The position numbers and the translations under genes are program-made. The notes under the pieces were generated by a model, which had not been told where the DNA came from, made no database searches, and saw nothing but the letters and a program-made list of their open reading frames with translations. Below are positions 1 to 64,000 of a stretch of 64,000 bases of DNA, piece after piece. Each line of letters opens with the position of its first letter. Position 1 is the first letter of the stretch. The stretch lies in assembly GCA_003281225.1 (NCBI GenBank), contig QCCP01000010.1:1-64000 (forward strand), written 5' to 3'. The DNA is from Prochlorococcus sp. AG-347-L20 (GTDB taxonomy: Bacteria; Cyanobacteriota; Cyanobacteriia; PCC-6307; Cyanobiaceae).

Positions 1-785
1 GTGCAAACTATGGGAGCAATTGGAGATATAAAAAGCTTATTATTTTCTAGGAAAATTCTAAATAGACTTTTTGGACTACCGCTATCAGTTAGAAATTTAT
101 ATTCAATATTTTCATACAGGTATTTTTTGTGTTCTAGGAAAGTTTTTATATAATGATGAATATTTTCTTTTGAAATTGGATTTATTAATTTAAATGGACT
201 GTAAATAAATGATATAACTATATTGCCTAGAGAAAATGATCTAGGTGTAAATCTAGATAAAAGATCATTGTCAATAGAATGTACATGGCCAAGATATATA
301 ATTTTACTTTTAATTTTTTTGTTAGAGAAACAATATTTTTTTATTAAATTGTCTTGTTTAGATTTAGAAAAGGAATAAGGACCTCTATGATCAGGTAAAA
401 AACCTATAGAGAGAGGAAATATTGATGAGTTTTTTGTTGGATTAAATGTACTGAAAGACGATGCATGGTAAATAATGCATTCTTTGCCTGAATTATTAAT
501 TAAATTTAGTATTTTCTCCAAGTTTAAAATAGATTCGAAATATAATTTGGGATCATGGCCTCCCAAATGAGAGCCAAAAGAGATAAATTTAATTGATTTT
601 ATAGATTCATTTTTTATAAAATTTTCTAATTTTGAAACTTCATCATATTGAAAATGATTTTTTGTTTTTTTATGATTCTTCTTATGAAAATAATAAATAT
701 AATACTCAGAACTAAACTTATCGAAATTAAAATCTCGCAAAATATAACCATTTGATCCAGTTATTATTAAAATTTTTGATTTCAT
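1..785 (-). CDS. NAD-dependent epimerase/dehydratase-like protein (partial)
   Basis: The gene starts with ATG at 783-785 and stays open to the window edge, so its C-terminus is missing. I translated it by hand. It opens with a Rossmann-like strand and glycine turn (ILIITGSNGY, residues 5-14). Further on it has a GPYSFSKSKQD stretch, which fits the YxxxK catalytic motif of extended short-chain dehydrogenases. These enzymes usually epimerise, dehydrate or reduce nucleotide sugars in the cytoplasm. The start overlaps the stop of the preceding gene by four bases (ATGA), so the two are probably translationally coupled. The substrate is unknown. The glycine motif is degenerate, so a role other than sugar modification is possible. 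Confidence 0.65.
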   Translation of the reverse strand, partial: MKSKILIITGSNGYILRDFNFDKFSSEYYIYYFHKKNHKKTKNHFQYDEVSKLENFIKNESIKSIKFISFGSHLGGHDPKLYFESILNLEKILNLINNSGKECIIYHASSFSTFNPTKNSSIFPLSIGFLPDHRGPYSFSKSKQDNLIKKYCFSNKKIKSKIIYLGHVHSIDNDLLSRFTPRSFSLGNIVISFIYSPFKLINPISKENIHHYIKTFLEHKKYLYENIEYKFLTDSGSPKSLFRIFLENNKLFISPIAPIVC

Positions 786-1705
786 TTATTAAAGATTATG
801 TATTTTGTTTTATAAATTTTAAGAGAATCTAATGTGGGAGAGCAATAGTTGTATTTTATATAGTTCTTAAAATCCTTATACATATAATACATAGTTCCAT
901 ATCCGCTTCTGCTACCAATTATAGAATATATCTGATTAAATAAATTTCTCAGAGGTGTAAATGTCTTATCAATTTCTATTAATGAATTATCAAAAGATAG
1001 ATTTGAATTTCTTAATTTGATAATTGTATCTGGTTTACCTGAAGATATACATATTTCAAAACTTATCTCTTTTTTATTGATATAAAATTTACCATAAACT
1101 GCAGAGTCATAATTTGAATATTCATATTTAATGGTTGGTTGTAAATGACTAAAAATTAAATTAAGAGGGGTTAAAGTATGCGGAAGAAAATCAAGTAAAT
1201 AATCTTTTATTGAATTTTGTCTTAAAAGATTTCCTGGAGAGGGCCTCCAAGTTTTTATACTAGTAATATTTTCAAATTTTCTTGAATTATTGATTATATA
1301 TTTTCCTGCAAAATTATATGAAAGATTCAAGCCAAGAAATGTTTGCTCATTCTTAAACTTTTTGATACAGAATTTAGTTAATGGTTTCTCTATTATTGTG
1401 ATGCAATCTATTTTAGGAATTGTTTCATAAGCCTTATGTCTTATATTTGGAGGTAACAAAATTGATAGTAAATCTATTTTTTCTTTATTAAATAATTTAA
1501 AAAAGTTCTGAATATTTTCAAATGTATTTATTTCTGGGAAAAGATAATTTAGGTATTCTCTTTTTAAGAGATCAGGCTCTATAAGGAAAATCTCAAATTT
1601 ATTACAAATAGAAGCTCTTATATGAAATTCCGCAACATATCCACCTCCAATAATTAAATGTTTTAATTGTTTTTCTTTATTAAAGCTCTGATTGAAAAAA
1701 GACAT
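782..1705 (-). CDS. Gfo/Idh/MocA-family oxidoreductase
   Basis: The 307-residue protein has an N-terminal Rossmann motif (IIGGGYVAE, residues 18-26) and an EKP motif near residue 106. Both are hallmarks of the Gfo/Idh/MocA family, where the lysine helps catalysis and binds NAD(P). Members oxidise or reduce sugars, inositols or nucleotide sugars. The lysine of EKP is present, so the enzyme could be active. The start lies 43 bases inside the upstream glycosyltransferase gene, which is a long overlap. No good internal start was seen before the Rossmann strand, so ATG at 1705 is kept. Its position among glycan genes suggests it makes a modified sugar; the substrate is not known. Confidence 0.75.
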   Translation of the reverse strand: MSFFNQSFNKEKQLKHLIIGGGYVAEFHIRASICNKFEIFLIEPDLLKREYLNYLFPEINTFENIQNFFKLFNKEKIDLLSILLPPNIRHKAYETIPKIDCITIIEKPLTKFCIKKFKNEQTFLGLNLSYNFAGKYIINNSRKFENITSIKTWRPSPGNLLRQNSIKDYLLDFLPHTLTPLNLIFSHLQPTIKYEYSNYDSAVYGKFYINKKEISFEICISSGKPDTIIKLRNSNLSFDNSLIEIDKTFTPLRNLFNQIYSIIGSRSGYGTMYYMYKDFKNYIKYNYCSPTLDSLKIYKTKYIIFNK

Positions 1706-2493
1706 ATTAATATTGACCTTAAAATAAAGTGTAAGGTATTAGTAAGAGTAATTCCAGATAATTTAAGTAAATGGTAGGCAGAATGAAAACTTAGAAGAAC
1801 TTTTTTTAAAGACTTAATAGACTTATAATTAAATGCTTCATCTTCTATTTCTTTAGCCGATATTAAGTAACTTAGATAAACTGAAATATTTTTTTGAAGA
1901 CAGCTTAAACCAAAGTAAATATCTCCACCAAGTATGTGCTTCTTAAATTTGGTTGGGAAAGGGTTTATTTTTATAGCGGATCTGTTTAGTGCCATTATGG
2001 AGGCACTTATATAAAAAGTCGGAAAAAAGGAATTTATTAAATGAAAATTTCCAAGAGAAGAGTTTCTAAAATAATCATATCTTGGATCAAAATATATACC
2101 TCTTTGAAAAATTTTTCTTAAAGTTCTCTCTAAGATACCTTGATGCCTGACATTACAAACTCCTCCAATTACTAATGGCCCATGGAATTCTTTGAAAATT
2201 TTATTGATATTTGCAACAAGGTCATTTTTGGGCTGCATATCATCATCTAGGAAAAGCATAATTTCTGAATTTGATATTTGAACACCATAATCTCTTGCAA
2301 GAATTGGTGACCGAAAGTCAGGTTTCCATATAATATTTACCTTAAATGGAGTTGAAATCTTATTGATGTATGCACTTTTAGATTGATCTATTATGTATAA
2401 AGTAAAGTTCTTATTGGTCTGTTTCAGAAGATCATTAATTACTCTCGTAATTGCCTCGTGACGATTAAAGGTTGGGATAATTATATCAATCAT
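1663..2493 (-). CDS. Family 2 glycosyltransferase
   Basis: The N-terminus (IDIIIPTFNR) is the typical GT2 nucleotide-sugar fold opening, and FLDDDMQ at residues 81-87 supplies the Asp-rich metal/UDP-sugar-binding site. At 276 residues it is a compact GT-A enzyme. A short hydrophobic segment at the C-terminus (around residues 250-270) may tether it to the inner face of the plasma membrane. It overlaps the polymerase-like gene upstream by 8 bases and the Gfo/Idh/MocA gene downstream by 43 bases, pointing to one transcript. It probably adds one sugar to a lipid-linked surface glycan. Donor and acceptor cannot be read from the sequence. Confidence 0.85.
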   Translation of the reverse strand: MIDIIIPTFNRHEAITRVINDLLKQTNKNFTLYIIDQSKSAYINKISTPFKVNIIWKPDFRSPILARDYGVQISNSEIMLFLDDDMQPKNDLVANINKIFKEFHGPLVIGGVCNVRHQGILERTLRKIFQRGIYFDPRYDYFRNSSLGNFHLINSFFPTFYISASIMALNRSAIKINPFPTKFKKHILGGDIYFGLSCLQKNISVYLSYLISAKEIEDEAFNYKSIKSLKKVLLSFHSAYHLLKLSGITLTNTLHFILRSILICLFSIRALIKKNN

Positions 2494-3679
2494 TTAGAAA
2501 ACTTTTTTGATCTAATTTATTGCTTAAAGCCAATATCATCCATATATATGGCATAGTTATATATTCTTGCCCAAGCAAAGATAATAGTAAACCAATTATT
2601 ATAAATCTTGACTTGGTAAATCTAAGGTGACTTAAGAAAAACAATAATAATGGGAAAAAGAATATTCCCATTTCAGCAAGATAACTAATATAAAAATTAT
2701 GTGCTCTAATTGGTTCATTTTTTGCAACTGCACATAGAAGATTATTTTTCTCTAGAGAATTTTGATAAGAACCTAAACCTATGCCTGTTCCAAATGGGAA
2801 AGTTTTTCCAATATGCTTGATATTTTGCGAAGTAATGCATAATCTATGTAATTCGCTAGATTCACTAGAACTTTTCTCTGTTAGTTTTGCCTTTTTCAGC
2901 AATTGAGTTGTCTCATTAAAACTTTTGAAATCAGTTTTAAAAAATTTAGAACTATTTTGAAGATTATTAATAAATCTTTGATCAAGAGAAGTTATTATTA
3001 TAAGAGAAAAAATTATAGAGGTAAAAACAGTTAATCCTATAAATAAAGATTTTTTAATTTTTAATTTTCTGGTAACAACTTTATAATTAAAAATCAATTG
3101 TATCAATGCAAATCCAAACATAATTAAACCTGTCCTGCTATCTGAAATTAAAAGAAGAGTAAGAGCGAATATAAAGTCTTTTACTTTCTTTAGAGACAAA
3201 GATAGAAATGCATAAAAATAAATAATATAAATATAAGCATTAAGATTTAAAGCATTAAATGGATTAAAGTTTGTTAAGTATATATTATTTGCAAGAATAT
3301 TTATATTTAATAGAAAAAATAATAAAGATAAAAAAGTCGCACTCAATAAAGAATATCTTATTAGGATTTGAAATTGTTTTAATTTAAACCAAACTAAATT
3401 TGAATTATTAACAATATTGTTATAGACAAAAGTATTAAATAAAAATAATAAGGAGTAAATTATTAATGACTTAAAATCTGATGTTATGAAAATACTATAG
3501 ACTATATAGCAAATATAAAAAACTGAAATCGAGCTTAATTTGTACTTAAAAAAGTATAAATATGGAACTAAATATGAACTTGGTATAAATATTAATCTTC
3601 TAATAAATATTTGGATTAGAAACAAAAAAATTCCAAAATAGAAATTTAATGTAAAAGAAGATTTGGTAATTTGATCCAT
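2486..3679 (-). CDS. O-antigen polymerase/ligase-like membrane protein
   Basis: The 397-residue protein is almost all hydrophobic segments, about ten or more predicted membrane passes. One larger soluble loop runs roughly from residue 230 to 320. After the loop comes HNFYISYLAEMG (from residue 327), matching the conserved His-Asn plus Glu-x-Gly signature of the Wzy/WaaL (O-antigen ligase) superfamily. A DSRTG motif earlier (around residues 180-185) also fits the family. Such proteins polymerise or ligate undecaprenyl-linked glycans on the periplasmic side. A second family member lies at 38,556-39,872. Whether this one is a polymerase or a ligase cannot be decided here. Confidence 0.75.
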   Translation of the reverse strand: MDQITKSSFTLNFYFGIFLFLIQIFIRRLIFIPSSYLVPYLYFFKYKLSSISVFYICYIVYSIFITSDFKSLIIYSLLFLFNTFVYNNIVNNSNLVWFKLKQFQILIRYSLLSATFLSLLFFLLNINILANNIYLTNFNPFNALNLNAYIYIIYFYAFLSLSLKKVKDFIFALTLLLISDSRTGLIMFGFALIQLIFNYKVVTRKLKIKKSLFIGLTVFTSIIFSLIIITSLDQRFINNLQNSSKFFKTDFKSFNETTQLLKKAKLTEKSSSESSELHRLCITSQNIKHIGKTFPFGTGIGLGSYQNSLEKNNLLCAVAKNEPIRAHNFYISYLAEMGIFFFPLLLFFLSHLRFTKSRFIIIGLLLSLLGQEYITMPYIWMILALSNKLDQKSFLND

Positions 3680-3705
3680 TCTCTTATATTTATTTCAAAT
3701 AATTT

Positions 3706-4998
3706 TTAAATAAGTAAAGTTATATGATCATTATTTTTGACATATTTAATATTAGGACATATTCGCTTTTTTGAATCAATTATATCGTCTAGAGAAAATC
3801 TCTTCTTTGATTTTTCAGAAGAGGATTTGTAAGAGATCTTATTTTTTAAAAAAATTATTAGCTTTGTTGATTTTATAATATAGAAAATTATAAAAATAAT
3901 ATTTTTTTGAATAAATCTATTTTTATATTTACAATTCAATAAAATCATTAGTTGAGAGTAGTCAAATTGATATATTATGTTGCTCAACCATTTTTCTAAA
4001 CCATTAGAAATTGCGTTTTTTAGTTGCTTTTTGGCAAGTTTTTTAAAAGTCTTATTATCTAAATCATAATTAGATAAATTTTCAATAGGAATTATATATT
4101 TATCCCATATGTTGTAGTTAGCTGTAGAATCACCAAAAACTGGTTTCCCATTAATTATTGAATCCAAAACTGTTTGGCATCCTGTTGCTATGATAATGTG
4201 AGATTTTGAAATTGCTTCTGAGATATCTTCATTAAAATTTTGTAATTTAAACTCAATAGGTGCAATTATTTTTTCAGTATAATATCCTTTATCTTCATAA
4301 GGATGAGGCCTTAATTCGACATTAAATTTGCAAATAGTTTCACTTTCGTTCTTTATTTTATATAAGAAGCTTAATCTTCTTTCTGCCTCAGAAATCATCC
4401 AATTTAAGAATTTATTTGGGTCTGATGTTTCTAATTTATAATTATCTTTATGATCCATCATCTCTTTATAAAGAGTCTGATATTTTGGATTTAAGATATT
4501 GTAATTGGTAGTAATTAAGGCCTTTGGTTTATTAAATATTGGTGGATATTTTTTGAGTTTATTTTTAGCATACTCGTATCTTATAGAACCTGTATTTATA
4601 ATTTTGTTTGATAAAAAGGAGTTCTTAAATCTTTTTTGTAGTATTTTTTGTTGATTTATTCCCCAACACCAGACTTGATTAATAGCAAAGTTGTGAAGAT
4701 AATTAGAGGAATGGAACAGTTGTTCTTTTTTATAAGGTATGCCTTCAGATTCATGTATGACATTGATGTGACCAAGAAAATAAGACCAATTTATTAAAAA
4801 ATGTCTTGGATGAGGCCAAACTATTATTGATTTTTCTTTTTTGTATAAATTTTTAAAGTTTAGTTTTGAAATAGGTAAGATATGTATCTTTAGGTTTGAG
4901 TCCTTTTTTAAGATTATTTCTGAAAAGAAAAGTATTGAATCTAAATCTCGAGTTTTATTTTCTACTAAAAAAATTATTGATTTTATAGTTTTTACCAT
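3706..4998 (-). CDS. Putative surface carbohydrate biosynthesis protein (GT-B-like)
   Basis: The 430-residue protein has no strong catalytic signature, but its middle part reads like the C-terminal half of a GT-B transferase. The stretch IIIATGCQTVLDSIINGKPV (about residues 270-290) resembles the donor-binding segment of capsule-type transferases. It looks like proteins annotated as surface carbohydrate biosynthesis proteins in other glycan loci; that is recalled similarity, not a search result. No membrane segment is clear apart from a hydrophobic stretch near residue 370. It overlaps the aldo/keto reductase gene upstream by 7 bases. The reaction is unknown. Confidence 0.55.
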   Translation of the reverse strand: MVKTIKSIIFLVENKTRDLDSILFFSEIILKKDSNLKIHILPISKLNFKNLYKKEKSIIVWPHPRHFLINWSYFLGHINVIHESEGIPYKKEQLFHSSNYLHNFAINQVWCWGINQQKILQKRFKNSFLSNKIINTGSIRYEYAKNKLKKYPPIFNKPKALITTNYNILNPKYQTLYKEMMDHKDNYKLETSDPNKFLNWMISEAERRLSFLYKIKNESETICKFNVELRPHPYEDKGYYTEKIIAPIEFKLQNFNEDISEAISKSHIIIATGCQTVLDSIINGKPVFGDSTANYNIWDKYIIPIENLSNYDLDNKTFKKLAKKQLKNAISNGLEKWLSNIIYQFDYSQLMILLNCKYKNRFIQKNIIFIIFYIIKSTKLIIFLKNKISYKSSSEKSKKRFSLDDIIDSKKRICPNIKYVKNNDHITLLI

Positions 4999-5891
4999 AA
5001 TTTAATTTTAGAACTTTTAATAAGTTCTAGATTTCTAAAGAGATTACCACACATTCGACTACATTCCAGCCAGTCTAGAACATTATCAATATGTCTACTA
5101 TTAGTAAACCCAATAACCATTTTATTAGGATTACAGTTTTCAACATATTTAAAGGCAGCTTTTTCTATTGAATATTTACTATAGTTTGAAGAAATTAAAT
5201 GATCCATCATAGTAGTAATCGCAGAAATCATATTTGATCTAGGGGGGATAAACCAAGAACTTCTTTTGTCATTTTTTGGGAATTTGAAATTCATATTATT
5301 AATATTGTTATTGACAAATTTGTTTGTTAGAATTCCAGAAGCAAAGATCGATCTTGCTTCAATTTCTGCATTAAATTTTTTACCATCTAGTTCGCTGTAA
5401 AAAATATTGTGATCATATTGAATTATTGGAAAGCGTGATAAAAAATCCTCACTATATTTATTAAATCTTGCAAGGCTTATCCCAATTTTAATTCCTGATA
5501 ATTTAATCTTTAACTTTTCATGAAGGTTTAATAATTCCTCTTCCTCTATTCTTGGATTATGAAAGAGCAATCTGTCAGGAATTCTATTTAATCTTTTTAT
5601 ACTGTTATCCATTTCAGCAAGAATATCGTCATAATCAAAAGATTTAACATCTTTAGAAGAATTACCTATTTTTGTCGTAATTGTTATTTCTTTCTTTGGA
5701 CAATCTTTAATAAAAGTACCTAAAAGTTGTTCGGCATTACCATTTCCATAATTAGGTGCTGTATCAAAACAATAAATTCCTTTTTCTAGGGCGTAATTGA
5801 GTAAAGATAAACCTTTTTCTAATTCATATTTTTGGGTGAAATCTCCTGAAATTGGCCAGGTCCCAAATATTATTTTTTCTTTATTTACCAC
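4992..5891 (-). CDS. Aldo/keto reductase
   Basis: The 299-residue protein carries the family tetrad: Asp43 in FDTAPNYG, Tyr48, Lys74 in TTKIG and His111 in LLFHN. It should therefore be an active NAD(P)H-dependent aldo/keto reductase with a TIM-barrel fold. It starts with GTG at 5889-5891 and overlaps the radical SAM gene by 11 bases. A second, diverged aldo/keto reductase is at 10,323-11,177. In this setting it probably reduces a keto-sugar intermediate during deoxysugar or nonulosonate synthesis. A detoxification role is the main alternative. Confidence 0.85.
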   Translation of the reverse strand: MVNKEKIIFGTWPISGDFTQKYELEKGLSLLNYALEKGIYCFDTAPNYGNGNAEQLLGTFIKDCPKKEITITTKIGNSSKDVKSFDYDDILAEMDNSIKRLNRIPDRLLFHNPRIEEEELLNLHEKLKIKLSGIKIGISLARFNKYSEDFLSRFPIIQYDHNIFYSELDGKKFNAEIEARSIFASGILTNKFVNNNINNMNFKFPKNDKRSSWFIPPRSNMISAITTMMDHLISSNYSKYSIEKAAFKYVENCNPNKMVIGFTNSRHIDNVLDWLECSRMCGNLFRNLELIKSSKIKLW

Positions 5892-7305
5892 GAACTAAAC
5901 TTGTAAAATTCTTTTTGTAATAATATAGCAATTCGTTAGGGAGAAAATCTTCTGAATTATTTTCTAATTGTGCTGTAGAAAGTTGACCATCAACATATCC
6001 TTTAAGATATTTGAATTGTTTTTGATTAAATCCTTGATCGCCAACATTCGTTCCAATATACGGAGAATAAAAAGCAACTGTTATATTATCTGGATTTAAC
6101 TCAGCGTTGAAATTAATTGTCGACTTTATATCATCTTCAGTTTGATTAGGAAAGCCGATAACATTGTAACTTGTACGTTTTATATTTTTTTCTTTTAATA
6201 GCTTAAAAGCTAATTTGATTGCTTGGGTATCACAAAATCTATCTAGGTGATTATTTTTAAAGGAATCTGATGAAATTTCAATACCCATTCCAACACCATC
6301 AACATTTAATTGTTCAAGCAATTCAACAGAACTTTTATTTATAGTTTCGGGTCTTGTCTCAATATATAATTTAATATCTTTATTTTTTTTGAATAAATCC
6401 GAATTAGATAAATTTTTAAGTAATTTTCTATCAGCTGTCAAGAAATTAGTATCTTGAAATCTAAAGAATCTAATACCAAAATCGTAATATAGAGTTTCTA
6501 ATTCAGAAATTAAGTTTTCAAAAGATTTTGATCTTAAATATGAATTTGAATTTTTTATAATCCCAGAGGTGTTTTTTTCTGTAAAACCATAATTTCTTTG
6601 AATTACAGTTTCAACGCAGTAACCACATGAAAAAGGGCAACCTCGGGAAAGCTCAATATCAACAGATTTTAAGACATCTCCGTTATAAGGCCGATAAAAA
6701 ATTTGGTCATCAAAAAGACTATATTCATATGGAGGGATTTCACTTAATTTGATAGGTTCACTTTGTTTAATGATTTCTGGACAACCTTCTTTTTTAGGCC
6801 AATTTTCGATATTATCAGCAATCTTTCTTAAAAATTCCTCTGATTCACCAGCTATAATGTAGTCACACCTTTTAAACTCTTGTGAGGTTCTAATTGGATC
6901 AGCCGTAGGAATTAATCCAGACGTAACTAAAATTGCGTTATGTTTAACTTTGTTTATAAGCTCATATCCGTTTAAAAAATTGATATATTCGCCTTCTCCA
7001 TGAATATGGCTCGAAATAGCAGACCAAAAAATTATTTCAGGATTGAATTTTAAAATATAGTTTTGTAATTCCTCTAAAATGTTTAATGTATTCCATTTTA
7101 TATATTTGTCTATCAATGAAGGCTTATATTGAGAGTTTGAGGTATTAAATTCCAGTTCACATTCAGACCAATCTTTATAGAAAGTAGAGTCAAATAATCT
7201 TACTTCATGTTTACCCTCCTGTAGTAGGGCAGCATGCGATGCTATCCAAATAGGAGTAATGCCTCTTCCCCATTTTGAAGGATTAATTAAAAGGATTCTT
7301 GTCAT
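5881..7305 (-). CDS. Radical SAM protein (B12-binding-domain architecture)
   Basis: The radical SAM cluster motif is plain: SRGCPFSCGYC, with cysteines at about 223, 227 and 230 (CxxxCxxC). The N-terminal 200 residues (ILLINPSKWG, then alternating strands and helices) match the cobalamin-binding-like domain that precedes the radical SAM core in class-B enzymes. The classic DxHxxG histidine motif was not seen, so B12 binding is uncertain. The 474-residue length fits methyltransferase- or ring-contraction-type members. It sits between two glycan genes, overlapping one by 11 bases and the other by 4. It may C-methylate or rearrange a sugar. The substrate is unknown. Confidence 0.8.
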   Translation of the reverse strand: MTRILLINPSKWGRGITPIWIASHAALLQEGKHEVRLFDSTFYKDWSECELEFNTSNSQYKPSLIDKYIKWNTLNILEELQNYILKFNPEIIFWSAISSHIHGEGEYINFLNGYELINKVKHNAILVTSGLIPTADPIRTSQEFKRCDYIIAGESEEFLRKIADNIENWPKKEGCPEIIKQSEPIKLSEIPPYEYSLFDDQIFYRPYNGDVLKSVDIELSRGCPFSCGYCVETVIQRNYGFTEKNTSGIIKNSNSYLRSKSFENLISELETLYYDFGIRFFRFQDTNFLTADRKLLKNLSNSDLFKKNKDIKLYIETRPETINKSSVELLEQLNVDGVGMGIEISSDSFKNNHLDRFCDTQAIKLAFKLLKEKNIKRTSYNVIGFPNQTEDDIKSTINFNAELNPDNITVAFYSPYIGTNVGDQGFNQKQFKYLKGYVDGQLSTAQLENNSEDFLPNELLYYYKKNFTSLVRGK

Positions 7306-8630
7306 AATTTAAATCTTTGACTAATCATAGAGTAAAAATTTAATTTTCTTCCCGATTGTAATTCATCTAAGAGATATTTCTTTGCCTCTTTGATGGGAGA
7401 CAAATAATTTTTGGAGGTATTAAAAAGCTGATCCCTAATAAAATTTGCAAGTTCTTCTTTGTTTTTAGGCTTGAAAGCGGCATTATAGTGTCTAAGACCA
7501 TTGAAACCGCATAAAGCAACCTTTTTATTAACCAAACATGCCTCAATACTTACGGTTGATCCATTTGTTATTAATATATCTGATTCTGAAATAATACTAT
7601 ATGTATTTACGTTGCTATATGCAGGAAAAAATAATTGTTTTCTTTTTTCAAGCAAACTTTCTAGTTGGTTCCAGAGCTCTAAATCAATTTTCGACTTTTG
7701 GCGGGAATTTGGATGTACTCTTAACAAAAAATCAATATTATTTTGATAGCAAAATTCACTTATGAATTTTACTAATTCAATTTGTGTTTTACAGTCTTCA
7801 AACATTACTTCATCTGTGAAGGCACAATATTCATCACTACTTCCAGATAAGTATGAAATTAATTTTTTATTATTTTCTTTCTCGAATACTTCTGATTGAA
7901 CAGATTTATATTGTTTTGTCATTACTGAGTCATAAAGCTCGTCAACTGATATATCATGAATGGTCTCAAGGTAATCATCACATTTATTCGTTTTTAAATA
8001 ATCAAAAGACTGAATTCTAGAAGTAGAAATAATTGTTCTGCCTTTATTCCACATATTTCTTTCTATATAATATAAATCTAAATTATTATTTATAGATAGA
8101 AATGATATTATTTTTTGTCTAAGTGCTCTCCCATTAAAGACATAAAAATTCTTTGGGTTATATTTTTCAATTAGAAAATTAAAGAATGTTTCATAAATAT
8201 ATAATGAATTATTCAGTCTTTTTTCATAATCTTTATAAATAAAATTGTATCTTAGGTCAATATATGATGCCTGAGATTCTTTATTGCAAATAAAGTCTCT
8301 TAGTATTTCTTTTTTTATTTGATTAGAAATATTAGAAGTTAATTTATAAGTTTTTTTATTATTAATACTAAAAAATCTATCTAGGTCTAATATTTTATAA
8401 CCTTTAAAACGTAGAAAAAAAAGAATAAATTGAACTCTGATAAATTTATAAATTTTTTTATGAATTAAATTATTTTTTAATCTATAGCTACCTGATTTAC
8501 AGTAGGGAATAAACCTTATATGTTTAATTATTATTGTATTAGTTGGTTCATTACTTCTAATCCAATCATAAATTATACCTAACGGGTGATTATCAAAGTA
8601 ATCAAATAAAAAACAATTTTTCTCTTTCAT
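7302..8630 (-). CDS. Putative capsule/surface-glycan transferase-like protein
   Basis: The 442-residue protein is not assigned to a precise family. From residue 350 it reads SDILITNGSTVSIEACLVNK, the kind of Ser/Thr- and Glu-bearing nucleotide-binding segment found at the C-terminus of GT-B capsule-type transferases. A similar segment occurs in the protein at 3,706-4,998. The N-terminal 200 residues are rich in Lys, Asn and aromatics with no recognisable motif. It overlaps the genes on both sides by four bases (ATGA), so it is part of a tightly coupled operon. A glycosyl- or glycerophosphotransferase is the best guess. Confidence 0.5.
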   Translation of the reverse strand: MKEKNCFLFDYFDNHPLGIIYDWIRSNEPTNTIIIKHIRFIPYCKSGSYRLKNNLIHKKIYKFIRVQFILFFLRFKGYKILDLDRFFSINNKKTYKLTSNISNQIKKEILRDFICNKESQASYIDLRYNFIYKDYEKRLNNSLYIYETFFNFLIEKYNPKNFYVFNGRALRQKIISFLSINNNLDLYYIERNMWNKGRTIISTSRIQSFDYLKTNKCDDYLETIHDISVDELYDSVMTKQYKSVQSEVFEKENNKKLISYLSGSSDEYCAFTDEVMFEDCKTQIELVKFISEFCYQNNIDFLLRVHPNSRQKSKIDLELWNQLESLLEKRKQLFFPAYSNVNTYSIISESDILITNGSTVSIEACLVNKKVALCGFNGLRHYNAAFKPKNKEELANFIRDQLFNTSKNYLSPIKEAKKYLLDELQSGRKLNFYSMISQRFKL

Positions 8631-9502
8631 AACTTTTTTATAAATTTTTTAACGTTACCCTTAATAATCTTTGTAAGAGAAATAGATTCATAAAGGACAA
8701 ATCTTAAAGTATATCTAAATTGTCCTTTATCACTAAATGGTTCTCTTCTATGTAAACCATTCGTAGCAGAAATAATCGCTTGTCCTTGAAATCCATATTT
8801 TTTAGATTTTTGTTTAGATATTTGAGGAGAGAATGGATTTATTGTATTAATTGCATCAAAGTGTATTTTTGAAGTTTCTAAAACTTTTTTAATATATTTT
8901 TCATTAATTAAATGACTATATGGAATAAATTCATATGATGACCCATGTTTAAATGTATCAGTTAAAAAAATAAAAGCTTTAACAGCAGGAACATATCTGT
9001 CTATATGCATTATTGTATTTGTATCCCCTTCGTCAAAATCAAACGAAGATAATTTTTGTGCTATAAAATAAGGTTTTATAGAGAAGGGACCAATAGATTC
9101 AATTGTGTTTTTTATTTCATAAAAAGTATTTTTTAGTTCTCTATGTTCATTTAAAGATAGATTTTTTTTTAAGTCATTATCATCTAACGAAAATGTAATG
9201 CTTTCCCTGTAAACTCCTTGAGACAATTTAAACTTCTTAACATTTTTTCTTGCCAATATTTGATCGATATATCCTATAAGAGAATTGCAAGTATTACTTT
9301 TAAGCGGCTTAACTTCAGTACATCCATCTGAAATTAAATTATTATTTTTATTTCCATAAAAATAATCTTTAGAAAAAGGTAATAACTTAAATAGGTAGTT
9401 ATTGAAAAAAATATATATCTTATAAAATTTAAAAGGAAATTTTTTAAAAAATTTATTTGGTTGATTAGAGGGATAAATACTTATATTTAAATTTTTAATC
9501 AT
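8627..9502 (-). CDS. 2-oxoglutarate/Fe(II) dioxygenase, phytanoyl-CoA dioxygenase-like
   Basis: The iron triad is visible in 291 residues: His166 and Asp168 in MHIDRY, then distal His251 in NGLHRR. Arg263 in QFRYTLR is well placed to bind 2-oxoglutarate. The stretch GSSYEFIPYSHLI between them is typical of phytanoyl-CoA dioxygenase-like enzymes. These proteins hydroxylate small molecules, including sugars and lipids, using oxygen. It has no signal peptide. It lies in the same operon as a radical SAM protein and an aldo/keto reductase, so it probably modifies a glycan precursor. The actual substrate cannot be inferred. Confidence 0.75.
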   Translation of the reverse strand: MIKNLNISIYPSNQPNKFFKKFPFKFYKIYIFFNNYLFKLLPFSKDYFYGNKNNNLISDGCTEVKPLKSNTCNSLIGYIDQILARKNVKKFKLSQGVYRESITFSLDDNDLKKNLSLNEHRELKNTFYEIKNTIESIGPFSIKPYFIAQKLSSFDFDEGDTNTIMHIDRYVPAVKAFIFLTDTFKHGSSYEFIPYSHLINEKYIKKVLETSKIHFDAINTINPFSPQISKQKSKKYGFQGQAIISATNGLHRREPFSDKGQFRYTLRFVLYESISLTKIIKGNVKKFIKKL

Positions 9503-9549
9503 ACAACTATATAATAAATATTTTAATTTCTAAATAATTTTGATTAAAA

Positions 9550-10329
9550 CTACCATGCAGTATACCCCCCGTCAATCACTAATGAAGTGCCTGTTATGTA
9601 AGATGATTTTTCAGAGGTTAAAAACTCATATGCATTTAAAATATCATCTTTACTAAGCATTCTACCAAGAGGTACTTTTTCTAAATATTTTTTTTGAAAT
9701 AATTGATCTTGATGTTTATTAAATAATCCCCCCAAAACAAGACAATTAGCCCTTCCTTTTCTTTGCAAAGCAAGAGTTATTGAAAGATGTTTAGTTAAAC
9801 CAATTATTGCAGATTTAGAGGTTGAATATTCTATAGGTTTTATAAAACCCTTTTTATATATTCTATGGTCAGGACTCCTTACTCCATATATTGAAGAAAA
9901 AAGCAAAATGTGACTTTCCTTATCAAGGTGCTTATAGATACATTTAATAATGAAAAGTTGAGAAGTAATATTGACATTTATTCTTTTTTGAATCTCATCC
10001 AAATTTGCAAATTCTATTCCTTTTGTATAATTATCAGGTATCTTATTTTTATTTTGTGGAACTGAGTCTAAAGCAGAAGCTAAAATAACTGATGATAATT
10101 TTTTTGTTTCTTTTGCAAGAATTTGTTCTAAAGTATCAATATCATTACTATTAGTTAAATCTAATTTATAGTGATTAATATTTTTTTCATTTTTAAATTC
10201 TAAGGGTAATTCATTTATATCTACACTAATTATGGTATTTCCCTTTAATGATTCATGATTTAATAATAGGTTACCAATATTTCCAACTGAACCTAAAATA
10301 AGAATTTTCTTATTCATATTTATTACCAT
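9550..10329 (-). CDS. SDR-family oxidoreductase
   Basis: This is a classical short-chain dehydrogenase of 259 residues. It has a Rossmann glycine motif (GSVGNIG, residues 13-19), a catalytic Ser around 145, Tyr168 and Lys172 in YSTSK, and a C-terminal GTSLVIDGGY that closes the cofactor site. ATG at 10,329 overlaps the upstream gene by 7 bases. An in-frame ATG four codons later (10,317) sits just before the first beta strand and may be the true start. SDRs of this kind often accompany CMP-nonulosonate genes, and a cytidylyltransferase lies two genes upstream. The substrate is inferred to be a sugar. Confidence 0.85.
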   Translation of the reverse strand: MVINMNKKILILGSVGNIGNLLLNHESLKGNTIISVDINELPLEFKNEKNINHYKLDLTNSNDIDTLEQILAKETKKLSSVILASALDSVPQNKNKIPDNYTKGIEFANLDEIQKRINVNITSQLFIIKCIYKHLDKESHILLFSSIYGVRSPDHRIYKKGFIKPIEYSTSKSAIIGLTKHLSITLALQRKGRANCLVLGGLFNKHQDQLFQKKYLEKVPLGRMLSKDDILNAYEFLTSEKSSYITGTSLVIDGGYTAW

Positions 10330-11177
10330 AATCTTGGATCAGAAAGTTTCTCAGAAAAAGAATAAATAGCATTATCAATTTTTTTAAAATAATCTTTTTC
10401 AAATAGTTTTGAGGCGAAATGTAATTGATTTTCTAGCCTTTTAATTGAGCTTGTAGATAAAATAATTCCTTTAAAATTTAAATTATTTGCCTTGGTTATA
10501 GCATATGCAATTAATGATTCTTCTAGTGAATAATTATAGACTTTTCCTACTTCTCCAATTTTTGAAATATGTAATTTGAGAAGATTTGAAATGTTTTTAG
10601 AAATCTTTGTTGGATTAAAATATGAAGATTGGAGAAATATAGATCTTGCAATAAAATTAGTTTGCTTAAATTTTCTTACATTCTCATCAATTTTGGTTGA
10701 TGGATTAATAGGAAGCTGCACAATTTGTGGGATAATTTTTTGTTTCTCTAAATCGAAAAGCTCTTTACTTTTGTATAACGAAACACCTGGGATTAAATTT
10801 TTTTCTTTAATAGTTTCACAAAATTTATTTAAGTTTAGAAAATCTTGATTTGTATTTAGCGGTGAATGGAAATAAATTGCCTTAACTCTTTTCTCCTGTA
10901 TTGATTTTCTAAACTTATCTAAATGTATATCTAAATTGTGTATATTTTTATAACTGATTTTAGTATAGAATTTATTTTTTTTATTCTCATTTAAGTAAGT
11001 AATATCTTCATTAAGCCAAGGATATGATTCAGCACCATCAAATTCTGTAATACCTAATTGACTAATCTGATTAAGATGTATTTTGTATTTACTTAAAGAT
11101 TTTGAAATCCCGTAAGGCCTTGCTCTAGAAGCTAAACCATAAATTATCTCAAGATTATTAACTTTCATTTGAATCAA
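10323..11177 (-). CDS. Aldo/keto reductase, diverged
   Basis: The 284-residue protein keeps the aldo/keto reductase tetrad: Asp47 and Tyr52 in FDGAESY, Lys73 in TKIS and His104 in FHSP. The rest is more diverged than the copy at 4,992-5,891. A TTG codon at 11,177 begins the open frame, but ATG at 11,168 (MKVNNLE) is the likelier start. Either start overlaps the upstream cytidylyltransferase by 10-20 bases. It is probably NAD(P)H-dependent and cytoplasmic. The position directly behind a CMP-sugar synthetase-like gene suggests a role in nonulosonate or acyl-sugar metabolism. Some members of such loci act as dehydratases instead. Confidence 0.75.
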   Translation of the reverse strand: MIQMKVNNLEIIYGLASRARPYGISKSLSKYKIHLNQISQLGITEFDGAESYPWLNEDITYLNENKKNKFYTKISYKNIHNLDIHLDKFRKSIQEKRVKAIYFHSPLNTNQDFLNLNKFCETIKEKNLIPGVSLYKSKELFDLEKQKIIPQIVQLPINPSTKIDENVRKFKQTNFIARSIFLQSSYFNPTKISKNISNLLKLHISKIGEVGKVYNYSLEESLIAYAITKANNLNFKGIILSTSSIKRLENQLHFASKLFEKDYFKKIDNAIYSFSEKLSDPRLW

Positions 11178-11883
11178 TATAATTTAATTCTTCAAAATCA
11201 TTTTTTGTGTCAATATCTGGAGATTTATTTTCTATAAATAATGGACAAACGTGATTCCCAGAAAAGGATCCTTGCTGTAGGGTGCTTCGCCGAACGACTT
11301 CAATTTCTCCTGATTGAAAAAAATAACTTTTTGGTAATAATTGCCTTGGTATATTTGCCAACTCTTTTTGGTTATTATCACAAATTAAGGGATAAACTTG
11401 TTTATTTGGATTTTTTTGCTCCCAAATCCTGTAGGGATGTTCTGATACACTGCGCATGGCTCTAACTGAGCTAATATTATCGTCGGATTTTATTAGGTTT
11501 AGCGATTTTTCAATAAGTCCTTTTTTTCTTAATGGCGATGTTGGTCTTAACCATATTAAAAAATCGATCTCGCAATTATTTATTTTTTCGTATTCTATCC
11601 AAGCGTGAAGTGCTACAGGATAGTCTACAACTAAATCTTCTGCTAATGATGCGGGCCTTATAAAGATTGAATTTACATCTATCCCATTTTCTATAGCTAT
11701 TTCTCTGTATTTATAAGAGTCTGTTGAAATGATAACCTGAGACTTATCAATGGATTTTAAGGCGTAATTATATGAATGCAAAAAAAGTGGCAAGCCTTTA
11801 AATTCGAGTATATTTTTATCTTTTAAACCCTTGCTTCCTGATCTTGCTGGAATAATCGCAATAGTATGTTTTTTTTTATTCAT
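11158..11883 (-). CDS. CMP-nonulosonate (acylneuraminate) cytidylyltransferase-like
   Basis: IIPARSGSKGLKDKN (residues 10-24) is the CTP-binding signature of NeuA/KdsB-type nucleotidyltransferases, followed by QVIISTDSYKY. The RPASLAED segment and WLRPTSPLR are also typical of acylneuraminate cytidylyltransferases. At 241 residues it is a full-length single-domain enzyme. It would transfer CMP from CTP to a nonulosonic acid, making the donor used by sialyl-type transferases. It overlaps the gene upstream by 8 bases. NeuB-like genes at 12,883-17,531 and a second cytidylyltransferase at 17,573 support the pathway. Which acid is activated is not known. Confidence 0.8.
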   Translation of the reverse strand: MNKKKHTIAIIPARSGSKGLKDKNILEFKGLPLFLHSYNYALKSIDKSQVIISTDSYKYREIAIENGIDVNSIFIRPASLAEDLVVDYPVALHAWIEYEKINNCEIDFLIWLRPTSPLRKKGLIEKSLNLIKSDDNISSVRAMRSVSEHPYRIWEQKNPNKQVYPLICDNNQKELANIPRQLLPKSYFFQSGEIEVVRRSTLQQGSFSGNHVCPLFIENKSPDIDTKNDFEELNYIDSNES

Positions 11884-12886
11884 CTTTAATTAATTTAAAT
11901 GAGGAAGAAAATTGACCTTCTTTATTAATAATACCAATCTGAAAAGTTGGATCATCTGCATTATCTACAACTATATCTCCAGGTATAGCTCTATATCCAC
12001 CACTTACATATGATTCTTGCTCATTATCCACTCGCACTGGAATAGCAAATGAATGGCTTATAAACTCTAAATAGTCTACATATGATAATAGTTCAAAACC
12101 GATATTTGCATATTCAAAATTTATCCCCTTTTTTCTAATTATTTCTGTTATTTCTTGATCATAGGGTAAAGCTGATAAAGAAATAATATTTGAGTTTTGA
12201 TCCATTCTTTCTATATTTTTAGATTTTAAAATATTGATGGATGGTGTACATAAAATCAGAAGGTTTTTATCTGAAATTGATTTTTCCAAATTATCAGAAA
12301 TATTAAATATTTTTTTCATATCATTAGAGTTATAAACTTCTTCTACCAAGTTTTTAAGGTTATATAATTTAGAATTATTCTTTGAATAAATAGTGGTATT
12401 AATTTTTAAATCTAAAAGGGCTAATGATAATTTTATCCCTATATTCCCTATCCCAATTAATAATGCATTATTTTCATTTATTAAAGTTTTTGATTTATAA
12501 ATTCTTCTTAAAACTGATTGAATTGTCAGTAAATTTGCAGAAAAATAATAGACATTCAGATTTGGATATTTATAACGTAAATATTCTTGATAAGAATTAA
12601 ATATAATTGAATCTTCTTCCGCAATAAATTTTTTTTTAATCTCAAGATCAAGAAGAGCTACTTTTGTTAGATTAATGCCAATTGAGAGGAAATAATCTAA
12701 AGATTCTTTTGTGGAATTACAAATACCACATATTAAATATTTTTTGCTGATTCTAGGAGGTAATAAGTAGTAATTATTTTGAATATTGTTTGTATTTTGG
12801 ATACTAATAATAATTTTTAAATTTTTATTATTTGCTACTCTTTCAATTAAAGAGAAGTAGTCATTTATTAAATTGAAGTTCATCAA
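11876..12886 (-). CDS. Rossmann-fold protein of unknown function in nonulosonate locus
   Basis: I do not recognise the family. The 336-residue protein has an unassigned N-terminal half. A dinucleotide-binding motif (LLIGIGNIGIKL, about residues 142-153) begins a second half that resembles NAD(P)-binding domains of dehydrogenases such as shikimate dehydrogenase or ornithine cyclodeaminase relatives. The frame can begin at TTG 12,886, but ATG at 12,883 is likelier and shares one base with the stop of the NeuB fusion upstream (TGATG). The last 50 residues (VSGGYRAIPGDIVVDNAD) look like a small beta-rich tail. It is coupled to the nonulosonate genes, so a redox or binding role there is likely. 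Confidence 0.5.
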   Translation of the reverse strand: MMNFNLINDYFSLIERVANNKNLKIIISIQNTNNIQNNYYLLPPRISKKYLICGICNSTKESLDYFLSIGINLTKVALLDLEIKKKFIAEEDSIIFNSYQEYLRYKYPNLNVYYFSANLLTIQSVLRRIYKSKTLINENNALLIGIGNIGIKLSLALLDLKINTTIYSKNNSKLYNLKNLVEEVYNSNDMKKIFNISDNLEKSISDKNLLILCTPSINILKSKNIERMDQNSNIISLSALPYDQEITEIIRKKGINFEYANIGFELLSYVDYLEFISHSFAIPVRVDNEQESYVSGGYRAIPGDIVVDNADDPTFQIGIINKEGQFSSSFKLIKDE

Positions 12887-15255
12887 AAGTGCTCATCCTT
12901 AATAAATTGACCTTTTTTAATATCTTGTGATAGTTGTTGGTTTATTTTTGAATAAATTTCAAATGAGTCCAATCCAAGGCATGGAGCCTTTATTTCAAAA
13001 TCTTCCTTTTTGAAAGTAGAACCAGATTCAATATTTTTAGTTGCATAACAACCTTTCTTTTGGCGTCTTGCTTCTTGACTTTCACATGGAAGAATAGTCG
13101 ATTTTCGAGAACTTAAAATTTTAGGAATATTCTTAAGTAATGAAGTTAATTCTTTTAATGATTGAGGATCAAGTGAATGAATATGATCTGGTCCCTCTAA
13201 TGATCTATCTAAAGTAAAGTGTTTTTCTATAACTTTTGCACCCAGAACTGCTGCCGCAAAGGGAGTTGTAATATCTAAGCTATGATCAGAATATCCAACA
13301 ATATTAGTAAGTTCTTTTAAAGAATTTATTGTCCCTAATGCACTGTCATTTATTGAAAGAGGGTAGGATGATACACAATGCAAGAGGGCTAAATTAGTCT
13401 CTGGTAATTTAATTTTTTCAAATAATTCTACGGATCTTCTTATTTCTTGAATAGTACTCATTCCTGTAGAAGCAATAATTGTTTTAAATAGTTTTGGAGC
13501 TTTACTCCAAATCTCAAAATTTGTTAAGTCCATAGAGCTAATTTTTATACATTCTGGAAATATTTTTGAAGCCTTTATAAGGTTTTCTATATCAAATGCA
13601 CTTACAAACATAGGTATACCAACTTTGTCAGAATATACTTTGAGATGCTTAAGTTCTTCTATGCTAAGCTCAGTTCTCTCAAAAAGTTGAGATAGATTTT
13701 CCCCCTCCCCATCAGCTTGTTCAGAATAAAAAGCATCTCTATCATTTTTTGATGCTCGAACTCTTGATTCGAATAGTTGAAATTTTATAGCATCAGCACC
13801 AGCCTTGAAACTCTCTTCAATTAATTTTTTTGCAAGTTCAAGATTCCCATTATGATTTAAACCAGCCTCGCTAATCAAAACAGGCCTATAATTTTCCCCT
13901 TTATTAATAAATTTGCTCCATTCACTAATAGATTCTTTTTTTATAGAATATGATCTTACTTTTTTTACTAAGAAACTATTATTTTTAATATCCGAAATCA
14001 AATCACTTAAAAAATCTTTGCATTTTCTGAATGTGATCTGCGAATCTCCATAAACAAATTCACCTGAAGATCCTAAAGAAAATAAGTTTGGATAATTATC
14101 TATTACTGTTTTATATTTTAAAAGTTCTTTCTCATAGTTGAATTCCCTAACAGGATATACAAATGGCTCTTTTATTACTGAAATTAAACTAAAAGTTTCA
14201 TTTGGCCAATAATTCAAAATCTTTATTGATTTTTCGATTTTTTTAAACAATGAATTGTCATCGGATTTATGTATTTCATCATTTATTGAAAAGGGAATTT
14301 CAAAAGTTAGGATTGTTCTATTCTTTGATTCAATTGAATTAGGAGAAATAATTGTATGGTTTGTTATTCTTGTGAAAGGAAATTCAGGCTGATCAAAATA
14401 TAACCAAGCAGCATCTTTGGGTAAATTAATAACATTTTTTGTAATTACATTTATTACACATACACCTCTGTATTTTAAATTCGATTCAATTGAAAGTAGT
14501 TCTCCAAGTTTTGTTATTGGAATAGTTGAAATAATAAGATCATCTTCTTTTAACTCAATTTTTTGGTTAAGGGTATTAAAAGACTTTATTTGATTATCTT
14601 TAAAATTAAATTTAATTACTGGTTCTTTAAAATAAAATGTACTATTAACACTTGACCCTTTTAATTCTTCGTAAAATAATCCCGCACCCATTATGTGTGA
14701 AGAGCAAAATTGTCCATCGAAAAATGGTTTGATTTGCTTTCTTATTTGTATTCTCTTAGGCGCCCAATCAGCACGCATCTGAGATGTTGGAATTCCCCAT
14801 AGTTTTTCGGGATATTTTCTGAAAAATGCTTTTTCCAGCTCTTCACCAACTTTTGATATCATATATTCTTTATAGTTATTTGCTTTAGCAGAGGATGAAT
14901 CTTTATTTAGTTGAAATTGATAATTTAAAAATTCTTTATTTTTGCTTAACTCCTCTTCTGAAATAGGGTATGAAATGAATTTATCGTAGTTTTTACCTTT
15001 AACAACATATGAGTAAAAACTTTTTTCTTTAAGATTTTCTTTGCTAATTTCTTTCCAATCATTTGTTATTTCTTGGTCAGGTGAATGGAAAATATGAGGG
15101 CCACAATCTATATGTATCTCATTAGAAATTTTAATTGTTCTTGACATGCCTCCAATGTATTTACTAGCTTCAAAAACTTTGGATTTATAACCAGCTTTTG
15201 ATAAATAGTAAGCGCACGCACAACCTGCAGGTCCTGCTCCAATTATGTAGATCAT
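12883..15255 (-). CDS. Fusion: FAD-dependent (UDP-galactopyranose mutase-like) domain + NeuB-like synthase + SAF domain
   Basis: Two enzymes are joined in 790 residues. Residues 1 to about 440 form an FAD-binding oxidoreductase or mutase: IIGAGPAGCACAYYLSKAG at the N-terminus, then GGMSR, and KLWGIP as in UDP-galactopyranose mutases. Residues 457 to about 715 are an N-acetylneuraminate synthase (NeuB) barrel with SEAGLNHNG, KFQ (Lys491), HCVSSYP, GYSDH and EKHFTLD all intact. Residues 735-790 match the SAF (antifreeze-like) domain that caps NeuB. NeuB condenses phosphoenolpyruvate with a six-carbon sugar. I infer that the flavoprotein acts before or after that step. No frameshift separates the halves; the linker is about 15-20 residues. 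Confidence 0.8.
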   Translation of the reverse strand: MIYIIGAGPAGCACAYYLSKAGYKSKVFEASKYIGGMSRTIKISNEIHIDCGPHIFHSPDQEITNDWKEISKENLKEKSFYSYVVKGKNYDKFISYPISEEELSKNKEFLNYQFQLNKDSSSAKANNYKEYMISKVGEELEKAFFRKYPEKLWGIPTSQMRADWAPKRIQIRKQIKPFFDGQFCSSHIMGAGLFYEELKGSSVNSTFYFKEPVIKFNFKDNQIKSFNTLNQKIELKEDDLIISTIPITKLGELLSIESNLKYRGVCVINVITKNVINLPKDAAWLYFDQPEFPFTRITNHTIISPNSIESKNRTILTFEIPFSINDEIHKSDDNSLFKKIEKSIKILNYWPNETFSLISVIKEPFVYPVREFNYEKELLKYKTVIDNYPNLFSLGSSGEFVYGDSQITFRKCKDFLSDLISDIKNNSFLVKKVRSYSIKKESISEWSKFINKGENYRPVLISEAGLNHNGNLELAKKLIEESFKAGADAIKFQLFESRVRASKNDRDAFYSEQADGEGENLSQLFERTELSIEELKHLKVYSDKVGIPMFVSAFDIENLIKASKIFPECIKISSMDLTNFEIWSKAPKLFKTIIASTGMSTIQEIRRSVELFEKIKLPETNLALLHCVSSYPLSINDSALGTINSLKELTNIVGYSDHSLDITTPFAAAVLGAKVIEKHFTLDRSLEGPDHIHSLDPQSLKELTSLLKNIPKILSSRKSTILPCESQEARRQKKGCYATKNIESGSTFKKEDFEIKAPCLGLDSFEIYSKINQQLSQDIKKGQFIKDEHF

Positions 15256-17531
15256 TATTCCTTCCTTCTTGAAGTTATTAAATCTGATAACTCTTCAAGA
15301 GATGATGCAAAGCCTCTGCCTTGATTAAGATGACCTTGCCAAGTTTCCACTATCCATGTGTACGTATTATTTGATAGTAAGGGTAATATTTCCGAAAAAT
15401 CAATAGATCCATTACCTATATTTAAACCTTCTTCAGCATTATTATGTGCATCTGATACGTGTAAATGTGATACAAGATTTTTGGTTTCATTAATAAATTT
15501 ATCAAATGAATATTTTGAAAAATTACACCAAAGATATGAATGTGAAACATCTAAACAAAATTTAGTTTGAAAAATATCCGTTACTGTTCTTAAGCTTTTA
15601 ACCGATGTGCAAAGATTATGAAATGACCTGCCCCCTTGATGCCATGGGAAGGGGGGCATGGTTTGGGGTAATATATCGATCCCATCGCAAATCCCAATTT
15701 CTTTTACTGATTTTTCTAGTTCTAATAACATTTGATTAACTTTTGATTGATCTGCAAATTCATATGAAGTAAATCCACCGATGTTTACTACTAATTTTAA
15801 TCTCTCAGAATGTGGAAAAAATTCATGTAATTTATAACAGTGTTCAATTAATTCATTGAATCTTCTGATAGATTCTTTTCTGATTTCTTCATTTACAGAA
15901 CAAAAATCCAAGATAAAGCCATCTGAATATTGTTCAATAGCATGAACAACCAGTTTAGATTCAGATTTTGCAGGAATATATTCAGATGGATTGAGAAGAA
16001 TATCTTTATCACTCATATGAAACTCAAAAAGTGGTGGATTGAAATATTTTGAGAGAGTATCGTAATCTCTATATCTAACTGGAATACCCCAATTTTTATT
16101 TGGAAAATTGTAATTTGGAACTGATTTCTTATTAATAAATATCTCTTTTAGGCCGATGTCTTCAAATTTAATTTGATGGAATTTTTTTGTATTCTTTAAT
16201 AACTCCTTACCTATTATTTTATCGATCTCACTGTAAGGTATTCCATCCCCAGGACATCGAAGACTAAAATCTTGAATTTTTAATTGATGCCCTTTTTTAA
16301 AATTCGAATTATAAATCAATGATTTTGCTAAAACGTTTCTGTTTGCCAGTTCACCTTGCGATGGAGTTCTAGGCTTATCAGTTCCATAAGATTTGGATAG
16401 TTGGCGACAAATTTTCACAAAATTGGTTAATTCATCAAAATTTAATGATGCTTTATGATCAGTGCCATCATAATCTCGTGATTTTGTAACGTGAACTTCT
16501 ATTATTCTAGCTCCACAACCAATACTCCCATAACAATAGTTTTCAGAACCATCATGAGATGAATATCCAATTAAATTTTCAGTGATTTTCTCTAATCTCC
16601 TCATATAGCTTAAGTTCAAGTCTTCAGGAGGTGCTGGATAAGTGGAGTTGCAATGTAAAAAAACATAGTTTGAATTATATTTTGAGATTAGTTCATATGC
16701 TTTTAAAATTTCATGTTCATAGCTCATGCCAGTAGAAATAAGTATTGGTAGGCCTGTCTTTGCGACTTTTTTAATAAGCGGGATATTCGTTAAATCACAT
16801 GAAGCGATTTTAAGACCGTCAATGTTTAAACTAAGTGCTCTGTTTAAAGCATCAATAGTGAAGGGAGTGACAATGACATCCATATTTAAACTTTGTGCAT
16901 ATGCGACTAAATTTTTTTCAATATTTTCATCTAAATTAATCCTTTTAAGTTCGTCATTGATATATTGAGATGCTAAATCAAATTCGTTTTCACCTCTTTC
17001 ATCTAATAAATCGTTACCTCGGAATTGAAATTTAATGGCATCAAAGCCTGCTTTGGATGATTCTTCAATAAGTTCTCTAGCAATTTTCTCATTACCACAA
17101 TGATTTACTCCTACTTCTGCCACTAAATAAATTTCGTGATTGTCTTCATTAATATTTTTTGACCTAATTTTGAAATTTTTTAAACCTATTAAACCAATAC
17201 TTTTTACAATATTTAAATTATTTACCATTGGCACAATCCTGACTTTATCACCTAGTATTTTTTGAATAGTTTCTTTTGGAGAGTCTTCATTTACAAAAAC
17301 AGGAAATTTATTCATTAAATCTGATGCAATTAAATTAGATGAAAAACTTTTACTTTTTACATGCCTTAATATATCTCCGTTACTAATAATTCCTTTTAAA
17401 CTACCTTGATTGCTAATGACAACTAATGGAATTCCAGATTGATCTGAAATTTTTTGAATAATTGTATCCAAATTATCATCTATTTGACAGGTAAAATTTT
17501 CAATTGATTTTGTAATTATTAACCTTGACAT
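15255..17531 (-). CDS. Fusion: CBS pair + NeuB-like synthase + SAF + xylose-isomerase-like TIM barrel
   Basis: This 758-residue protein joins at least three modules. Residues 1-120 read as a tandem CBS domain (GIPLVVISNQGSLKGIIS, then DLMNKFPVFVNED), which usually senses adenosyl nucleotides. Residues 136-470 are a NeuB synthase plus SAF cap: AEVGVNHCGN, KFQF with Lys167, HCNSTYP and GYSSH are present. Residues 473-758 resemble a sugar-phosphate isomerase/epimerase of the xylose-isomerase-like barrel, with CLDVSHSYLW, LHVSDAH and VETWQGH as likely metal and substrate residues. The stop shares one base with the next start (TAATG). I infer that isomerisation and condensation happen on one polypeptide, perhaps with nucleotide control. 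Confidence 0.8.
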   Translation of the reverse strand: MSRLIITKSIENFTCQIDDNLDTIIQKISDQSGIPLVVISNQGSLKGIISNGDILRHVKSKSFSSNLIASDLMNKFPVFVNEDSPKETIQKILGDKVRIVPMVNNLNIVKSIGLIGLKNFKIRSKNINEDNHEIYLVAEVGVNHCGNEKIARELIEESSKAGFDAIKFQFRGNDLLDERGENEFDLASQYINDELKRINLDENIEKNLVAYAQSLNMDVIVTPFTIDALNRALSLNIDGLKIASCDLTNIPLIKKVAKTGLPILISTGMSYEHEILKAYELISKYNSNYVFLHCNSTYPAPPEDLNLSYMRRLEKITENLIGYSSHDGSENYCYGSIGCGARIIEVHVTKSRDYDGTDHKASLNFDELTNFVKICRQLSKSYGTDKPRTPSQGELANRNVLAKSLIYNSNFKKGHQLKIQDFSLRCPGDGIPYSEIDKIIGKELLKNTKKFHQIKFEDIGLKEIFINKKSVPNYNFPNKNWGIPVRYRDYDTLSKYFNPPLFEFHMSDKDILLNPSEYIPAKSESKLVVHAIEQYSDGFILDFCSVNEEIRKESIRRFNELIEHCYKLHEFFPHSERLKLVVNIGGFTSYEFADQSKVNQMLLELEKSVKEIGICDGIDILPQTMPPFPWHQGGRSFHNLCTSVKSLRTVTDIFQTKFCLDVSHSYLWCNFSKYSFDKFINETKNLVSHLHVSDAHNNAEEGLNIGNGSIDFSEILPLLSNNTYTWIVETWQGHLNQGRGFASSLEELSDLITSRRKE

Positions 17532-17572
17532 CTATTCAAAATATCAAGTGGATTATATCATAATATTAAAAG

Positions 17573-18280
17573 TTATTTAAAGTATTTCCTAGCTGTATTT
17601 AAATCTTCGATCTCATCAATATCTAAACTTTCAATTTGATTGATAATAAGAGGAGTTTTATAATCCATAAATCTATTTAATTTTTTTAAAAACCCCTTTA
17701 TAGGGAAAATATAAAAACCACCAGTTTCTTGGAAATAATCTTGCATCATTTGTGTATTATTTCTATTATCTGGATCATATGAAATTGGTTCAAAATTCCC
17801 CCCCTTTTTAACCCATGTAAACTGTTTGTATTTATAAGCTGAGAATATCGTGGTGTTATATTTGCTAGAACTAAGAAATAGATCTAACCCCTTTTGAATA
17901 GATTGAATTTCCAATAATGGAGAAGTTACCTGCATCATAAGAACATATCCATTACTTTCTTTAAAGTGTTTAAAATTATCGACATCTAATAATTCTTTTA
18001 GAGTGCTTTCTGTTGAAGAATTATTTTGTGAAACTTGGATGCTTCTTTTATGAATGACAATATTTTTAGAGAGAAATTCACTTAAATTTAATTCTTTATT
18101 AGAAAAATCTGTTGATAAAACAATTTGAGTATCATCGTTTTTTAAATTGATTGCTTTTTTAATACAGATTTCAATTAATGTTGAGGAATGAATTGTTTTT
18201 AAATTTTTATTCTTTATTCTACTTGAACCTTTTCTTGCAGGAATAAAAATAATATTTCTTGGTCTTCTATTCATTACCAT
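17573..18280 (-). CDS. Second CMP-nonulosonate cytidylyltransferase-like protein
   Basis: The 235-residue protein begins with a NeuA-type CTP-binding loop (FIPARKGSSRIKNKN, about residues 12-26) and continues with IVLSTDFSN. Further on, MQVTSPLL matches the RPTSPL-like segment of the family. It is a paralog of the enzyme at 11,158-11,883 but clearly diverged, so the two may activate different acids. It lies 41 bases upstream of the CBS-NeuB fusion start and 6 bases downstream of the sugar-phosphate transferase gene. This arrangement pairs one NeuA-like with each NeuB-like protein. KDO cytidylyltransferase is a less likely alternative. Confidence 0.75.
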   Translation of the reverse strand: MVMNRRPRNIIFIPARKGSSRIKNKNLKTIHSSTLIEICIKKAINLKNDDTQIVLSTDFSNKELNLSEFLSKNIVIHKRSIQVSQNNSSTESTLKELLDVDNFKHFKESNGYVLMMQVTSPLLEIQSIQKGLDLFLSSSKYNTTIFSAYKYKQFTWVKKGGNFEPISYDPDNRNNTQMMQDYFQETGGFYIFPIKGFLKKLNRFMDYKTPLIINQIESLDIDEIEDLNTARKYFK

Positions 18281-18286
18281 ATAAAT

Positions 18287-19648
18287 TTACTTTTGAGCTA
18301 CAGCTCCTTTGGCTCTAAAAACAATTTTGATTGTTTTTAAAAGTATTAAAAAGTCTAAAAGAATATTAAAATTATGGATGTAGTATAGATCGAAACTTAA
18401 TTTCTTTTTTGTATCATCAATTGACGCTCCATAGGGATAATTAACTTGAGCCCATCCACTTATACCTGGCCTTAGTCCATTTCTTAAATTGTAATGTGGA
18501 ATCTCTTCTTCAATAAATTTAATAATTTCAGGTCTTTCTGGGCGTGGCCCTATAAGACTCATATCACCTAATAAAACACTAATAAGCTGAGGAAGTTCAT
18601 CTATCCTAAATTTTCGAATTATCTTGCCAAATTTCGTAATGCGCTTATCATTTAACTTAGACCATTGAACTCCTGATTTTTCGGAATTTATTTTCATACT
18701 TCTCAGTTTGTAAATTCTAAATTCTTTTCCACCTCTGCCAACCCTTATTTGGGAATATAAAATAGGTCCATTATCTTGTAGAAATATAATTATTGCTGAA
18801 ATTAATATTATTGGCAACGTTAAAAATAATAAGACCAAGCTAAAAATAATATCTCCAACCCTTTTTATTCTCATTGATATAAATTTATTCTCAAGATTAT
18901 AGAAGTCATTCATGATTGAATTTGTATCAAGTAATTCTGGAGGGTATCTATTTAAATATCTTTCTGACCACTCAATTATCGTATATATACTACTTTTTTT
19001 AAAATTATTATGATTATTAAAAATTCCCAGAAATCTTTTATCTATTAGGGTTGAATTTTTTTCAATAATTATCTGATTTACTCTATTTTTTTTATATGTA
19101 GAAAGTTCATTTAAATTAATATTCTTTATGTTATATTTCATTTCTGAAGGTAATAAATTTTGTTGTAAAGTTTCAAAAACATTTGAATTCCCAATAAACA
19201 AAATATTAAAATTTTTGTAACCCTTTTTTAAAAGAAAAATTCCTATAAAAAATATAATAAAGTCTCGAAAAAATATTATTAATAAGAACACGAAAGTGAC
19301 ATCTAAATACAAAAATGGTAAATCACTATTTATGCTTTTAAAATAAAATAATTGGATAAAAATGTTAACAATTAATATAAGAAAACTTTTAATTAACCTT
19401 GGAAAAATATCTTTTAAATTGACAAGTGAATATGATTGAATATCATCTGAGTAAGTTCCAAAGATATAGTTAGAGCTAAACCATATAAAATATATGGGTA
19501 AAACAAGTAAATTAAAATAGTGATTAAGCCCTAATTTATAAGATTCATAAGGAAAAAAAGAAAAGAAGAGGATAAAATCAATAACTATCGATACCATTAA
19601 AATCTGCCTAGATTTAAGCCAACTAGGAATATATTTGATTAATAACAT
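18287..19648 (-). CDS. Polyprenyl-phosphate sugar-1-phosphate transferase, WbaP/WcaJ type
   Basis: This is a 453-residue initiating transferase. The N-terminal half has four to five membrane segments, then a soluble stretch, then a hydrophobic re-entrant segment near residue 275. The conserved catalytic domain follows (residues 260-453): YKLRSMK, IDELPQLISVLLGDMSLIGP and a PRPERPE motif, with LRPGISGWAQ near the end. It should transfer a sugar phosphate from a nucleotide sugar to undecaprenyl phosphate, starting a surface glycan. Its own position just behind gmd suggests its donor pool is made nearby. A second, shorter initiating transferase occurs at 34,260. Confidence 0.9.
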   Translation of the reverse strand: MLLIKYIPSWLKSRQILMVSIVIDFILFFSFFPYESYKLGLNHYFNLLVLPIYFIWFSSNYIFGTYSDDIQSYSLVNLKDIFPRLIKSFLILIVNIFIQLFYFKSINSDLPFLYLDVTFVFLLIIFFRDFIIFFIGIFLLKKGYKNFNILFIGNSNVFETLQQNLLPSEMKYNIKNINLNELSTYKKNRVNQIIIEKNSTLIDKRFLGIFNNHNNFKKSSIYTIIEWSERYLNRYPPELLDTNSIMNDFYNLENKFISMRIKRVGDIIFSLVLLFLTLPIILISAIIIFLQDNGPILYSQIRVGRGGKEFRIYKLRSMKINSEKSGVQWSKLNDKRITKFGKIIRKFRIDELPQLISVLLGDMSLIGPRPERPEIIKFIEEEIPHYNLRNGLRPGISGWAQVNYPYGASIDDTKKKLSFDLYYIHNFNILLDFLILLKTIKIVFRAKGAVAQK

Positions 19649-19654
19649 TTCAAA

Positions 19655-20740
19655 TTATTTCTTATACATTTTTTCCTTTGAGGCAATTTCAAGATCTGAA
19701 TTGACCATTTCTTGAATCATTTGGGTTAGGGTTACCTTTGGTTCCCATCCTAATTCAACTCTAGCCTTAGTTGAATCACCTAAAAGAGTGTCAACCTCAG
19801 TCGGTCTAAAATATGTTGGGCTAATCCTAACTACAATATTTCCGTTATCACTTCTTTTCCCAACTTCATTAATACCTTCTCCTTCCCAATATATTGCCTC
19901 TGAGTTTGAATTTTTATTCCAACCTAGACTTTTTGCTGCTAGCTGAATAAATTCTCTAACTGATTTTTGCTGCCCTGTAGCAATAACATAATCCTTAGGA
20001 AATTTTTGTTGAAGCATAAGCCATTGCATTTCTACATAGTCTTTTGCATGTCCCCAATCTCTTTTTGAATCGAGATTACCAATATATAAACACTCATCAA
20101 GCCCAACTTCAATTCTCGCAAGAGCTCTTGTTATTTTTCTAGTTACAAAAGTCTCTCCTCTTCTAGGACTTTCATGGTTAAAAAGAATTCCATTGCATGC
20201 AAACATGCCATATGCTTCTCTGTAATTAACTGTGATCCAATAGGCATAAAGTTTTGCAACTCCATATGGACTTCTTGGATAAAAAGGAGTCTTTTCTGTT
20301 TGCGGGATTTCTCTTACAAGACCATAAAGTTCACTTGTACTGGCTTGATATATTTTGCAAGTTTCTGTAATATTTAACATCCTAACAGCTTCTAAAATTC
20401 TTAATGTGCCAAGAGCATCTACGTTGGCAGTATATTCAGGGGAATCAAAACTTACTGCTACATGGCTTTGAGCTGCTAAATTATAAATCTCATCAGGTTG
20501 AATTTTCTCAACTATTCTAATTAGATTGCAACTATCAGTCATATCGCCATAATGTAAGAAAAACTTTTGATCCTTACTCCAGTCTTCTTCGTAAATATGA
20601 TCTATTCTTGAAGAGTTAAAACTACTTGATCTTCTTTTGATTCCATGAACTTCATAACCTTTCTCAAGTAAAAACTCTGCTAGGTAACTGCCGTCTTGTC
20701 CTGTAATTCCTGTAATTAATGCAGTCTTCTTATTCAACAT
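19655..20740 (-). CDS. gmd: GDP-mannose 4,6-dehydratase
   Basis: The 361-residue protein matches Gmd throughout. It has the NADP Rossmann motif [13 protein letters not shown] (residues 10-22), a GIKRRSS stretch, the STSELYG catalytic region and [10 protein letters not shown] with the YxxxK pair. It converts GDP-mannose to GDP-4-keto-6-deoxymannose, the first step to GDP-fucose; fcl lies at 23,182-24,198 and manC at 27,854-29,287 to complete that route. A perfect 14-base palindrome sits about 16 bases upstream of the start. It is six bases from the initiating transferase gene. Function is confident; which glycan receives the fucose is unknown. Confidence 0.95.
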
Positions 20741-20755
20741 TTATTGTACTTATGC

Positions 20756-20769
20756 ATAACTATAGTTAT
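20756..20769. promoter_or_regulatory. Perfect 14-base palindrome upstream of gmd
   Basis: ATAACTATAGTTAT is its own reverse complement. It lies 15 bases before the gmd start, within the 126-base gap to rfbB. It may be a protein-binding operator or coincide with a -10 element on the minus strand (TATAGT). No partner copy was found by eye in the other gaps, and A/T-rich DNA makes palindromes common, so the function is unproven. Confidence 0.25.
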
Positions 20770-20866
20770 TAGTAATTTAACTTATTTCATGCAGTAATTA
20801 TAAAAGGAAGAAAATTTATTAATGAAAAAAAGATTTGTTTCTTATGGATTAAACTAAGTTCAAATT

Positions 20867-21949
20867 TTAATTAGTGCCTAGTCTTTCACCTTTGTAGTTA
20901 GCTCTCTTTACTACCTTGTGGCACCATTCTTGATTATTAAGATACCAATCGACTGTTAATTCAAGTCCTTTTTCTAATGAATAATTTGGATGCCAATTTA
21001 ATTGCTTACTTATAAAATTAGAATTTATCGAATATCTTCTGTCATGTCCTGGTCTATCTTTTACATAAGAGATTAACTTTCGGCTGGATTTTTTAATATT
21101 TGATTTTTGATCAAAAATATCACAAATTGTTGAAACAATATCGTTATTTGTGGATTCACCATAACCACCAATACAGTAATTTTGTCCTGGAATACCTTCA
21201 TTACAACAAAGTAAAATCCCATCAACATGATCTTCTACATATAACCAATCTCTTATATTATTGCCATCCCCATAAATAGGAATTGACTCTCTAGCGATTA
21301 ACTTGCTGATAATTAGTGGGATAAGTTTCTCTGGGAATTGATATGGTCCATAATTATTACTGCAATTGGTAAGTATTATTGGGAGATTATATGTATAATT
21401 CCAAGCTTTTACTAAGTGATCACTTGCTGCTTTTGAGGCAGAATACGGACTTCTTGGGTCATATGGGGTTGATTCGTTGAATTTTCCATTGTCAGGAAGT
21501 GAACCAAAAACTTCATCAGTGCTTACATGATGAAATTTGAAATTTTGTTTTTTTAGATCAGGTATATTTCTCCAAAAATCTTTAGCTGCCTCTAGTAAGT
21601 TATATGTTCCAATTATATTGCTATTTATAAAAATATCTGGGTTATCAATAGACCTGTCAACATGACTTTCTGCGGCAAGGTGAAGTATAAGGTCTGGAGA
21701 AGATTCTTTTATGGCATCGTAAACTGAATTCTTATTACTTAAATCAGTTTTTAAAAGTATATGTCTAAGTGAAGATTCTCTTAACAAGTTAATCCTCGAA
21801 AGATCACTTGCATAACCCATGTAATCTAGATTGTAGATTTTTGAGGTTGTAAATTTTAGTAGCCTTTCTATTAAAGCTCCACCAATAAAGCCTGCCCCTC
21901 CAGTAACTAAAATGTTTCTATATTTGGTTCTAAATTTTTCATAATTCAT
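20867..21949 (-). CDS. rfbB: dTDP-glucose 4,6-dehydratase
   Basis: The 360-residue protein has the full RfbB pattern: NILVTGGAGFIGGAL (about residues 13-27), HVSTDEVFG with the catalytic Asp-Glu pair, and YSASKAASDHLV with YxxxK. It makes dTDP-4-keto-6-deoxyglucose, the branch point for rhamnose and many amino- and deoxy-sugars. rfbA lies 10 bases upstream, so the two are co-transcribed. No rfbC or rfbD is seen in this window, so the final product is either made elsewhere in the genome or is not rhamnose. Confidence 0.95.
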   Translation of the reverse strand: MNYEKFRTKYRNILVTGGAGFIGGALIERLLKFTTSKIYNLDYMGYASDLSRINLLRESSLRHILLKTDLSNKNSVYDAIKESSPDLILHLAAESHVDRSIDNPDIFINSNIIGTYNLLEAAKDFWRNIPDLKKQNFKFHHVSTDEVFGSLPDNGKFNESTPYDPRSPYSASKAASDHLVKAWNYTYNLPIILTNCSNNYGPYQFPEKLIPLIISKLIARESIPIYGDGNNIRDWLYVEDHVDGILLCCNEGIPGQNYCIGGYGESTNNDIVSTICDIFDQKSNIKKSSRKLISYVKDRPGHDRRYSINSNFISKQLNWHPNYSLEKGLELTVDWYLNNQEWCHKVVKRANYKGERLGTN

Positions 21950-21959
21950 ATCTAAAAAT

Positions 21960-22838
21960 TTAGTTGCTATTTAATAATTTCAGCAAATATTTGCCATAGT
22001 TGCTACTTATTTGAATAGTTGCCAATTTACTTAGATGTTCATCACTTATCCATTTTTTCCTCCACGCAATTTCTTCAGGGCTACCAACTTGCAATCCTTG
22101 CCTGTGTTCTAAAGTTCTAATAAATGAACTTGCTTCTTGTAAAGAATCAAAAGTTCCGGTATCAAGCCAAGCCATACCTCTACCAAGTACTTCTACGTTG
22201 AGCATTTTTTGTCTTAGAAAATAATTATTTATGTCAGTTATTTCTAATTCTCCTCTAGATGATGGAGATAAAGATTTTGCTAATTCAATGACACTATTTT
22301 CATAAAAATATAATCCTGTTATTGCATAATTACTTTTTGGGTTAGAGGGTTTTTCTTCAATATTTAGAGCATTTTTTTTACTATCAAAAGATACCACTCC
22401 ATATCTTGAAGGATCATTTACCTGATAAGCAAATAATGTAGAAGTATTTCGGAAATAAGCATTTTCAAGCTTTTTGACTAAATTTTCTCCATAAAAAAGG
22501 TTATCTCCCAAAATTAGCGCACAATTTGAATCTCCAATAAATTTTTCCCCAATTATGAATGCTTGAGCAAGTCCGTCGGGATTTGGTTGTACCTCATATT
22601 CTATAGTAATTCCCCAATCTTCTCCACTACCTAAAAGTTTTTCAAAAAGAGGTTTATCATGAGGTGTAGAGATAATGAGAATATTTCTTATACCACTTAA
22701 CATAAGTGTAGTTAAGGGATAGTAGATCATAGGTTTATCATAAACAGGTAAAAGTTGCTTACTAATAGCTGAAGTCAAAGGAAAAAGTCTTGACCCAGTC
22801 CCGCCTGCTAAAATTATTCCCTTTCTTTCCTTAGACAT
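21960..22838 (-). CDS. rfbA: Glucose-1-phosphate thymidylyltransferase
   Basis: GIILAGGTGSRLFPLT (residues 7-22) followed by KQLLPVYDKPMIYYPL is diagnostic for RfbA, with LILGDNLFYG as the metal-binding region. The 292-residue length is typical. It joins dTTP and glucose-1-phosphate to form dTDP-glucose for the rfbB product directly downstream. The long gap before it (22,839-23,181) is the longest untranslated stretch in the window and probably holds the promoter of the rfbA-rfbB pair. Confidence 0.95.
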   Translation of the reverse strand: MSKERKGIILAGGTGSRLFPLTSAISKQLLPVYDKPMIYYPLTTLMLSGIRNILIISTPHDKPLFEKLLGSGEDWGITIEYEVQPNPDGLAQAFIIGEKFIGDSNCALILGDNLFYGENLVKKLENAYFRNTSTLFAYQVNDPSRYGVVSFDSKKNALNIEEKPSNPKSNYAITGLYFYENSVIELAKSLSPSSRGELEITDINNYFLRQKMLNVEVLGRGMAWLDTGTFDSLQEASSFIRTLEHRQGLQVGSPEEIAWRKKWISDEHLSKLATIQISSNYGKYLLKLLNSN

Positions 22839-23181
22839 TTAGATTCTTATATGAGTTGTTAAATATTAAATTTAAACCATGAAATACTTTATTCTGATTT
22901 TTTGAAATCATACTTATCTAACAGAAAAATTTTTTTAACAGTAAAATTGTTAATACTACCCCACAAATTTAGTTATTCTTTAATTAAGAGATTTGTAATG
23001 GTTATGGCCTGTTAAAGATATGATTTTTGTGTTATCAGTAAGTGTCTCTCTAAAATCACTCTTTTGCATTGGTTAATATTTTTAAAGGTAGTTTTACCAA
23101 ATCCTTCTTTAAGTTTATTTTAAAGTTAAGGAATTTAAACCTTAAATTTTAAATTAAATTTAAATAGTTTAATTAAACTAA
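22839..23181. other. 343-base spacer between fcl and rfbA, no convincing gene
   Basis: This is the only gap above 300 bases. It is strongly A/T-rich and lies between two minus-strand genes. It contains a weak hairpin (TTAAGG, 8-base loop, CCTTAA at about 23,127-23,146) that could help end fcl transcription. It also has A/T runs near the rfbA side. One 29-residue minus-strand frame starts at ATG 23,069. It shows no similarity I recognise and no clear ribosome-binding site, so I do not call it. No tRNA, known small RNA or riboswitch was seen. Confidence 0.5.
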
Positions 23182-24198
23182 TTATACTCTTACGATACCC
23201 TTTTGAACCTCATCCTTAAAACTAAAAATTGTTTTTATGATTCCCTCCTTAAGGTTTATTTTTGATCTCCAGCCTAATTCTCTTATTCTGGAAATATCTA
23301 AAAGTTTTTTTGGGGTGCCATCAGGTTTAGTTTTATCCCATATTATTTTTCCTTTAAAACCTGCAATTTGAGCAATAAGTTCAGCAAGGGATTTAATTGA
23401 AATATCTTTTCCTGTTCCAACATTTAAATAATTTAAAGAAGAATTTCTATCCTTAAAAGAAGGAGCATCTTCTTTGTCAAGGTCCCAATTTTCAAGAGCA
23501 AATACTACGGCTTCTCCTAAATCTTCAGTATGCATAAATTCTCTGAAAGGAGAGCCGGAACCCCAACAGGTTACTTCAGGAAGATCTTTCTCAGATGCTT
23601 CTACGAATTTCCTTATTAAAGCTGCCATAACATGACTTTGCTCGAGATTATAATTATCGCGAGGACCATATAGGTTTGTTGGCATTAGTGAAATAGCATC
23701 AAAGCCATACTGTCTTCTTAACGATTCACAAAGTTTGATACCTGCAATTTTTGCTATGGCATAAGATTCGTTTGTTTTTTCTAAATAACCATTTAAAAGA
23801 TCCTCCTCTGAAATTGGTTGAGTCGCAAATTTAGGGTAAATACAGCTACTCCCTAAAAAAAGAAGCCTTTTTACTTCATGGATCCAAGCATTTTCAATTA
23901 AATTATTTTGGATTCTTAGATTTTCCAATAAAAAGTCTGCTGGATGCATTGCATTTGATTGAATTCCTCCAACCTTTGCAGCCGCAATAATTACAATGTT
24001 AGGTTTATTTCTTTGAAACCAATTTTTTACTTCATTGTTATCTAATAAATTTAATTCTTTTCTTGTGGGTGTAAATAATAGTCCACTGTGATCTTTGCGC
24101 CCATATCCTTTTTTTAATAAAGTTTTTTTTATAGCATTCCCCGCCATTCCACTTGCTCCTGCAATAAAGATCCTGTCATTTAATGAAATCTTTGACAT
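23182..24198 (-). CDS. fcl: GDP-L-fucose synthase
   Basis: The protein has 338 residues. IFIAGASGMAGNAI at the N-terminus is the NADP site, GSSCIYPKFA carries the catalytic Ser region and ESYAIAKIAGIKL the YxxxK pair. The pattern fits Fcl/WcaG, the epimerase-reductase that turns GDP-4-keto-6-deoxymannose into GDP-L-fucose. gmd lies nearby but is separated by rfbB, rfbA and a 343-base spacer, so fcl is likely transcribed separately. A related GDP-6-deoxyhexose reductase is the only realistic alternative. Confidence 0.92.
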   Translation of the reverse strand: MSKISLNDRIFIAGASGMAGNAIKKTLLKKGYGRKDHSGLLFTPTRKELNLLDNNEVKNWFQRNKPNIVIIAAAKVGGIQSNAMHPADFLLENLRIQNNLIENAWIHEVKRLLFLGSSCIYPKFATQPISEEDLLNGYLEKTNESYAIAKIAGIKLCESLRRQYGFDAISLMPTNLYGPRDNYNLEQSHVMAALIRKFVEASEKDLPEVTCWGSGSPFREFMHTEDLGEAVVFALENWDLDKEDAPSFKDRNSSLNYLNVGTGKDISIKSLAELIAQIAGFKGKIIWDKTKPDGTPKKLLDISRIRELGWRSKINLKEGIIKTIFSFKDEVQKGIVRV

Positions 24199-24233
24199 TT
24201 AGGGGTTTAAAGAAAATTTTATTTTTTATGGAT

Positions 24234-24274
24234 AATCTTATAATTTTATCACAATAAATAATTGTCATAAGATT
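24234..24274. repeat. Inverted repeat upstream of fcl
   Basis: AATCTTAT at 24,234-24,241 is the perfect reverse complement of ATAAGATT at 24,267-24,274, with a 25-base loop that holds a smaller ACAA/TTGT pair. It lies in the 119-base gap between the UDP-glucose dehydrogenase stop and the fcl start. It could be an operator or a weak transcript-end hairpin. There is no T-run after it, and composition alone could produce it. Confidence 0.2.
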
Positions 24275-24317
24275 TCAAATTTTTATATTATTTTAAATTA
24301 TTCTTTGAAATTAATTT

Positions 24318-25730
24318 CTATATTTCACCTTGACCAATGCACCAAACATTAATACCATTTGCTTTTGCCTCGGCACTATTTGTGATTAATCTGGCGTCAA
24401 ATAACCAACATGGGAACCTCATATTTTTCGAAATTTCTTTCCAATTTATTAATTTGAACTCTTCCCATTCAGTTAAAATTAAAATTGCATCAGCTCCTTT
24501 TGTCGCATCTATTAGTGAATTACTGTAATTCCAAGATCCGTTTTGATCTTGATTTTCTATGTTTTGATCTTGTGGACATTCCAAGTCTTTGGCTATTTGA
24601 TTAATATTAACCTTAGGGTCATAAATTTGAATATTTGCACCCTCTTCTAAAAGATTTTTACAAATTTGTATAGCTGGGGATTCACGAGAATCATTTGTAT
24701 TTGCCTTAAAAGCGAAACCTAAGATTGCAATTTTTTTTGAGGAAATTGTTCCAAATAATTTCTTAACAACCAAATGACTTATCCTATTTTGTTGCCAGTC
24801 ATTAATTTTAATTACTTGTTCCCAAAATTTTGAAACATCTTTCAGTCCGTAATGATTGCTTATATAAATTAAATTAAGGATGTCTTTTTTGAAGCAACTC
24901 CCACCAAAGCCTGGACTAACATTAAGAAATTTATTACCAATTCTTTTATCCATTCCAACAGCCTTAGTAACATTTTTAATATTTGCTCCAGTCTTCTCAC
25001 AGATTGATGAAATAGAATTAATAGAACTAATCCTTTGAGCCAAGAATGCATTGGCTATTAATTTAGAAAGTTCTGAACTCCATAGATCTGTAGTCAATAT
25101 CTTCTTTTTATCAACCCAATTCTCATAAATGTTAGTTAATAATTTAATAGCATTTTTATCTTCCCCTCCAATTAAAACTCTATCAGGATTTTCTAAATCT
25201 TTTATAGCTGTTCCTTCAGCTAAGAACTCAGGATTAGAAAGAATAGAAAAACTAGTAATATTTTCTTTTGTTCTAGGACTTTTTTCTAAAATTTCTTTAA
25301 TAGTTTCTGCCGTTCTTACGGGTAAAGTACTTTTTTCAATAACTATAGTATGCCCATTTGCATATTTAGCAATTTGCCTCGCAGACTTATCTACCCATTT
25401 CAAATCAATAGCTTGACCTGCTCCAATTCCTTTCTTTTTTGTAGGAGTATTAACTGATATGAATATAATATCTGCTTCCGAAATTTTTAATTCTAAATCA
25501 CATGAAAAATGTAAATTTACACCTCTGTATTTACCAATGATTTCTTTTAGTCCTGGTTCATAAATTGGCAAGTTATTTAGGTCTTCACTATTCCAACTTT
25601 TTATCCTATCTTTATTAATATCAACAACATTGACTTCTATATTAGGACAATATTTAGCAATGACACTCATTGTAGGCCCCCCAACATATCCTCCTCCAAT
25701 ACAACATATTTTTTTACTATAAAAAACCAT
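24318..25730 (-). CDS. ugd: UDP-glucose 6-dehydrogenase
   Basis: The 470-residue protein starts with a Rossmann motif (CIGGGYVGGPTMSV). It has VNTPTKKKG, EKSTLPV and the catalytic PGFGGSCFKKD, with the active-site cysteine in GSCF. The length and the VGGPT motif resemble the longer, animal/plant-like class of Ugd. It oxidises UDP-glucose to UDP-glucuronate using NAD. Its start directly abuts the stop of the UDP-glucuronate decarboxylase gene, so the two consecutive enzymes are coupled: glucuronate made by this one is the substrate of the next. Confidence 0.93.
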   Translation of the reverse strand: MVFYSKKICCIGGGYVGGPTMSVIAKYCPNIEVNVVDINKDRIKSWNSEDLNNLPIYEPGLKEIIGKYRGVNLHFSCDLELKISEADIIFISVNTPTKKKGIGAGQAIDLKWVDKSARQIAKYANGHTIVIEKSTLPVRTAETIKEILEKSPRTKENITSFSILSNPEFLAEGTAIKDLENPDRVLIGGEDKNAIKLLTNIYENWVDKKKILTTDLWSSELSKLIANAFLAQRISSINSISSICEKTGANIKNVTKAVGMDKRIGNKFLNVSPGFGGSCFKKDILNLIYISNHYGLKDVSKFWEQVIKINDWQQNRISHLVVKKLFGTISSKKIAILGFAFKANTNDSRESPAIQICKNLLEEGANIQIYDPKVNINQIAKDLECPQDQNIENQDQNGSWNYSNSLIDATKGADAILILTEWEEFKLINWKEISKNMRFPCWLFDARLITNSAEAKANGINVWCIGQGEI

Positions 25731-26657
25731 TTAGAGTATTTCTTTTAGATAGATTATTGTATCATCTAATCCATCTTCCAAACTTATTTGAGGATTCCAA
25801 TTTAGTAATTTGTTGGCCCTTTTGATAGAAGGTTTTCTCTTTCTTGGATCATCTTCCAAAGGTGGAAATCTGTTGATTTTTAGAGTGACATTTATCTTTT
25901 TAGATATAATTTCGGCAAGTTTATTAATACTCACTTCTTCATAAGGATTGCCAAGATTAATAGGACCATTGAAATTAGAATTCATAAATTTAATTAAACC
26001 TTTTATTAAATCTTTTATGTGGCAAAAAGACCTAGTTTGTTCCCCATCTCCGAAAATATCTAAAGACTTTTTATTCAGAGCATTACAAATAAAATTTGTT
26101 AGAACTCTTCCGTCTTTTTCAAGCATACCTTCACCATATACGTTGAATATCCTTGCAATTTTTACATCTACAGAATGTTTTCTTAAATAATCAAAACATA
26201 ATGATTCTGCTATTCTTTTACCTTCGCTATAGCAACTTCTAAGGCCTATAGAGTTTACTTTCCCATAGTAAGTTTCATTTTGAGGATGTATATTTGGGTC
26301 ACCATAAACTTCGCTGGAACTTGTAAAAAGTATGGGTGAATTATTCTTTCTTGCAATTTCTAATGCATTTAAAGTGCCTAGGTAGTTAGTTTTGGACGTT
26401 TTAATTGGATCTTTTAAGTAAAAATAGGGAGAGGCAGGACAGGCTAAATGCCAAATCTTGTCTACATCTATATCTATAGGTCTAGTAATATCATGTTCTA
26501 TTAGGTGGAAATTTTTATTTTTTGCCCATTTTTCTAAATTAAATCTTTTACCGGAAGAGAAATCATCTAAACAATAAACATTTTCTTCCTTCATTATTAA
26601 TTCACTTATAAGGTGACAACCTATAAAGCCAGCACCGCCAGTAACTAAATTTCTCAA
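25731..26657 (-). CDS. UDP-glucuronate decarboxylase (UDP-xylose synthase)
   Basis: The 308-residue SDR has NLVTGGAGFIGCHL, HLACPASPYFY, SSSEVYGDP and CYSEGKR (YxxxK), all typical of UDP-xylose synthase and its relatives. It should decarboxylate UDP-glucuronate to UDP-xylose. The frame begins with TTG at 26,655-26,657, immediately before the Rossmann strand; no ATG is available upstream. The stop abuts the start of ugd, which provides its substrate. A plain nucleotide-sugar epimerase is an alternative, but HxxCPASPxxY strongly favours the decarboxylase. Confidence 0.88.
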   Translation of the reverse strand: MRNLVTGGAGFIGCHLISELIMKEENVYCLDDFSSGKRFNLEKWAKNKNFHLIEHDITRPIDIDVDKIWHLACPASPYFYLKDPIKTSKTNYLGTLNALEIARKNNSPILFTSSSEVYGDPNIHPQNETYYGKVNSIGLRSCYSEGKRIAESLCFDYLRKHSVDVKIARIFNVYGEGMLEKDGRVLTNFICNALNKKSLDIFGDGEQTRSFCHIKDLIKGLIKFMNSNFNGPINLGNPYEEVSINKLAEIISKKINVTLKINRFPPLEDDPRKRKPSIKRANKLLNWNPQISLEDGLDDTIIYLKEIL

Positions 26658-26786
26658 AATTATTATTACCCTAGTTATTAAAATTATAAATTAAAAATAT
26701 TATCTTGAAATAATTTTTTGTTAATTTGTTCTAAGGTTAACCTATATTAAATAAAGAAATTACTTAAATTAATTTATCCAATTTAT

Positions 26787-27845
26787 ATGAGCTGCATTTT
26801 AGTGACAGGCGGGGCAGGATTTATTGGGAGTCATACTTCTTTACTTCTTTTGGAAAGAGGCTATGAGATTTTTATTATTGATTCTTTTATAAATAGTTCA
26901 AGAAAATCATTAGAAAGAATAAAAACTATAAGAAAACTTAGTAATTCAGATTTTAATGAAAAGCTTCATATATATGAGGGAGATCTGCGTAATAAAAATT
27001 CAATAAAAAAAATTTTTGAAGATGCAAAATATATGAAAAAAAAAATTGAAGGAGTTATACATTTTGCTGGCCTAAAGGCAGTTGGTGAGTCAGTATTAAA
27101 TCCAATTAAATATTGGGATTTTAATTTAAATTCAACAATTAATTTATTAGAAGTTATGGATAATTTCTCATGTAACAAAATAGTTTTTAGCAGTAGTGCA
27201 ACAATATATGGAATAGGTAATGAATTTAATTTATCTGAGGATACATTAATTAGTCCTATTAACCCATATGGTAAGACAAAAGCAGCTATTGAAGAATTTT
27301 TAATGGATATATTTAATAATCCTAAAGGAAATTGGGCTATAGCTAATTTGAGATATTTCAATCCTATAGGGGCTCATCCTTCTGGCTTGATTGGAGAGAA
27401 TCCTATGGGTATCCCTAATAATATTTTCCCTTTTATTACCCAAGTAGCATTAGGAAAATTTAAGGAGCTTAATATTTTTGGAAGTGATTGGCCTACTCCA
27501 GATGGCACGTGTATAAGAGACTATATTCATGTTATGGACCTTGCCGAAGGTCATATTTGCGCGATGGAAAAATTAAATAATTTTGAGTCTAAAATTTTTA
27601 ATATAAATCTTGGAACTGGTCAGGGAACAAGTGTTTTAGAATTAGTTAAAATTTTTGAAAATATAAATAAGGTTAAAGTCCCTTTTGCTTTTACAGATAG
27701 GAGAAAAGGAGATTATCCTATAGTTGTAGCAAATAATGAACTTGCTAAACAGGAATTAGATTGGTTGCCTAAAAGAAATATTGAAGATATGTGTAGAGAT
27801 GGTTGGAATTGGCAATTTAATAATCCAAATGGATTCGATTTTTAA
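26787..27845 (+). CDS. galE: UDP-glucose 4-epimerase
   Basis: This is one of only a few plus-strand genes in the island. The 352-residue protein has ILVTGGAGFIGSHTS, a FSSSATIYG catalytic Ser region, and NPYGKTKAAIE with YxxxK. RDYIHVMDLAEGH is a GalE hallmark. It interconverts UDP-glucose and UDP-galactose and so feeds the mutase gene glf. It is divergent from the UDP-xylose synthase gene (129-base gap) and converges with manC, with eight bases between the two stops. Confidence 0.94.
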   Translation: MSCILVTGGAGFIGSHTSLLLLERGYEIFIIDSFINSSRKSLERIKTIRKLSNSDFNEKLHIYEGDLRNKNSIKKIFEDAKYMKKKIEGVIHFAGLKAVGESVLNPIKYWDFNLNSTINLLEVMDNFSCNKIVFSSSATIYGIGNEFNLSEDTLISPINPYGKTKAAIEEFLMDIFNNPKGNWAIANLRYFNPIGAHPSGLIGENPMGIPNNIFPFITQVALGKFKELNIFGSDWPTPDGTCIRDYIHVMDLAEGHICAMEKLNNFESKIFNINLGTGQGTSVLELVKIFENINKVKVPFAFTDRRKGDYPIVVANNELAKQELDWLPKRNIEDMCRDGWNWQFNNPNGFDF

Positions 27846-27853
27846 TTTTTTAT

Positions 27854-29287
27854 TTAGCGTCCATACCTATCTTCGAATCTTACGATATCATCTTCACCGA
27901 CATAAGAACCACTTTGTATTTCAATTAATATTAATGGTATTTTCCCTGGGTTTGTTAGCCTATGCTTCGATCCTAAGGGAATGTATATACTTTGATTTTC
28001 TGTTAAAACTTTTTTATTTGCATCTATTTCAACTTCTGCTGTTCCACTTACAACCACCCAATGTTCAGACCTATGATGATGCATTTGAAGAGATAATTGT
28101 TCTCCAGATTTGACTTGAATAAGTTTTACTTGCCATCTTGAATCCTCAACTATTGAAAGATAGTGTCCCCAAGGCCTGTAAATTTTTTTATGTTTTAAAC
28201 CTTCTGGTATTTTTTTATCTTTAAGTTTTTTAACTACATTTTTTATACTTTGAGAATCATCTTTATTAGCAACCAAAATAGCATCATTCGTCTCTATTAT
28301 AATTTGATCTTTTATTCCCAAAGCAACTACTAATCTATTTTCACTTCTTATATAACAATTTGATGTTTTTTCAATTAGAGTTTTACCCTTTGTGAAGTTT
28401 CCGTTCTTATCCTTTTGAGAAGTTTCCCATACACTTTGCCAACTACCAATATCACTCCAGCCAGCATCTAAAGGTAAAACTATGCCATTAGATGTTTTTT
28501 CCATTACTGCAAAATCAATTGATAAATCGGGACATTTAGAAAAAAAATCAAAATTCACCCTCTGAAAATCAAGATCTTTATTGCTTTCATTGATTGATTG
28601 TTTGCAATATTTGAATACGTCTGGAGAATATTGTTTTATTTCATTTAGGATTGTACTTGTTTTAAACATAAACATCCCACTATTCCATGTGTATCTTTTG
28701 TCTTTTAGGAAACTGTTTGCTGTTTCTAAATTTGGTTTTTCTGTAAATTCTAAAATTTTACTTCCTTTATTATCTTCCTTGGAAAAAGTTTTCTCGGCTT
28801 TAATATATCCATATCCTGTTTCAGGCGTTCTAGGAATAATCCCAAAAGTTACAAGCCTACCTTCCTCAGCGTAGGTTATACCTTTTTTTAAAACCTCTAT
28901 AAAATTGTTTTTGTTTTGTATTAGATGGTCTGATGATAAAGCTATTAGTATTGGATCATTTTCAATCTCAGTGGCTTTTAAAGCTGCCAGAGTGATTGCG
29001 GGGGCAGTATTTCTTCCAATAGGTTCTAAAAGTATTGATAATGGCTTTGTATTAATCTCTCTCATTTGTTCGGCTACTATAAATCTATGTTCTTCATTAC
29101 AAATGATTATTGGACTAATTATGTTGTCCAGATTTTTTATCCTTTCTTGTGTCTCTTGAAGCAAAGATTTATTTTCATTATTACTAAGATTTAAATATTG
29201 TTTTGGAAAGCTGTCTCTTGATAGTGGCCAAAGTCTCGTTCCAGAACCTCCGCACAAAATTATTGGGATAATTGGTCTTGATCGCAT
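27854..29287 (-). CDS. manC: Mannose-1-phosphate guanylyltransferase / mannose-6-phosphate isomerase
   Basis: The protein is bifunctional, 477 residues. The N-terminal nucleotidyltransferase has LCGGSGTRLWPLSRDSFPKQY and ALSSDHLI. The C-terminal cupin carries LSLQMHHHRSEHWVVVSGTA, the phosphomannose isomerase type II metal site. Together they give GDP-mannose from fructose-6-phosphate, with a mutase needed in between that is not in this window. GDP-mannose then feeds gmd and fcl for fucose. Confidence 0.94.
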   Translation of the reverse strand: MRSRPIIPIILCGGSGTRLWPLSRDSFPKQYLNLSNNENKSLLQETQERIKNLDNIISPIIICNEEHRFIVAEQMREINTKPLSILLEPIGRNTAPAITLAALKATEIENDPILIALSSDHLIQNKNNFIEVLKKGITYAEEGRLVTFGIIPRTPETGYGYIKAEKTFSKEDNKGSKILEFTEKPNLETANSFLKDKRYTWNSGMFMFKTSTILNEIKQYSPDVFKYCKQSINESNKDLDFQRVNFDFFSKCPDLSIDFAVMEKTSNGIVLPLDAGWSDIGSWQSVWETSQKDKNGNFTKGKTLIEKTSNCYIRSENRLVVALGIKDQIIIETNDAILVANKDDSQSIKNVVKKLKDKKIPEGLKHKKIYRPWGHYLSIVEDSRWQVKLIQVKSGEQLSLQMHHHRSEHWVVVSGTAEVEIDANKKVLTENQSIYIPLGSKHRLTNPGKIPLILIEIQSGSYVGEDDIVRFEDRYGR

Positions 29288-29377
29288 GATCTATTTATAT
29301 TTGTTATTTGTATTTATATATTTGAATTATAACTTTTATTATCTTTTGGAGCCCTTATTAGATTAATTTATAATAAG

Positions 29378-30091
29378 TTATTTCTTAAACTCAAAAATTT
29401 TTTTTAATAGATAGCGTTCAATTTTTGTGTAAATAACATCCTTTAAAGACTTTCTTAAAAGCTTATTTTTAGTAAACATATAACACCATAATCTTTCCAT
29501 ATAATGCCCCTCAATTGGATTTTTGTGTTTATTTAAAATTTCCAAAATTTCATAATAAAAATCTTTTTTATAATTAAGTATTAGTTCTTTTTTAACAGCA
29601 AAACAACCCCCATAAGAGGTTGTTACAAAATAGGGAATATCTGAAAAAAACTTTTTAGAGAAATTTCTAAATCCAATTTTTGATCTACTGATATCACCAT
29701 TTTCCCATGCTTTTTTATATCTTATGTCTTTTTCAACTCCAACATGCCACCCCCAATGTAGAGGTCCTAAAAGAGCATATCTACTAGCAGCAAATCCATA
29801 TTTTTTTACTGGATTTAGATAATTTTTCGGATTTTTATATGCCATACACCCTAAATCATCTATTCGACCCTGTAGAAAAATATTTATATCATCTAGATTC
29901 TCATAGTTATTAAAAATATGATATACCCAAGTATGGGATTCTCGACCTACGTTTTGAATATTTATTATTTCACCTAAGGAATTATCTTGTATGAGTAGAC
30001 CTTTATTATAGATGGTTATTTTAAAGTCTTTGATAGATTTTAGCCAATTTAAATCTTCATCAAATCTTGAAATTATCAAAGAGTTTGGCAT
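29378..30091 (-). CDS. DUF3431-family protein
   Basis: The 237-residue protein matches the DUF3431 pattern as I recall it: an opening ISRFDEDLNWL, then IYNKG, NVGRESHTWVYHIFNNY, and NIFLQGRIDDLG. The conserved GRExHT and IFLQG blocks suggest an enzyme fold, but no reaction is established. The family is known largely from fungi and scattered bacteria. The ATG at 30,091 lies opposite the first bases of the galactopyranose mutase frame, so the two genes diverge with little or no spacer. It may act on galactofuranose glycans; that is inference from position alone. Confidence 0.65.
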   Translation of the reverse strand: MPNSLIISRFDEDLNWLKSIKDFKITIYNKGLLIQDNSLGEIINIQNVGRESHTWVYHIFNNYENLDDINIFLQGRIDDLGCMAYKNPKNYLNPVKKYGFAASRYALLGPLHWGWHVGVEKDIRYKKAWENGDISRSKIGFRNFSKKFFSDIPYFVTTSYGGCFAVKKELILNYKKDFYYEILEILNKHKNPIEGHYMERLWCYMFTKNKLLRKSLKDVIYTKIERYLLKKIFEFKK

Positions 30092-30123
30092 TTGATAATA
30101 TACTTATTGAAAATATTATACAT

Positions 30124-31260
30124 GTGATCATTTCATATAAATCAAGAGTTTTAGTAGTGGGAGCCGGTTTGGCAGGTTCAACAATAGCAAGAGTTCTAGC
30201 CGAAAATGGGATAGAAGTAGTTGTTATGGATAAAAGAAAACATATAGCAGGAAATATTTTTGACTTCGTAAATGACAACAATGAGAGAATACATAGATAT
30301 GGACCTCATCTTTTGCATTGTAATGAGAGTTCTGAAGGATTGGTTTTCTTATCTAGATTTACTAAATGGATAAATTATGAACATAGGGTAAGAGCTCAGC
30401 TTGAAAATGGAACGACAACATCTCTACCAATTAATAAAATTACAATTCAAGATATTTATAAAAAGAAATTTGATAATGAAAAAGAGGTTAAATCTTTTAT
30501 TGATTCTATTAGGAATAAAAATTTGATTCCAAGAAATACAGATGAATTATTTGAGGCTAGCGTCGGTAATAAATTATCAGACATTTTTCTTAGACCATAT
30601 ACAAAAAAAATGTGGGGTGTTGATCCTAAAGAACTAGCAGTAAGTATTGGCTCAAGACTCCCAGTTAGAACTAATTCAGACTCCAGGTATTTTAATGATA
30701 ATTTTCAAGCACTACCAAAATATGGATATACAAAAATGATTGAAAACATGCTTAAACATATCAATATTAAAGTTTTATTAGATTCTAAATATTCTAAAGG
30801 AATGGAGATTGAATATGATCACGCATTTTTATGTACTCCAATAGATGAATTTTATGATTACTGCTATGGAGAACTTCCATATAGATCAATCTTATTTGAA
30901 GAAAGAAAAAGTAAAGGAAATGATCTTTCAGCTCCAGTAGTAAACTTTACAGATAATTCTATTTATACTCGAAAAACACAATGGAATTTGTTCCCTAATT
31001 CTGGAAAAAGGATATCCAATTTCAATACTTTAACATATGAAATTCCATGCTCAATGAGAGAAAACCCAGGAGAGTACTATTATCCAGTTCATACAAAAGA
31101 ATCTAGAAAAAAATATGAAAAATATAGAAAACTATCTCTTCAAAAGGAAAAAATTACATTTTGCGGAAGGACAGGATTATTTAGATACATTGATATGATC
31201 CCAGCAGTAATGATTCATTTGAAAATTGCCAAAGATTTCTTAAAAATAAAAAAAATATGA
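30124..31260 (+). CDS. glf: UDP-galactopyranose mutase
   Basis: The core reads RVLVVGAGLAGSTIARVLAE, then DKRKHIAGN, HRYGPHLLHC and YTKKMWGVDP, which identify Glf. It is a flavoenzyme that converts UDP-galactopyranose to UDP-galactofuranose. The open frame begins with TTG at 30,067, but that extends into the divergent DUF3431 gene. GTG at 30,124 places a short leader before the Rossmann strand and gives about 378 residues, the usual family length, so it is chosen here. The next glycosyltransferase gene overlaps its stop (ATGA). A second mutase-like flavoprotein domain occurs in the NeuB fusion at 12,883-15,255. Confidence 0.9.
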   Translation: MIISYKSRVLVVGAGLAGSTIARVLAENGIEVVVMDKRKHIAGNIFDFVNDNNERIHRYGPHLLHCNESSEGLVFLSRFTKWINYEHRVRAQLENGTTTSLPINKITIQDIYKKKFDNEKEVKSFIDSIRNKNLIPRNTDELFEASVGNKLSDIFLRPYTKKMWGVDPKELAVSIGSRLPVRTNSDSRYFNDNFQALPKYGYTKMIENMLKHINIKVLLDSKYSKGMEIEYDHAFLCTPIDEFYDYCYGELPYRSILFEERKSKGNDLSAPVVNFTDNSIYTRKTQWNLFPNSGKRISNFNTLTYEIPCSMRENPGEYYYPVHTKESRKKYEKYRKLSLQKEKITFCGRTGLFRYIDMIPAVMIHLKIAKDFLKIKKI

Positions 31261-32342
31261 AAAAGAAGCTAAAACGAATATTAATGATTTCTTCTACTTC
31301 AAAACTTGGAGGTGGAACAAAACATATGTTTATTTTAGGAGAAAAAATTAAATCGGATTACAAAGTTTTTTATGCAATTCCAAAGAGTAATGATTTTTCA
31401 AATCATTTAAATGATGCTAATCATTTTCCTATTACTGAGAGAAAAGTAAATTTTTCTGAAATTCTTAAATTAAGAAAATTTATACAAATACAATCTATAG
31501 ATATTATTCATGCCCATGGTAAAGGCGCAGGACTGATTGCAAGATTATCTACAATTTTTCAGAATAAGAAAATAATTTATACATTCCATGGAATTCATCT
31601 AAAGTGTCATAATCTAATTTCAAAAACTATTTATGTTGTTTATGAATTTTTAATGGGAAGAATTGATTCACATAAGATTTTTGTATCTAAAAGTGAAAAA
31701 GATTATGCAAAGTTTTCTAAAATATATATTGGAAGAAATAATAGTGTTATTTCAAATGGTGTAGAAGTTAGAGATATAAAAAATTACCCTAAAAAAAATC
31801 AAAGACCCAAAAATGATATATTCTCAAAATTAAGTATTATTTCTGTTTGTAGATTTGTAGATCAAAAAAATATAAAAGAATTTGTTCAAATAGCAGAAAA
31901 ATTAAAGGAATATAATTTCATTCTTATAGGAAATGGACCTAAGTGGAACGATATTAAAAATTACATCACTAAAAAAAGTTTAAAAAATATTTATTTAATG
32001 GGTAAAAAAAAGAATGTATTAAGTTTTTTAAGAAGATCAGATATTTATCTTTCTACTTCTTTATATGAGGGACTTCCAATAAGTATTATTGAGGCTATGT
32101 CAATAGGATTACCAATCATAGCTTCTAATGTGACTGGTAATTGTGATGCCGTAATTCATGGTCAATCAGGTTATTTATATAAATTAGGTGAGGTTGATAT
32201 GGCCGTAAATTATTTAAAAAAACTTTTAAATAGTCATAAATTGAGATTAAAGTTTGGAAAAAGTTCACATACTATACAACGTAATATTTTTTCTTTAGAA
32301 AAAATGATTAATGAATATATTGATTTATATGATAAAGTTTAA
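31257..32342 (+). CDS. Family 4 glycosyltransferase
   Basis: The 361-residue GT-B enzyme has an N-terminal glycine loop (STSKLGGGTKH), an ISNGVE segment and a C-terminal donor site with STSLYEGLPISIIEAMSIGLP, including the EGLP-x-SIIEA E(x7)E motif of GT4 retaining transferases. It is coupled to glf by a four-base overlap, so it may use UDP-galactofuranose or transfer the next sugar. It has no clear membrane segment and probably works at the inner membrane surface. Confidence 0.87.
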   Translation: MKKKLKRILMISSTSKLGGGTKHMFILGEKIKSDYKVFYAIPKSNDFSNHLNDANHFPITERKVNFSEILKLRKFIQIQSIDIIHAHGKGAGLIARLSTIFQNKKIIYTFHGIHLKCHNLISKTIYVVYEFLMGRIDSHKIFVSKSEKDYAKFSKIYIGRNNSVISNGVEVRDIKNYPKKNQRPKNDIFSKLSIISVCRFVDQKNIKEFVQIAEKLKEYNFILIGNGPKWNDIKNYITKKSLKNIYLMGKKKNVLSFLRRSDIYLSTSLYEGLPISIIEAMSIGLPIIASNVTGNCDAVIHGQSGYLYKLGEVDMAVNYLKKLLNSHKLRLKFGKSSHTIQRNIFSLEKMINEYIDLYDKV

Positions 32343-32368
32343 ATTTTCAATAAGGAATATTCTCAAAT

Positions 32369-34189
32369 TTAAAAATAATCATTATTACTTATTGAAGAAT
32401 TAACCATTTCTTTGAAACTTAATGAATTTTTTATTAACTCTTCAAATTTACCTTCAGCTTTAATTTCTCCTTTATCAAATTGATAAATGCAATCACATTC
32501 TTTTACAGTTGATAGTCTATGGGCAATAAAAATAATTGTTAAATCTTTATTCATTCTTGTTAATGCCCTCATGAGATCTGATTCCGTTTTCGTATCCAAA
32601 GCTGAGGTGGCTTCATCTAAAATTAAAAGCTTTGTGTTTCTATAGAAAGCTCTAGCTATAGCGATCCGTTGCCTTTGACCACCGGAAAGTCTGATCCCAT
32701 TATCACCTACATTCGTTTTTAAACCATTTGGCATACTTTTAATTAAATCTTCTAATTGAGCAGCTTTTAATGATTCCCAAACTTTATTTTCATTTATCTC
32801 ACTTTTTCTTAACCCATATGCAATATTTGTAATTATGTCACCATTGAGAAGATTTATAGTTTGGGGTACATAGGAACAAGATGATTGCCAATATGAGAGT
32901 TGGTCTTCTTCTAACTCCTTTCCATCTATTAGAAATCTTCCTGAAGTTGGTCTTAACAAGCAAAGTAATTGATTTGCTGTAGTGCTTTTGCCACTTCCAG
33001 TTTTTCCAACAAAAGCAATCTTAGAACCTATTTCTATTTTTATATTAATATTTTTTAAAGCGAATTCATTTTGTAAAGGATATTTGTAGAAGATAGAAGA
33101 TAGCTCAATATTTTTCTTTGGGATTTTGATACGCTTAGAATTTTTTCTCTTATGATGCAATCTGTCTGGAACTAATTCTAGAATTTTTAAAGATTCTTCT
33201 AAATCTGGAATCCCACCTCTGAGATCAGTAATGCCTCTGAATAAATCCTGTAATGGGGGAGTTAATTTTAGTGAGGCAACAGCAATTGTGGCCAAAAAAG
33301 GTACGATTTCGACAAAATCAGAAGGAGTCTTATTTGTTATATAAGGGAACATTCCAATTGAAAAGATAAGTGTTATCCCAAAAGGTTCAATTAAGGATCT
33401 TGGAAGTTCTGGTAACGTTTCAGCTTTCCATAAGTAAGGAAAAGCCTTACTCCCTGCATCAAAATATCTTTGTTGGAAATATTTTTCTGAACCAGTTAAA
33501 TGGACATCGATAATTGTCCTTATAGATTCGGTCATAATTTTATTAATCTCCGATTCTAATAAAATTCTCTGTCTAGAAGCTTTTCTTATAAAAGGTGTAA
33601 CTATCAACGATAAAAATGTATATCCTATGACTAAAAAAATTACTAAATATAATGCCGCAGTTTTTGCAAAGCTAAGTATGGCAATAAATATAAATAAAAC
33701 AATAAAAAATCCACTTACTATTTGCAGAACTGGTCTAACAAATTTCTCTGAAACTCTTTGAATATTTAAAACAATTTTGGAACTTATGTCTTCACTTTTT
33801 TCTGTTAAAAAGAAATCATATTTTTGATTAAAAATATTTCTTTGAGCTCTTTGTGATAGATCAATAAATATTGATGCCCTAACTCTTTCTTGAAAAGCTC
33901 TCAATGTTAGTCTTAAAAAAGAAGCTACCCAATTAAATGAAATATATATAGAAATTAAAATAATTAATTTTATAAATGGGTCATTTGAAAAAAAATCTGA
34001 GAAAGGAATAGAAGGCCTATTCTCTTTACCAACAAGAATCACAAATAGCCTTGAGACCAAACCAACTACTAAAACATCTGCGATTCCTGTAATAATAGCT
34101 AAAGGTATTATTTGATAAAGAGAATCTCTTCTTTCTTTAGAAAGAACTCTTAGTAATCGAAAAATTAATTTAATAGTGATGCTATACAT
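32369..34189 (-). CDS. ABC transporter, fused permease and ATPase (MsbA-like)
   Basis: This is a 606-residue half-transporter. The N-terminal about 330 residues have six membrane segments. The ATPase follows with Walker A (FVGKTGSGKSTTANQ), signature LSGGQRQRIAIARA, Walker B LLILDEATSALD and a switch His in FIAHRLS. Such exporters flip lipid-linked glycans or lipids across the inner membrane. Its position between glycosyltransferases makes a glycan flippase role likely, comparable to PglK or MsbA. It converges with the GT4 gene at 31,257. A drug or peptide exporter is possible but less fitting. Confidence 0.88.
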   Translation of the reverse strand: MYSITIKLIFRLLRVLSKERRDSLYQIIPLAIITGIADVLVVGLVSRLFVILVGKENRPSIPFSDFFSNDPFIKLIILISIYISFNWVASFLRLTLRAFQERVRASIFIDLSQRAQRNIFNQKYDFFLTEKSEDISSKIVLNIQRVSEKFVRPVLQIVSGFFIVLFIFIAILSFAKTAALYLVIFLVIGYTFLSLIVTPFIRKASRQRILLESEINKIMTESIRTIIDVHLTGSEKYFQQRYFDAGSKAFPYLWKAETLPELPRSLIEPFGITLIFSIGMFPYITNKTPSDFVEIVPFLATIAVASLKLTPPLQDLFRGITDLRGGIPDLEESLKILELVPDRLHHKRKNSKRIKIPKKNIELSSIFYKYPLQNEFALKNINIKIEIGSKIAFVGKTGSGKSTTANQLLCLLRPTSGRFLIDGKELEEDQLSYWQSSCSYVPQTINLLNGDIITNIAYGLRKSEINENKVWESLKAAQLEDLIKSMPNGLKTNVGDNGIRLSGGQRQRIAIARAFYRNTKLLILDEATSALDTKTESDLMRALTRMNKDLTIIFIAHRLSTVKECDCIYQFDKGEIKAEGKFEELIKNSLSFKEMVNSSISNNDYF

Positions 34190-34259
34190 AAATATATAAA
34201 AGCATATAAGAACCGATTTTATTTATTTAGTGACCACTTTAAATTGTGTATAAATATTT

Positions 34260-34916
34260 TTAGTATGCTCCTCTATCATGAGGAAATAAGATTACTCCAA
34301 ATGTTCTCAAAATTATTCTTAGATCAATTAATAAATTAATATTATTAACATATATACAGTCAAGAAATACCCTTCTTTGATAGCTTAAATTATTTCTGCC
34401 ACTTACTTGCCAAAGTCCTGTTATGCCTGGTTTAATTGATAGCACTTTGCTAATTTTATCTCCATATTTTTGTATTTCATCTTCAACAATTGGCCTTGGT
34501 CCCACTATGCTCATTTCCATTTTTAGTACATTTATAAATTGAGGTATTTCATCTAAGCTGGTTTTTCTTAAGAATTTTCCAATTGTTGTAATTCTTGGAT
34601 CATTTTTTAATTTATGATTTTCTTCAAATTCCTTTTTTAATAATTCATTATTGCTTATTATATTTTCAAACATATCATCAGCTTCAGCATGCATTGTTCT
34701 GAATTTAATACACTTGAAAAGCTTTTTATTTTTGCCAACTCTCTCTTGCAAATAAAAAATTGGACCTCTTGAACTAAATTTTACAAGAAGAGCTATAATC
34801 GCAAAAAAAGGAAATCCAATAATTAGGAAAATTAAAGCGAATAAGACATCTAGAGAAGTTTTAAAACTTTCATATAATAAACTTTTTGATTTGGCTTTTC
34901 TTTTCATTTTTCGCAA
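34260..34916 (-). CDS. Sugar transferase, short initiating PGT
   Basis: The 218-residue monotopic phosphoglycosyltransferase lacks the N-terminal membrane bundle of the enzyme at 18,287. It has one hydrophobic segment (about residues 20-45), then FKCIKFRTMH, SLDEIPQFINVLKMEMSIVG, PRPIVEDE and KPGITGLWQVSG. It transfers a sugar phosphate to a polyprenyl phosphate. The open frame begins at TTG 34,916; ATG at 34,907 is the likelier start. A second initiating enzyme in one island suggests two separate glycans. Confidence 0.9.
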   Translation of the reverse strand: MRKMKRKAKSKSLLYESFKTSLDVLFALIFLIIGFPFFAIIALLVKFSSRGPIFYLQERVGKNKKLFKCIKFRTMHAEADDMFENIISNNELLKKEFEENHKLKNDPRITTIGKFLRKTSLDEIPQFINVLKMEMSIVGPRPIVEDEIQKYGDKISKVLSIKPGITGLWQVSGRNNLSYQRRVFLDCIYVNNINLLIDLRIILRTFGVILFPHDRGAY

Positions 34917-34937
34917 ATTTAAGTGTGGAGTTTAATC

Positions 34938-36116
34938 TCATTTTTTTTTGAAATTATCCCATGCTTTTTGTAAACATAATTCAAATTTCTTCGAAAAATT
35001 TTTAGAATTAAACTTCTGAGCATAATTATTTAAAGTCTGAGAATTAAATTCTTTCCATATATTTTTTTCTTCGAACCAACTTATTGCATCAACTATATCT
35101 GCCGATGTTTGTTTTTTAAAAAGTATTCCGCTAGGAATTTTATCTTTTTCTTGATTTGTTAAACAATTAACTGTATCTAATATTCCACCTTTACCATAGG
35201 CAATAACAGGAGCCCCCGATGCCATTGCCTCAACTGGTGCAATTCCAAAATCTTCCAAACCAGCATATACGAATGCTCTACATTTACTCATATAAGCAGC
35301 AACTTCTATATCTTTAATTTTCTTTAGAAATTTTATATTGGACTTTGCTTTTTTTTCTAGTCTAATCCTCTCAGGACCTTCCCCAATTATAATTAGTGGA
35401 AGGCCTAAAATATTAAATGAATCGATTAATAAGTCAATTCTTTTATTTGGGACGAGTCTATTAACGCTTAAATAAAAATCCTCTCTAGATTTATTGAAAT
35501 TAAAAAGCTCTACATTTACTGGAGGATGAATTACTTGTGATTTTAAACCCCAATATTTTTTTATCCTTTTAGCAGTAAAATTTGAATTTGATATTAGAAA
35601 ATCTATTCTTTGTGAACTGATAAAGTCCCACTCTCTCAATTTGTGTAAAAAATATCTTGTAGGGATTTGTAATCCATAATTAACTAAATTAGTTTTATTT
35701 AAATAAGTATGCATCTGATCCCATGCGTATCGCATGGGAGTATGTATATAACTAACATGCAATTGATTTGGATTTGTGATTACTCCCTTAGAAATAGCAT
35801 GACTTGAGCTAATTATTAACTCGTATTTACTTAAATCAAATTGTTCAATTGCTATAGGTAGAAGTGGTAAATATTTTTGTACATTATTCTTACCAAATGG
35901 TAGTTTTTGTATAAAACTTGTTTTTATTTTTCTACCTTTAAATAATTTATTCTCTATTTCACCCAAGTTAGAAGTTAAGGAGAAAATATCTGGCTTTGAA
36001 TAATTTTTAGTAATAACTTTATCTAATAAAGTAGTTACTTTTTCTGCTCCACTAAAAGATTTCTTTAAAAACCAATCATGAATTATTGCTATATTTGTAT
36101 CATTATTATTCATCAA
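34938..36116 (-). CDS. Family 4 glycosyltransferase, WbaZ/mannosyltransferase-like
   Basis: The N-terminus IAIIHDWFLKKSFSGAEKV is typical of GT4 enzymes such as WbaZ-type mannosyltransferases. The C-terminal domain has SVNRLVPNKRIDLLI and GLEDFGIAPVEAMASGAPV, with the acidic GT4 motif. The frame begins at TTG 36,116 or ATG 36,113; ATG is preferred. It ends 22 bases before the short initiating transferase start. GDP-mannose from manC could be its donor; this is inference. Confidence 0.87.
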   Translation of the reverse strand: MMNNNDTNIAIIHDWFLKKSFSGAEKVTTLLDKVITKNYSKPDIFSLTSNLGEIENKLFKGRKIKTSFIQKLPFGKNNVQKYLPLLPIAIEQFDLSKYELIISSSHAISKGVITNPNQLHVSYIHTPMRYAWDQMHTYLNKTNLVNYGLQIPTRYFLHKLREWDFISSQRIDFLISNSNFTAKRIKKYWGLKSQVIHPPVNVELFNFNKSREDFYLSVNRLVPNKRIDLLIDSFNILGLPLIIIGEGPERIRLEKKAKSNIKFLKKIKDIEVAAYMSKCRAFVYAGLEDFGIAPVEAMASGAPVIAYGKGGILDTVNCLTNQEKDKIPSGILFKKQTSADIVDAISWFEEKNIWKEFNSQTLNNYAQKFNSKNFSKKFELCLQKAWDNFKKK

Positions 36117-36165
36117 ACTAACCTTAACTTTAAAATTTTACTATAAATTTAGGTTTTTTTTAAGT

Positions 36166-38556
36166 TTATGCAAAAGTTTTATATGCCTTTATTAATCTCA
36201 TTTCAAGTAAATAAGTTAAACCTTCAATACTTTTTAAAATCTCATTACTTTCTGGAGACATTTCTAATTCTTTAGCTTGATTTATTGCTGATCTCGCATT
36301 CTTCTTGTCAAACAAATAGACGTTAATAATTGCCTTAGCTAAGAATGCGTTACCATTACTTGAATCTTTTTTTAAAATCGAATCTATTGTTGCTTTTGCT
36401 TCATTAACTTTTCTTTGCAAAATTTGACTAATTAATATACTGTATTGATTCTCCAAATATCTATTGTCTTTATATCTTTGTATGTAAACTTTTTCGGCTT
36501 CTTTTAAATATATTTGTTGAGGATCACTTTGATTAATAATTCCTACTAAATCAAAAAGATTTTTGAATTGTCCTTCTCTTAAATAATTACCTAATAATTC
36601 AACTTTTGAAATTCTATTTGTCATTAATATAAAATCTTTATCAATAAATTCAGGATTAATTACTAAATTTCTTTTGGCAATATCTAAAGGCTTTATTATT
36701 CCATTTTTATAAAGTATTCTTGCTTTTATGATTAGATTTTCTGAAATACCTTTGGGAAAATTTATTGGAATATTTTGTGATAGCTTATAACAGCTATTTT
36801 GATCAAAACTTTTGTGAAAATATCCATTTGCTAATGATACGTTTGCAGATGTTTTAAAATTTTTTCCAATAAAGTCAATTAAAATATTAGAAGATATGTA
36901 GTCCCTGCCTTTCTCTAACATTTTTATATTTATGCCATTATTTATTTGCTTAATATATATTTTTGAATTATTTAAAATGCAATCTTTTTTTACTACTTCT
37001 GTATTGATGTAATTTCTCTTTAAAAGCATAAGTTTGCTTTTATCAGGTAATATCCAATTTTTATAAATATTAAAAGAATTACTTTCTAATAAATATTTAT
37101 TAAGTAAATTTTTTGATTCGTTTGACATAACTCCTTGATTTCCAGATTTTACTAAAAACCAATCAAAATAACTTAGATCATCTTTATAAGTTTCCATATT
37201 ACTTATAGTTTGTCTTACAGCAACATATTCATTTTGTCTAGAAGCTTCAGCTTCTATATTAAAAGTGTTTATTTCTTTAGTATCAGGTAATATCGCAAGA
37301 GTTGAAACTACATTTTGATTATTGTCTTTTATGGTACTGATAATTTCACTATGGGGCCAATTATATGATTCTAGATGATCTTTATTTTTATAAATTAATC
37401 CACTATTAGAAAAGATTATTGAAATTGTCATTGATATTATTAAAATAATTTTTTTTCTTTCTTCAGGAAATAATTTATTTGAATAAGAATTTATAAATGA
37501 TGATAAGTAAATGCAAAATAAAGGATACAGTGGCATCAAGAACCTTACATCTTTTGTAGACATTAAGCTAATTATTAAATAGCAATTAAAAAAATATATT
37601 AGAAACCATAAATTGATTTTTTTTAAATTTCCAAGGTTAAATTTTAAAAGGTTTCTTTGTAATATTTTTTCAATAAAAAATATAATTGCAAAAATTGAAA
37701 AATTTATAAATCCAAATACAGAGGGTAATTTTTTAAAATAAAACAACCAACTATCTATGTCATTAATATCAAGTCCATCTTGATAATTCACACCCCAATT
37801 CCACGCATTTATGGTTGATGTTATTATGGTAAGCCAGTGTTTTGAAAACCAAGGGAAAATTAGTAAAGAAAATATTATTAAGAATAAAAAAATTTCTTTG
37901 AGACTTTCAAAATGATCCTTTTTATTATTAAATAGTTTTAAAATAATCACTATAAAAGGGAAAAAAAATAAAATTATTCCAGTTGGTTTTATAAGAAAAA
38001 CCAAAGCTAATGCAATCCCTGATAATGATGGAAATAAAATACTTCTTTTTTTGTGTAAATACCATTTACTGAAAAATAATAAAGTCAAAGTCGTAAATCC
38101 TGTAAGGGATAAATCTATTAAATAATCTGTTCTTTGATTTATTATTAATGTGCTAAAAGTAAATATTAATGATGCCCAAATGCCTACAGCTTGATTTTTG
38201 ATTAATTTCCCGAGATTAAAAATTGAAAATATACAAATGAAGTTAAAGATTTGGTTTGACAAATATGCATAAAAATAAGAATTATTGAATATTTTTAGAA
38301 ATATCGAAGACAAAAAATATGTAAGAGGTCCTCTATAACTGTCCGTTATATTGAGTAAGAGATTTATTTTATTGGTTATGTTTAAGCTATTTTCATCTAA
38401 GATATTGTACATTTTAAATACATTACTTAGATGATATCCTTGGTCCCAAGCAGGAGGATTAATTGATTTTGTAAGTAATAAACTATCAAGAATAATACTA
38501 ATTAAAATAATTAATGAAATTTTAAAATGGCTACTTTTCAAAATTTTTATTAGCAT
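36166..38556 (-). CDS. GT39/ArnT-like membrane glycosyltransferase with C-terminal TPR-like region
   Basis: The 796-residue protein has about ten or more membrane segments from residue 10 to 400. An acidic residue in the first periplasmic loop (INPPAWDQGYH) fits the polyprenol-phosphate-sugar-dependent GT39/PMT/ArnT superfamily. Residues about 400-600 are soluble. The last about 110 residues (ISQILQRKVNEAKATIDSIL, LAKAIINVYLFDKKNARSAI) look like tetratricopeptide-type helical repeats. It probably transfers a sugar from a lipid carrier on the periplasmic side. It overlaps the O-antigen ligase gene by one base. The acceptor is unknown. Confidence 0.75.
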   Translation of the reverse strand: MLIKILKSSHFKISLIILISIILDSLLLTKSINPPAWDQGYHLSNVFKMYNILDENSLNITNKINLLLNITDSYRGPLTYFLSSIFLKIFNNSYFYAYLSNQIFNFICIFSIFNLGKLIKNQAVGIWASLIFTFSTLIINQRTDYLIDLSLTGFTTLTLLFFSKWYLHKKRSILFPSLSGIALALVFLIKPTGIILFFFPFIVIILKLFNNKKDHFESLKEIFLFLIIFSLLIFPWFSKHWLTIITSTINAWNWGVNYQDGLDINDIDSWLFYFKKLPSVFGFINFSIFAIIFFIEKILQRNLLKFNLGNLKKINLWFLIYFFNCYLIISLMSTKDVRFLMPLYPLFCIYLSSFINSYSNKLFPEERKKIILIISMTISIIFSNSGLIYKNKDHLESYNWPHSEIISTIKDNNQNVVSTLAILPDTKEINTFNIEAEASRQNEYVAVRQTISNMETYKDDLSYFDWFLVKSGNQGVMSNESKNLLNKYLLESNSFNIYKNWILPDKSKLMLLKRNYINTEVVKKDCILNNSKIYIKQINNGINIKMLEKGRDYISSNILIDFIGKNFKTSANVSLANGYFHKSFDQNSCYKLSQNIPINFPKGISENLIIKARILYKNGIIKPLDIAKRNLVINPEFIDKDFILMTNRISKVELLGNYLREGQFKNLFDLVGIINQSDPQQIYLKEAEKVYIQRYKDNRYLENQYSILISQILQRKVNEAKATIDSILKKDSSNGNAFLAKAIINVYLFDKKNARSAINQAKELEMSPESNEILKSIEGLTYLLEMRLIKAYKTFA

Positions 38557-39872
38557 TAGAACTTACTTAATGTATTTTTATTATTTTCTCCTTCAATTAT
38601 GTTTTTAAGTCCTGCAATTAATATCCATACAATAATACTTATTTTCCCGTCGTAGTATTGAATATCTACCATTTGAGATATTAAAAAAACAAATAAAGCA
38701 CTCCAAAATGCCTTATCAAAGATTGAAATATTATTTATTTTTTTATTCAAAAAGATTTTTTTACCTGAGAGAATAATAAGAATGAGTAAAATTATAAATA
38801 AAATTATTGCTGAAGGAATTCCATAGCTAATTGCTAATTCAAAGAGAAGATTGTGAGAGTGACCTTTCCAAAAATTTGTTTCTGCAAAATATATGGCAGG
38901 AAATGAAGCAGCTCCAATTCCAAATAAAGGATTTAATATTATAAGATTAGTAGCACTTTTTAAAATCTCTAATCTGGAAACATCGAGATCTCTGTATCCA
39001 TCCTTACTAAATTCTAGTAATACCTTATCGGGTAAAAAATTGATTAAATAATTTTTTATATCACCAAGATAAATTGAAGATTGTGAGAAAAATAAAATTA
39101 AAGTAAAAATTATAAAAACTGATAAAAGAAAAATTATTCCTTTCTTCCCAATTATAATTGGCAATGTAGTTAATAAACCTAGCCAAGCATTTCTTGAATA
39201 AGTAAGAAATGCTGCAAAACCAATTGAAAAAACAAAGCCAAAAACAATAGTTCGCCTGAAAATATTATTTTTTAATTCTAAAAATAAAGCGATGCAAAAT
39301 GGCCAAGCAAGATTAAGCCATGAACCTGCATAATTTTGATTGTTAAATAAACCGCTTAAACCACCAGGATTAATTATTGGCCTTTGGTACCAGATAATTA
39401 GTCCATTTAGTGTCTCGAAAGGACCATGCCAATTAAAAAAATATTGCCCAAAACCTGTAAGTAATACTGGAAAAGTACCTGTAATTAAAGCTAAAGCAAA
39501 TGATCTTTTTTTAGATTTTGAATCAATATATGGTTGAAAGGCCCAAAAAAGCCAGATAAATGGAAGCCAATTTCCTAATCCATAGATTGATAACTTGGGA
39601 TCCCAAATTTCCTCATAATTATTGACTAAAAAAAAGTTTTGTGAAATGGTACTTATTGATATAAGTATTCCAAAAATTAAAAAAGGATAATTCCATAAGT
39701 CTTTGAAATAATTATTCTTATTAGAAAAACTTCCTATTATTGCTGATGGCAATAAAAATAATAAACCTACAAATAATGTTGAAGGTAAAAAGAATATTCC
39801 AGATAAAAATAAAAAAAAACCATAATCTTTAAAAGATTTGTTCTTAAAAAAATTATTTAAAAGATATTCCAT
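38556..39872 (-). CDS. O-antigen ligase/polymerase-family membrane protein
   Basis: The 438-residue protein has about eleven hydrophobic segments and a late loop ending in KGHSHNLLFELAISYGIPSA, the His-Asn plus Glu and Gly signature of the WaaL/Wzy superfamily. It has SRNAWLG, matching the Arg-rich family motif near the middle. It is probably the ligase that moves a finished glycan to its acceptor, or a polymerase. With the protein at 2,486-3,679, the island carries two such enzymes. It is the first island gene after the tRNA-Arg gene. Confidence 0.85.
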   Translation of the reverse strand: MEYLLNNFFKNKSFKDYGFFLFLSGIFFLPSTLFVGLLFLLPSAIIGSFSNKNNYFKDLWNYPFLIFGILISISTISQNFFLVNNYEEIWDPKLSIYGLGNWLPFIWLFWAFQPYIDSKSKKRSFALALITGTFPVLLTGFGQYFFNWHGPFETLNGLIIWYQRPIINPGGLSGLFNNQNYAGSWLNLAWPFCIALFLELKNNIFRRTIVFGFVFSIGFAAFLTYSRNAWLGLLTTLPIIIGKKGIIFLLSVFIIFTLILFFSQSSIYLGDIKNYLINFLPDKVLLEFSKDGYRDLDVSRLEILKSATNLIILNPLFGIGAASFPAIYFAETNFWKGHSHNLLFELAISYGIPSAIILFIILLILIILSGKKIFLNKKINNISIFDKAFWSALFVFLISQMVDIQYYDGKISIIVWILIAGLKNIIEGENNKNTLSKF

Positions 39873-39896
39873 TTCTTAATTTATTCAACATATTCA

Positions 39897-39970
<74 letters not shown>

Positions 39971-40107
39971 ACTAGATTATTATATCCGAAGAGTATGGAC
40001 TAGCCAATTAATTAAATAATTTTAAAATTATTTATAAATCTAAATTAAGATTACTAAATCAAACTTTTGGTAATATTTGTTTAGAATAAAATATATGGTT
40101 TTATATC

Positions 40108-40719
40108 TTGGCAAAAAGACTTTCTCAAAAACAAAAAGAAGAAATAATTAACAATTTTATAAATGGTATCTCTATTCAACAATTATCTGAAAAATTTGAT
40201 TGCACGAAACTAACAATATCAAGAAATTTAAAACAAGAACTTGGCGAAAAAAAATTTAAAGATTTAACTACAAAAAGTAAATCATCTAGAAAATCAGACT
40301 TTAACAAAGAAATAGATTTAGATCTAGTTACAGAGGCTCAATCATTTTTTGATTCCCCATTTTTGGAAATACCTCCATTAAACGATCCAATTGATAACAC
40401 GAAACAAAAAGATTTTTCATCTATACCTATTTCAGAAATTAAGTTTCCAAAAACTGTTTTTATGGTTGTAGATAAAAATATTGAATTAGAAATAAAATAT
40501 TTAAAGGATTATCCAGAATGGGAATTTCTTTCTGAAAATGATTTAAATAGAAAAACTATTGAGATATTTGAAGATATTAAAATTGCAAAAAGTTTTTGCA
40601 AAAAGGAACAAAAGGTAATTAAGGTTCCTAATACAGAAGTATTTAGAATTGTTGCTCCTATTTTAATTGACAAGGGAATTTCAAGAATAGTTAGCTCTAA
40701 TAAATTAATTGCTTTATAA
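40108..40719 (+). CDS. Helix-turn-helix protein of unknown function
   Basis: The 203-residue protein begins with a DNA-binding-like helix-turn-helix. KQKEEIINNFINGISIQQLS followed by KFDCTKLTISRNLKQELG (residues 8-46) resembles the resolvase/transposase-type HTH. The rest is low in recognisable motifs. It starts with TTG at 40,108; an ATG at 40,095 is out of frame and ends soon. It may be a regulator. The plus-strand orientation next to the tRNA and the island edge is notable, but no recombinase domain is visible. Confidence 0.55.
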   Translation: MAKRLSQKQKEEIINNFINGISIQQLSEKFDCTKLTISRNLKQELGEKKFKDLTTKSKSSRKSDFNKEIDLDLVTEAQSFFDSPFLEIPPLNDPIDNTKQKDFSSIPISEIKFPKTVFMVVDKNIELEIKYLKDYPEWEFLSENDLNRKTIEIFEDIKIAKSFCKKEQKVIKVPNTEVFRIVAPILIDKGISRIVSSNKLIAL

Positions 40720-40722
40720 AAT

Positions 40723-40947
40723 TTATTCTCTATTCTTATTAATATTTAATGTAAGCAAGCTCCCTGTAATTGATCCACTAATAAAGCTAACCCCAATTAT
40801 AAAACTTACTGGAAGATCTACTGAGTTATTTATTATTAGATTGACTTTCCTAGATATTTTACTGTTTTGAATACCTATTATTAAAACTGAAAATAAAGTC
40901 AGATTAAAAACAACTGTAAAAATTAATTTTTTTGATAAGTTAAACAT
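40723..40947 (-). CDS. Small membrane protein, LapA/DUF1049-like
   Basis: The 74-residue protein has two hydrophobic segments (about residues 8-27 and 45-65) and the pattern GIQNSKIS ... SVDLPVSFIIGVSF ... GSITGSLL. This matches the layout of LapA/DUF1049 proteins, small inner-membrane proteins that in other bacteria help organise envelope assembly. It is nine bases downstream of rsmI and converges with the HTH gene. The family call is by pattern only. Confidence 0.55.
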   Translation of the reverse strand: MFNLSKKLIFTVVFNLTLFSVLIIGIQNSKISRKVNLIINNSVDLPVSFIIGVSFISGSITGSLLTLNINKNRE

Positions 40948-40956
40948 ATGAAAAAA

Positions 40957-41838
40957 TTATTTACCTTGAGAATCATACATATTATAAATTATTCTTTTTT
41001 TTAAATTGTACTTTTTAGCCAAGTATTTAGAAGCCTCAGGTAATTTTAAGCCTGCATTTATTAAATCGTAAAGTTCTTGTTTTAATTCAATTTTATTAAA
41101 ATCAACATCCATATTTGAATTATCAATTCCTTTAATTACAATTGTTATCTCTCCTATTATTTCTTTGTTTTCAAAAAAATCGATCACTTCATTAATGTTG
41201 CATCCAATATTCTCTTCAAATTTTTTTGTTAATTCACGATAAACTTGTATTTCTCTTTCGCCACCACAAATCTCTCTCAAATCTTCTAGTAATCTTTTAA
41301 GACGATTTGGAGATTCAAATAATATTGAGGTTTTTTCATTTTTACTTATTTCTAAAAGAAGTTTTTCTCTCTCCTTTTTCTTTTTCGAAGGAAAACCTTC
41401 AAACGTAAATTTAGATGTTGGCAGGCCACTTGATACAAGCGCTGTTAAGGCGGCGCAAGGTCCTGGGATGCAAACAACTTGTATGCCTTTTAATTTTGCT
41501 TCTCTGATCAATCCCTCGCCTGGATCACATATACTCGGCATCCCAGCGTCACTAACTAAAGCTACCGATTTGCCAGAGTTTAGATTATTAATTATTTTTG
41601 GAATTTTATTAAATGAGTTATGTTTATTGAAACTAATGAGACTATTGCTAAACTGAAATCTACTCATTATTTTTTTTGTTTGTCTTGTATCTTCACAAGC
41701 AATTAGACTCACATTCCTAAGTATATTTATAGCTCTCAATGAAATATCGCCTAAGTTACCTATTGGTGTACCAACTACGTATAAAACACACTTTTCAGGT
41801 TCATGGCTTTTATGAGAAAATGAAAAATTAATATCCAT
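40957..41838 (-). CDS. rsmI: 16S rRNA (cytidine(1402)-2'-O)-methyltransferase
   Basis: The protein has about 293 residues and the tetrapyrrole-methylase fold: YVVGTPIGNLGDIS near the N-terminus, ACEDTRQTKKI, SDAGMPSICDPG and IPGPCAALTAL. These are the RsmI marks. The enzyme methylates the ribose of C1402 in 16S rRNA. The frame can begin at TTG 41,841, but ATG at 41,838 is preferred. This places its start three bases from the divergent cysQ start. Confidence 0.95.
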   Translation of the reverse strand: MDINFSFSHKSHEPEKCVLYVVGTPIGNLGDISLRAINILRNVSLIACEDTRQTKKIMSRFQFSNSLISFNKHNSFNKIPKIINNLNSGKSVALVSDAGMPSICDPGEGLIREAKLKGIQVVCIPGPCAALTALVSSGLPTSKFTFEGFPSKKKKEREKLLLEISKNEKTSILFESPNRLKRLLEDLREICGGEREIQVYRELTKKFEENIGCNINEVIDFFENKEIIGEITIVIKGIDNSNMDVDFNKIELKQELYDLINAGLKLPEASKYLAKKYNLKKRIIYNMYDSQGK

Positions 41839-41841
41839 CAA

Positions 41842-42744
41842 GTGATTAATTTACCTTCAGGTTTAGAAGTAGATAATCTCATCGAAGATTTGAGAGTTTT
41901 AAGCTGGGAAGTATCTGACATATTACTTTATTATTCCCAAATACTAAAAGATGAAAACAACAATAGCAATATTCTCCAAAATGATGATAAAGAAGATCCA
42001 GTAACAATAGCTGATTTAAAAGTAAATGATTTAATAATTGGGAGAATTAAAGAAAAATATAAGGATATTAGTTGGGAAATTTTAAGTGAAGAGAACGTAA
42101 AACTTTCTTCAGATATCTGCGATCAAAACGCAGAGTGGATTTGGGTACTTGATCCTCTTGATGGAACCAAAGATTTTATTCAAGGTACAGGAAATTATGC
42201 AATGCATTTATCATTAAATTATAAACAAAGGCCTTATATAGGATTTGTCTTGATTCCAGAAAAAGAGGAATTATGGATTTCTTTTGGGAAAAAAGTCTGG
42301 TGTGAAAATAGAGAGAAGACTTATGTAAGACCAAAGCTTTTAAAGAAAAAAAGTCTTAAAGAGATGATTTTAGTTACTAGTAAAAATCATAATAATCAAA
42401 CTCTAAGAAATTTAATAGATAAGATTAGTTTCAGGGAAATAATAATTATGGGGAGTATTGGATGTAAGATAACTTCTATTTTGAGAGGTGAGAGTGATAT
42501 TTATATATGTTTAAGTTTGCCTGGTAAAACTTCACCAAAGGATTGGGATTTCTCTGCACCTGAAGCAATATTAAAAAGTGCTGGAGGATCTATTACAGAC
42601 TTAAATAATCAAGCATTAATTTATGGGAGGTCTAATTTTAAACAAGAAGGCATCATTGTTGCCACAAGTAATCATCTTACACATGGAAAAATTTGTTCAG
42701 AAATCAAAGGAATAATTAAGAACTATAATTTATATCCTCTCTAG
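41842..42744 (+). CDS. cysQ: 3'(2'),5'-bisphosphate nucleotidase
   Basis: The 300-residue protein belongs to the inositol monophosphatase superfamily. It has EEN, the metal motif WVLDPLDGTKDF (about residues 99-110) and a later WDFSAPEAIL. CysQ removes the 3'-phosphate from PAP(S), protecting sulfur assimilation. It starts with GTG at 41,842, directly beside the rsmI start on the other strand. It converges with pnp; three bases separate the stops. An inositol phosphatase role cannot be excluded. Confidence 0.85.
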   Translation: MINLPSGLEVDNLIEDLRVLSWEVSDILLYYSQILKDENNNSNILQNDDKEDPVTIADLKVNDLIIGRIKEKYKDISWEILSEENVKLSSDICDQNAEWIWVLDPLDGTKDFIQGTGNYAMHLSLNYKQRPYIGFVLIPEKEELWISFGKKVWCENREKTYVRPKLLKKKSLKEMILVTSKNHNNQTLRNLIDKISFREIIIMGSIGCKITSILRGESDIYICLSLPGKTSPKDWDFSAPEAILKSAGGSITDLNNQALIYGRSNFKQEGIIVATSNHLTHGKICSEIKGIIKNYNLYPL

Positions 42745-42758
42745 CTTTTAAGTTAGAG
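42739..42758. terminator. Possible hairpin between convergent cysQ and pnp
   Basis: CTCTAGC (42,739-42,745) can pair with GTTAGAG (42,752-42,758), seven pairs with one G-T, around a six-base loop. It lies over the two stop codons, where a shared bidirectional transcript end is expected. No T-run follows, so termination is uncertain. Confidence 0.3.
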
Positions 42759-44913
42759 GCGCTACTGGGGTAGGTGTTGGTTGTGGATAAGACATCCCGC
42801 CGTTCTGGCCGACTCCTCTCAAAGTTAAATTAATCCTTCCTCTACTATCAATCTCTCTGACTCTTACTGTTACTTCATCTCCTTGCCTCACTACATCTTC
42901 TACTCTTTCAACCCTTGCTTCAGATAATTGAGAAATATGAACCATCCCTTCTTTCCCAGGCAATATTTCTACAAAAGCTCCTATAGGTATAATTCTTGTA
43001 ACGACACCAGAGAAAATTTCACCCTCATGAACCTTACGTGTTAATCCCTCAATTATCTTTTGGGCTTCTTCTGCAGCAGCTCCATCATGAGAAGCAATAG
43101 TAACAATCCCACCATCTTCTATATCTATTTTTGTATTAGTTCTTTCAGTGATCCCTTTAATAGTTCTCCCACCGGGTCCAATTACTGTTCCTATAAGCTC
43201 AGGGTCAATTTTAAAGCTTAAAAGTCGAGGAGCATGAGGAGAAAGAGAATCTTGAGGCTTATCTATTGCCTCTTGCATCTTTTCTAAAATATGTAATCTT
43301 GCAGGACGAGCTTTTTTGATTGCATCAGAAATAATAGAGACAGGCAAACCTGTAATTTTCATATCCATTTGTAACGCAGTAATACCTTTATCAGTACCAG
43401 CAACTTTAAAGTCCATATCTCCAAGAAAATCCTCAATACCCTGAATATCTGTAAGTATTCGAACGTCTTTACCTTCTTTGATTAAACCCATAGCAGTACC
43501 ACTTACAAGAGCTTTTAAAGGGACCCCGGCATCTAATAATGAGAGGGTGCTTCCACAAACAGACCCCATTGAAGTGGAACCATTAGAGCTTAGTACTTCA
43601 CTTACAACTCTTAAGACGTATGGGAATGTCTCTTTGCCAGGGAGAACAGGAATTATTGCCCTTTCTGCAAGTGCTCCATGTCCAATTTCTCTCCTTCCAG
43701 GGGTTCTCATAGGCCTAGTTTCACCAACTGAATAGGGAGGAAAGTTGTAGTGATGCAAATATGTTTTTTCAGTACTTGGATTTAAGTCATCCATCTCTTG
43801 AGCATCGCTTGGTGTTCCAAGTGTCGTAGTAGATAAGACTTGAGTAAGTCCTCTTTGAAAAAGTGCAGAGCCATGAACTCTTTTTGGAAGAATGCCAGCA
43901 GAGACTGTTATTTTTCTAACTTCGTCAAGTTCTCTCCCATCAACTCTTTTACCATCATTAATGATTTGAGACCTCATTAATTTTTTTGTTAGTTTTTTAA
44001 AGTCAGAATGAATTAATTTTTCATTTTCTGAAGTTAAAACTTTTACTTGATTGTCATCTTTAAGAGAATCAATTTTGCTTTGAGTTTCAGTTTTAATTTT
44101 TTCTAGTTCAAGATCCCTCTCTTCTTTTGATTGATCAAATTTCTTAAGAACCAAATCAATAGCTTTACTACAATTTTTTTCCAGATAAGAAGGTAATGTT
44201 TTATCCTCTTCAGGATCGGAGGGTTTGATTTGTTTTATTCCTAAATCTTTTATTAAATCTTCTTGAGATTTAATAAGTTCAGTAACTGCTTCATAACCAA
44301 AATCTATAGCTTCGATAGTATCTTGCTCCGATAACTGGTTAGCACCTGCCTCAATCATGACAATGCCTTCAGGTGAACCTGCAACAACAATGTCTAAATC
44401 TCCTCTTTCTATTTCTCTATAACTTGGATTTAAGATGAAATCATCTCCTATGAGACCAACTCTTACTGCGGCCATTGGCCCATAAAATGGAATCTCTCCA
44501 AGTAAAGTTGCTATTGAAGCCCCAGTAACAGCTAAAACATCTGCTGGAACTCTTTCATCAAGAGAAAGGCAAGAGGCAACAATCTGTATCTCGTCTCTCA
44601 TCCATGATGGGAAAAGTGGCCTCATTGGCCTGTCAATCAATCTTGCTATTAAAGTTGCTCTTTCTGGAGGGCGACCTTCTCTCCGCATAAAACCACCAGG
44701 AATTCTTCCAGCAGCATATAGTTTCTCCTCATAGTCACATATTAGAGGTAGAAAGTCTGAAGCTTCTTTTTTAGTAGTTTTTGTTGCTGTAACTAATAGA
44801 GAGGTGTCACCGCACTCAATCATTACTGATCCATTTGCTTGAGGAGCATATAGTCCTGTAGTTAGTCGTATCTCTCGTCCGTCAAACGTGATCGACTTAT
44901 TTTGTCCTTCCAC
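42748..44913 (-). CDS. pnp: Polyribonucleotide nucleotidyltransferase
   Basis: The 721-residue protein has the full PNPase layout: two RNase PH domains (residues 1-220 and about 310-545), a KH domain (about 555-615, [11 protein letters not shown]) and an S1 domain (about 625-695, [15 protein letters not shown]). RPMRPLFP and [11 protein letters not shown] are family motifs. It degrades and tails RNA as part of the degradosome. The start is GTG at 44,913. It is co-oriented with rpsN and rseP upstream. Confidence 0.97.
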
Positions 44914-45036
44914 TTTTTAAATTATTAATCTATACATAATTTATTCTTACATTTTATAGGGACATATTGAGTAAATTATTTAGATAAGCTATAAAATTCT
45001 TAAATTTGTTCGAAAAATGAATTTTAATTTGTCTAA

Positions 45037-45071
45037 TTTTGTATTTCAAGGGAAACAATAAAAATACAAAA
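45037..45071. repeat. 10-bp inverted repeat between rpsN and pnp
   Basis: TTTTGTATTT (45,037-45,046) is the perfect reverse complement of AAATACAAAA (45,062-45,071), with a 15-base loop. It lies 13 bases past the rpsN stop on the minus strand. It may be a weak terminator or a transcript-end stabiliser. The stem is A/T-only except one pair. Confidence 0.4.
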
Positions 45072-45083
45072 AACTTACTATAG

Positions 45084-45386
45084 CTACCAACTTGATTTAA
45101 CGACTCCAGGTAGCTCACCATTATGAGCTCTTTGTCTTAACTGATTCCTGCAAAGACCAAAGTCTCTGTATACTCCTCTTGGTTTGCCAGTTGCCCAACA
45201 TCTATTCCTAACTCTGTTTGGGGCAGAGTTTCTAGGCAGACCCTGTATCTTTCTATGTATTTCTAATCTTTCCATTGGGTCTTTTGCAGCATTGAATTCA
45301 TCTAATAATGATTTTCTTTTTACAGCATATTTCTGTACAAGCTTTTTGCGTTTGACTTCTCTCGCAATCATGGACTTTTTAGCCAT
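45084..45386 (-). CDS. rpsN: 30S ribosomal protein S14
   Basis: The 100-residue protein is the long, zinc-free S14 form: [15 protein letters not shown] at the start and [21 protein letters not shown] near the end, without paired CxxC zinc motifs. It belongs to the 30S head. In cyanobacteria it stands alone here, outside the large ribosomal operon. It is followed by a hairpin and pnp and preceded by rseP. Confidence 0.97.
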
Positions 45387-45449
45387 TTATATAGAATTTT
45401 TAAACTAATATTTATCTTAACAGCTTGGATAACAATTTTTAAAATTTAT

Positions 45450-46529
45450 TTATTGGTTTAATAATCTTTGTACGATTAAAAGTTGACTAGTATCCCTTAT
45501 TATAAGTAGCACACTAAGTCCAACTAAAAGAAAAAAACTTGATTGAGTAACCACCATTTGTACCTTGACTGGGACTGGCTTTCCTCTAAAACCTTCAATC
45601 AAAGTGAAAAGAAGTTGTCCCCCATCCAATAGTGGTAAGGGTAAAGAATTGAGAACTGCTAAATTTATAGAGATTAGTGCGGCAAATAATAATATTCCAG
45701 TTCCTCCTTGTTGTGATAATTGAGCACCAATTTCAACGATTTTGACGGGCCCACTTAATTGTTGAGCTGTGGAGGAGAAATTTGTAATTAATCCCTTATA
45801 ACCTTGTATTGTTTTTACCAAAAGTGATGAAAACTCATTATTGGTATATTTAAAAAGTTCGAATATGTTTTTTGTCTTTTTAGTCTCTTTTTTTATATTA
45901 GGTTGTAATTGAGCGCCTATTGTACCCTTCCCGTCTATGTTTTTTGGGACCAAAGTTAAATCTTTCAGAAATCCATCTCTTTCAATTGTTATAGAAATTG
46001 GATTTTCTGACGAATTTTGAATCTCTTTTACTAGAGAAGAAACTGCTTGATCGCCAACTCCTAAAGTATTGCTTTTAATTTTTAAAATTTTATCCCCTGC
46101 TTGTAATCCAGCGAGAGAAGCTGCCTTCTCGGGCTGGGTAGCCAAAACTAAAATACCAGGCTCTGGATCAAATGGAATTCCAATAGTAGTTACATTTACA
46201 ACTAAGATGGTATAGGCAAGAATTAAGTTAGCAAATACCCCAGCGGAAATAACAATTACTCTTTGAATAACTGGCCTATTTTTTAAAAGATTTGGATCTT
46301 TAGGGTCAATATTATTTATTTCTTCATCAGGGAAGGAAACAAAACCTCCTAATGGAAAGGCTCTAAGTGAATAGGTTATGTTTTTAAATCTTTTCTGAAT
46401 TATTGACGGTCCAAAACCAATTGAAAATCCATCAACATATATACCTTGCAAAATTGCCGCAAGAAAATGTCCCATCTCATGAAAAAAAATGAGAAATCCC
46501 AGAACTGTAATTGAGGTTAAAACGTTCAT
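45450..46529 (-). CDS. rseP: Site-2 protease, RseP family
   Basis: The 359-residue membrane metalloprotease has HEMGH at residues 17-21 (HExxH zinc site) in the first membrane segment. A single PDZ-like domain sits in the middle (QAGDKILKI), and NSLPLPLLDGGQLL near residues 305-318 supplies the third ligand. It cleaves membrane proteins inside the bilayer, for example anti-sigma factors. It starts 10 bases after the serS stop, in the same operon. Confidence 0.95.
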   Translation of the reverse strand: MNVLTSITVLGFLIFFHEMGHFLAAILQGIYVDGFSIGFGPSIIQKRFKNITYSLRAFPLGGFVSFPDEEINNIDPKDPNLLKNRPVIQRVIVISAGVFANLILAYTILVVNVTTIGIPFDPEPGILVLATQPEKAASLAGLQAGDKILKIKSNTLGVGDQAVSSLVKEIQNSSENPISITIERDGFLKDLTLVPKNIDGKGTIGAQLQPNIKKETKKTKNIFELFKYTNNEFSSLLVKTIQGYKGLITNFSSTAQQLSGPVKIVEIGAQLSQQGGTGILLFAALISINLAVLNSLPLPLLDGGQLLFTLIEGFRGKPVPVKVQMVVTQSSFFLLVGLSVLLIIRDTSQLLIVQRLLNQ

Positions 46530-46539
46530 TTTATATATA

Positions 46540-47817
46540 TTAGGCAGTTTTTAAAATATTTGATCCAAAATATGGAACTAGAGCATCTGGAATTTTTACG
46601 CTCCCATCTAGTTGTTGGCCATTCTCAAGAATAGCAGCCATAGTCCTTCCAATCGCAAGCCCACTGCCATTTAAGGTGTGCAGATATGTATTTTTTTTAT
46701 CAATTTTTGCTCTAATTGATGATCTGCGGGCTTGAAAGTCTAGACAGTTGCTACAACTTGAAATTTCTCTATAACTTTTACTACTTGGTAGCCAGACTTC
46801 AAGATCAAAAGTTCTGCTTGAAGAAAAACCTAAGTCTCCAGTACAAATATCAACTAATCTGTAAGGTAGATTGAGCTTTTTTAAAATACTTTCTGCATCT
46901 AAAGTGATATTTTTATGAGCTTCGATAGATTTACTTGGATCACAAAACCAATATAGTTCAACTTTATTAAATTGATGAAGTCTTATTAAACCTTTTGTAT
47001 CCCTTCCATAACTTCCAGCTTCTCTCCTAAAACATGGGCTATATGCAACATACTTAAGGGGTAATTGATTGAAATCAATAATATCATTTCTATGAAAAGC
47101 AGTTAGTGGAACTTCAGCAGTGGGAGAAAGCCATAAGTCGTCATTAGAACACTTAAAACTTTCATTTGAAAATTTAGGTAATTGACCAGATCCGGTAAGA
47201 CTTTCTGAATTCACTAAAGCTGGAGGCATTAACTCTAAATAACCATTGCTAGTATGTATGTCGAGCATAAAATTTATTAATGCTCTCTCTAATCTGGCCC
47301 CATTACCAATAAGTGTAATAAAACGACTTTTTGATATTTTAGTTGATTTGACAGAGTCAAAAAGATTAAGACTTTCGCCTATTTCCCAGTGAGATTTAAG
47401 ATTTTCTTTTACTAACGGATCTCCCCAAGTTTTCACTTGGACATTATTGTTTTCATCTTTTCCAATAGGAGCATCTTTGCTGGGCATATTTGGTAAATTA
47501 CAAATTTCATTATGTATATTTTTATCTAAGGTTCTTTTTTTCTCTTCAAATTCCGAAATTTTGGTTCTGTATTCATTTCCTTTTATCTTTAAATTATTTA
47601 ATTCTGGAGAGTCATTGTTATTAGATTTGCTGATTTCTTGACCGATCAATTTACTTAATTTTTTACTCTCAGATTGGAGACTGGATATTTCTATATCAAT
47701 TTCTTTTTTTTGAAGAGTTAATTCTTGTATTTGGGAAATATTAAAAACTTTTCCTCGTAGGGATAAACTTTTTTCAACTGAAGTTGGATTTTCTCTTATT
47801 AATTTTTGATCTAACAC
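46540..47817 (-). CDS. serS: Seryl-tRNA synthetase
   Basis: The protein has 425 residues. Residues 1-105 form the antiparallel coiled coil that reads the long variable arm of tRNA-Ser. The class II core has [21 protein letters not shown] (motif 2) and [16 protein letters not shown] (motif 3). The start is GTG at 47,817. It is followed closely by rseP. Confidence 0.97.
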
Positions 47818-47939
47818 TATTTTTTTTTATACCTTAATTAAAATAGTTAATCTAAATTCAATATTAGGGATTTTTGACTAAAAATTAACTAAATTAATGA
47901 TTCCTAACTTAAGGAGAATTTTTAGATAATATTTTTTAG

Positions 47940-49406
47940 CTATGATGCTGAACGAGCACGTCCTGTAGTTGACCATTCTTTTAGTAAATTAATTTGCTCC
48001 TTAGCTGTTCTAGATAAGGGAACTAATTCAGAAACTGCCTTTATTAAATCTTTCTCCATAAGTTCTCTGTTTTCAGAGAATGAAATATGCATCCCCTCTA
48101 TCACTGCTTGTTCAAGTTCTGCTCCTGAGAATCCATCTGTTCTATCGATGATAGAGGAAAGAGGAAAACTATAACTTGGTCTCCTTTTTTTTAAATGCAA
48201 ATCCAGAATACTTAATCTTTCTTCAGAATTTGGTAAATCAAGAAAAAATATCTCATCAAATCTACCTTTTCTCAGTAATTCAGCAGGAAGCTTATCTATA
48301 GCATTAGCGGTAGCTATGACAAATACGGCGGATTCTTTTTCAGCCATCCAAGTTAGCAAACTTGCTAAAACCCTTTGACTTGTTCCTCCATCACTTCTAG
48401 CATCGCCTCCAAAGCCCTTGTCAATTTCATCGATCCAAAGGATACAAGGAGACATTGCCTCAGCTCTTAATATTGCTTCTCTTGTTCTTGCTTCGCTTGA
48501 ACCAACAAGGCTAGAAAATAGTCTTCCAACATCTAGCCTAAGTAGCGGCATCGACCAGCTCCTAGAAATTGATTTTGCGGTTAGCGATTTCCCTGTTCCT
48601 TGAGCTCCAACGAGTAAGACTCCCTTGGGAATAGGTAATCCATAGTCTCTAGCTTCTTTAGAAAAAGCCCTGTATCTTTGATTAAGCCAAACTTTTAAAA
48701 CATTTAAACCTCCAATATCATCTTGACTTGATTTAGCTTCGAAAAATTCTAAAATTTCACTTCTGGCTATAACTTGTTTTTTCTCTTCAAGAATATCTTT
48801 AATATCTTCTTTACTTATTTTTCCTCTTTGAGCAAGGGCCTTTGCAGTGACTTGCTTTACTTTTATTTCGGTAAGTCCACTTGAAGCTATAGAAAGTTCG
48901 TTTAAGTCTTGTTCCCCTAGATTTGAATTGGTATTAATAGCAATTTGTTTTATTAGATTTTTCAATTCTATTTGATTAGGTAAAGGTAAATTTACAATTG
49001 CCATTAATTCATCCAACTCTTCTGATGATGGAAATAAATGAGAACTAATAATTAGATTATTAAACGTTTTTTTAAGCGTTGAGGATAGTTCTTTAATAGT
49101 TCTATTAATAGATGGATCATCATAAAATTTATGAAAATCTTTAACTAATAAAACAGTTGAAACTTCAGAATTTAGTTCTTTGAGCCAATTAAGTACTCCT
49201 AAAGGATTGTTAGAAAATTTACCTTCTTCATTAATTAATCCTTTTATACCGCTAACACAATCCCAGGAAACGAATCTTTGGATATTTAGTCTTTCACAAG
49301 AAAGATTAACTAATTTTTCTAATCTTTCCTCTTCCTTAGTTCTGATCCAGATTAATGAGGTTCTTGATTTTATTAGTAATTCTAAATTTCTACACCAAGA
49401 ATTCAT
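47940..49406 (-). CDS. ycf46: AAA ATPase, Ycf46 family
   Basis: The 488-residue protein has a cyanobacterial/plastid Ycf46 N-terminal domain (SLIWIRTKEEERLEKLV) and an AAA domain in the second half. It has Walker A GAQGTGKSLTAK, Walker B CILWIDEIDKGF and the arginine finger region LLRKGRFDEIF. Ycf46 has been linked to photosynthesis and carbon acquisition in cyanobacteria, but the exact client is unknown. It lies 15 bases downstream of yidC. Confidence 0.9.
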   Translation of the reverse strand: MNSWCRNLELLIKSRTSLIWIRTKEEERLEKLVNLSCERLNIQRFVSWDCVSGIKGLINEEGKFSNNPLGVLNWLKELNSEVSTVLLVKDFHKFYDDPSINRTIKELSSTLKKTFNNLIISSHLFPSSEELDELMAIVNLPLPNQIELKNLIKQIAINTNSNLGEQDLNELSIASSGLTEIKVKQVTAKALAQRGKISKEDIKDILEEKKQVIARSEILEFFEAKSSQDDIGGLNVLKVWLNQRYRAFSKEARDYGLPIPKGVLLVGAQGTGKSLTAKSISRSWSMPLLRLDVGRLFSSLVGSSEARTREAILRAEAMSPCILWIDEIDKGFGGDARSDGGTSQRVLASLLTWMAEKESAVFVIATANAIDKLPAELLRKGRFDEIFFLDLPNSEERLSILDLHLKKRRPSYSFPLSSIIDRTDGFSGAELEQAVIEGMHISFSENRELMEKDLIKAVSELVPLSRTAKEQINLLKEWSTTGRARSAS

Positions 49407-49421
49407 TATTTAAGGTCAAGA

Positions 49422-50564
49422 CTATTTTTTACTATTTGGTTCAAAAGGTAATCTTTTATCTGAGATAGTTGAAGCAGAAGTTGTTATTACTTCATTTTTT
49501 GCTAATAATTGTTGATCCAAAATTTTCTGTAGATTCTCAGGGAGAGCTTCTTTATTGAGCAGAAAAGTCTGAAATGCCTGGAAAATATTTGCAACAACCA
49601 TGTAAAGTAAAACTCCAGCTGGTAGTGGGAAAAACAGAAACATTCCAGTTATCATAACTGGTGTAATTTTATTTGCTGTTGATTGCTGTGGATTCGCAGG
49701 CATCCCCTGACTTGATAAAACTTGAGAGAGAAGTAAGGTTAAACCAAAGGCACCTACTAATGCAGCAATATCCCAATTAATTGCCCCATCTACATAAAAA
49801 CCAACTTGACCAAGAGCTTTAATAAATAAGAAACCACTTTTAGCCGCTAGACCAGGGATTTTCGCCTCGATTGTTGCATCACCAGGTTTAATTGCTGTTA
49901 CTGTCCCGTCTTGAGAAACTTTAAGATTTTCGGACCCTTTAGAAACCTTCCAAGTAGGGAGGAATTTAGATCCGTTGTCGTATTTAGATAAAACTTCCGA
50001 ATAGCTATTGCCATTTGTTGTTTGTAAATTTACTTTTATTGATTCTTCTGTTCCTAATTTTGTTCCACTAGAGATAGTGGCTACCACAGGAAAATGTGAT
50101 TTTTCTGTAATGAATATAGAGTGTCGTGGTGATTTATAAGGTTTTGGATCAATTGCTGCTACTTGATCTTGTGGGATAACCTTGAGATTTATGTTGTAGG
50201 GGACATCAGCAAATGGAGAGCCTCTTAGGGTTGCAAACAATGCAAAAAGCACGGGCATTTGGACAATCAAGGGAAGGCAACCTGCGAGGGGGCTACCAAA
50301 TTCATTCATTAATTTCCCAAGTTCTTCTTGCTGTTTCTTAGGATCACCTGAAAACTTAGATTTTATTTCTGCTTGTCTTTTTTGCATTACTGGTTGGGCA
50401 ATCTTCATCCTCCTTGCGCTTCTAATGGAACCAGCGCTTAGAGGAAAAAGTGCAATTCTAATTACGACTGTCAATGCAACAATCGCTAAACCATAACTAG
50501 GAACTAAACCGTAGAAAAAATCTAGAATCGGGATAAGTAGTTTTTCAGAAATGAACCCTATCAC
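49422..50564 (-). CDS. yidC: Membrane protein insertase
   Basis: The 380-residue protein has the YidC/Oxa1/Alb3 core: [19 protein letters not shown] with the groove arginine near residue 36, [15 protein letters not shown] and a final [19 protein letters not shown]. The start is GTG at 50,564. It inserts thylakoid and plasma-membrane proteins. A segment of about 100 residues (145-250) between the second and third membrane helices resembles a bacterial immunoglobulin-like (Big-2) domain ([20 protein letters not shown]). It is part of the rpmH-rnpA-PH-yidC cluster. Confidence 0.95.
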
Positions 50565-50636
50565 GATATTAAAGAGAGTGAAATTTTACTAGACATTTTA
50601 TTTTACAGGAAAAAAAGATTTTTGTAATTAATTTAT

Positions 50637-51050
50637 TTAGGATTTAGTAGCAAATCCTTCTACCTCGTTGAGATTTGGTATTTGTGATCTTTTATTTATA
50701 TTATCTTCAATAAATTTTTGCTTTTCTCTGAATAAAGGTAATGATTTCATTTCAACCTTTGATCCATCGTTAAGGATAAGAACCATGTCACCATATGAAC
50801 CGAATCCCCTTGGAATAGATCTTATTTCTTCAATGTTACTTAATGAGACTTGTGTTTTGTTCTTGCCAAACCAGCCACCCTCAATAGTAATTCTTTTGTT
50901 TGTAATTTTATATCTCAACCACAATGCTCTAACTATTGCGGCGAAGGTAAATGGCAAGCCAAGTATGGTTATTCCTGCTAGTAGATTTATTATTAAATCA
51001 CTTTTAGCAGGACCACCTTCATAAAAGGTTTCTTCATTCATGTTAATCAT
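50637..51050 (-). CDS. PH-domain membrane protein
   Basis: The 137-residue protein has one or two membrane segments (about residues 18-45) followed by a bacterial PH-like domain: KITNKRITIEGGWFG, SLSNIEEIRSIPRG and DMVLILNDGSKVEM. This gene commonly sits between rnpA and yidC in cyanobacteria. It starts with ATG 51,050, overlapping the rnpA stop by four bases; an in-frame ATG at 51,041 is also possible. Its function is unknown; a role in membrane or ribosome assembly is guessed from the neighbourhood. Confidence 0.8.
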   Translation of the reverse strand: MINMNEETFYEGGPAKSDLIINLLAGITILGLPFTFAAIVRALWLRYKITNKRITIEGGWFGKNKTQVSLSNIEEIRSIPRGFGSYGDMVLILNDGSKVEMKSLPLFREKQKFIEDNINKRSQIPNLNEVEGFATKS

Positions 51051-51433
51051 TTGATTAGACGAGATTTGAACATTAAGTTTTGAAATTCCTCCAAAAGTCT
51101 ACTTTCATCATTGTAGAAATCCCCAATTTTAAGGTTAACAAGTAACCAATAAGGTTTGTGGTTATTAATTTTTTGAATGTTTGTTAATAACCACTCCTGC
51201 AGAATTCTTTTTAATTTATTTCTTTCTACAGCTTTTTTTGAAACCTTTTTGCTGATAGCAATTGCAACCCTAAAATTGTTTGAGGTACTTTTGAATCTAT
51301 GGGTTAAGAGTATTGCTGGATTTGATCTTGCAACTCTAAATGTCATTAATTTTCCATGATATGTTATGGAATTTTTATGTATATAATTAAAAGTCCTGTG
51401 ACCTTTTAAACGCATATCCTTGGGTAAGGCCAT
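51047..51433 (-). CDS. rnpA: Ribonuclease P protein component
   Basis: The 128-residue basic protein starts with ALPKDMRLKGHRTFNYIHK and has the RnpA signature KVSKKAVERNKLKRILQEW. It binds the RNase P RNA to mature tRNA 5' ends. It lies 12 bases downstream of rpmH, as in most bacteria. The RNA component was not found in this window. Confidence 0.96.
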   Translation of the reverse strand: MALPKDMRLKGHRTFNYIHKNSITYHGKLMTFRVARSNPAILLTHRFKSTSNNFRVAIAISKKVSKKAVERNKLKRILQEWLLTNIQKINNHKPYWLLVNLKIGDFYNDESRLLEEFQNLMFKSRLIK

Positions 51434-51445
51434 TTAAATTAGAAT

Positions 51446-51583
51446 TTATACAGCTATTCTTTCTCTACCTTTTTGTCTTCTACTTTTAATAACTCTTCTA
51501 CCTGTATGAGAACGCATTCTTACTCTAAAACCAGATACACGTTTTCTTTTTCTTGAAGTTCCGCCAAAAGTTCTTTTAGTCAT
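51446..51583 (-). CDS. rpmH: 50S ribosomal protein L34
   Basis: This 45-residue gene is easy to miss. Translated by hand, it reads [20 protein letters not shown] at the start, then [20 protein letters not shown], a full L34. It starts with ATG at 51,581-51,583 and ends with TAA at 51,446-51,448. It is the first gene of the conserved rpmH-rnpA-PH-yidC run. Confidence 0.97.
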
Positions 51584-51613
51584 TTGTTTAATTATCCTAA
51601 TTTAATTTATCAT

Positions 51614-52192
51614 TTAATCGATCACAATAGTCCAGCTTCCTAAATAACTTGAAAATGATTCCCCTTTAGGTTGCCCAAATGAATGAAATTGATATAGACC
51701 TGATTTTCTTGGATTAAAGATTTTGAAGACAATTGCATAACTGTCTTTGCTAGAGGGAATTGGGCTGTAGGGGTAAATATCTAGTGAACGTAAGCCTGAT
51801 TCATCAGTCTTGATTTCGAAATCAGCTGGAATATCTTCCAAGCATTTAGTTCTACCTTCAAAACCACCTATTTTTACTTTGCATAAATTAATTTTTTTAT
51901 TACTAAGAGTGGATTTAAAGGTCTTAGGAATTGCCAGATTAATTTTTAAGAGATCAGCTCTTCTATCGGATGGCCTCAAGAAAAAATAAATTGTATTTTT
52001 AAATCCCTTTTTATTCTCTTTTTGAAACCACTTTAATCTTCTATAGCTATCGTCTTGATCCCACTGGAATTCCAACCCCGCTTTAGCATCTTGGATGTTA
52101 TTAAAAAAAGGAGTTAAAACTAAAATTGTGGGGATAATAAAAAATCTTAAAAATTTAAGATTTAGAGTATGTTTATTTGTGATTTTTAACAT
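51614..52192 (-). CDS. DUF2808-family secreted protein
   Basis: The 192-residue protein has an N-terminal signal-like segment (about residues 13-37, IPTILVLTPFFNNIQDAKA). It then has the DUF2808 pattern: RRLKWFQKENKKGFKNTIYF, RPSDRRADLLKI and AIPKTFKS. The family is widespread in cyanobacteria and its function is unknown. It is probably exported to the periplasm. It lies 30 bases upstream of rpmH. Confidence 0.8.
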   Translation of the reverse strand: MLKITNKHTLNLKFLRFFIIPTILVLTPFFNNIQDAKAGLEFQWDQDDSYRRLKWFQKENKKGFKNTIYFFLRPSDRRADLLKINLAIPKTFKSTLSNKKINLCKVKIGGFEGRTKCLEDIPADFEIKTDESGLRSLDIYPYSPIPSSKDSYAIVFKIFNPRKSGLYQFHSFGQPKGESFSSYLGSWTIVID

Positions 52193-52262
52193 TAAGGGAA
52201 CGGAATTTAAAGGTTTAGTTAGTGCTATTCAAATTTAAAGCAGAAAAATAATTTCACTTAGG

Positions 52263-52646
52263 TTAACATCTATCTGCCCTTAATTTTGCGGCGCCTCTTA
52301 AATAAGGGTGCTTTATTGCATAATTTGGTGGCAATAAAACTTGAGCCATTATTCTTATACAAAAATCGACATCATTGGATACGTGCATTTGTTGGCAGTC
52401 TAGAAAGGCAACTGAATCAAGTCCATTAAATTTCCTTGCAATTGAAGCGGGGAAACATGCATTTAAATCTTTTGTCGCTGTGAATGTAATGGATAATATG
52501 TTTGTCTTAATTAGATTGTTTCGTGAGATTAATTCATCAATTAATTCCACTACAGCAACTTCTATTTCCCTAACTGAATTCCCAGATGCTGTTGTAGCAC
52601 CACGGATAAATGTAATTTTATAATCATCTTTCATCTTTTCATACAT
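52263..52646 (-). CDS. aroH: Chorismate mutase, AroH type
   Basis: The 127-residue protein has the AroH signature: FIRGATTASGNSVREIE at the start, SITFTATKDLNACFPA, and CIRIMAQVLLP. The Arg, Glu and Cys residues of the Bacillus-type active site are present. It converts chorismate to prephenate for phenylalanine and tyrosine. It sits between a DUF2808 gene and sppA, six bases after the sppA stop. Confidence 0.95.
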   Translation of the reverse strand: MYEKMKDDYKITFIRGATTASGNSVREIEVAVVELIDELISRNNLIKTNILSITFTATKDLNACFPASIARKFNGLDSVAFLDCQQMHVSNDVDFCIRIMAQVLLPPNYAIKHPYLRGAAKLRADRC

Positions 52647-52652
52647 ATCGAT

Positions 52653-53462
52653 TTAAGGCTTGTATAACCAAAGTACTTTATTAGATGAGTCAAACTCAAA
52701 AAAGATATTATTGATAATTTTCTCAATCATTCTACTTCCAGGAATTAGTCCAAGTATTTTCTTCTTCTTCTTCCCGAATGTTAAGGGCTGAATTTTTGGA
52801 TCAATATTAACCATTTCTGCAGCTAGCTCCCTAGCAACAAATTCATCTCCAACCTTATCAACAAGACCAAGTTCGAGTGCTTGTGTTCCAGTGAAAATTC
52901 TTCCATCAGCAAATTTCCTTACTTCTTCAACAGGTATATTCCTACCTTCAGCAACAGCTTCAGTAAATTGTTTATAACTTTCATCTATAAGCCCTTGAAG
53001 TAGACCTCTACCTTCCTCACTTAGAGGTTTATCTGGAGAAAGTATGTCTTTAAATACACCGCTTTTAACAGTCTCAAATTTAATGCCGATTTTATCTAAT
53101 AATTCAGATAAATTATTTCCTCTTATAATCACACCAATAGACCCTGTAATTGTACCTGGATTAGCAACTATTTTGTCAGATGCAACTCCAATGTAAACGC
53201 CTCCTGATGCTGAGATGTTCCCAAAACTGGCAATTACTTTACATCCTTTATCTTTTAGTCTTTTAATGGCAGAGTATATTTCTTGGCTATCCCCAACAGT
53301 ACCCCCAGGAGAATCAATTCTCACGATTAAAGCAGGAAATTCTCTATCCTCAATTTGTTTAAGAGCTTTAAGGACTGAAACTCTTGTTGAACTTGTAATA
53401 GGCTCATCAATTACTATACGAGCTATTCTTTTTTTTGACTTTCGTCTAAAAGGCCAAATCAT
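52653..53462 (-). CDS. sppA: Signal peptide peptidase, SppA family
   Basis: The 269-residue short-type SppA has VRIDSPGGTVGDSQEIYSA and SFGNISASGGVYIGVASD with the nucleophilic Ser in ASGG, followed by PGTITGSIGV and a later SPDKPLSEEG. The family uses a Ser-Lys dyad; the lysine should be near residue 150, but this was not modelled. It degrades cleaved signal peptides at the membrane. It diverges from the transporter gene at 53,515. Confidence 0.92.
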   Translation of the reverse strand: MIWPFRRKSKKRIARIVIDEPITSSTRVSVLKALKQIEDREFPALIVRIDSPGGTVGDSQEIYSAIKRLKDKGCKVIASFGNISASGGVYIGVASDKIVANPGTITGSIGVIIRGNNLSELLDKIGIKFETVKSGVFKDILSPDKPLSEEGRGLLQGLIDESYKQFTEAVAEGRNIPVEEVRKFADGRIFTGTQALELGLVDKVGDEFVARELAAEMVNIDPKIQPLTFGKKKKKILGLIPGSRMIEKIINNIFFEFDSSNKVLWLYKP

Positions 53463-53514
53463 TCTTTTAAGGTAAATTCATAAAACTACTTTAAAAAGAC
53501 TATCAGCAGACCTA

Positions 53515-54456
53515 ATGAATTCAATCCTAAATTGGTTTTTAATGATACTCCCTTTTGCACTATGGGGTACTTCAATGGCGGCAATGACTCCTTTAGTATC
53601 TAGTGCTGGGCCAGAGTTTGTGGCTTCTTTAAGATTACTTCCTGCAGGGATTCTTGTTCTAATAACAACATATTTGTTTAAAAGAGATTTAAAAATTTAT
53701 AGGTGCGATTTGAAGTGGTTTTTTGTTTTTACGATTGTTGATGCCACTTTTTTTCAGTTGTTTTTAACTTATGGTATTGAAAAAACTGGAGCAGGTTTAG
53801 GTTCTGTCTTAATTGATTCTCAACCGCTTTTGGTAGCTATTTTAGCGAGGGCAATTTTTGGGAATTTAATTAATCCAATAGGATGGTTAGGACTACTTTT
53901 TGGCTTGGGAGGAATAGTATTTTTAGGAGTTCCACAAGAATTTTTAGGGAATTGGTGGTTGATGTCTGATAAGTCTATAAGTGATGTTGCTTTTAACTTT
54001 GGAGAACTTTGGATGCTTGCAGCTTCTCTAGCTATGGCATTAGGAACAATTTTAATTAGATTCACTTGTACTAAAAGTGATCCAGTGGCGGTTACAGGTT
54101 GGCATATGGTTTTAGGGAGTTTGCCCTTAATTATTAAGCACTGCTTACAATCAAATTTCACACTAATTCCAGACTGGTCAATATTTGATTGGGGACTTAT
54201 GTCATTTGCAAGTATATTTGGAGGAGCAATAGCTTATGGATTGTTTTTCTACTTTGCTAATAATAAAGAAATAACTGGATTTAGTACTCTTGCATTTTTA
54301 ACACCTGTATTTGCTCTTCTCAGTGGAGGTGTTTGGTTAGATGAAAGACTCACTATTGTGCAGTGGATAGGAGTGGTGTTTGTTCTTATCTCAGTATTTT
54401 TTGTAAGCCAGAGAAAGAGTTTATGGGAAAATAAATTTTCTGATACTACTATTTAA
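53515..54456 (+). CDS. EamA/DMT-family transporter
   Basis: The 313-residue protein has about ten membrane segments in two EamA repeats. It has GTSMAAMTPLV in the first, then ALWGTS-type entry and STLAFLTPVFALLSGGVWLDE in the second. Such proteins export amino acids, metabolites or drugs; the substrate is unknown. It diverges from sppA (52-base gap) and is followed 28 bases later by the glucosyltransferase, so the two may share a transcript. Confidence 0.9.
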   Translation: MNSILNWFLMILPFALWGTSMAAMTPLVSSAGPEFVASLRLLPAGILVLITTYLFKRDLKIYRCDLKWFFVFTIVDATFFQLFLTYGIEKTGAGLGSVLIDSQPLLVAILARAIFGNLINPIGWLGLLFGLGGIVFLGVPQEFLGNWWLMSDKSISDVAFNFGELWMLAASLAMALGTILIRFTCTKSDPVAVTGWHMVLGSLPLIIKHCLQSNFTLIPDWSIFDWGLMSFASIFGGAIAYGLFFYFANNKEITGFSTLAFLTPVFALLSGGVWLDERLTIVQWIGVVFVLISVFFVSQRKSLWENKFSDTTI

Positions 54457-54484
54457 TTAGTTTCTTTTTGTAAAAAGTCTAATA

Positions 54485-55561
54485 ATGCGAATAGTTTTGA
54501 TTAGTACTCCAATAGGGTTCTTGGGGAGTGGTAAAGGTGGTGGAGTTGAATTAACTTTAAATTCTTTAGTCTCAGGATTACTTTCTTTAGGCCATTCTGT
54601 AGAGGTTGTAGCTCCAAAAAATTCTAAGTTACATGAAAGTAATGTAAAAGCAAAATTACATTTTGTTGAAGGTGAAGATCAAATTAGTTGGCAGCATCAA
54701 AATTATAATTCTCCCGTGAACATCCCAGACAATTCTCTTTTAGCAGGAATGCTTGAAAAGGGATTAGATATCGCTAAACATTCAGATGTATTGTTGAATA
54801 TGTCCTATGATTGGTTGCCTATCTGGATGACTCTAAATTTAGAAATACCCATTGCACACATTATTAGTATGGGTTCTGAAAGTTCAGTAATTAGTAATTT
54901 AATCTCTAAGGTATATGCTAAATATCCAAATAATTTTGCTTTTCATTCGAAAATGCAGGCTAATGATTATCCATTCATAAAAAAACCAATAATTATCGGG
55001 AATGGGTTTAATTTAGATAATTATATTTTTCAAGATTCAGTTAAGGGACCTTTGGCATGGGTCGGAAGAGTGGCTCCGGAGAAAGGTTTGGAGGATGCAG
55101 TATATGTGGCAAATCAACTTGGCGAAAAATTAAAAGTTTGGGGATATATAGAAGATGAGATGTATGCCTCAAAGATAGAAAAATCATTCCCTCAAGGAAC
55201 TATAGATTGGATGGGGTTTTTATCAACCGAGGAATTACAAAAAGAACTTGGGAAATGCAGAGGGTTGCTAAATACTCCGAAATGGAATGAAGCATATGGA
55301 AACGTTATTGTTGAAGCTTTAGCCTGCGGGGTACCTGTTGTAGCTTATAAAAGGGGAGGACCTAGTGAAATTATTCAGCATGGCCAAACAGGTTATCTTG
55401 CTGATCCTGATGATAAAAAAAATATGCTTTCTTATGTAGAGATAATTGAAAAAATAAAGCGTCAGAAATGTAGAGAATGGGTAGAAAAAAATGCCTCCGC
55501 AGATATATTTGCTAACAAGGTTGTGAACTGGCTTAATAAGGTAATGCATGAATATAAATAA
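54485..55561 (+). CDS. GT4 glycosyltransferase, tetrahydrobiopterin glucosyltransferase-like
   Basis: The 358-residue protein begins STPIGFLGSGKGGGVELTLN and has WVGRVAPEKGLEDAV and TPKWNEAYGNVIVEALACG. These match the cyanobacterial UDP-glucose:tetrahydrobiopterin alpha-glucosyltransferase as I recall it. The acidic GT4 motif (NEAYGNVIVEA) is intact. It would glucosylate a pterin, giving a UV-photoprotective or cofactor pterin. It ends seven bases before the GT39-like gene. The pterin role is inferred from similarity; a plain glycosyltransferase is the alternative. Confidence 0.75.
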   Translation: MRIVLISTPIGFLGSGKGGGVELTLNSLVSGLLSLGHSVEVVAPKNSKLHESNVKAKLHFVEGEDQISWQHQNYNSPVNIPDNSLLAGMLEKGLDIAKHSDVLLNMSYDWLPIWMTLNLEIPIAHIISMGSESSVISNLISKVYAKYPNNFAFHSKMQANDYPFIKKPIIIGNGFNLDNYIFQDSVKGPLAWVGRVAPEKGLEDAVYVANQLGEKLKVWGYIEDEMYASKIEKSFPQGTIDWMGFLSTEELQKELGKCRGLLNTPKWNEAYGNVIVEALACGVPVVAYKRGGPSEIIQHGQTGYLADPDDKKNMLSYVEIIEKIKRQKCREWVEKNASADIFANKVVNWLNKVMHEYK

Positions 55562-55567
55562 TATTAA

Positions 55568-57373
55568 ATGATTCTTCTGAACTCAAAAAAAAGGCTTTTA
55601 AACGCAGTAATAATTTTAGTTTCTGGGATCATTATTTTTATTTTAGGTTTAGGTAATACAGGACTGGTGGATGAAACGCCCCCTTTATTTGCCGCGGCGG
55701 CAAGGGCGATGAGTGAATCTGGTGACTGGATAACTCCAAAGGTCAATGGAATGTTCCGTTTTGATAAGCCTCCATTAATATATTGGCTAATGGGTTTTTT
55801 TTACTCATTACCCAAAAGCGCGATTTGGGATAGTTACGGGACAATCTCAGCAAGACTCCCTTCAGCTTTGGCATCATTATTTTTAATGTTGATGATTGGA
55901 GATACTTTGTTTTGTTGGCCACAGAAGAGTGATAGGCAATTCCTCACTCCAATAGTTGCATCATTAGGCTTCGCTCTTTCTCCATTAATAATTATTTGGA
56001 GTAGAACTGCCGTGAGTGATGCCCTTTTAACTGGAACATTAGGGATTAGCCTTCTTTTGTTTTGGAGAAGAATGGCAAGTGAAAATAATGATCAATGTAT
56101 TTCAGCTTGGGTATTTTTAGGTTTTGCAATTTTAGTTAAAGGACCTGTTGCATTAGTTTTAGCATTATTGACTATTACTTCTTTCTTGTTTGCTCAGAAG
56201 GATTGGGAAACGTTGCTATGTAAAATAAACCCTAAGAAAGGTTTTTTAATAACAACACTCATAAGTGTTCCATGGTACATGTTAGAACTTCTAAAAGAGG
56301 GTAAGCCTTTTTGGGATAATTTTTTTGGATACCATAATTTTCAAAGATATACCTCAGTTGTAAATAATCATGCAGAACCGTTTTGGTTTTTTCTTTACAT
56401 AATGATATTGGCTTCATTACCATTCACTCCTTTTTTATATCATGGGATATTTAAAACCTTTAATGATTTCTTTAAAAGTTCAAAAGAAAGTTGCAATGTC
56501 AATGAGACCCTCTATACATATTCTCTATGTTGGTTAATGTCAGTTTTAATCTTCTTTAGCCTTTCTGCAACGAAACTACCTAGCTATTGGTTGCCAGCAA
56601 TTCCAGCGGCGGCATTATTAATAAGCAATAGCTTTATAAGCTTAAAAAATATAAATAAAAGTTATTCATATTTATGGATTTTTAATATTTTAATTTTGTT
56701 TGGCTTCTCAATAGCTTTCTTTTTCTCGAATATTTGGTTGAGTTCAATTAATGATCCCGAAATGCCTAATCTTGCATCTGAACTTATAAGCTCTGGAATT
56801 ATTTTTAAATCTAAAATGTTCTTCTCTTCATTTACCCTTTTTGCAATAATCTTATTTTCTTTAAAATCTAGAAATATCCTTCTTTATCTTCAAATTTTAC
56901 TTTTAATTGGACAATCTTATTTGATGTCGCCAATAAGAAAATTAGCAGATACTTCAAGGCAATTACCTTTAAGGAATATCTCAAAATTAATTTTAGATAT
57001 TCGCGAGGGAAGGGAACCTTTAGCAATGATCGGGATAAGAAAACCTTCAATACATTATTATTCGAGACAAATAGTTTTTTATGAACCAAGCACTGAAGAG
57101 GGATTAATTAATCTGTCAGAAAGGCTAAGTACTGATAGGAGAGAGAATTATGAGGATCAACCTAATTATGAATATAAATCTCTATTGGTAGTAATAGATG
57201 AATACTCCACCCGCGGACAGCAATGGTCAAAAATTAATCATCAAAAATTGGGCAAATTTGGAATTTATAATTTATGGAGAATTCAAAAAAGTGATTTAAA
57301 TAAGTATTCGAAATTTTTAGTTAAAAGTGGTTATAAATCTGACTGGGAAAATAGAAAAGTTGAAAAATTTTAA
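55568..57373 (+). CDS. GT39/ArnT-like membrane glycosyltransferase
   Basis: The 601-residue protein has about eleven membrane segments. The first loop has the motif VDETPPLFAAAARAMSESGD followed by WITPKVNGMFRFDKPPLIYW, the Asp-Glu and DKPPL signature of the ArnT/PMT family. It transfers a sugar from a polyprenyl carrier to lipid A, protein or another acceptor on the outer side. A soluble C-terminal about 140 residues follows. Its stop overlaps the convergent stop of the next gene (shared TTAA). Confidence 0.87.
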   Translation: MILLNSKKRLLNAVIILVSGIIIFILGLGNTGLVDETPPLFAAAARAMSESGDWITPKVNGMFRFDKPPLIYWLMGFFYSLPKSAIWDSYGTISARLPSALASLFLMLMIGDTLFCWPQKSDRQFLTPIVASLGFALSPLIIIWSRTAVSDALLTGTLGISLLLFWRRMASENNDQCISAWVFLGFAILVKGPVALVLALLTITSFLFAQKDWETLLCKINPKKGFLITTLISVPWYMLELLKEGKPFWDNFFGYHNFQRYTSVVNNHAEPFWFFLYIMILASLPFTPFLYHGIFKTFNDFFKSSKESCNVNETLYTYSLCWLMSVLIFFSLSATKLPSYWLPAIPAAALLISNSFISLKNINKSYSYLWIFNILILFGFSIAFFFSNIWLSSINDPEMPNLASELISSGIIFKSKMFFSSFTLFAIILFSLKSRNILLYLQILLLIGQSYLMSPIRKLADTSRQLPLRNISKLILDIREGREPLAMIGIRKPSIHYYSRQIVFYEPSTEEGLINLSERLSTDRRENYEDQPNYEYKSLLVVIDEYSTRGQQWSKINHQKLGKFGIYNLWRIQKSDLNKYSKFLVKSGYKSDWENRKVEKF

Positions 57374-57621
57374 CAAAGCTTTTTTTTAAGAAGAGCATTT
57401 TTTAAATCATCTATGCTGCACTTGCTTGGGATGTCAATATTATTTAGATCTTCCATTAATTCGAGATCGATAACAGAATCTTCGGCTAAAAAACTAAAAA
57501 CTTCATTAATGCTTATTCCCATATCTTGAGCCATCTCTGAGATAAGCCTTAAAGTATCCCTCCTCACAGAAATCCTTAGATCTAAAGGAATATATTCATT
57601 TTCAGGGTTTGCTGACTTCAT
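57370..57621 (-). CDS. Small ribbon-helix-helix-like protein
   Basis: The 83-residue protein has a beta-strand-like start (YIPLDLRISV) and helices DTLRLISEMAQDMG and INEVFSFLAED. This fits a CopG/ribbon-helix-helix layout. It may bind DNA, but no partner toxin gene is seen beside it. It converges with the ArnT-like gene, sharing the palindromic TTAA that supplies both stop codons. Confidence 0.5.
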   Translation of the reverse strand: MKSANPENEYIPLDLRISVRRDTLRLISEMAQDMGISINEVFSFLAEDSVIDLELMEDLNNIDIPSKCSIDDLKNALLKKKLC

Positions 57622-57700
57622 ACAATAAATCTTAAGACATTATTTAGTTATCAGGATGTAATCTTTACAATATTCATTAATCATGCATCAAAAGAGTCAT

Positions 57701-58591
57701 TCAAGTTGCTTGAATAAATAAATTCATAAATATTTTTAATAAAGGAATTGTAATTATTGAAATTAATGTTGTAGTAAAAAGAATTTTTGAAGCTATTTTT
57801 TGTTTCACATCATAAGCCTCTGCCATCAATATTGTTGATATTGCCGTTGGGGTTGCTGCCTGAAGAATTACTGCATATGATTGATAGAAGTTAAAATTTA
57901 AGTATTTGCATACTAAAAAAATAATAAAGGGAAAGATAAATAACTTTAATAAAATTGAAAATTTAATTTCTTCATTTAGATCCAAAATCTTCTCATTTTG
58001 ATTTGTGATTATTCCAAGTCTTGTTCCCACAATCATTATTGCCAAAGCAATAACTATTCTTGCAGGAATCCAAAGATAATTGCCTAAAATTTCATCTATT
58101 TGAAAAATATATGCAAGAAGTACACCAATAATCCCTCTTGATGCAGGGCTATTTATCAATGCATTTAATAGTCCTTTGATGTTTGGGATGTTATTGCTGT
58201 TGGATTTTTCTTTAAGAAATAAAGGTCCAAATATCCAAGCGAAAAGTGTTGTTCCTAAATCAAATCCAATAGTGAAATTTATAGTTGTTGAAGGTAGAAG
58301 AGCTAGTGCAATTGGTATTCCGAGAAATGATGTATTACCTATTAGCCCTGCCAGCTGCAATGTGTGATTTGGAAGCCTCTTCTTAAATATTGGAATAATA
58401 TTTATTAAAGTTATTAAAAATCCAATTATAGAGAATGCTAAAAATGCGCTATTAATTAGGTTTATATTTATACCTTCCTTTAATAGGAGACCCATTACAC
58501 TTAATGGAATGCCAAATCTTATTAGAGGTCTTGCTATGTATTTTGAAATCTTTGGATTCTTTTTCCCCAGTAGAAAACCAAAGATTAACAA
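57701..58591 (-). CDS. AEC (auxin efflux carrier)-family permease
   Basis: About 296 residues form ten membrane segments in the AEC pattern: PLIRFGIPLSVMG, GLIGNTSFLGIPIALALLP and QAATPTAISTILMAEAYD. Such permeases move organic acids or metabolites. The only standard start is TTG at 58,591. The first membrane helix, however, continues in frame upstream (NSLFINIIPLLIFGFLLG) to a stop at 58,652-58,654 with no ATG, GTG or TTG between them. The natural start may be an ATT or ATC codon near 58,621-58,630. Confidence 0.8.
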   Translation of the reverse strand: MLIFGFLLGKKNPKISKYIARPLIRFGIPLSVMGLLLKEGININLINSAFLAFSIIGFLITLINIIPIFKKRLPNHTLQLAGLIGNTSFLGIPIALALLPSTTINFTIGFDLGTTLFAWIFGPLFLKEKSNSNNIPNIKGLLNALINSPASRGIIGVLLAYIFQIDEILGNYLWIPARIVIALAIMIVGTRLGIITNQNEKILDLNEEIKFSILLKLFIFPFIIFLVCKYLNFNFYQSYAVILQAATPTAISTILMAEAYDVKQKIASKILFTTTLISIITIPLLKIFMNLFIQAT

Positions 58592-58698
58592 AGGGATAAT
58601 ATTTATAAAAAGAGAGTTGATGGTATTAATTAAATATTTATTAAAGCAATATTAACTCGCCGTAGTGCAGTAAAAATTATTTTTTATTAATTGAGAAT

Positions 58699-58923
58699 TT
58701 AAATTATTTTCCAGATTGCTTTGTCAGGAATTAGAGGAGATTTATATAAATTCTCTGGTTCTCTAGTCAAAACTCTCCATGTGGGAACCCGACAAGTTAC
58801 GTAAGCAGGGCTTTCTATTATAACTCCTGGATTCTCATCAAAAGTACATGTAAAACCTTCTTTCCAATATCCACCATTGTTAAGACTTCCCTTAAACCAA
58901 ACCCAGCATTTTGAAGTTTTCAA
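58699..58923 (-). CDS. Small protein of unknown function
   Basis: I do not recognise this 74-residue protein. It starts with TTG at 58,923. It is rich in Trp, Gly and Pro, with three cysteines (KCWVW, FTCTF, VTCRV) and the segment PAYVTCRVPTWRV. No signal peptide or membrane segment is visible. It may be a small soluble cyanobacterial protein. Confidence 0.45.
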   Translation of the reverse strand: MKTSKCWVWFKGSLNNGGYWKEGFTCTFDENPGVIIESPAYVTCRVPTWRVLTREPENLYKSPLIPDKAIWKII

Positions 58924-59006
58924 GATCAGAAATTTTTATTTTATTTTAATCAAGATTTACGTAAGAAATCTAAAGTTTATTACTTTTAAAAAAAATTTTA
59001 CTCATT

Positions 59007-59264
59007 TCAGTTTTTTGAAAAATATATTTTAGAGATTAATATCATTAAATTTAAGATCAGTGTAATTAAATTTGCTATCAGTATTGGTGTAGAAGATATT
59101 TTATAACCGTAAATAATCCAAGACAAAACACCGATAATAAACATTATTAATGTTGTTAAAGAAACATCATCTGCCTTTTTTGTTTTTAAAGTTTTTATTA
59201 ATTGAGGTAGAAATGCTGCTGTTGTTAAAATCGCCGCAAAATATCCAAATATATCTACATTCAT
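59007..59264 (-). CDS. SemiSWEET (MtN3/PQ-loop) transporter
   Basis: The 85-residue protein has three membrane segments and the PQ motif AAFLPQLIKTLKTKKADDVS, then WIIYGYKISSTPILIANLI. This is a SemiSWEET, a half-transporter that dimerises to pass sugars or small solutes. It lies 16 bases downstream of the peroxiredoxin-like gene. Confidence 0.9.
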   Translation of the reverse strand: MNVDIFGYFAAILTTAAFLPQLIKTLKTKKADDVSLTTLIMFIIGVLSWIIYGYKISSTPILIANLITLILNLMILISKIYFSKN

Positions 59265-59280
59265 AAAAATATTTTAAAAA

Positions 59281-60015
59281 CTATTCTTTAATTAAATTAA
59301 TCAAAAATCCTAAGGGATCCCTCATATCTGATGAATATCCAAGCACATCATTTGAAAAAAATTTATAAATAATTTTATTTTTATTATTCAATAGAAAAGA
59401 AGCACCTCTTTGAGGCAGGTATTCTTCATTAAGAATATAATCACTCCAATTTTGAATTATTTCATTCATATTATTTAGTCTGAATGTTGCTAATTCAAAT
59501 GGTCTCAAATAACCATCCCCGAAAACCCTTTTAAAAGAATTACCTGAAAATTTTAAAAAATTTAAAACATCAATTTTGTCAAATTCTGAATAGATTTGTT
59601 TTGCTTTTCGGTCGCCGGTATAACCTCTAATAACTTCTTTGATTGTTTTAAAAGAATTTATCCCTGATAACATCAAAAGCATATTGATCCAACCTCCTAA
59701 ACCAATATCTAATCCTCTTGAGACTTTTAGATTATTATGGATTTGATTATCAGAAACAACTATTAAATTTTCTTTGTGAAAGCCTGTAAATTTACAGAAT
59801 TTTTCTTTCCCATTTTGGTTCCCAATAGCAATTGCAAAAATATCTAAATTTTTATCTTGATTTTTATCGATAAAACTTTTTAAATTTATTGCATATTCAA
59901 AGCTATCAAAATCTCCCAATAAACCAAATAAAACAATTAATTTGTATTTTTTCTGCCCATTAAAGTTGAATTCTTCAATCAGATTTTTTATATCATTTTG
60001 AAATTTGTTAGTCAC
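59281..60015 (-). CDS. Peroxiredoxin-like (AhpC/TSA-related) protein
   Basis: The 244-residue protein starts with GTG at 60,015. KLIVLFGLLGDFDSFEYAINL and later LPQRGASFLLNNKNKIIYKF fit cyanobacterial proteins annotated as peroxiredoxin-like. The usual peroxidatic Cys near the first strand is replaced (GLLGDFDS), and the only Cys is in KFCKFTG, so classic peroxidase activity is doubtful. A redox or thiol-binding role is the best guess. It diverges from flavodoxin. Confidence 0.6.
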   Translation of the reverse strand: MTNKFQNDIKNLIEEFNFNGQKKYKLIVLFGLLGDFDSFEYAINLKSFIDKNQDKNLDIFAIAIGNQNGKEKFCKFTGFHKENLIVVSDNQIHNNLKVSRGLDIGLGGWINMLLMLSGINSFKTIKEVIRGYTGDRKAKQIYSEFDKIDVLNFLKFSGNSFKRVFGDGYLRPFELATFRLNNMNEIIQNWSDYILNEEYLPQRGASFLLNNKNKIIYKFFSNDVLGYSSDMRDPLGFLINLIKE

Positions 60016-60155
60016 GATGGTTTGAATTTTTTATAAATTATTCTCAAAAAATTTTTCTTACCTTGATTAGTATAAAATTTTACATGAAAAAGTTTTTAAA
60101 GAAATTAATTTAACGTTTTAAGATTTTATTATTTTAATGTAAACATTTTGAAGTT

Positions 60156-60680
60156 ATGACTGTAGGAATTTATTACGCAACTACAACTGGAAAAACTGAA
60201 GACGTAGCTGATCGTCTTCACAACTTTATCTCTTCAGCAGAACCACCTAAAGATGTATCTGATGTGGATGATCTTTCAGAATTTGAAGGCCTTGATGGAA
60301 TTATCTGCGGGATACCTACTTGGAATACTGGTGCCGATGAAGAAAGATCTGGAACCGCATGGGATTCAATCTTAGAGGATATTGGTGAACTAAGTTTATC
60401 AGGAAAAAAAGTTGCAATTTTTGGTTTAGGAGATTCTTCTACATATACAGAAAACTATTGTGATGCAATGGAAGAGCTTCATAGTTACTTCACAAAAGCA
60501 GGAGCCGAAATGGTCGGTTACGTAGATAAATCTTCTTATACATTTGATGAGTCTAAAAGTGTTATTGGAGAAAGCTTTTGTGGATTACCTCTTGATGAGG
60601 ATAGTGAATCTGATTTGACCGATTCGCGTCTTGAAACATGGGCTTCTCAGCTTAAGGGCGAAATCCCTTCATTGGGTTAA
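60156..60680 (+). CDS. isiB: Flavodoxin
   Basis: The 174-residue protein has the FMN phosphate loop YATTTGKTEDVAD (residues 7-19) and the isoalloxazine loops TWNTGADEERSG and GDSSTYTENYCDAM. Flavodoxin replaces ferredoxin in photosynthetic electron flow when iron is short. The adjacent pcb gene on the same strand supports an iron-stress link. The 140-base upstream gap shows no clear Fur box by eye. Confidence 0.96.
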   Translation: MTVGIYYATTTGKTEDVADRLHNFISSAEPPKDVSDVDDLSEFEGLDGIICGIPTWNTGADEERSGTAWDSILEDIGELSLSGKKVAIFGLGDSSTYTENYCDAMEELHSYFTKAGAEMVGYVDKSSYTFDESKSVIGESFCGLPLDEDSESDLTDSRLETWASQLKGEIPSLG

Positions 60681-60703
60681 GCTTTCTATTATATTACTTC
60701 CCT

Positions 60704-60835
60704 AGTTTGTAACATTTGTTCTTTCACAATATGTTTTTTTTACATAAGTAATTAATTCTGTAAAGAACATGTAAAAACAATAGCGATAAGCAATATGCTC
60801 AATTTGCTGTTTACTTAAATCAAGTGTTACAAACT
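60704..60835 (+). promoter_or_regulatory. Structured leader over the pcb start: 15-bp long-range inverted repeat
   Basis: Positions 60,704-60,718 can pair with 60,821-60,835: AGTTTGTAACATTTG against CAAGTGTTACAAACT. That is 15 consecutive pairs with one G-U. The right arm contains the pcb GTG start (60,824) and the bases just before it. Nested inside is a second perfect inverted repeat of nine pairs (60,737-60,745 with 60,769-60,777). RNA begun upstream, for example from isiB, could hide the pcb start. A transcript begun inside the loop would not. The pairing is seen in sequence; regulation is inferred. Confidence 0.45.
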
Positions 60836-61882
60836 TACGGAAAATCTGATGTCACCTATGACTGGTACGCAGGAAATTCTGGTGTTGTCGGCCGTTCAGG
60901 TAAATTCATAGCTGCTCATGCTGCACATGCAGGCTTAATGATGTTCTGGGCAGGAGCTTTTGGATTATTTGAATTGGCTCGTTACGACGCCAGTATTCCA
61001 ATGGGTGCACAGAAAGCAATTGTTTTGCCTCACCTAGCGGGTATTGGAATTGGTGGCGTTGAAAATGGTGTTATTACAGAACCATATGGAATTGTTGTAA
61101 TTTGCACATTACATCTAATTTTTTCAGCAGTATTGGGTGCTGGTGGATTATTACATTCCAACAAATTTGCAGGTGATCTTGGAGACTACCCAGAAAATAG
61201 TAAGCCACAAAAATTTGATTTTGAATGGGACGACCCAGATAAATTAACTTTTATTCTTGGTCATCATCTAATCTTTCTTGGGCTTGGAGCTATTATGTTC
61301 GTTGAATGGGCTCGTATTCATGGAATTTACGATCCAGCAATAGGATCTACAAGACAAGTTGTTTACAATTTAGATATTGCCGCTATCTGGAATCATCAAT
61401 TTGATTTTTTAAAAATAGATAGTCTTGAAGACGTTATGGGAGGACATGCTTTCCTAGCTTTCCTAGAAATAATTGGAGGTGTTTTCCATATTTGTACTAA
61501 ACAATTTGGAGAATATACAGAATTTAAAGGAAAAGGATTACTTGGCGCTGAGGCAATTTTGTCATACTCAGTTGTTGGTGTTTCTTATATGGCTTTTGTT
61601 GCTGCTTTTTGGTGTGCTTCAAATACAACCATATATCCAGTTGATCTATATGGAGAACCCTTAAAGCTTCAATTTGAATTCGCTCCTTATTTTACTGATA
61701 CAGCAGATTTAGGTTCAGGAACGTATAGTTCAAGAGCTTGGCTTGCTAATACTCATTTTTATTTGGGTTTCTTTTTCTTACAAGGTCATCTTTGGCACGC
61801 ACTAAGAGCAATGGGATTTGACTTTAAGAAAATTGGTCAAGCTTTTGACAATATTGAAAATACAAAAATTACTCAAAACTAA
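60824..61882 (+). CDS. pcb: Pcb chlorophyll a/b-binding antenna protein, IsiA-like type
   Basis: The 352-residue protein of the six-helix CP43-like family has GKFIAAHAAHAGLMMFWAGA near the N-terminus and conserved His residues in IFSAVLGAGGLLHS, GHHLIFLGLG, GGHAFLAF and FFLQGHLWH. These bind chlorophyll. In Prochlorococcus, Pcb proteins replace phycobilisomes as the membrane antenna. The FWAGAF motif and adjacency to flavodoxin resemble the iron-stress, photosystem I-associated type (IsiA/PcbC-like) rather than the constitutive one. It starts with GTG at 60,824. Which numbered Pcb it is cannot be settled here. Confidence 0.93.
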   Translation: MLQTYGKSDVTYDWYAGNSGVVGRSGKFIAAHAAHAGLMMFWAGAFGLFELARYDASIPMGAQKAIVLPHLAGIGIGGVENGVITEPYGIVVICTLHLIFSAVLGAGGLLHSNKFAGDLGDYPENSKPQKFDFEWDDPDKLTFILGHHLIFLGLGAIMFVEWARIHGIYDPAIGSTRQVVYNLDIAAIWNHQFDFLKIDSLEDVMGGHAFLAFLEIIGGVFHICTKQFGEYTEFKGKGLLGAEAILSYSVVGVSYMAFVAAFWCASNTTIYPVDLYGEPLKLQFEFAPYFTDTADLGSGTYSSRAWLANTHFYLGFFFLQGHLWHALRAMGFDFKKIGQAFDNIENTKITQN

Positions 61883-61893
61883 TTTAATCTAAC

Positions 61894-61928
61894 AAAAAAC
61901 CTCTCCTCTAATAGGGAGGTTTTTTTTT
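61894..61928 (+). terminator. Rho-independent terminator of pcb
   Basis: A run of six A is followed by ACCTC, T bulge, CCT, a five-base loop (CTAAT), AGG and GAGGT, then a run of eight T. It lies 12 bases past the pcb stop and is the clearest terminator in the window. It ends the isiB-pcb transcript. Confidence 0.9.
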
Positions 61929-61955
61929 AGAATTATTTCACGTTTTAAAAAATTA

Positions 61956-62609
61956 ATGGATAATCTAAAAGAAATTAATTGTAAGGAGATTTTTAAAAAG
62001 GCTTATGAAAATCGTTACACCTGGAAGAATGATTTTCATGGTTACCAAGGTAAATGTATTTTCTCGACTAGTAATTATATGCATAAAGGGGACTTCTTAT
62101 TAGGGAAGGACTTTAAACCAAATATTCAAAAAATAGAAGATGAGAAAGTTGTTAAAAGTATTGCCTCTCAGTTATTTGAAGTGTGTATACATAGGGTAAA
62201 AAGAGAATTTGAAACAGTGCACTCAGAAAATAATTTTAATCTACTTAAAAATTCTGAAAGCGGGATTGAAATGAGTGTTTCAGGTAAGAATCAAGGTGAT
62301 AAATATAGGGTTAAAAATAACTGTATTAATATGGTCTACAGAAAAATTCATGGAACAATAATAGAAATTTTTGTTGAAGAATTTTTAGATACAGGAATAG
62401 GTTCCCTTAGTAAAAAATATAGTAGTCAACAAATTGATCCGGATACACTTGAGATAAGTTCTCAAAAATTGGAATATGAGGATGATTTTCTAAAAATGGG
62501 TAAAGACGATTATTGGATATTAAATTCTAGGACAATAAAATACTTAAACCAAAATCAGGAAGAAGAAACACAAAAGTTTGTCTTCGAAGATATATGCTTA
62601 TTAAATTAG
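61956..62609 (+). CDS. DUF3386-family protein
   Basis: The 217-residue protein has the family opening AYENRYTWKNDFHGYQGKC and continues with ESGIEMSVSG and VYRKIHGTIIEIFVEEFLDT. DUF3386 proteins occur in cyanobacteria and plants, and their function is not established. It has no signal peptide. It follows the pcb terminator, so it has its own promoter or is read through weakly. Confidence 0.75.
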   Translation: MDNLKEINCKEIFKKAYENRYTWKNDFHGYQGKCIFSTSNYMHKGDFLLGKDFKPNIQKIEDEKVVKSIASQLFEVCIHRVKREFETVHSENNFNLLKNSESGIEMSVSGKNQGDKYRVKNNCINMVYRKIHGTIIEIFVEEFLDTGIGSLSKKYSSQQIDPDTLEISSQKLEYEDDFLKMGKDDYWILNSRTIKYLNQNQEEETQKFVFEDICLLN

Positions 62610-62615
62610 GTTTTT

Positions 62616-62861
62616 TTATTCTACCAATCTAAAGCCTTTATCAAGTAGTTTTTGATATAGGAGTCTCGCTCTAAAAGCTAGAATTTGCTCTTCATTTTCA
62701 TTACTAATTACATGAAAATAATTATTATCTAATTTATTTTTGCTAAAGCATACATTTGCTTCTCCTAATCTTAAAGTCCAGTTCTCTTCTTTTGCTAAAT
62801 GTTGATTAGGGCCAAGATCCCAAGGACATTTTTCAGGATATTTTTCTCTTTTAGAACCCAT
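62616..62861 (-). CDS. Small protein of unknown function
   Basis: The 81-residue protein has KCPWDLGPNQHLAKEENWTL and a hydrophilic C-terminus (LLYQKLLDKGFRLVE). I do not recognise a family. It converges with the DUF3386 gene, six bases apart. It lacks membrane or signal segments. Confidence 0.55.
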   Translation of the reverse strand: MGSKREKYPEKCPWDLGPNQHLAKEENWTLRLGEANVCFSKNKLDNNYFHVISNENEEQILAFRARLLYQKLLDKGFRLVE

Positions 62862-62970
62862 ATGATTAATTTTAACTACCCAATATTAGTAAAAATTTAA
62901 AAGTATGGCTATGAAAAATTGTTTATAACTTTTTCATAGAGTTGTTGTTTAATGTAATGCAATTAAAAAA

Positions 62971-63609
62971 TTACTCTCTGGTTGCGATTAAACAATAAAA
63001 TGGGTCTTTATTCAAAAAATTAAAGATATTAAGTGCTGGTTCAGTAAACTTTTTGAAAATTTTTGGCTCATTAAATCCGTTTGAGATTAATACTCTTCTT
63101 ACATATTTAACCCTTTCTTCTTCAGTAGATGAAGTCCATATATTAGGAGCTTTATGCCAAAATGCTCTGTTTGAAAAAGCAATAATAATCTTGCCCTCTT
63201 TGCTCAATATTCTTGCGATTTCTTTAGTTAAATTCTCTGGATATTGTAAATATTGCCATGCGGCTACCATCAAGCAATAATTAACGCTTTCTTTGTCTAG
63301 CGGAATTTGTTGACTTAAATTAAAATTTTGTATCCAATAAGAATCAAGAATTTTATTTCTTTCAAGTTCTTGTTTGTTTAAACCATGTCCAATAACTTTT
63401 TTATATTTTTTCCCTTTAGGTAAATAACTATCCCAACTGGACATTAAATCAAGGACAGTTGAATTATTATCAATTTCTCTTTCATATAAATCTGATAGAT
63501 TTTGTCTGAAGTTTGCATCTAGATGATAAACAAATTTTGGATCAGAATAAAATTCTTCATCATTGCTTTCATCAAGCTTTTTCCTTTGATAATTATTTAA
63601 AACTTCCAA
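62971..63609 (-). CDS. SAM-dependent methyltransferase-like protein
   Basis: The 212-residue protein has a weak class I methyltransferase pattern: NSTVLDLMSSWDSYLP (motif I-like), KKVIGHGLNKQEL, and ILSKEGKIIIAFSNRAFW, which resembles the post-motif strand. The motif I glycines are poorly kept, so activity is uncertain. It starts with TTG at 63,609; no ATG is available upstream before a stop. The substrate is unknown. Confidence 0.6.
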   Translation of the reverse strand: MEVLNNYQRKKLDESNDEEFYSDPKFVYHLDANFRQNLSDLYEREIDNNSTVLDLMSSWDSYLPKGKKYKKVIGHGLNKQELERNKILDSYWIQNFNLSQQIPLDKESVNYCLMVAAWQYLQYPENLTKEIARILSKEGKIIIAFSNRAFWHKAPNIWTSSTEEERVKYVRRVLISNGFNEPKIFKKFTEPALNIFNFLNKDPFYCLIATRE

Positions 63610-63758
63610 AGCAACTAATTTAGAATCTTTATATTAAATCTAATGAAAAGAAAGCCTAATTGTGTATCATAAATTTTTTTCATTTAATAAATTAAAAATT
63701 CTCAAAAAAACTAGACATCTATTCAAAAAAAGTTAAATTATTAATTAATGATTTAATA

Positions 63759-63932
63759 ATGATGCTTGAGTTCAAGAGGAGCAAAAAAAACAGGTCTAAA
63801 AATTCTCTTTTCAATCCTTATAAAAACGGAATAAGTTCATACGATATGGCATATCTTTCATCAAAAAGAAATTTAAAAAATAAAACTGTTTATTTAGAAA
63901 GAGATTCTAAGAAAGATTATCTTGCTGCATAG
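63759..63932 (+). CDS. 57-residue protein of unknown function
   Basis: This short gene starts with ATG ATG at 63,759 and ends with TAG at 63,930-63,932. The product is basic, with RSKKNRSKNS and a hydrophilic end (YLERDSKKDYLAA). No domain is recognised. The start of the MIF-like gene lies two bases after its stop, so the two are probably co-transcribed. It may be real because it fills the gap tightly. Confidence 0.5.
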   Translation: MMLEFKRSKKNRSKNSLFNPYKNGISSYDMAYLSSKRNLKNKTVYLERDSKKDYLAA

Positions 63933-63934
63933 AG

Positions 63935-64000
63935 ATGCCTTATATTAGTGTTTCGACTTCAGCAAAAGTTAATGATAAAGATAAATTGCTCGAAGAAATT
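63935..64000 (+). CDS. MIF/tautomerase-family protein (partial, N-terminus only)
   Basis: Twenty-two residues are visible, from ATG at 63,935: MPYISVSTSAKVNDKDKLLE. The Pro directly after Met is the catalytic base of the tautomerase/MIF superfamily, and the strand-helix pattern fits cyanobacterial MIF homologs. The rest lies beyond the window. The physiological role in Prochlorococcus is not known. Confidence 0.7.
   Translation, partial: MPYISVSTSAKVNDKDKLLEEI

Follow-up and report, generated by a model that had tools for sequence, protein, structure and literature searches.

In Serratia marcescens, a NeuB with a COG1082 isomerase/epimerase domain is encoded beside neuA, and the capsule contains KDN and Neu5Ac at a ratio of about 20:1 (PMC9000132, in the part of the paper available). 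According to the same portion of PMC9000132, KDN was gone from cells without the capsule region, and deletion of neuB lowered sialic acid in a colorimetric assay 4-fold and led to loss of the capsule. For Neisseria NeuB, it is stated in the accessible text of PMC6795526 (citing Joseph 2013) that Arg314 positions the N-acetyl group of ManNAc. In PMC7371886, as far as its available sections go, a C2-specificity site is described that is occupied by Gly in Neu and Leg synthases and by Phe in Pse synthases, and Ser184 is given as typical of Pse enzymes.

A run of seven genes at positions 9550-18280 of a 64,000-nt stretch of DNA from Prochlorococcus sp. AG-347-L20 (contig QCCP01000010.1; the whole stretch is called the window) was compared with these systems. 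All seven genes lie on one strand and the largest gap is 41 bases. The coordinates of the five minus-strand open reading frames noted in a preliminary description of the locus (11158-11883, 11876-12886, 12883-15255, 15255-17531 and 17573-18280) agreed with ours, and from the frame at 17573..18280 onward the gap of 41 bases is followed by overlaps of 1, 4 and 8 bases, as expected from the tight coupling described there. An aldo/keto reductase (AKR, 10323-11177, TTG start) and a short-chain dehydrogenase (SDR, 9550-10329) come next with overlaps of 20 and 7 bases, so that these two genes were correctly placed after the five. The domain HMM search proposed in that description confirmed NeuB (E 5e-65 and 4e-57), CTP_transf_3 (E 8e-16 and 4e-15), AKR and SDR domains with Pfam and further revealed a UGM-like FAD domain, a CBS domain and a TIM barrel. 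Both NeuB-containing fusions stand, since they exceed the cut-off of family PF03102 (219.7 and 193.9 bits, cut-off 22.1) and have their catalytic residues, and so do the two NeuA-like enzymes at 11,158 and 17,573 (PF02348, E 8.3e-16 and 3.5e-15). The genes had been regarded as a single module, which did not hold: because the two parts were found separately in other genomes and the two window CMP-transferases fall into two types by alignment, the run consists of two modules, unit A (15255-18280) and unit B (9550-15255).

Unit A encodes a CMP-acid cytidylyltransferase of the NeuA/PseF type (17573..18280, minus strand, 235 aa, PF02348 E 3.5e-15) and a protein of 758 aa (15255..17531, minus strand), in which Pfam identified CBS, NeuB, SAF and a xylose-isomerase-like TIM barrel. 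The CBS domain before NeuB and the TIM barrel after it had previously been overlooked; the latter belongs to PF01261, which we take to be the same kind of domain as COG1082. The CMP-transferase matched the PseF model with E 1.5e-22, yet under the cut-off, and was 34% identical to L034:9430-10140 and 30% to L157:8333-9004. By alignment, it is of the type adjoining the CBS-NeuB-TIM protein in genome G070 and in Ensifer, where unit A occurs without an adjoining unit B. The solved structure closest to the TIM domain was that of the uncharacterised MJ1311 and the top NCBIfam match was a model for L-ribulose-5-phosphate 3-epimerase (E 0.006); the domain has no close match to any characterised enzyme. 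NeuB-TIM fusions were detected in 25 of 386 sampled genomes of the phylum, including the host and counting TIM domains within an open frame of at least 617 aa, and also on an Ensifer plasmid, and were far commoner than the FAD-NeuB fusion in the searched samples. A search of viral contigs for the CBS-NeuB-TIM protein yielded no relatives.

Unit B starts with a fusion of 790 aa that Pfam resolves into a UGM-like FAD domain, NeuB and SAF (12883..15255, minus strand as are all genes of the unit). The FAD domain before NeuB was over the cut-off for PF13450, PF01593 and PF03275 (GLF, 29.4 bits, cut-off 26.3), and far under that of the UGM equivalog TIGR00031 (52.6 bits, cut-off 303.75). Residues aligned with H63, W160, R174, R280, Y314, Y349 and D351 of K. 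pneumoniae UGM, presumably active-site positions, are present in all four FAD fusions. The following gene encodes a protein of 336 aa (11876..12886), recognized from alignments as a Rossmann protein that probably binds NAD(P), with SGG and VD...P positions invariant in five relatives. It had no Pfam match at E 0.001 and a single weak NCBIfam match, to dipicolinate synthase DpsA (E 2e-5, far under cut-off); two of its relatives weakly matched PF01488 (Shikimate_DH), in a profile search against the PDB most matches were short and lay in the nucleotide-binding part, and single-sequence structure prediction was unusable (mean pLDDT 33.9). Its gene directly adjoins FAD-NeuB in 4/4 fusion loci, of which the one in G542 was found via the Rossmann gene. 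The unit is completed by a CMP-acid cytidylyltransferase of the second type (11158..11883, 241 aa, PF02348 E 8.3e-16, 51.5% identical to its G215 counterpart), the AKR (10323..11177, 284 aa, PF00248 E 1.3e-8), in which the residues of what we assume to be the AKR tetrad are apparently present by alignment, and the SDR (9550..10329, 259 aa, PF13561 E 2.9e-18), which retains YxxxK, a motif taken here as that of SDRs, and matched PtmA (NF050062) with E 2e-22, under cut-off.

The suggested comparison of genome neighbourhoods was carried out across sampled genomes. In G215, FAD-NeuB, Rossmann protein, CMP-transferase, AKR and SDR are found in unchanged order (identities of 42, 27, 52, 31 and 50%) and unit A is absent beside them, indicating that the grouping of unit B is beyond chance. 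The FAD-NeuB fusion occurs in 3 of 266 genomes of the genus and in G542, that is in four genomes of two genera. A scan of genome contigs with FAD-NeuB returned one relative only, a standalone Pacearchaeota NeuB; 111 plasmid records matched, and none of the 20 listed covered >80% of its length, while phage searches gave partial matches in 3 and 4 records. The Rossmann protein had no plasmid match and its family no relative among viral contigs. The literature search, covering titles and abstract openings, turned up no account of a flavin-NeuB fusion, and unit B with its fused flavin enzyme looks like a new arrangement. The preliminary description had called the whole run a candidate new small system; this applies to unit B and not to unit A, whose NeuB-isomerase architecture is already in print for S. 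marcescens (PMC9000132, available part).

The metal- and PEP-site residues E25, K53, Q55, K129, H215, E234, H236 and D247 are present in both window NeuBs by alignment, and dead active sites were therefore rejected. Position 314 is Cys in the NeuB of unit A and Ala in that of unit B. Arg314 was absent from 38/38 fused NeuBs examined, namely 4/4 FAD fusions, 7/7 TIM fusions of the genus, 24/24 further cyanobacterial TIM fusions, 2/2 cupin fusions and 1/1 from Ensifer, counts that are not independent because fused NeuBs share descent; in standalone NeuBs with a residue at this position it was R or K in 58/60. In the two cupin fusions, which are other Arg-less NeuBs, the C-terminus is formed by a cupin of the D-lyxose isomerase family (PF07385, E 2e-9 and 5e-7); here an aldose-ketose isomerase has been joined to NeuB separately. 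A third host NeuB, outside the window on contig C12, has Gln at 314 and no fused isomerase. Position 133, taken as the C2-specificity site of PMC7371886 from the available sections, was Gly or Phe in 0/38 fusions. Ser184 was found in 38/38 fusions and also in 40/66 standalone rows. The window NeuBs stayed below the cut-offs of the Neu5Ac synthase equivalog TIGR03569 (269.8 and 244.6 bits, cut-off 399.65) and the Pse synthase equivalog TIGR03586 (209.2 and 171.4 bits, cut-off 340.25). In the tree, FAD fusions form one clade (100/97), TIM fusions another (100/99), and the two clades join (90/94), separated from the rows of Neisseria NeuB and Campylobacter PseI. A recent tandem duplication of the window NeuBs was rejected, as they share 32% identity and belong to two separate clades.

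NeuC had been reported missing from the window, and its presence elsewhere named as a finding that would speak for a standard acid. Over the 99.6%-complete host genome, no match to PF02350 exceeded the cut-off (top fragment 19.2 bits vs 30.6). NeuC was located within 5 kb of 18/28 NeuBs with R/K at 314 vs 0/14 others (Fisher p 4e-5); a second set, in which 7/8 non-R/K rows lack any residue at 314, gave 12/30 vs 0/8 at 5 kb (p 0.04) and 13/30 vs 2/8 at 10 kb (p 0.44). The host has one strong DegT aminotransferase (364 bits), of a type found in 17/36 genomes as an open frame of 415-418 aa (E 7e-110 to 5e-108); another five matches scored 20-37 bits, which formally exceeds the low cut-off of 19.8, and are probably other PLP enzymes. 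Given that no NeuC exceeded the cut-off and that the only strong DegT is of a common type, synthesis by the Neu, Pse or Leg route seems unlikely, for the latter two as judged by the aminotransferase alone. Together with the intact catalytic residues this makes an unusual acid, considered earlier as a possibility, likely. DegT proximity separates the NeuB classes poorly (13/28 R/K vs 2/14 others at 5 kb, p 0.049; 13/28 vs 5/14 at 10 kb, p 0.74); the count leaves out the common DegT type and the majority of weak or partial matches, none of the omitted strong ones lying within 20 kb of a counted NeuB by contig and position. A DegT lies 1.7 kb from the FAD-NeuB of G010 and 0.1 kb from the TIM-NeuB of G117, and a class III aminotransferase adjoins an Arg-less NeuB in G542 and G146. 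As aminotransferases adjoin some Arg-less NeuBs, some products may carry nitrogen.

Taken together, units A and B are probably adjacent, separately occurring cassettes for CMP-activated ulosonic acids of the KDN (non-acetamido) type, as predicted from their genes. This is supported by the loss of Arg314, the lack of a NeuC over cut-off, the separate clade of the fusions, the KDN capsule of Serratia and the cupin fusions. In both cassettes the acceptor condensed with PEP by NeuB would be an aldose with no 2-N-acetyl substituent, and the resulting acid would be activated by the CMP-transferase encoded in the same cassette. The TIM barrel fused to NeuB in unit A would most likely isomerise or epimerise a sugar to a mannose-like aldose and so replace NeuC, while in unit B the UGM-like flavin domain, Rossmann protein, AKR and SDR may act on the acceptor beforehand or modify the acid afterwards. 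The acceptor, the product and the function given to each accessory enzyme are candidates, and the acids would presumably be placed at the cell surface. Several observations point away from a KDN-type acid: some Neu5Ac is also made by Serratia, Ser184 is universal in the fusions, the TIM domain lacks a close characterised match, aminotransferases stand beside some Arg-less NeuBs, and the third host NeuB has no fused isomerase.

Standard acids of the Neu5Ac, Leg or Pse type as products of the window NeuBs, with acetamido sugars supplied by other host genes, appear rather improbable. In their favour, the NeuB domains score highest with the NeuB_NnaB and PseI models, though under cut-off, the SDR is similar to the flagellin modification protein PtmA, Ser184 is as in Pse-type NeuBs (PMC7371886, available sections) and Serratia makes some Neu5Ac (PMC9000132, available part). 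The absence of a NeuC over cut-off, the single strong DegT of widespread type, the missing Arg314 in both proteins and their separate clade argue against such acids. Alternatively, the TIM barrel of unit A could act as a hydrolase on a nucleotide or phosphate ester of the aldose and thereby supply NeuB with the free sugar. NeuC, too, works by hydrolysis, and the phosphodiesterase CbiR was matched by 2/7 TIM domains (best E 7e-5); however, the Pfam family is a xylose-isomerase-like barrel and two other Arg-less NeuBs are fused to a D-lyxose isomerase cupin, which leaves a hydrolase unlikely.

For the FAD domain of unit B, a furanose mutase acting on another glycan sugar or on the acid itself, and fused to NeuB for joint expression only, is conceivable but doubtful: the seven UGM-aligned residues in 4/4 fusions and the PF03275 score favour it, whereas the score far under the UGM equivalog cut-off and the retention of the fusion in four genomes of two genera do not. 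Quite a long shot is a flavin-dependent replacement of NeuC, in which the UGM-like domain would free an open-chain aldehyde for the fused Arg-less NeuB. A flavin iminium is a known intermediate of UGM. Flavin N5 would attack C1 of a nucleotide hexose, the ring would open as flavin iminium and hydrolysis would pass the aldehyde directly to NeuB, which needs the open-chain form, with Rossmann protein, AKR and SDR setting stereochemistry or oxidation state; if true, such a mechanism would amount to a new way into ulosonic acid synthesis. The earlier picture of a single pathway with two NeuB steps, yielding one or two acids in sequence, fits seven genes on one strand with at most 41 bases between them, but is very unlikely given unit B without adjoining A in G215, unit A without adjoining B in G070 and Ensifer, and the much wider spread of NeuB-TIM in the searched samples.

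Under the KDN-type reading, which we prefer, Arg314 kept or lost provides a one-residue mark that may sort NeuBs into acetamido and probably non-acetamido types, and the isomerase fusions suggest that joining an isomerase to NeuB took the place of NeuC on more than one occasion. If marine cyanobacteria display KDN-type acids, phage adsorption and grazing could be affected. The analysis also brought to light the flavin-NeuB fusion, undescribed as far as the literature search went.

Like the Campylobacter Leg/Ptm flagellin locus, the window encodes a PtmA-like SDR, a NeuB and a CMP-transferase, whereas in its host no NeuC-type LegG exceeded the cut-off and no dedicated DegT-type LegC was recognised, and the redox partners differ. 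The FAD domain of unit B shares UGM active-site residues with UDP-galactopyranose mutase by alignment, but is fused to NeuB and far under the equivalog cut-off. With the Neisseria meningitidis NeuB (1XUU family), the window NeuBs share NeuB and SAF domains and the catalytic metal and PEP residues; unlike it, they lack Arg314, carry extra fused domains and come from a host without NeuC over cut-off. The neuA-neuB genes of S. marcescens KL1/KL2 lack a counterpart of unit B, and the available part of PMC9000132 mentions no CBS domain for them. By that published description, unit A and KL1/KL2 both combine a NeuB carrying an isomerase/epimerase-type domain with an adjoining CMP-transferase, and the main acid in KL1/KL2, to which unit A is likened from its genes, is KDN.

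In the window, which lies in a genome of 1.65 Mb that is 99.6% complete, seven genes run on the minus strand from 18280 down to 9550 and either overlap or are separated by at most 41 bases. They encode, in this order, a CMP-transferase (17573-18280), a CBS-NeuB-SAF-TIM fusion (15255-17531), a FAD-NeuB-SAF fusion (12883-15255), a Rossmann protein (11876-12886), a second CMP-transferase (11158-11883), an aldo/keto reductase (10323-11177) and an SDR (9550-10329). Domains were called by comparison with Pfam, NCBIfam and the PDB, the SAF part of both fusions being assigned from PDB alignments, and the two NeuB fusions and two CMP-transferases of the preliminary description were recovered in this way. 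The view of the run as a single module was not supported, since the last five genes (unit B) recur by themselves in genome G215, and the first two (unit A) recur without unit B beside them in genome G070 and on the Ensifer canadensis plasmid pT173e. By alignment, the two CMP-transferases differ in type, one resembling that of G215 and the other those of G070 and Ensifer. The pairing of type and unit is not strict, because in G118 and G007 the copy that neighbours NeuB-TIM resembles the unit B type more closely. Close to unit B, at 4992-7305, the genes for a second aldo/keto reductase and a radical SAM protein overlap; the latter protein has a B12-binding match below the cut-off. A 291-aa protein (8627-9502) had no Pfam match; its HxD...H pattern presumably resembles that of phytanoyl-CoA-type dioxygenases.

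Unit B of G215 has its five genes in identical order (42, 27, 52, 31 and 50% identity), and in the 20 kb fetched around it both a CBS-NeuB-TIM gene and a second CMP-transferase are absent. A search of 266 genomes from the genus detected the FAD-NeuB fusion in 3. The phylum (386 genomes) was searched with a profile of the Rossmann family, not with FAD-NeuB; strong matches were confined to the own genome and G542, from another genus of the family, while weak matches in 173 others mostly covered the nucleotide-binding core. The Rossmann gene directly adjoins FAD-NeuB in all four loci, of which three out of three count as unbiased because the G542 locus was found through its Rossmann gene. The latter locus also harbors an SDR, a CMP-transferase and a class III aminotransferase, and the FAD-NeuB locus of G010 has a CMP-transferase and a DegT aminotransferase on the opposite strand. 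A further Rossmann relative is located at a contig end in G102, next to nucleotide-sugar genes. Unit B is a conserved flavin-NeuB cassette. A description of such a cassette was not found at the level of titles and abstract starts. The proposal of a new system agrees with unit B; it does not suit unit A, the architecture of which is already published.

A NeuB with a TIM domain was present in 7 genomes (own included) of a genus sample of 151. The TIM profile matched in 40 of 386 phylum genomes, in 25 of which (own included) the domain lies in an open frame of at least 617 aa. For all but one (G202) of the 24 other phylum NeuB-TIM proteins, the alignment begins at residue 1-6 of the own protein, so that the CBS part is covered in 23. 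A CMP-transferase was located upstream at 7 of the 12 CBS-bearing NeuB-TIM loci whose upstream side was fetched. In G007 (L036:827-1804), a DHDPS-family aldolase gene sits between the CMP-transferase and NeuB-TIM genes. In G146 (L039:8405-13073), the genes after NeuB-TIM encode a class III aminotransferase and an SDR-like protein, and some TIM-NeuB products may therefore carry an amino group.

When aligned to the Neisseria enzyme, both NeuBs of the window retain the metal- and PEP-site residues, and their active sites, which if dead would have spoken against the preliminary description, look intact. In Neisseria NeuB, Arg314 holds the N-acetyl group of ManNAc, as stated in the accessible part of PMC6795526. 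Arg or Lys occupies this position in none of 38 fused NeuBs: the FAD fusions have Ala, Pro, Ala and Ser (n=4), the genus TIM fusions Cys, Ser, Ser, Ser, Pro, Ser and Ser (n=7), the cupin fusions Phe and Met (n=2), and all 24 further TIM fusions and the Ensifer fusion Ser. Among 67 standalone rows, including the copy on host contig C12, Arg or Lys was found in 58 of the 60 with a residue there, the exceptions being the host C12 NeuB (Gln) and that of G086 (Ile); this count leaves out the repeats L129 and L130, a Pacearchaeota NeuB (L046, Gln) and a partial copy (L050), and the sample covers most, not all, of just over 100 listed places. Seven short NeuBs of 232-328 aa (L122, L123, L124, L125, L127, L128, L152) have no residue aligned at 314 and may lack the SAF domain. 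The host C12 gene, its third NeuB (L040 = G000:C12:39388-59387; gene 12098-13156), adjoins a mandelate-racemase/enolase-superfamily gene; its surroundings also include a 2-hydroxyacid dehydrogenase, a CMP-transferase-like gene and a PfkB/cytidylyltransferase fusion.

Position 133 of the alignment was taken to be the C2-specificity site numbered 132 in PMC7371886, which in the accessible part of that paper is Gly in Neu/Leg and Phe in Pse enzymes, Ser184 being Pse-typical. It is Met in all four FAD fusions and Cys, Ala, Val or Pro in the others, and Gly or Phe in 49 of 66 standalone rows. Ser184, present in 38 of 38 fusions, counts against this reading, yet it also occurs in 40 of 66 standalone rows.

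NeuC, scored as PF02350 above its cut-off, was found within 5 kb of 18 of 28 NeuBs with Arg or Lys versus none of 14 others in a first set (21 versus 2 within 20 kb). A second set (12 of 30 versus 0 of 8 within 5 kb; 13 versus 2 within 10 kb) is a weak test, because position 314 is empty in 7 of its 8 other rows. As many genomes are drafts, a NeuC beyond a contig end may have escaped detection; p values are too small owing to kinship among NeuBs. Some Arg/Lys NeuBs without nearby NeuC cluster with Campylobacter PseI in the tree, which is expected because the Pse route does not require NeuC.

That tree comprised 78 NeuB domains, with an arbitrary root, several long branches, and the 24 further TIM fusions and Ensifer row left out. 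FAD fusions (100/97) and TIM fusions (100/99) each formed one clade, and together a clade with weaker support (90/94), outside which the Neisseria NeuB and Campylobacter PseI rows fell. The cupin fusions were separate, and the host C12 and G086 NeuBs lay near them with weak support and on long branches.

The TIM domain has 30 invariant positions in seven sequences, including D-x-S-H, H-x-H and E-x-W-Q-G-H, and uncharacterised MJ1311 was the sole solved chain matching it at E 0.01 or better; it may be either an isomerase or a phosphodiesterase. The C-terminal cupin on the Arg-less NeuBs of G105 and G041 matches D-lyxose isomerase (PF07385, E 2e-9 and 5e-7), with a HAD phosphatase gene downstream in G105. 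D-lyxose isomerases act on mannose and fructose too. A different isomerase on an Arg-less NeuB fits a model in which the fused partner domain would supply a neutral aldose to such a NeuB. In the fusions with a D-lyxose-isomerase-type cupin at L044:9446-10993 and L045:8694-10322, Asp replaces Glu25 and Arg314 is absent. The FAD domain of all four fusions retains, by alignment, the K. pneumoniae UGM active-site positions H63, W160, R174, R280, Y314, Y349 and D351; standalone relatives in G004 and G145 deviate at H63 and D351. Two of seven intended UGM comparison rows (L059, L061) clearly belonged to other proteins and were set aside.

Among the characterised systems encountered, the one closest to unit A in architecture is the neuA-neuB pair of Serratia marcescens, whose NeuB bears a COG1082 isomerase/epimerase domain. 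According to the accessible part of PMC9000132, the S. marcescens capsule contains KDN with about one twentieth as much Neu5Ac, no KDN is found where the capsule region is missing, and deleting neuB abolishes the capsule and causes a 4-fold drop in colorimetric sialic acid. A capsule rich in KDN agrees with the reading of position 314 in the fused NeuBs. Unit A is a new CBS-bearing member of this published NeuB architecture.
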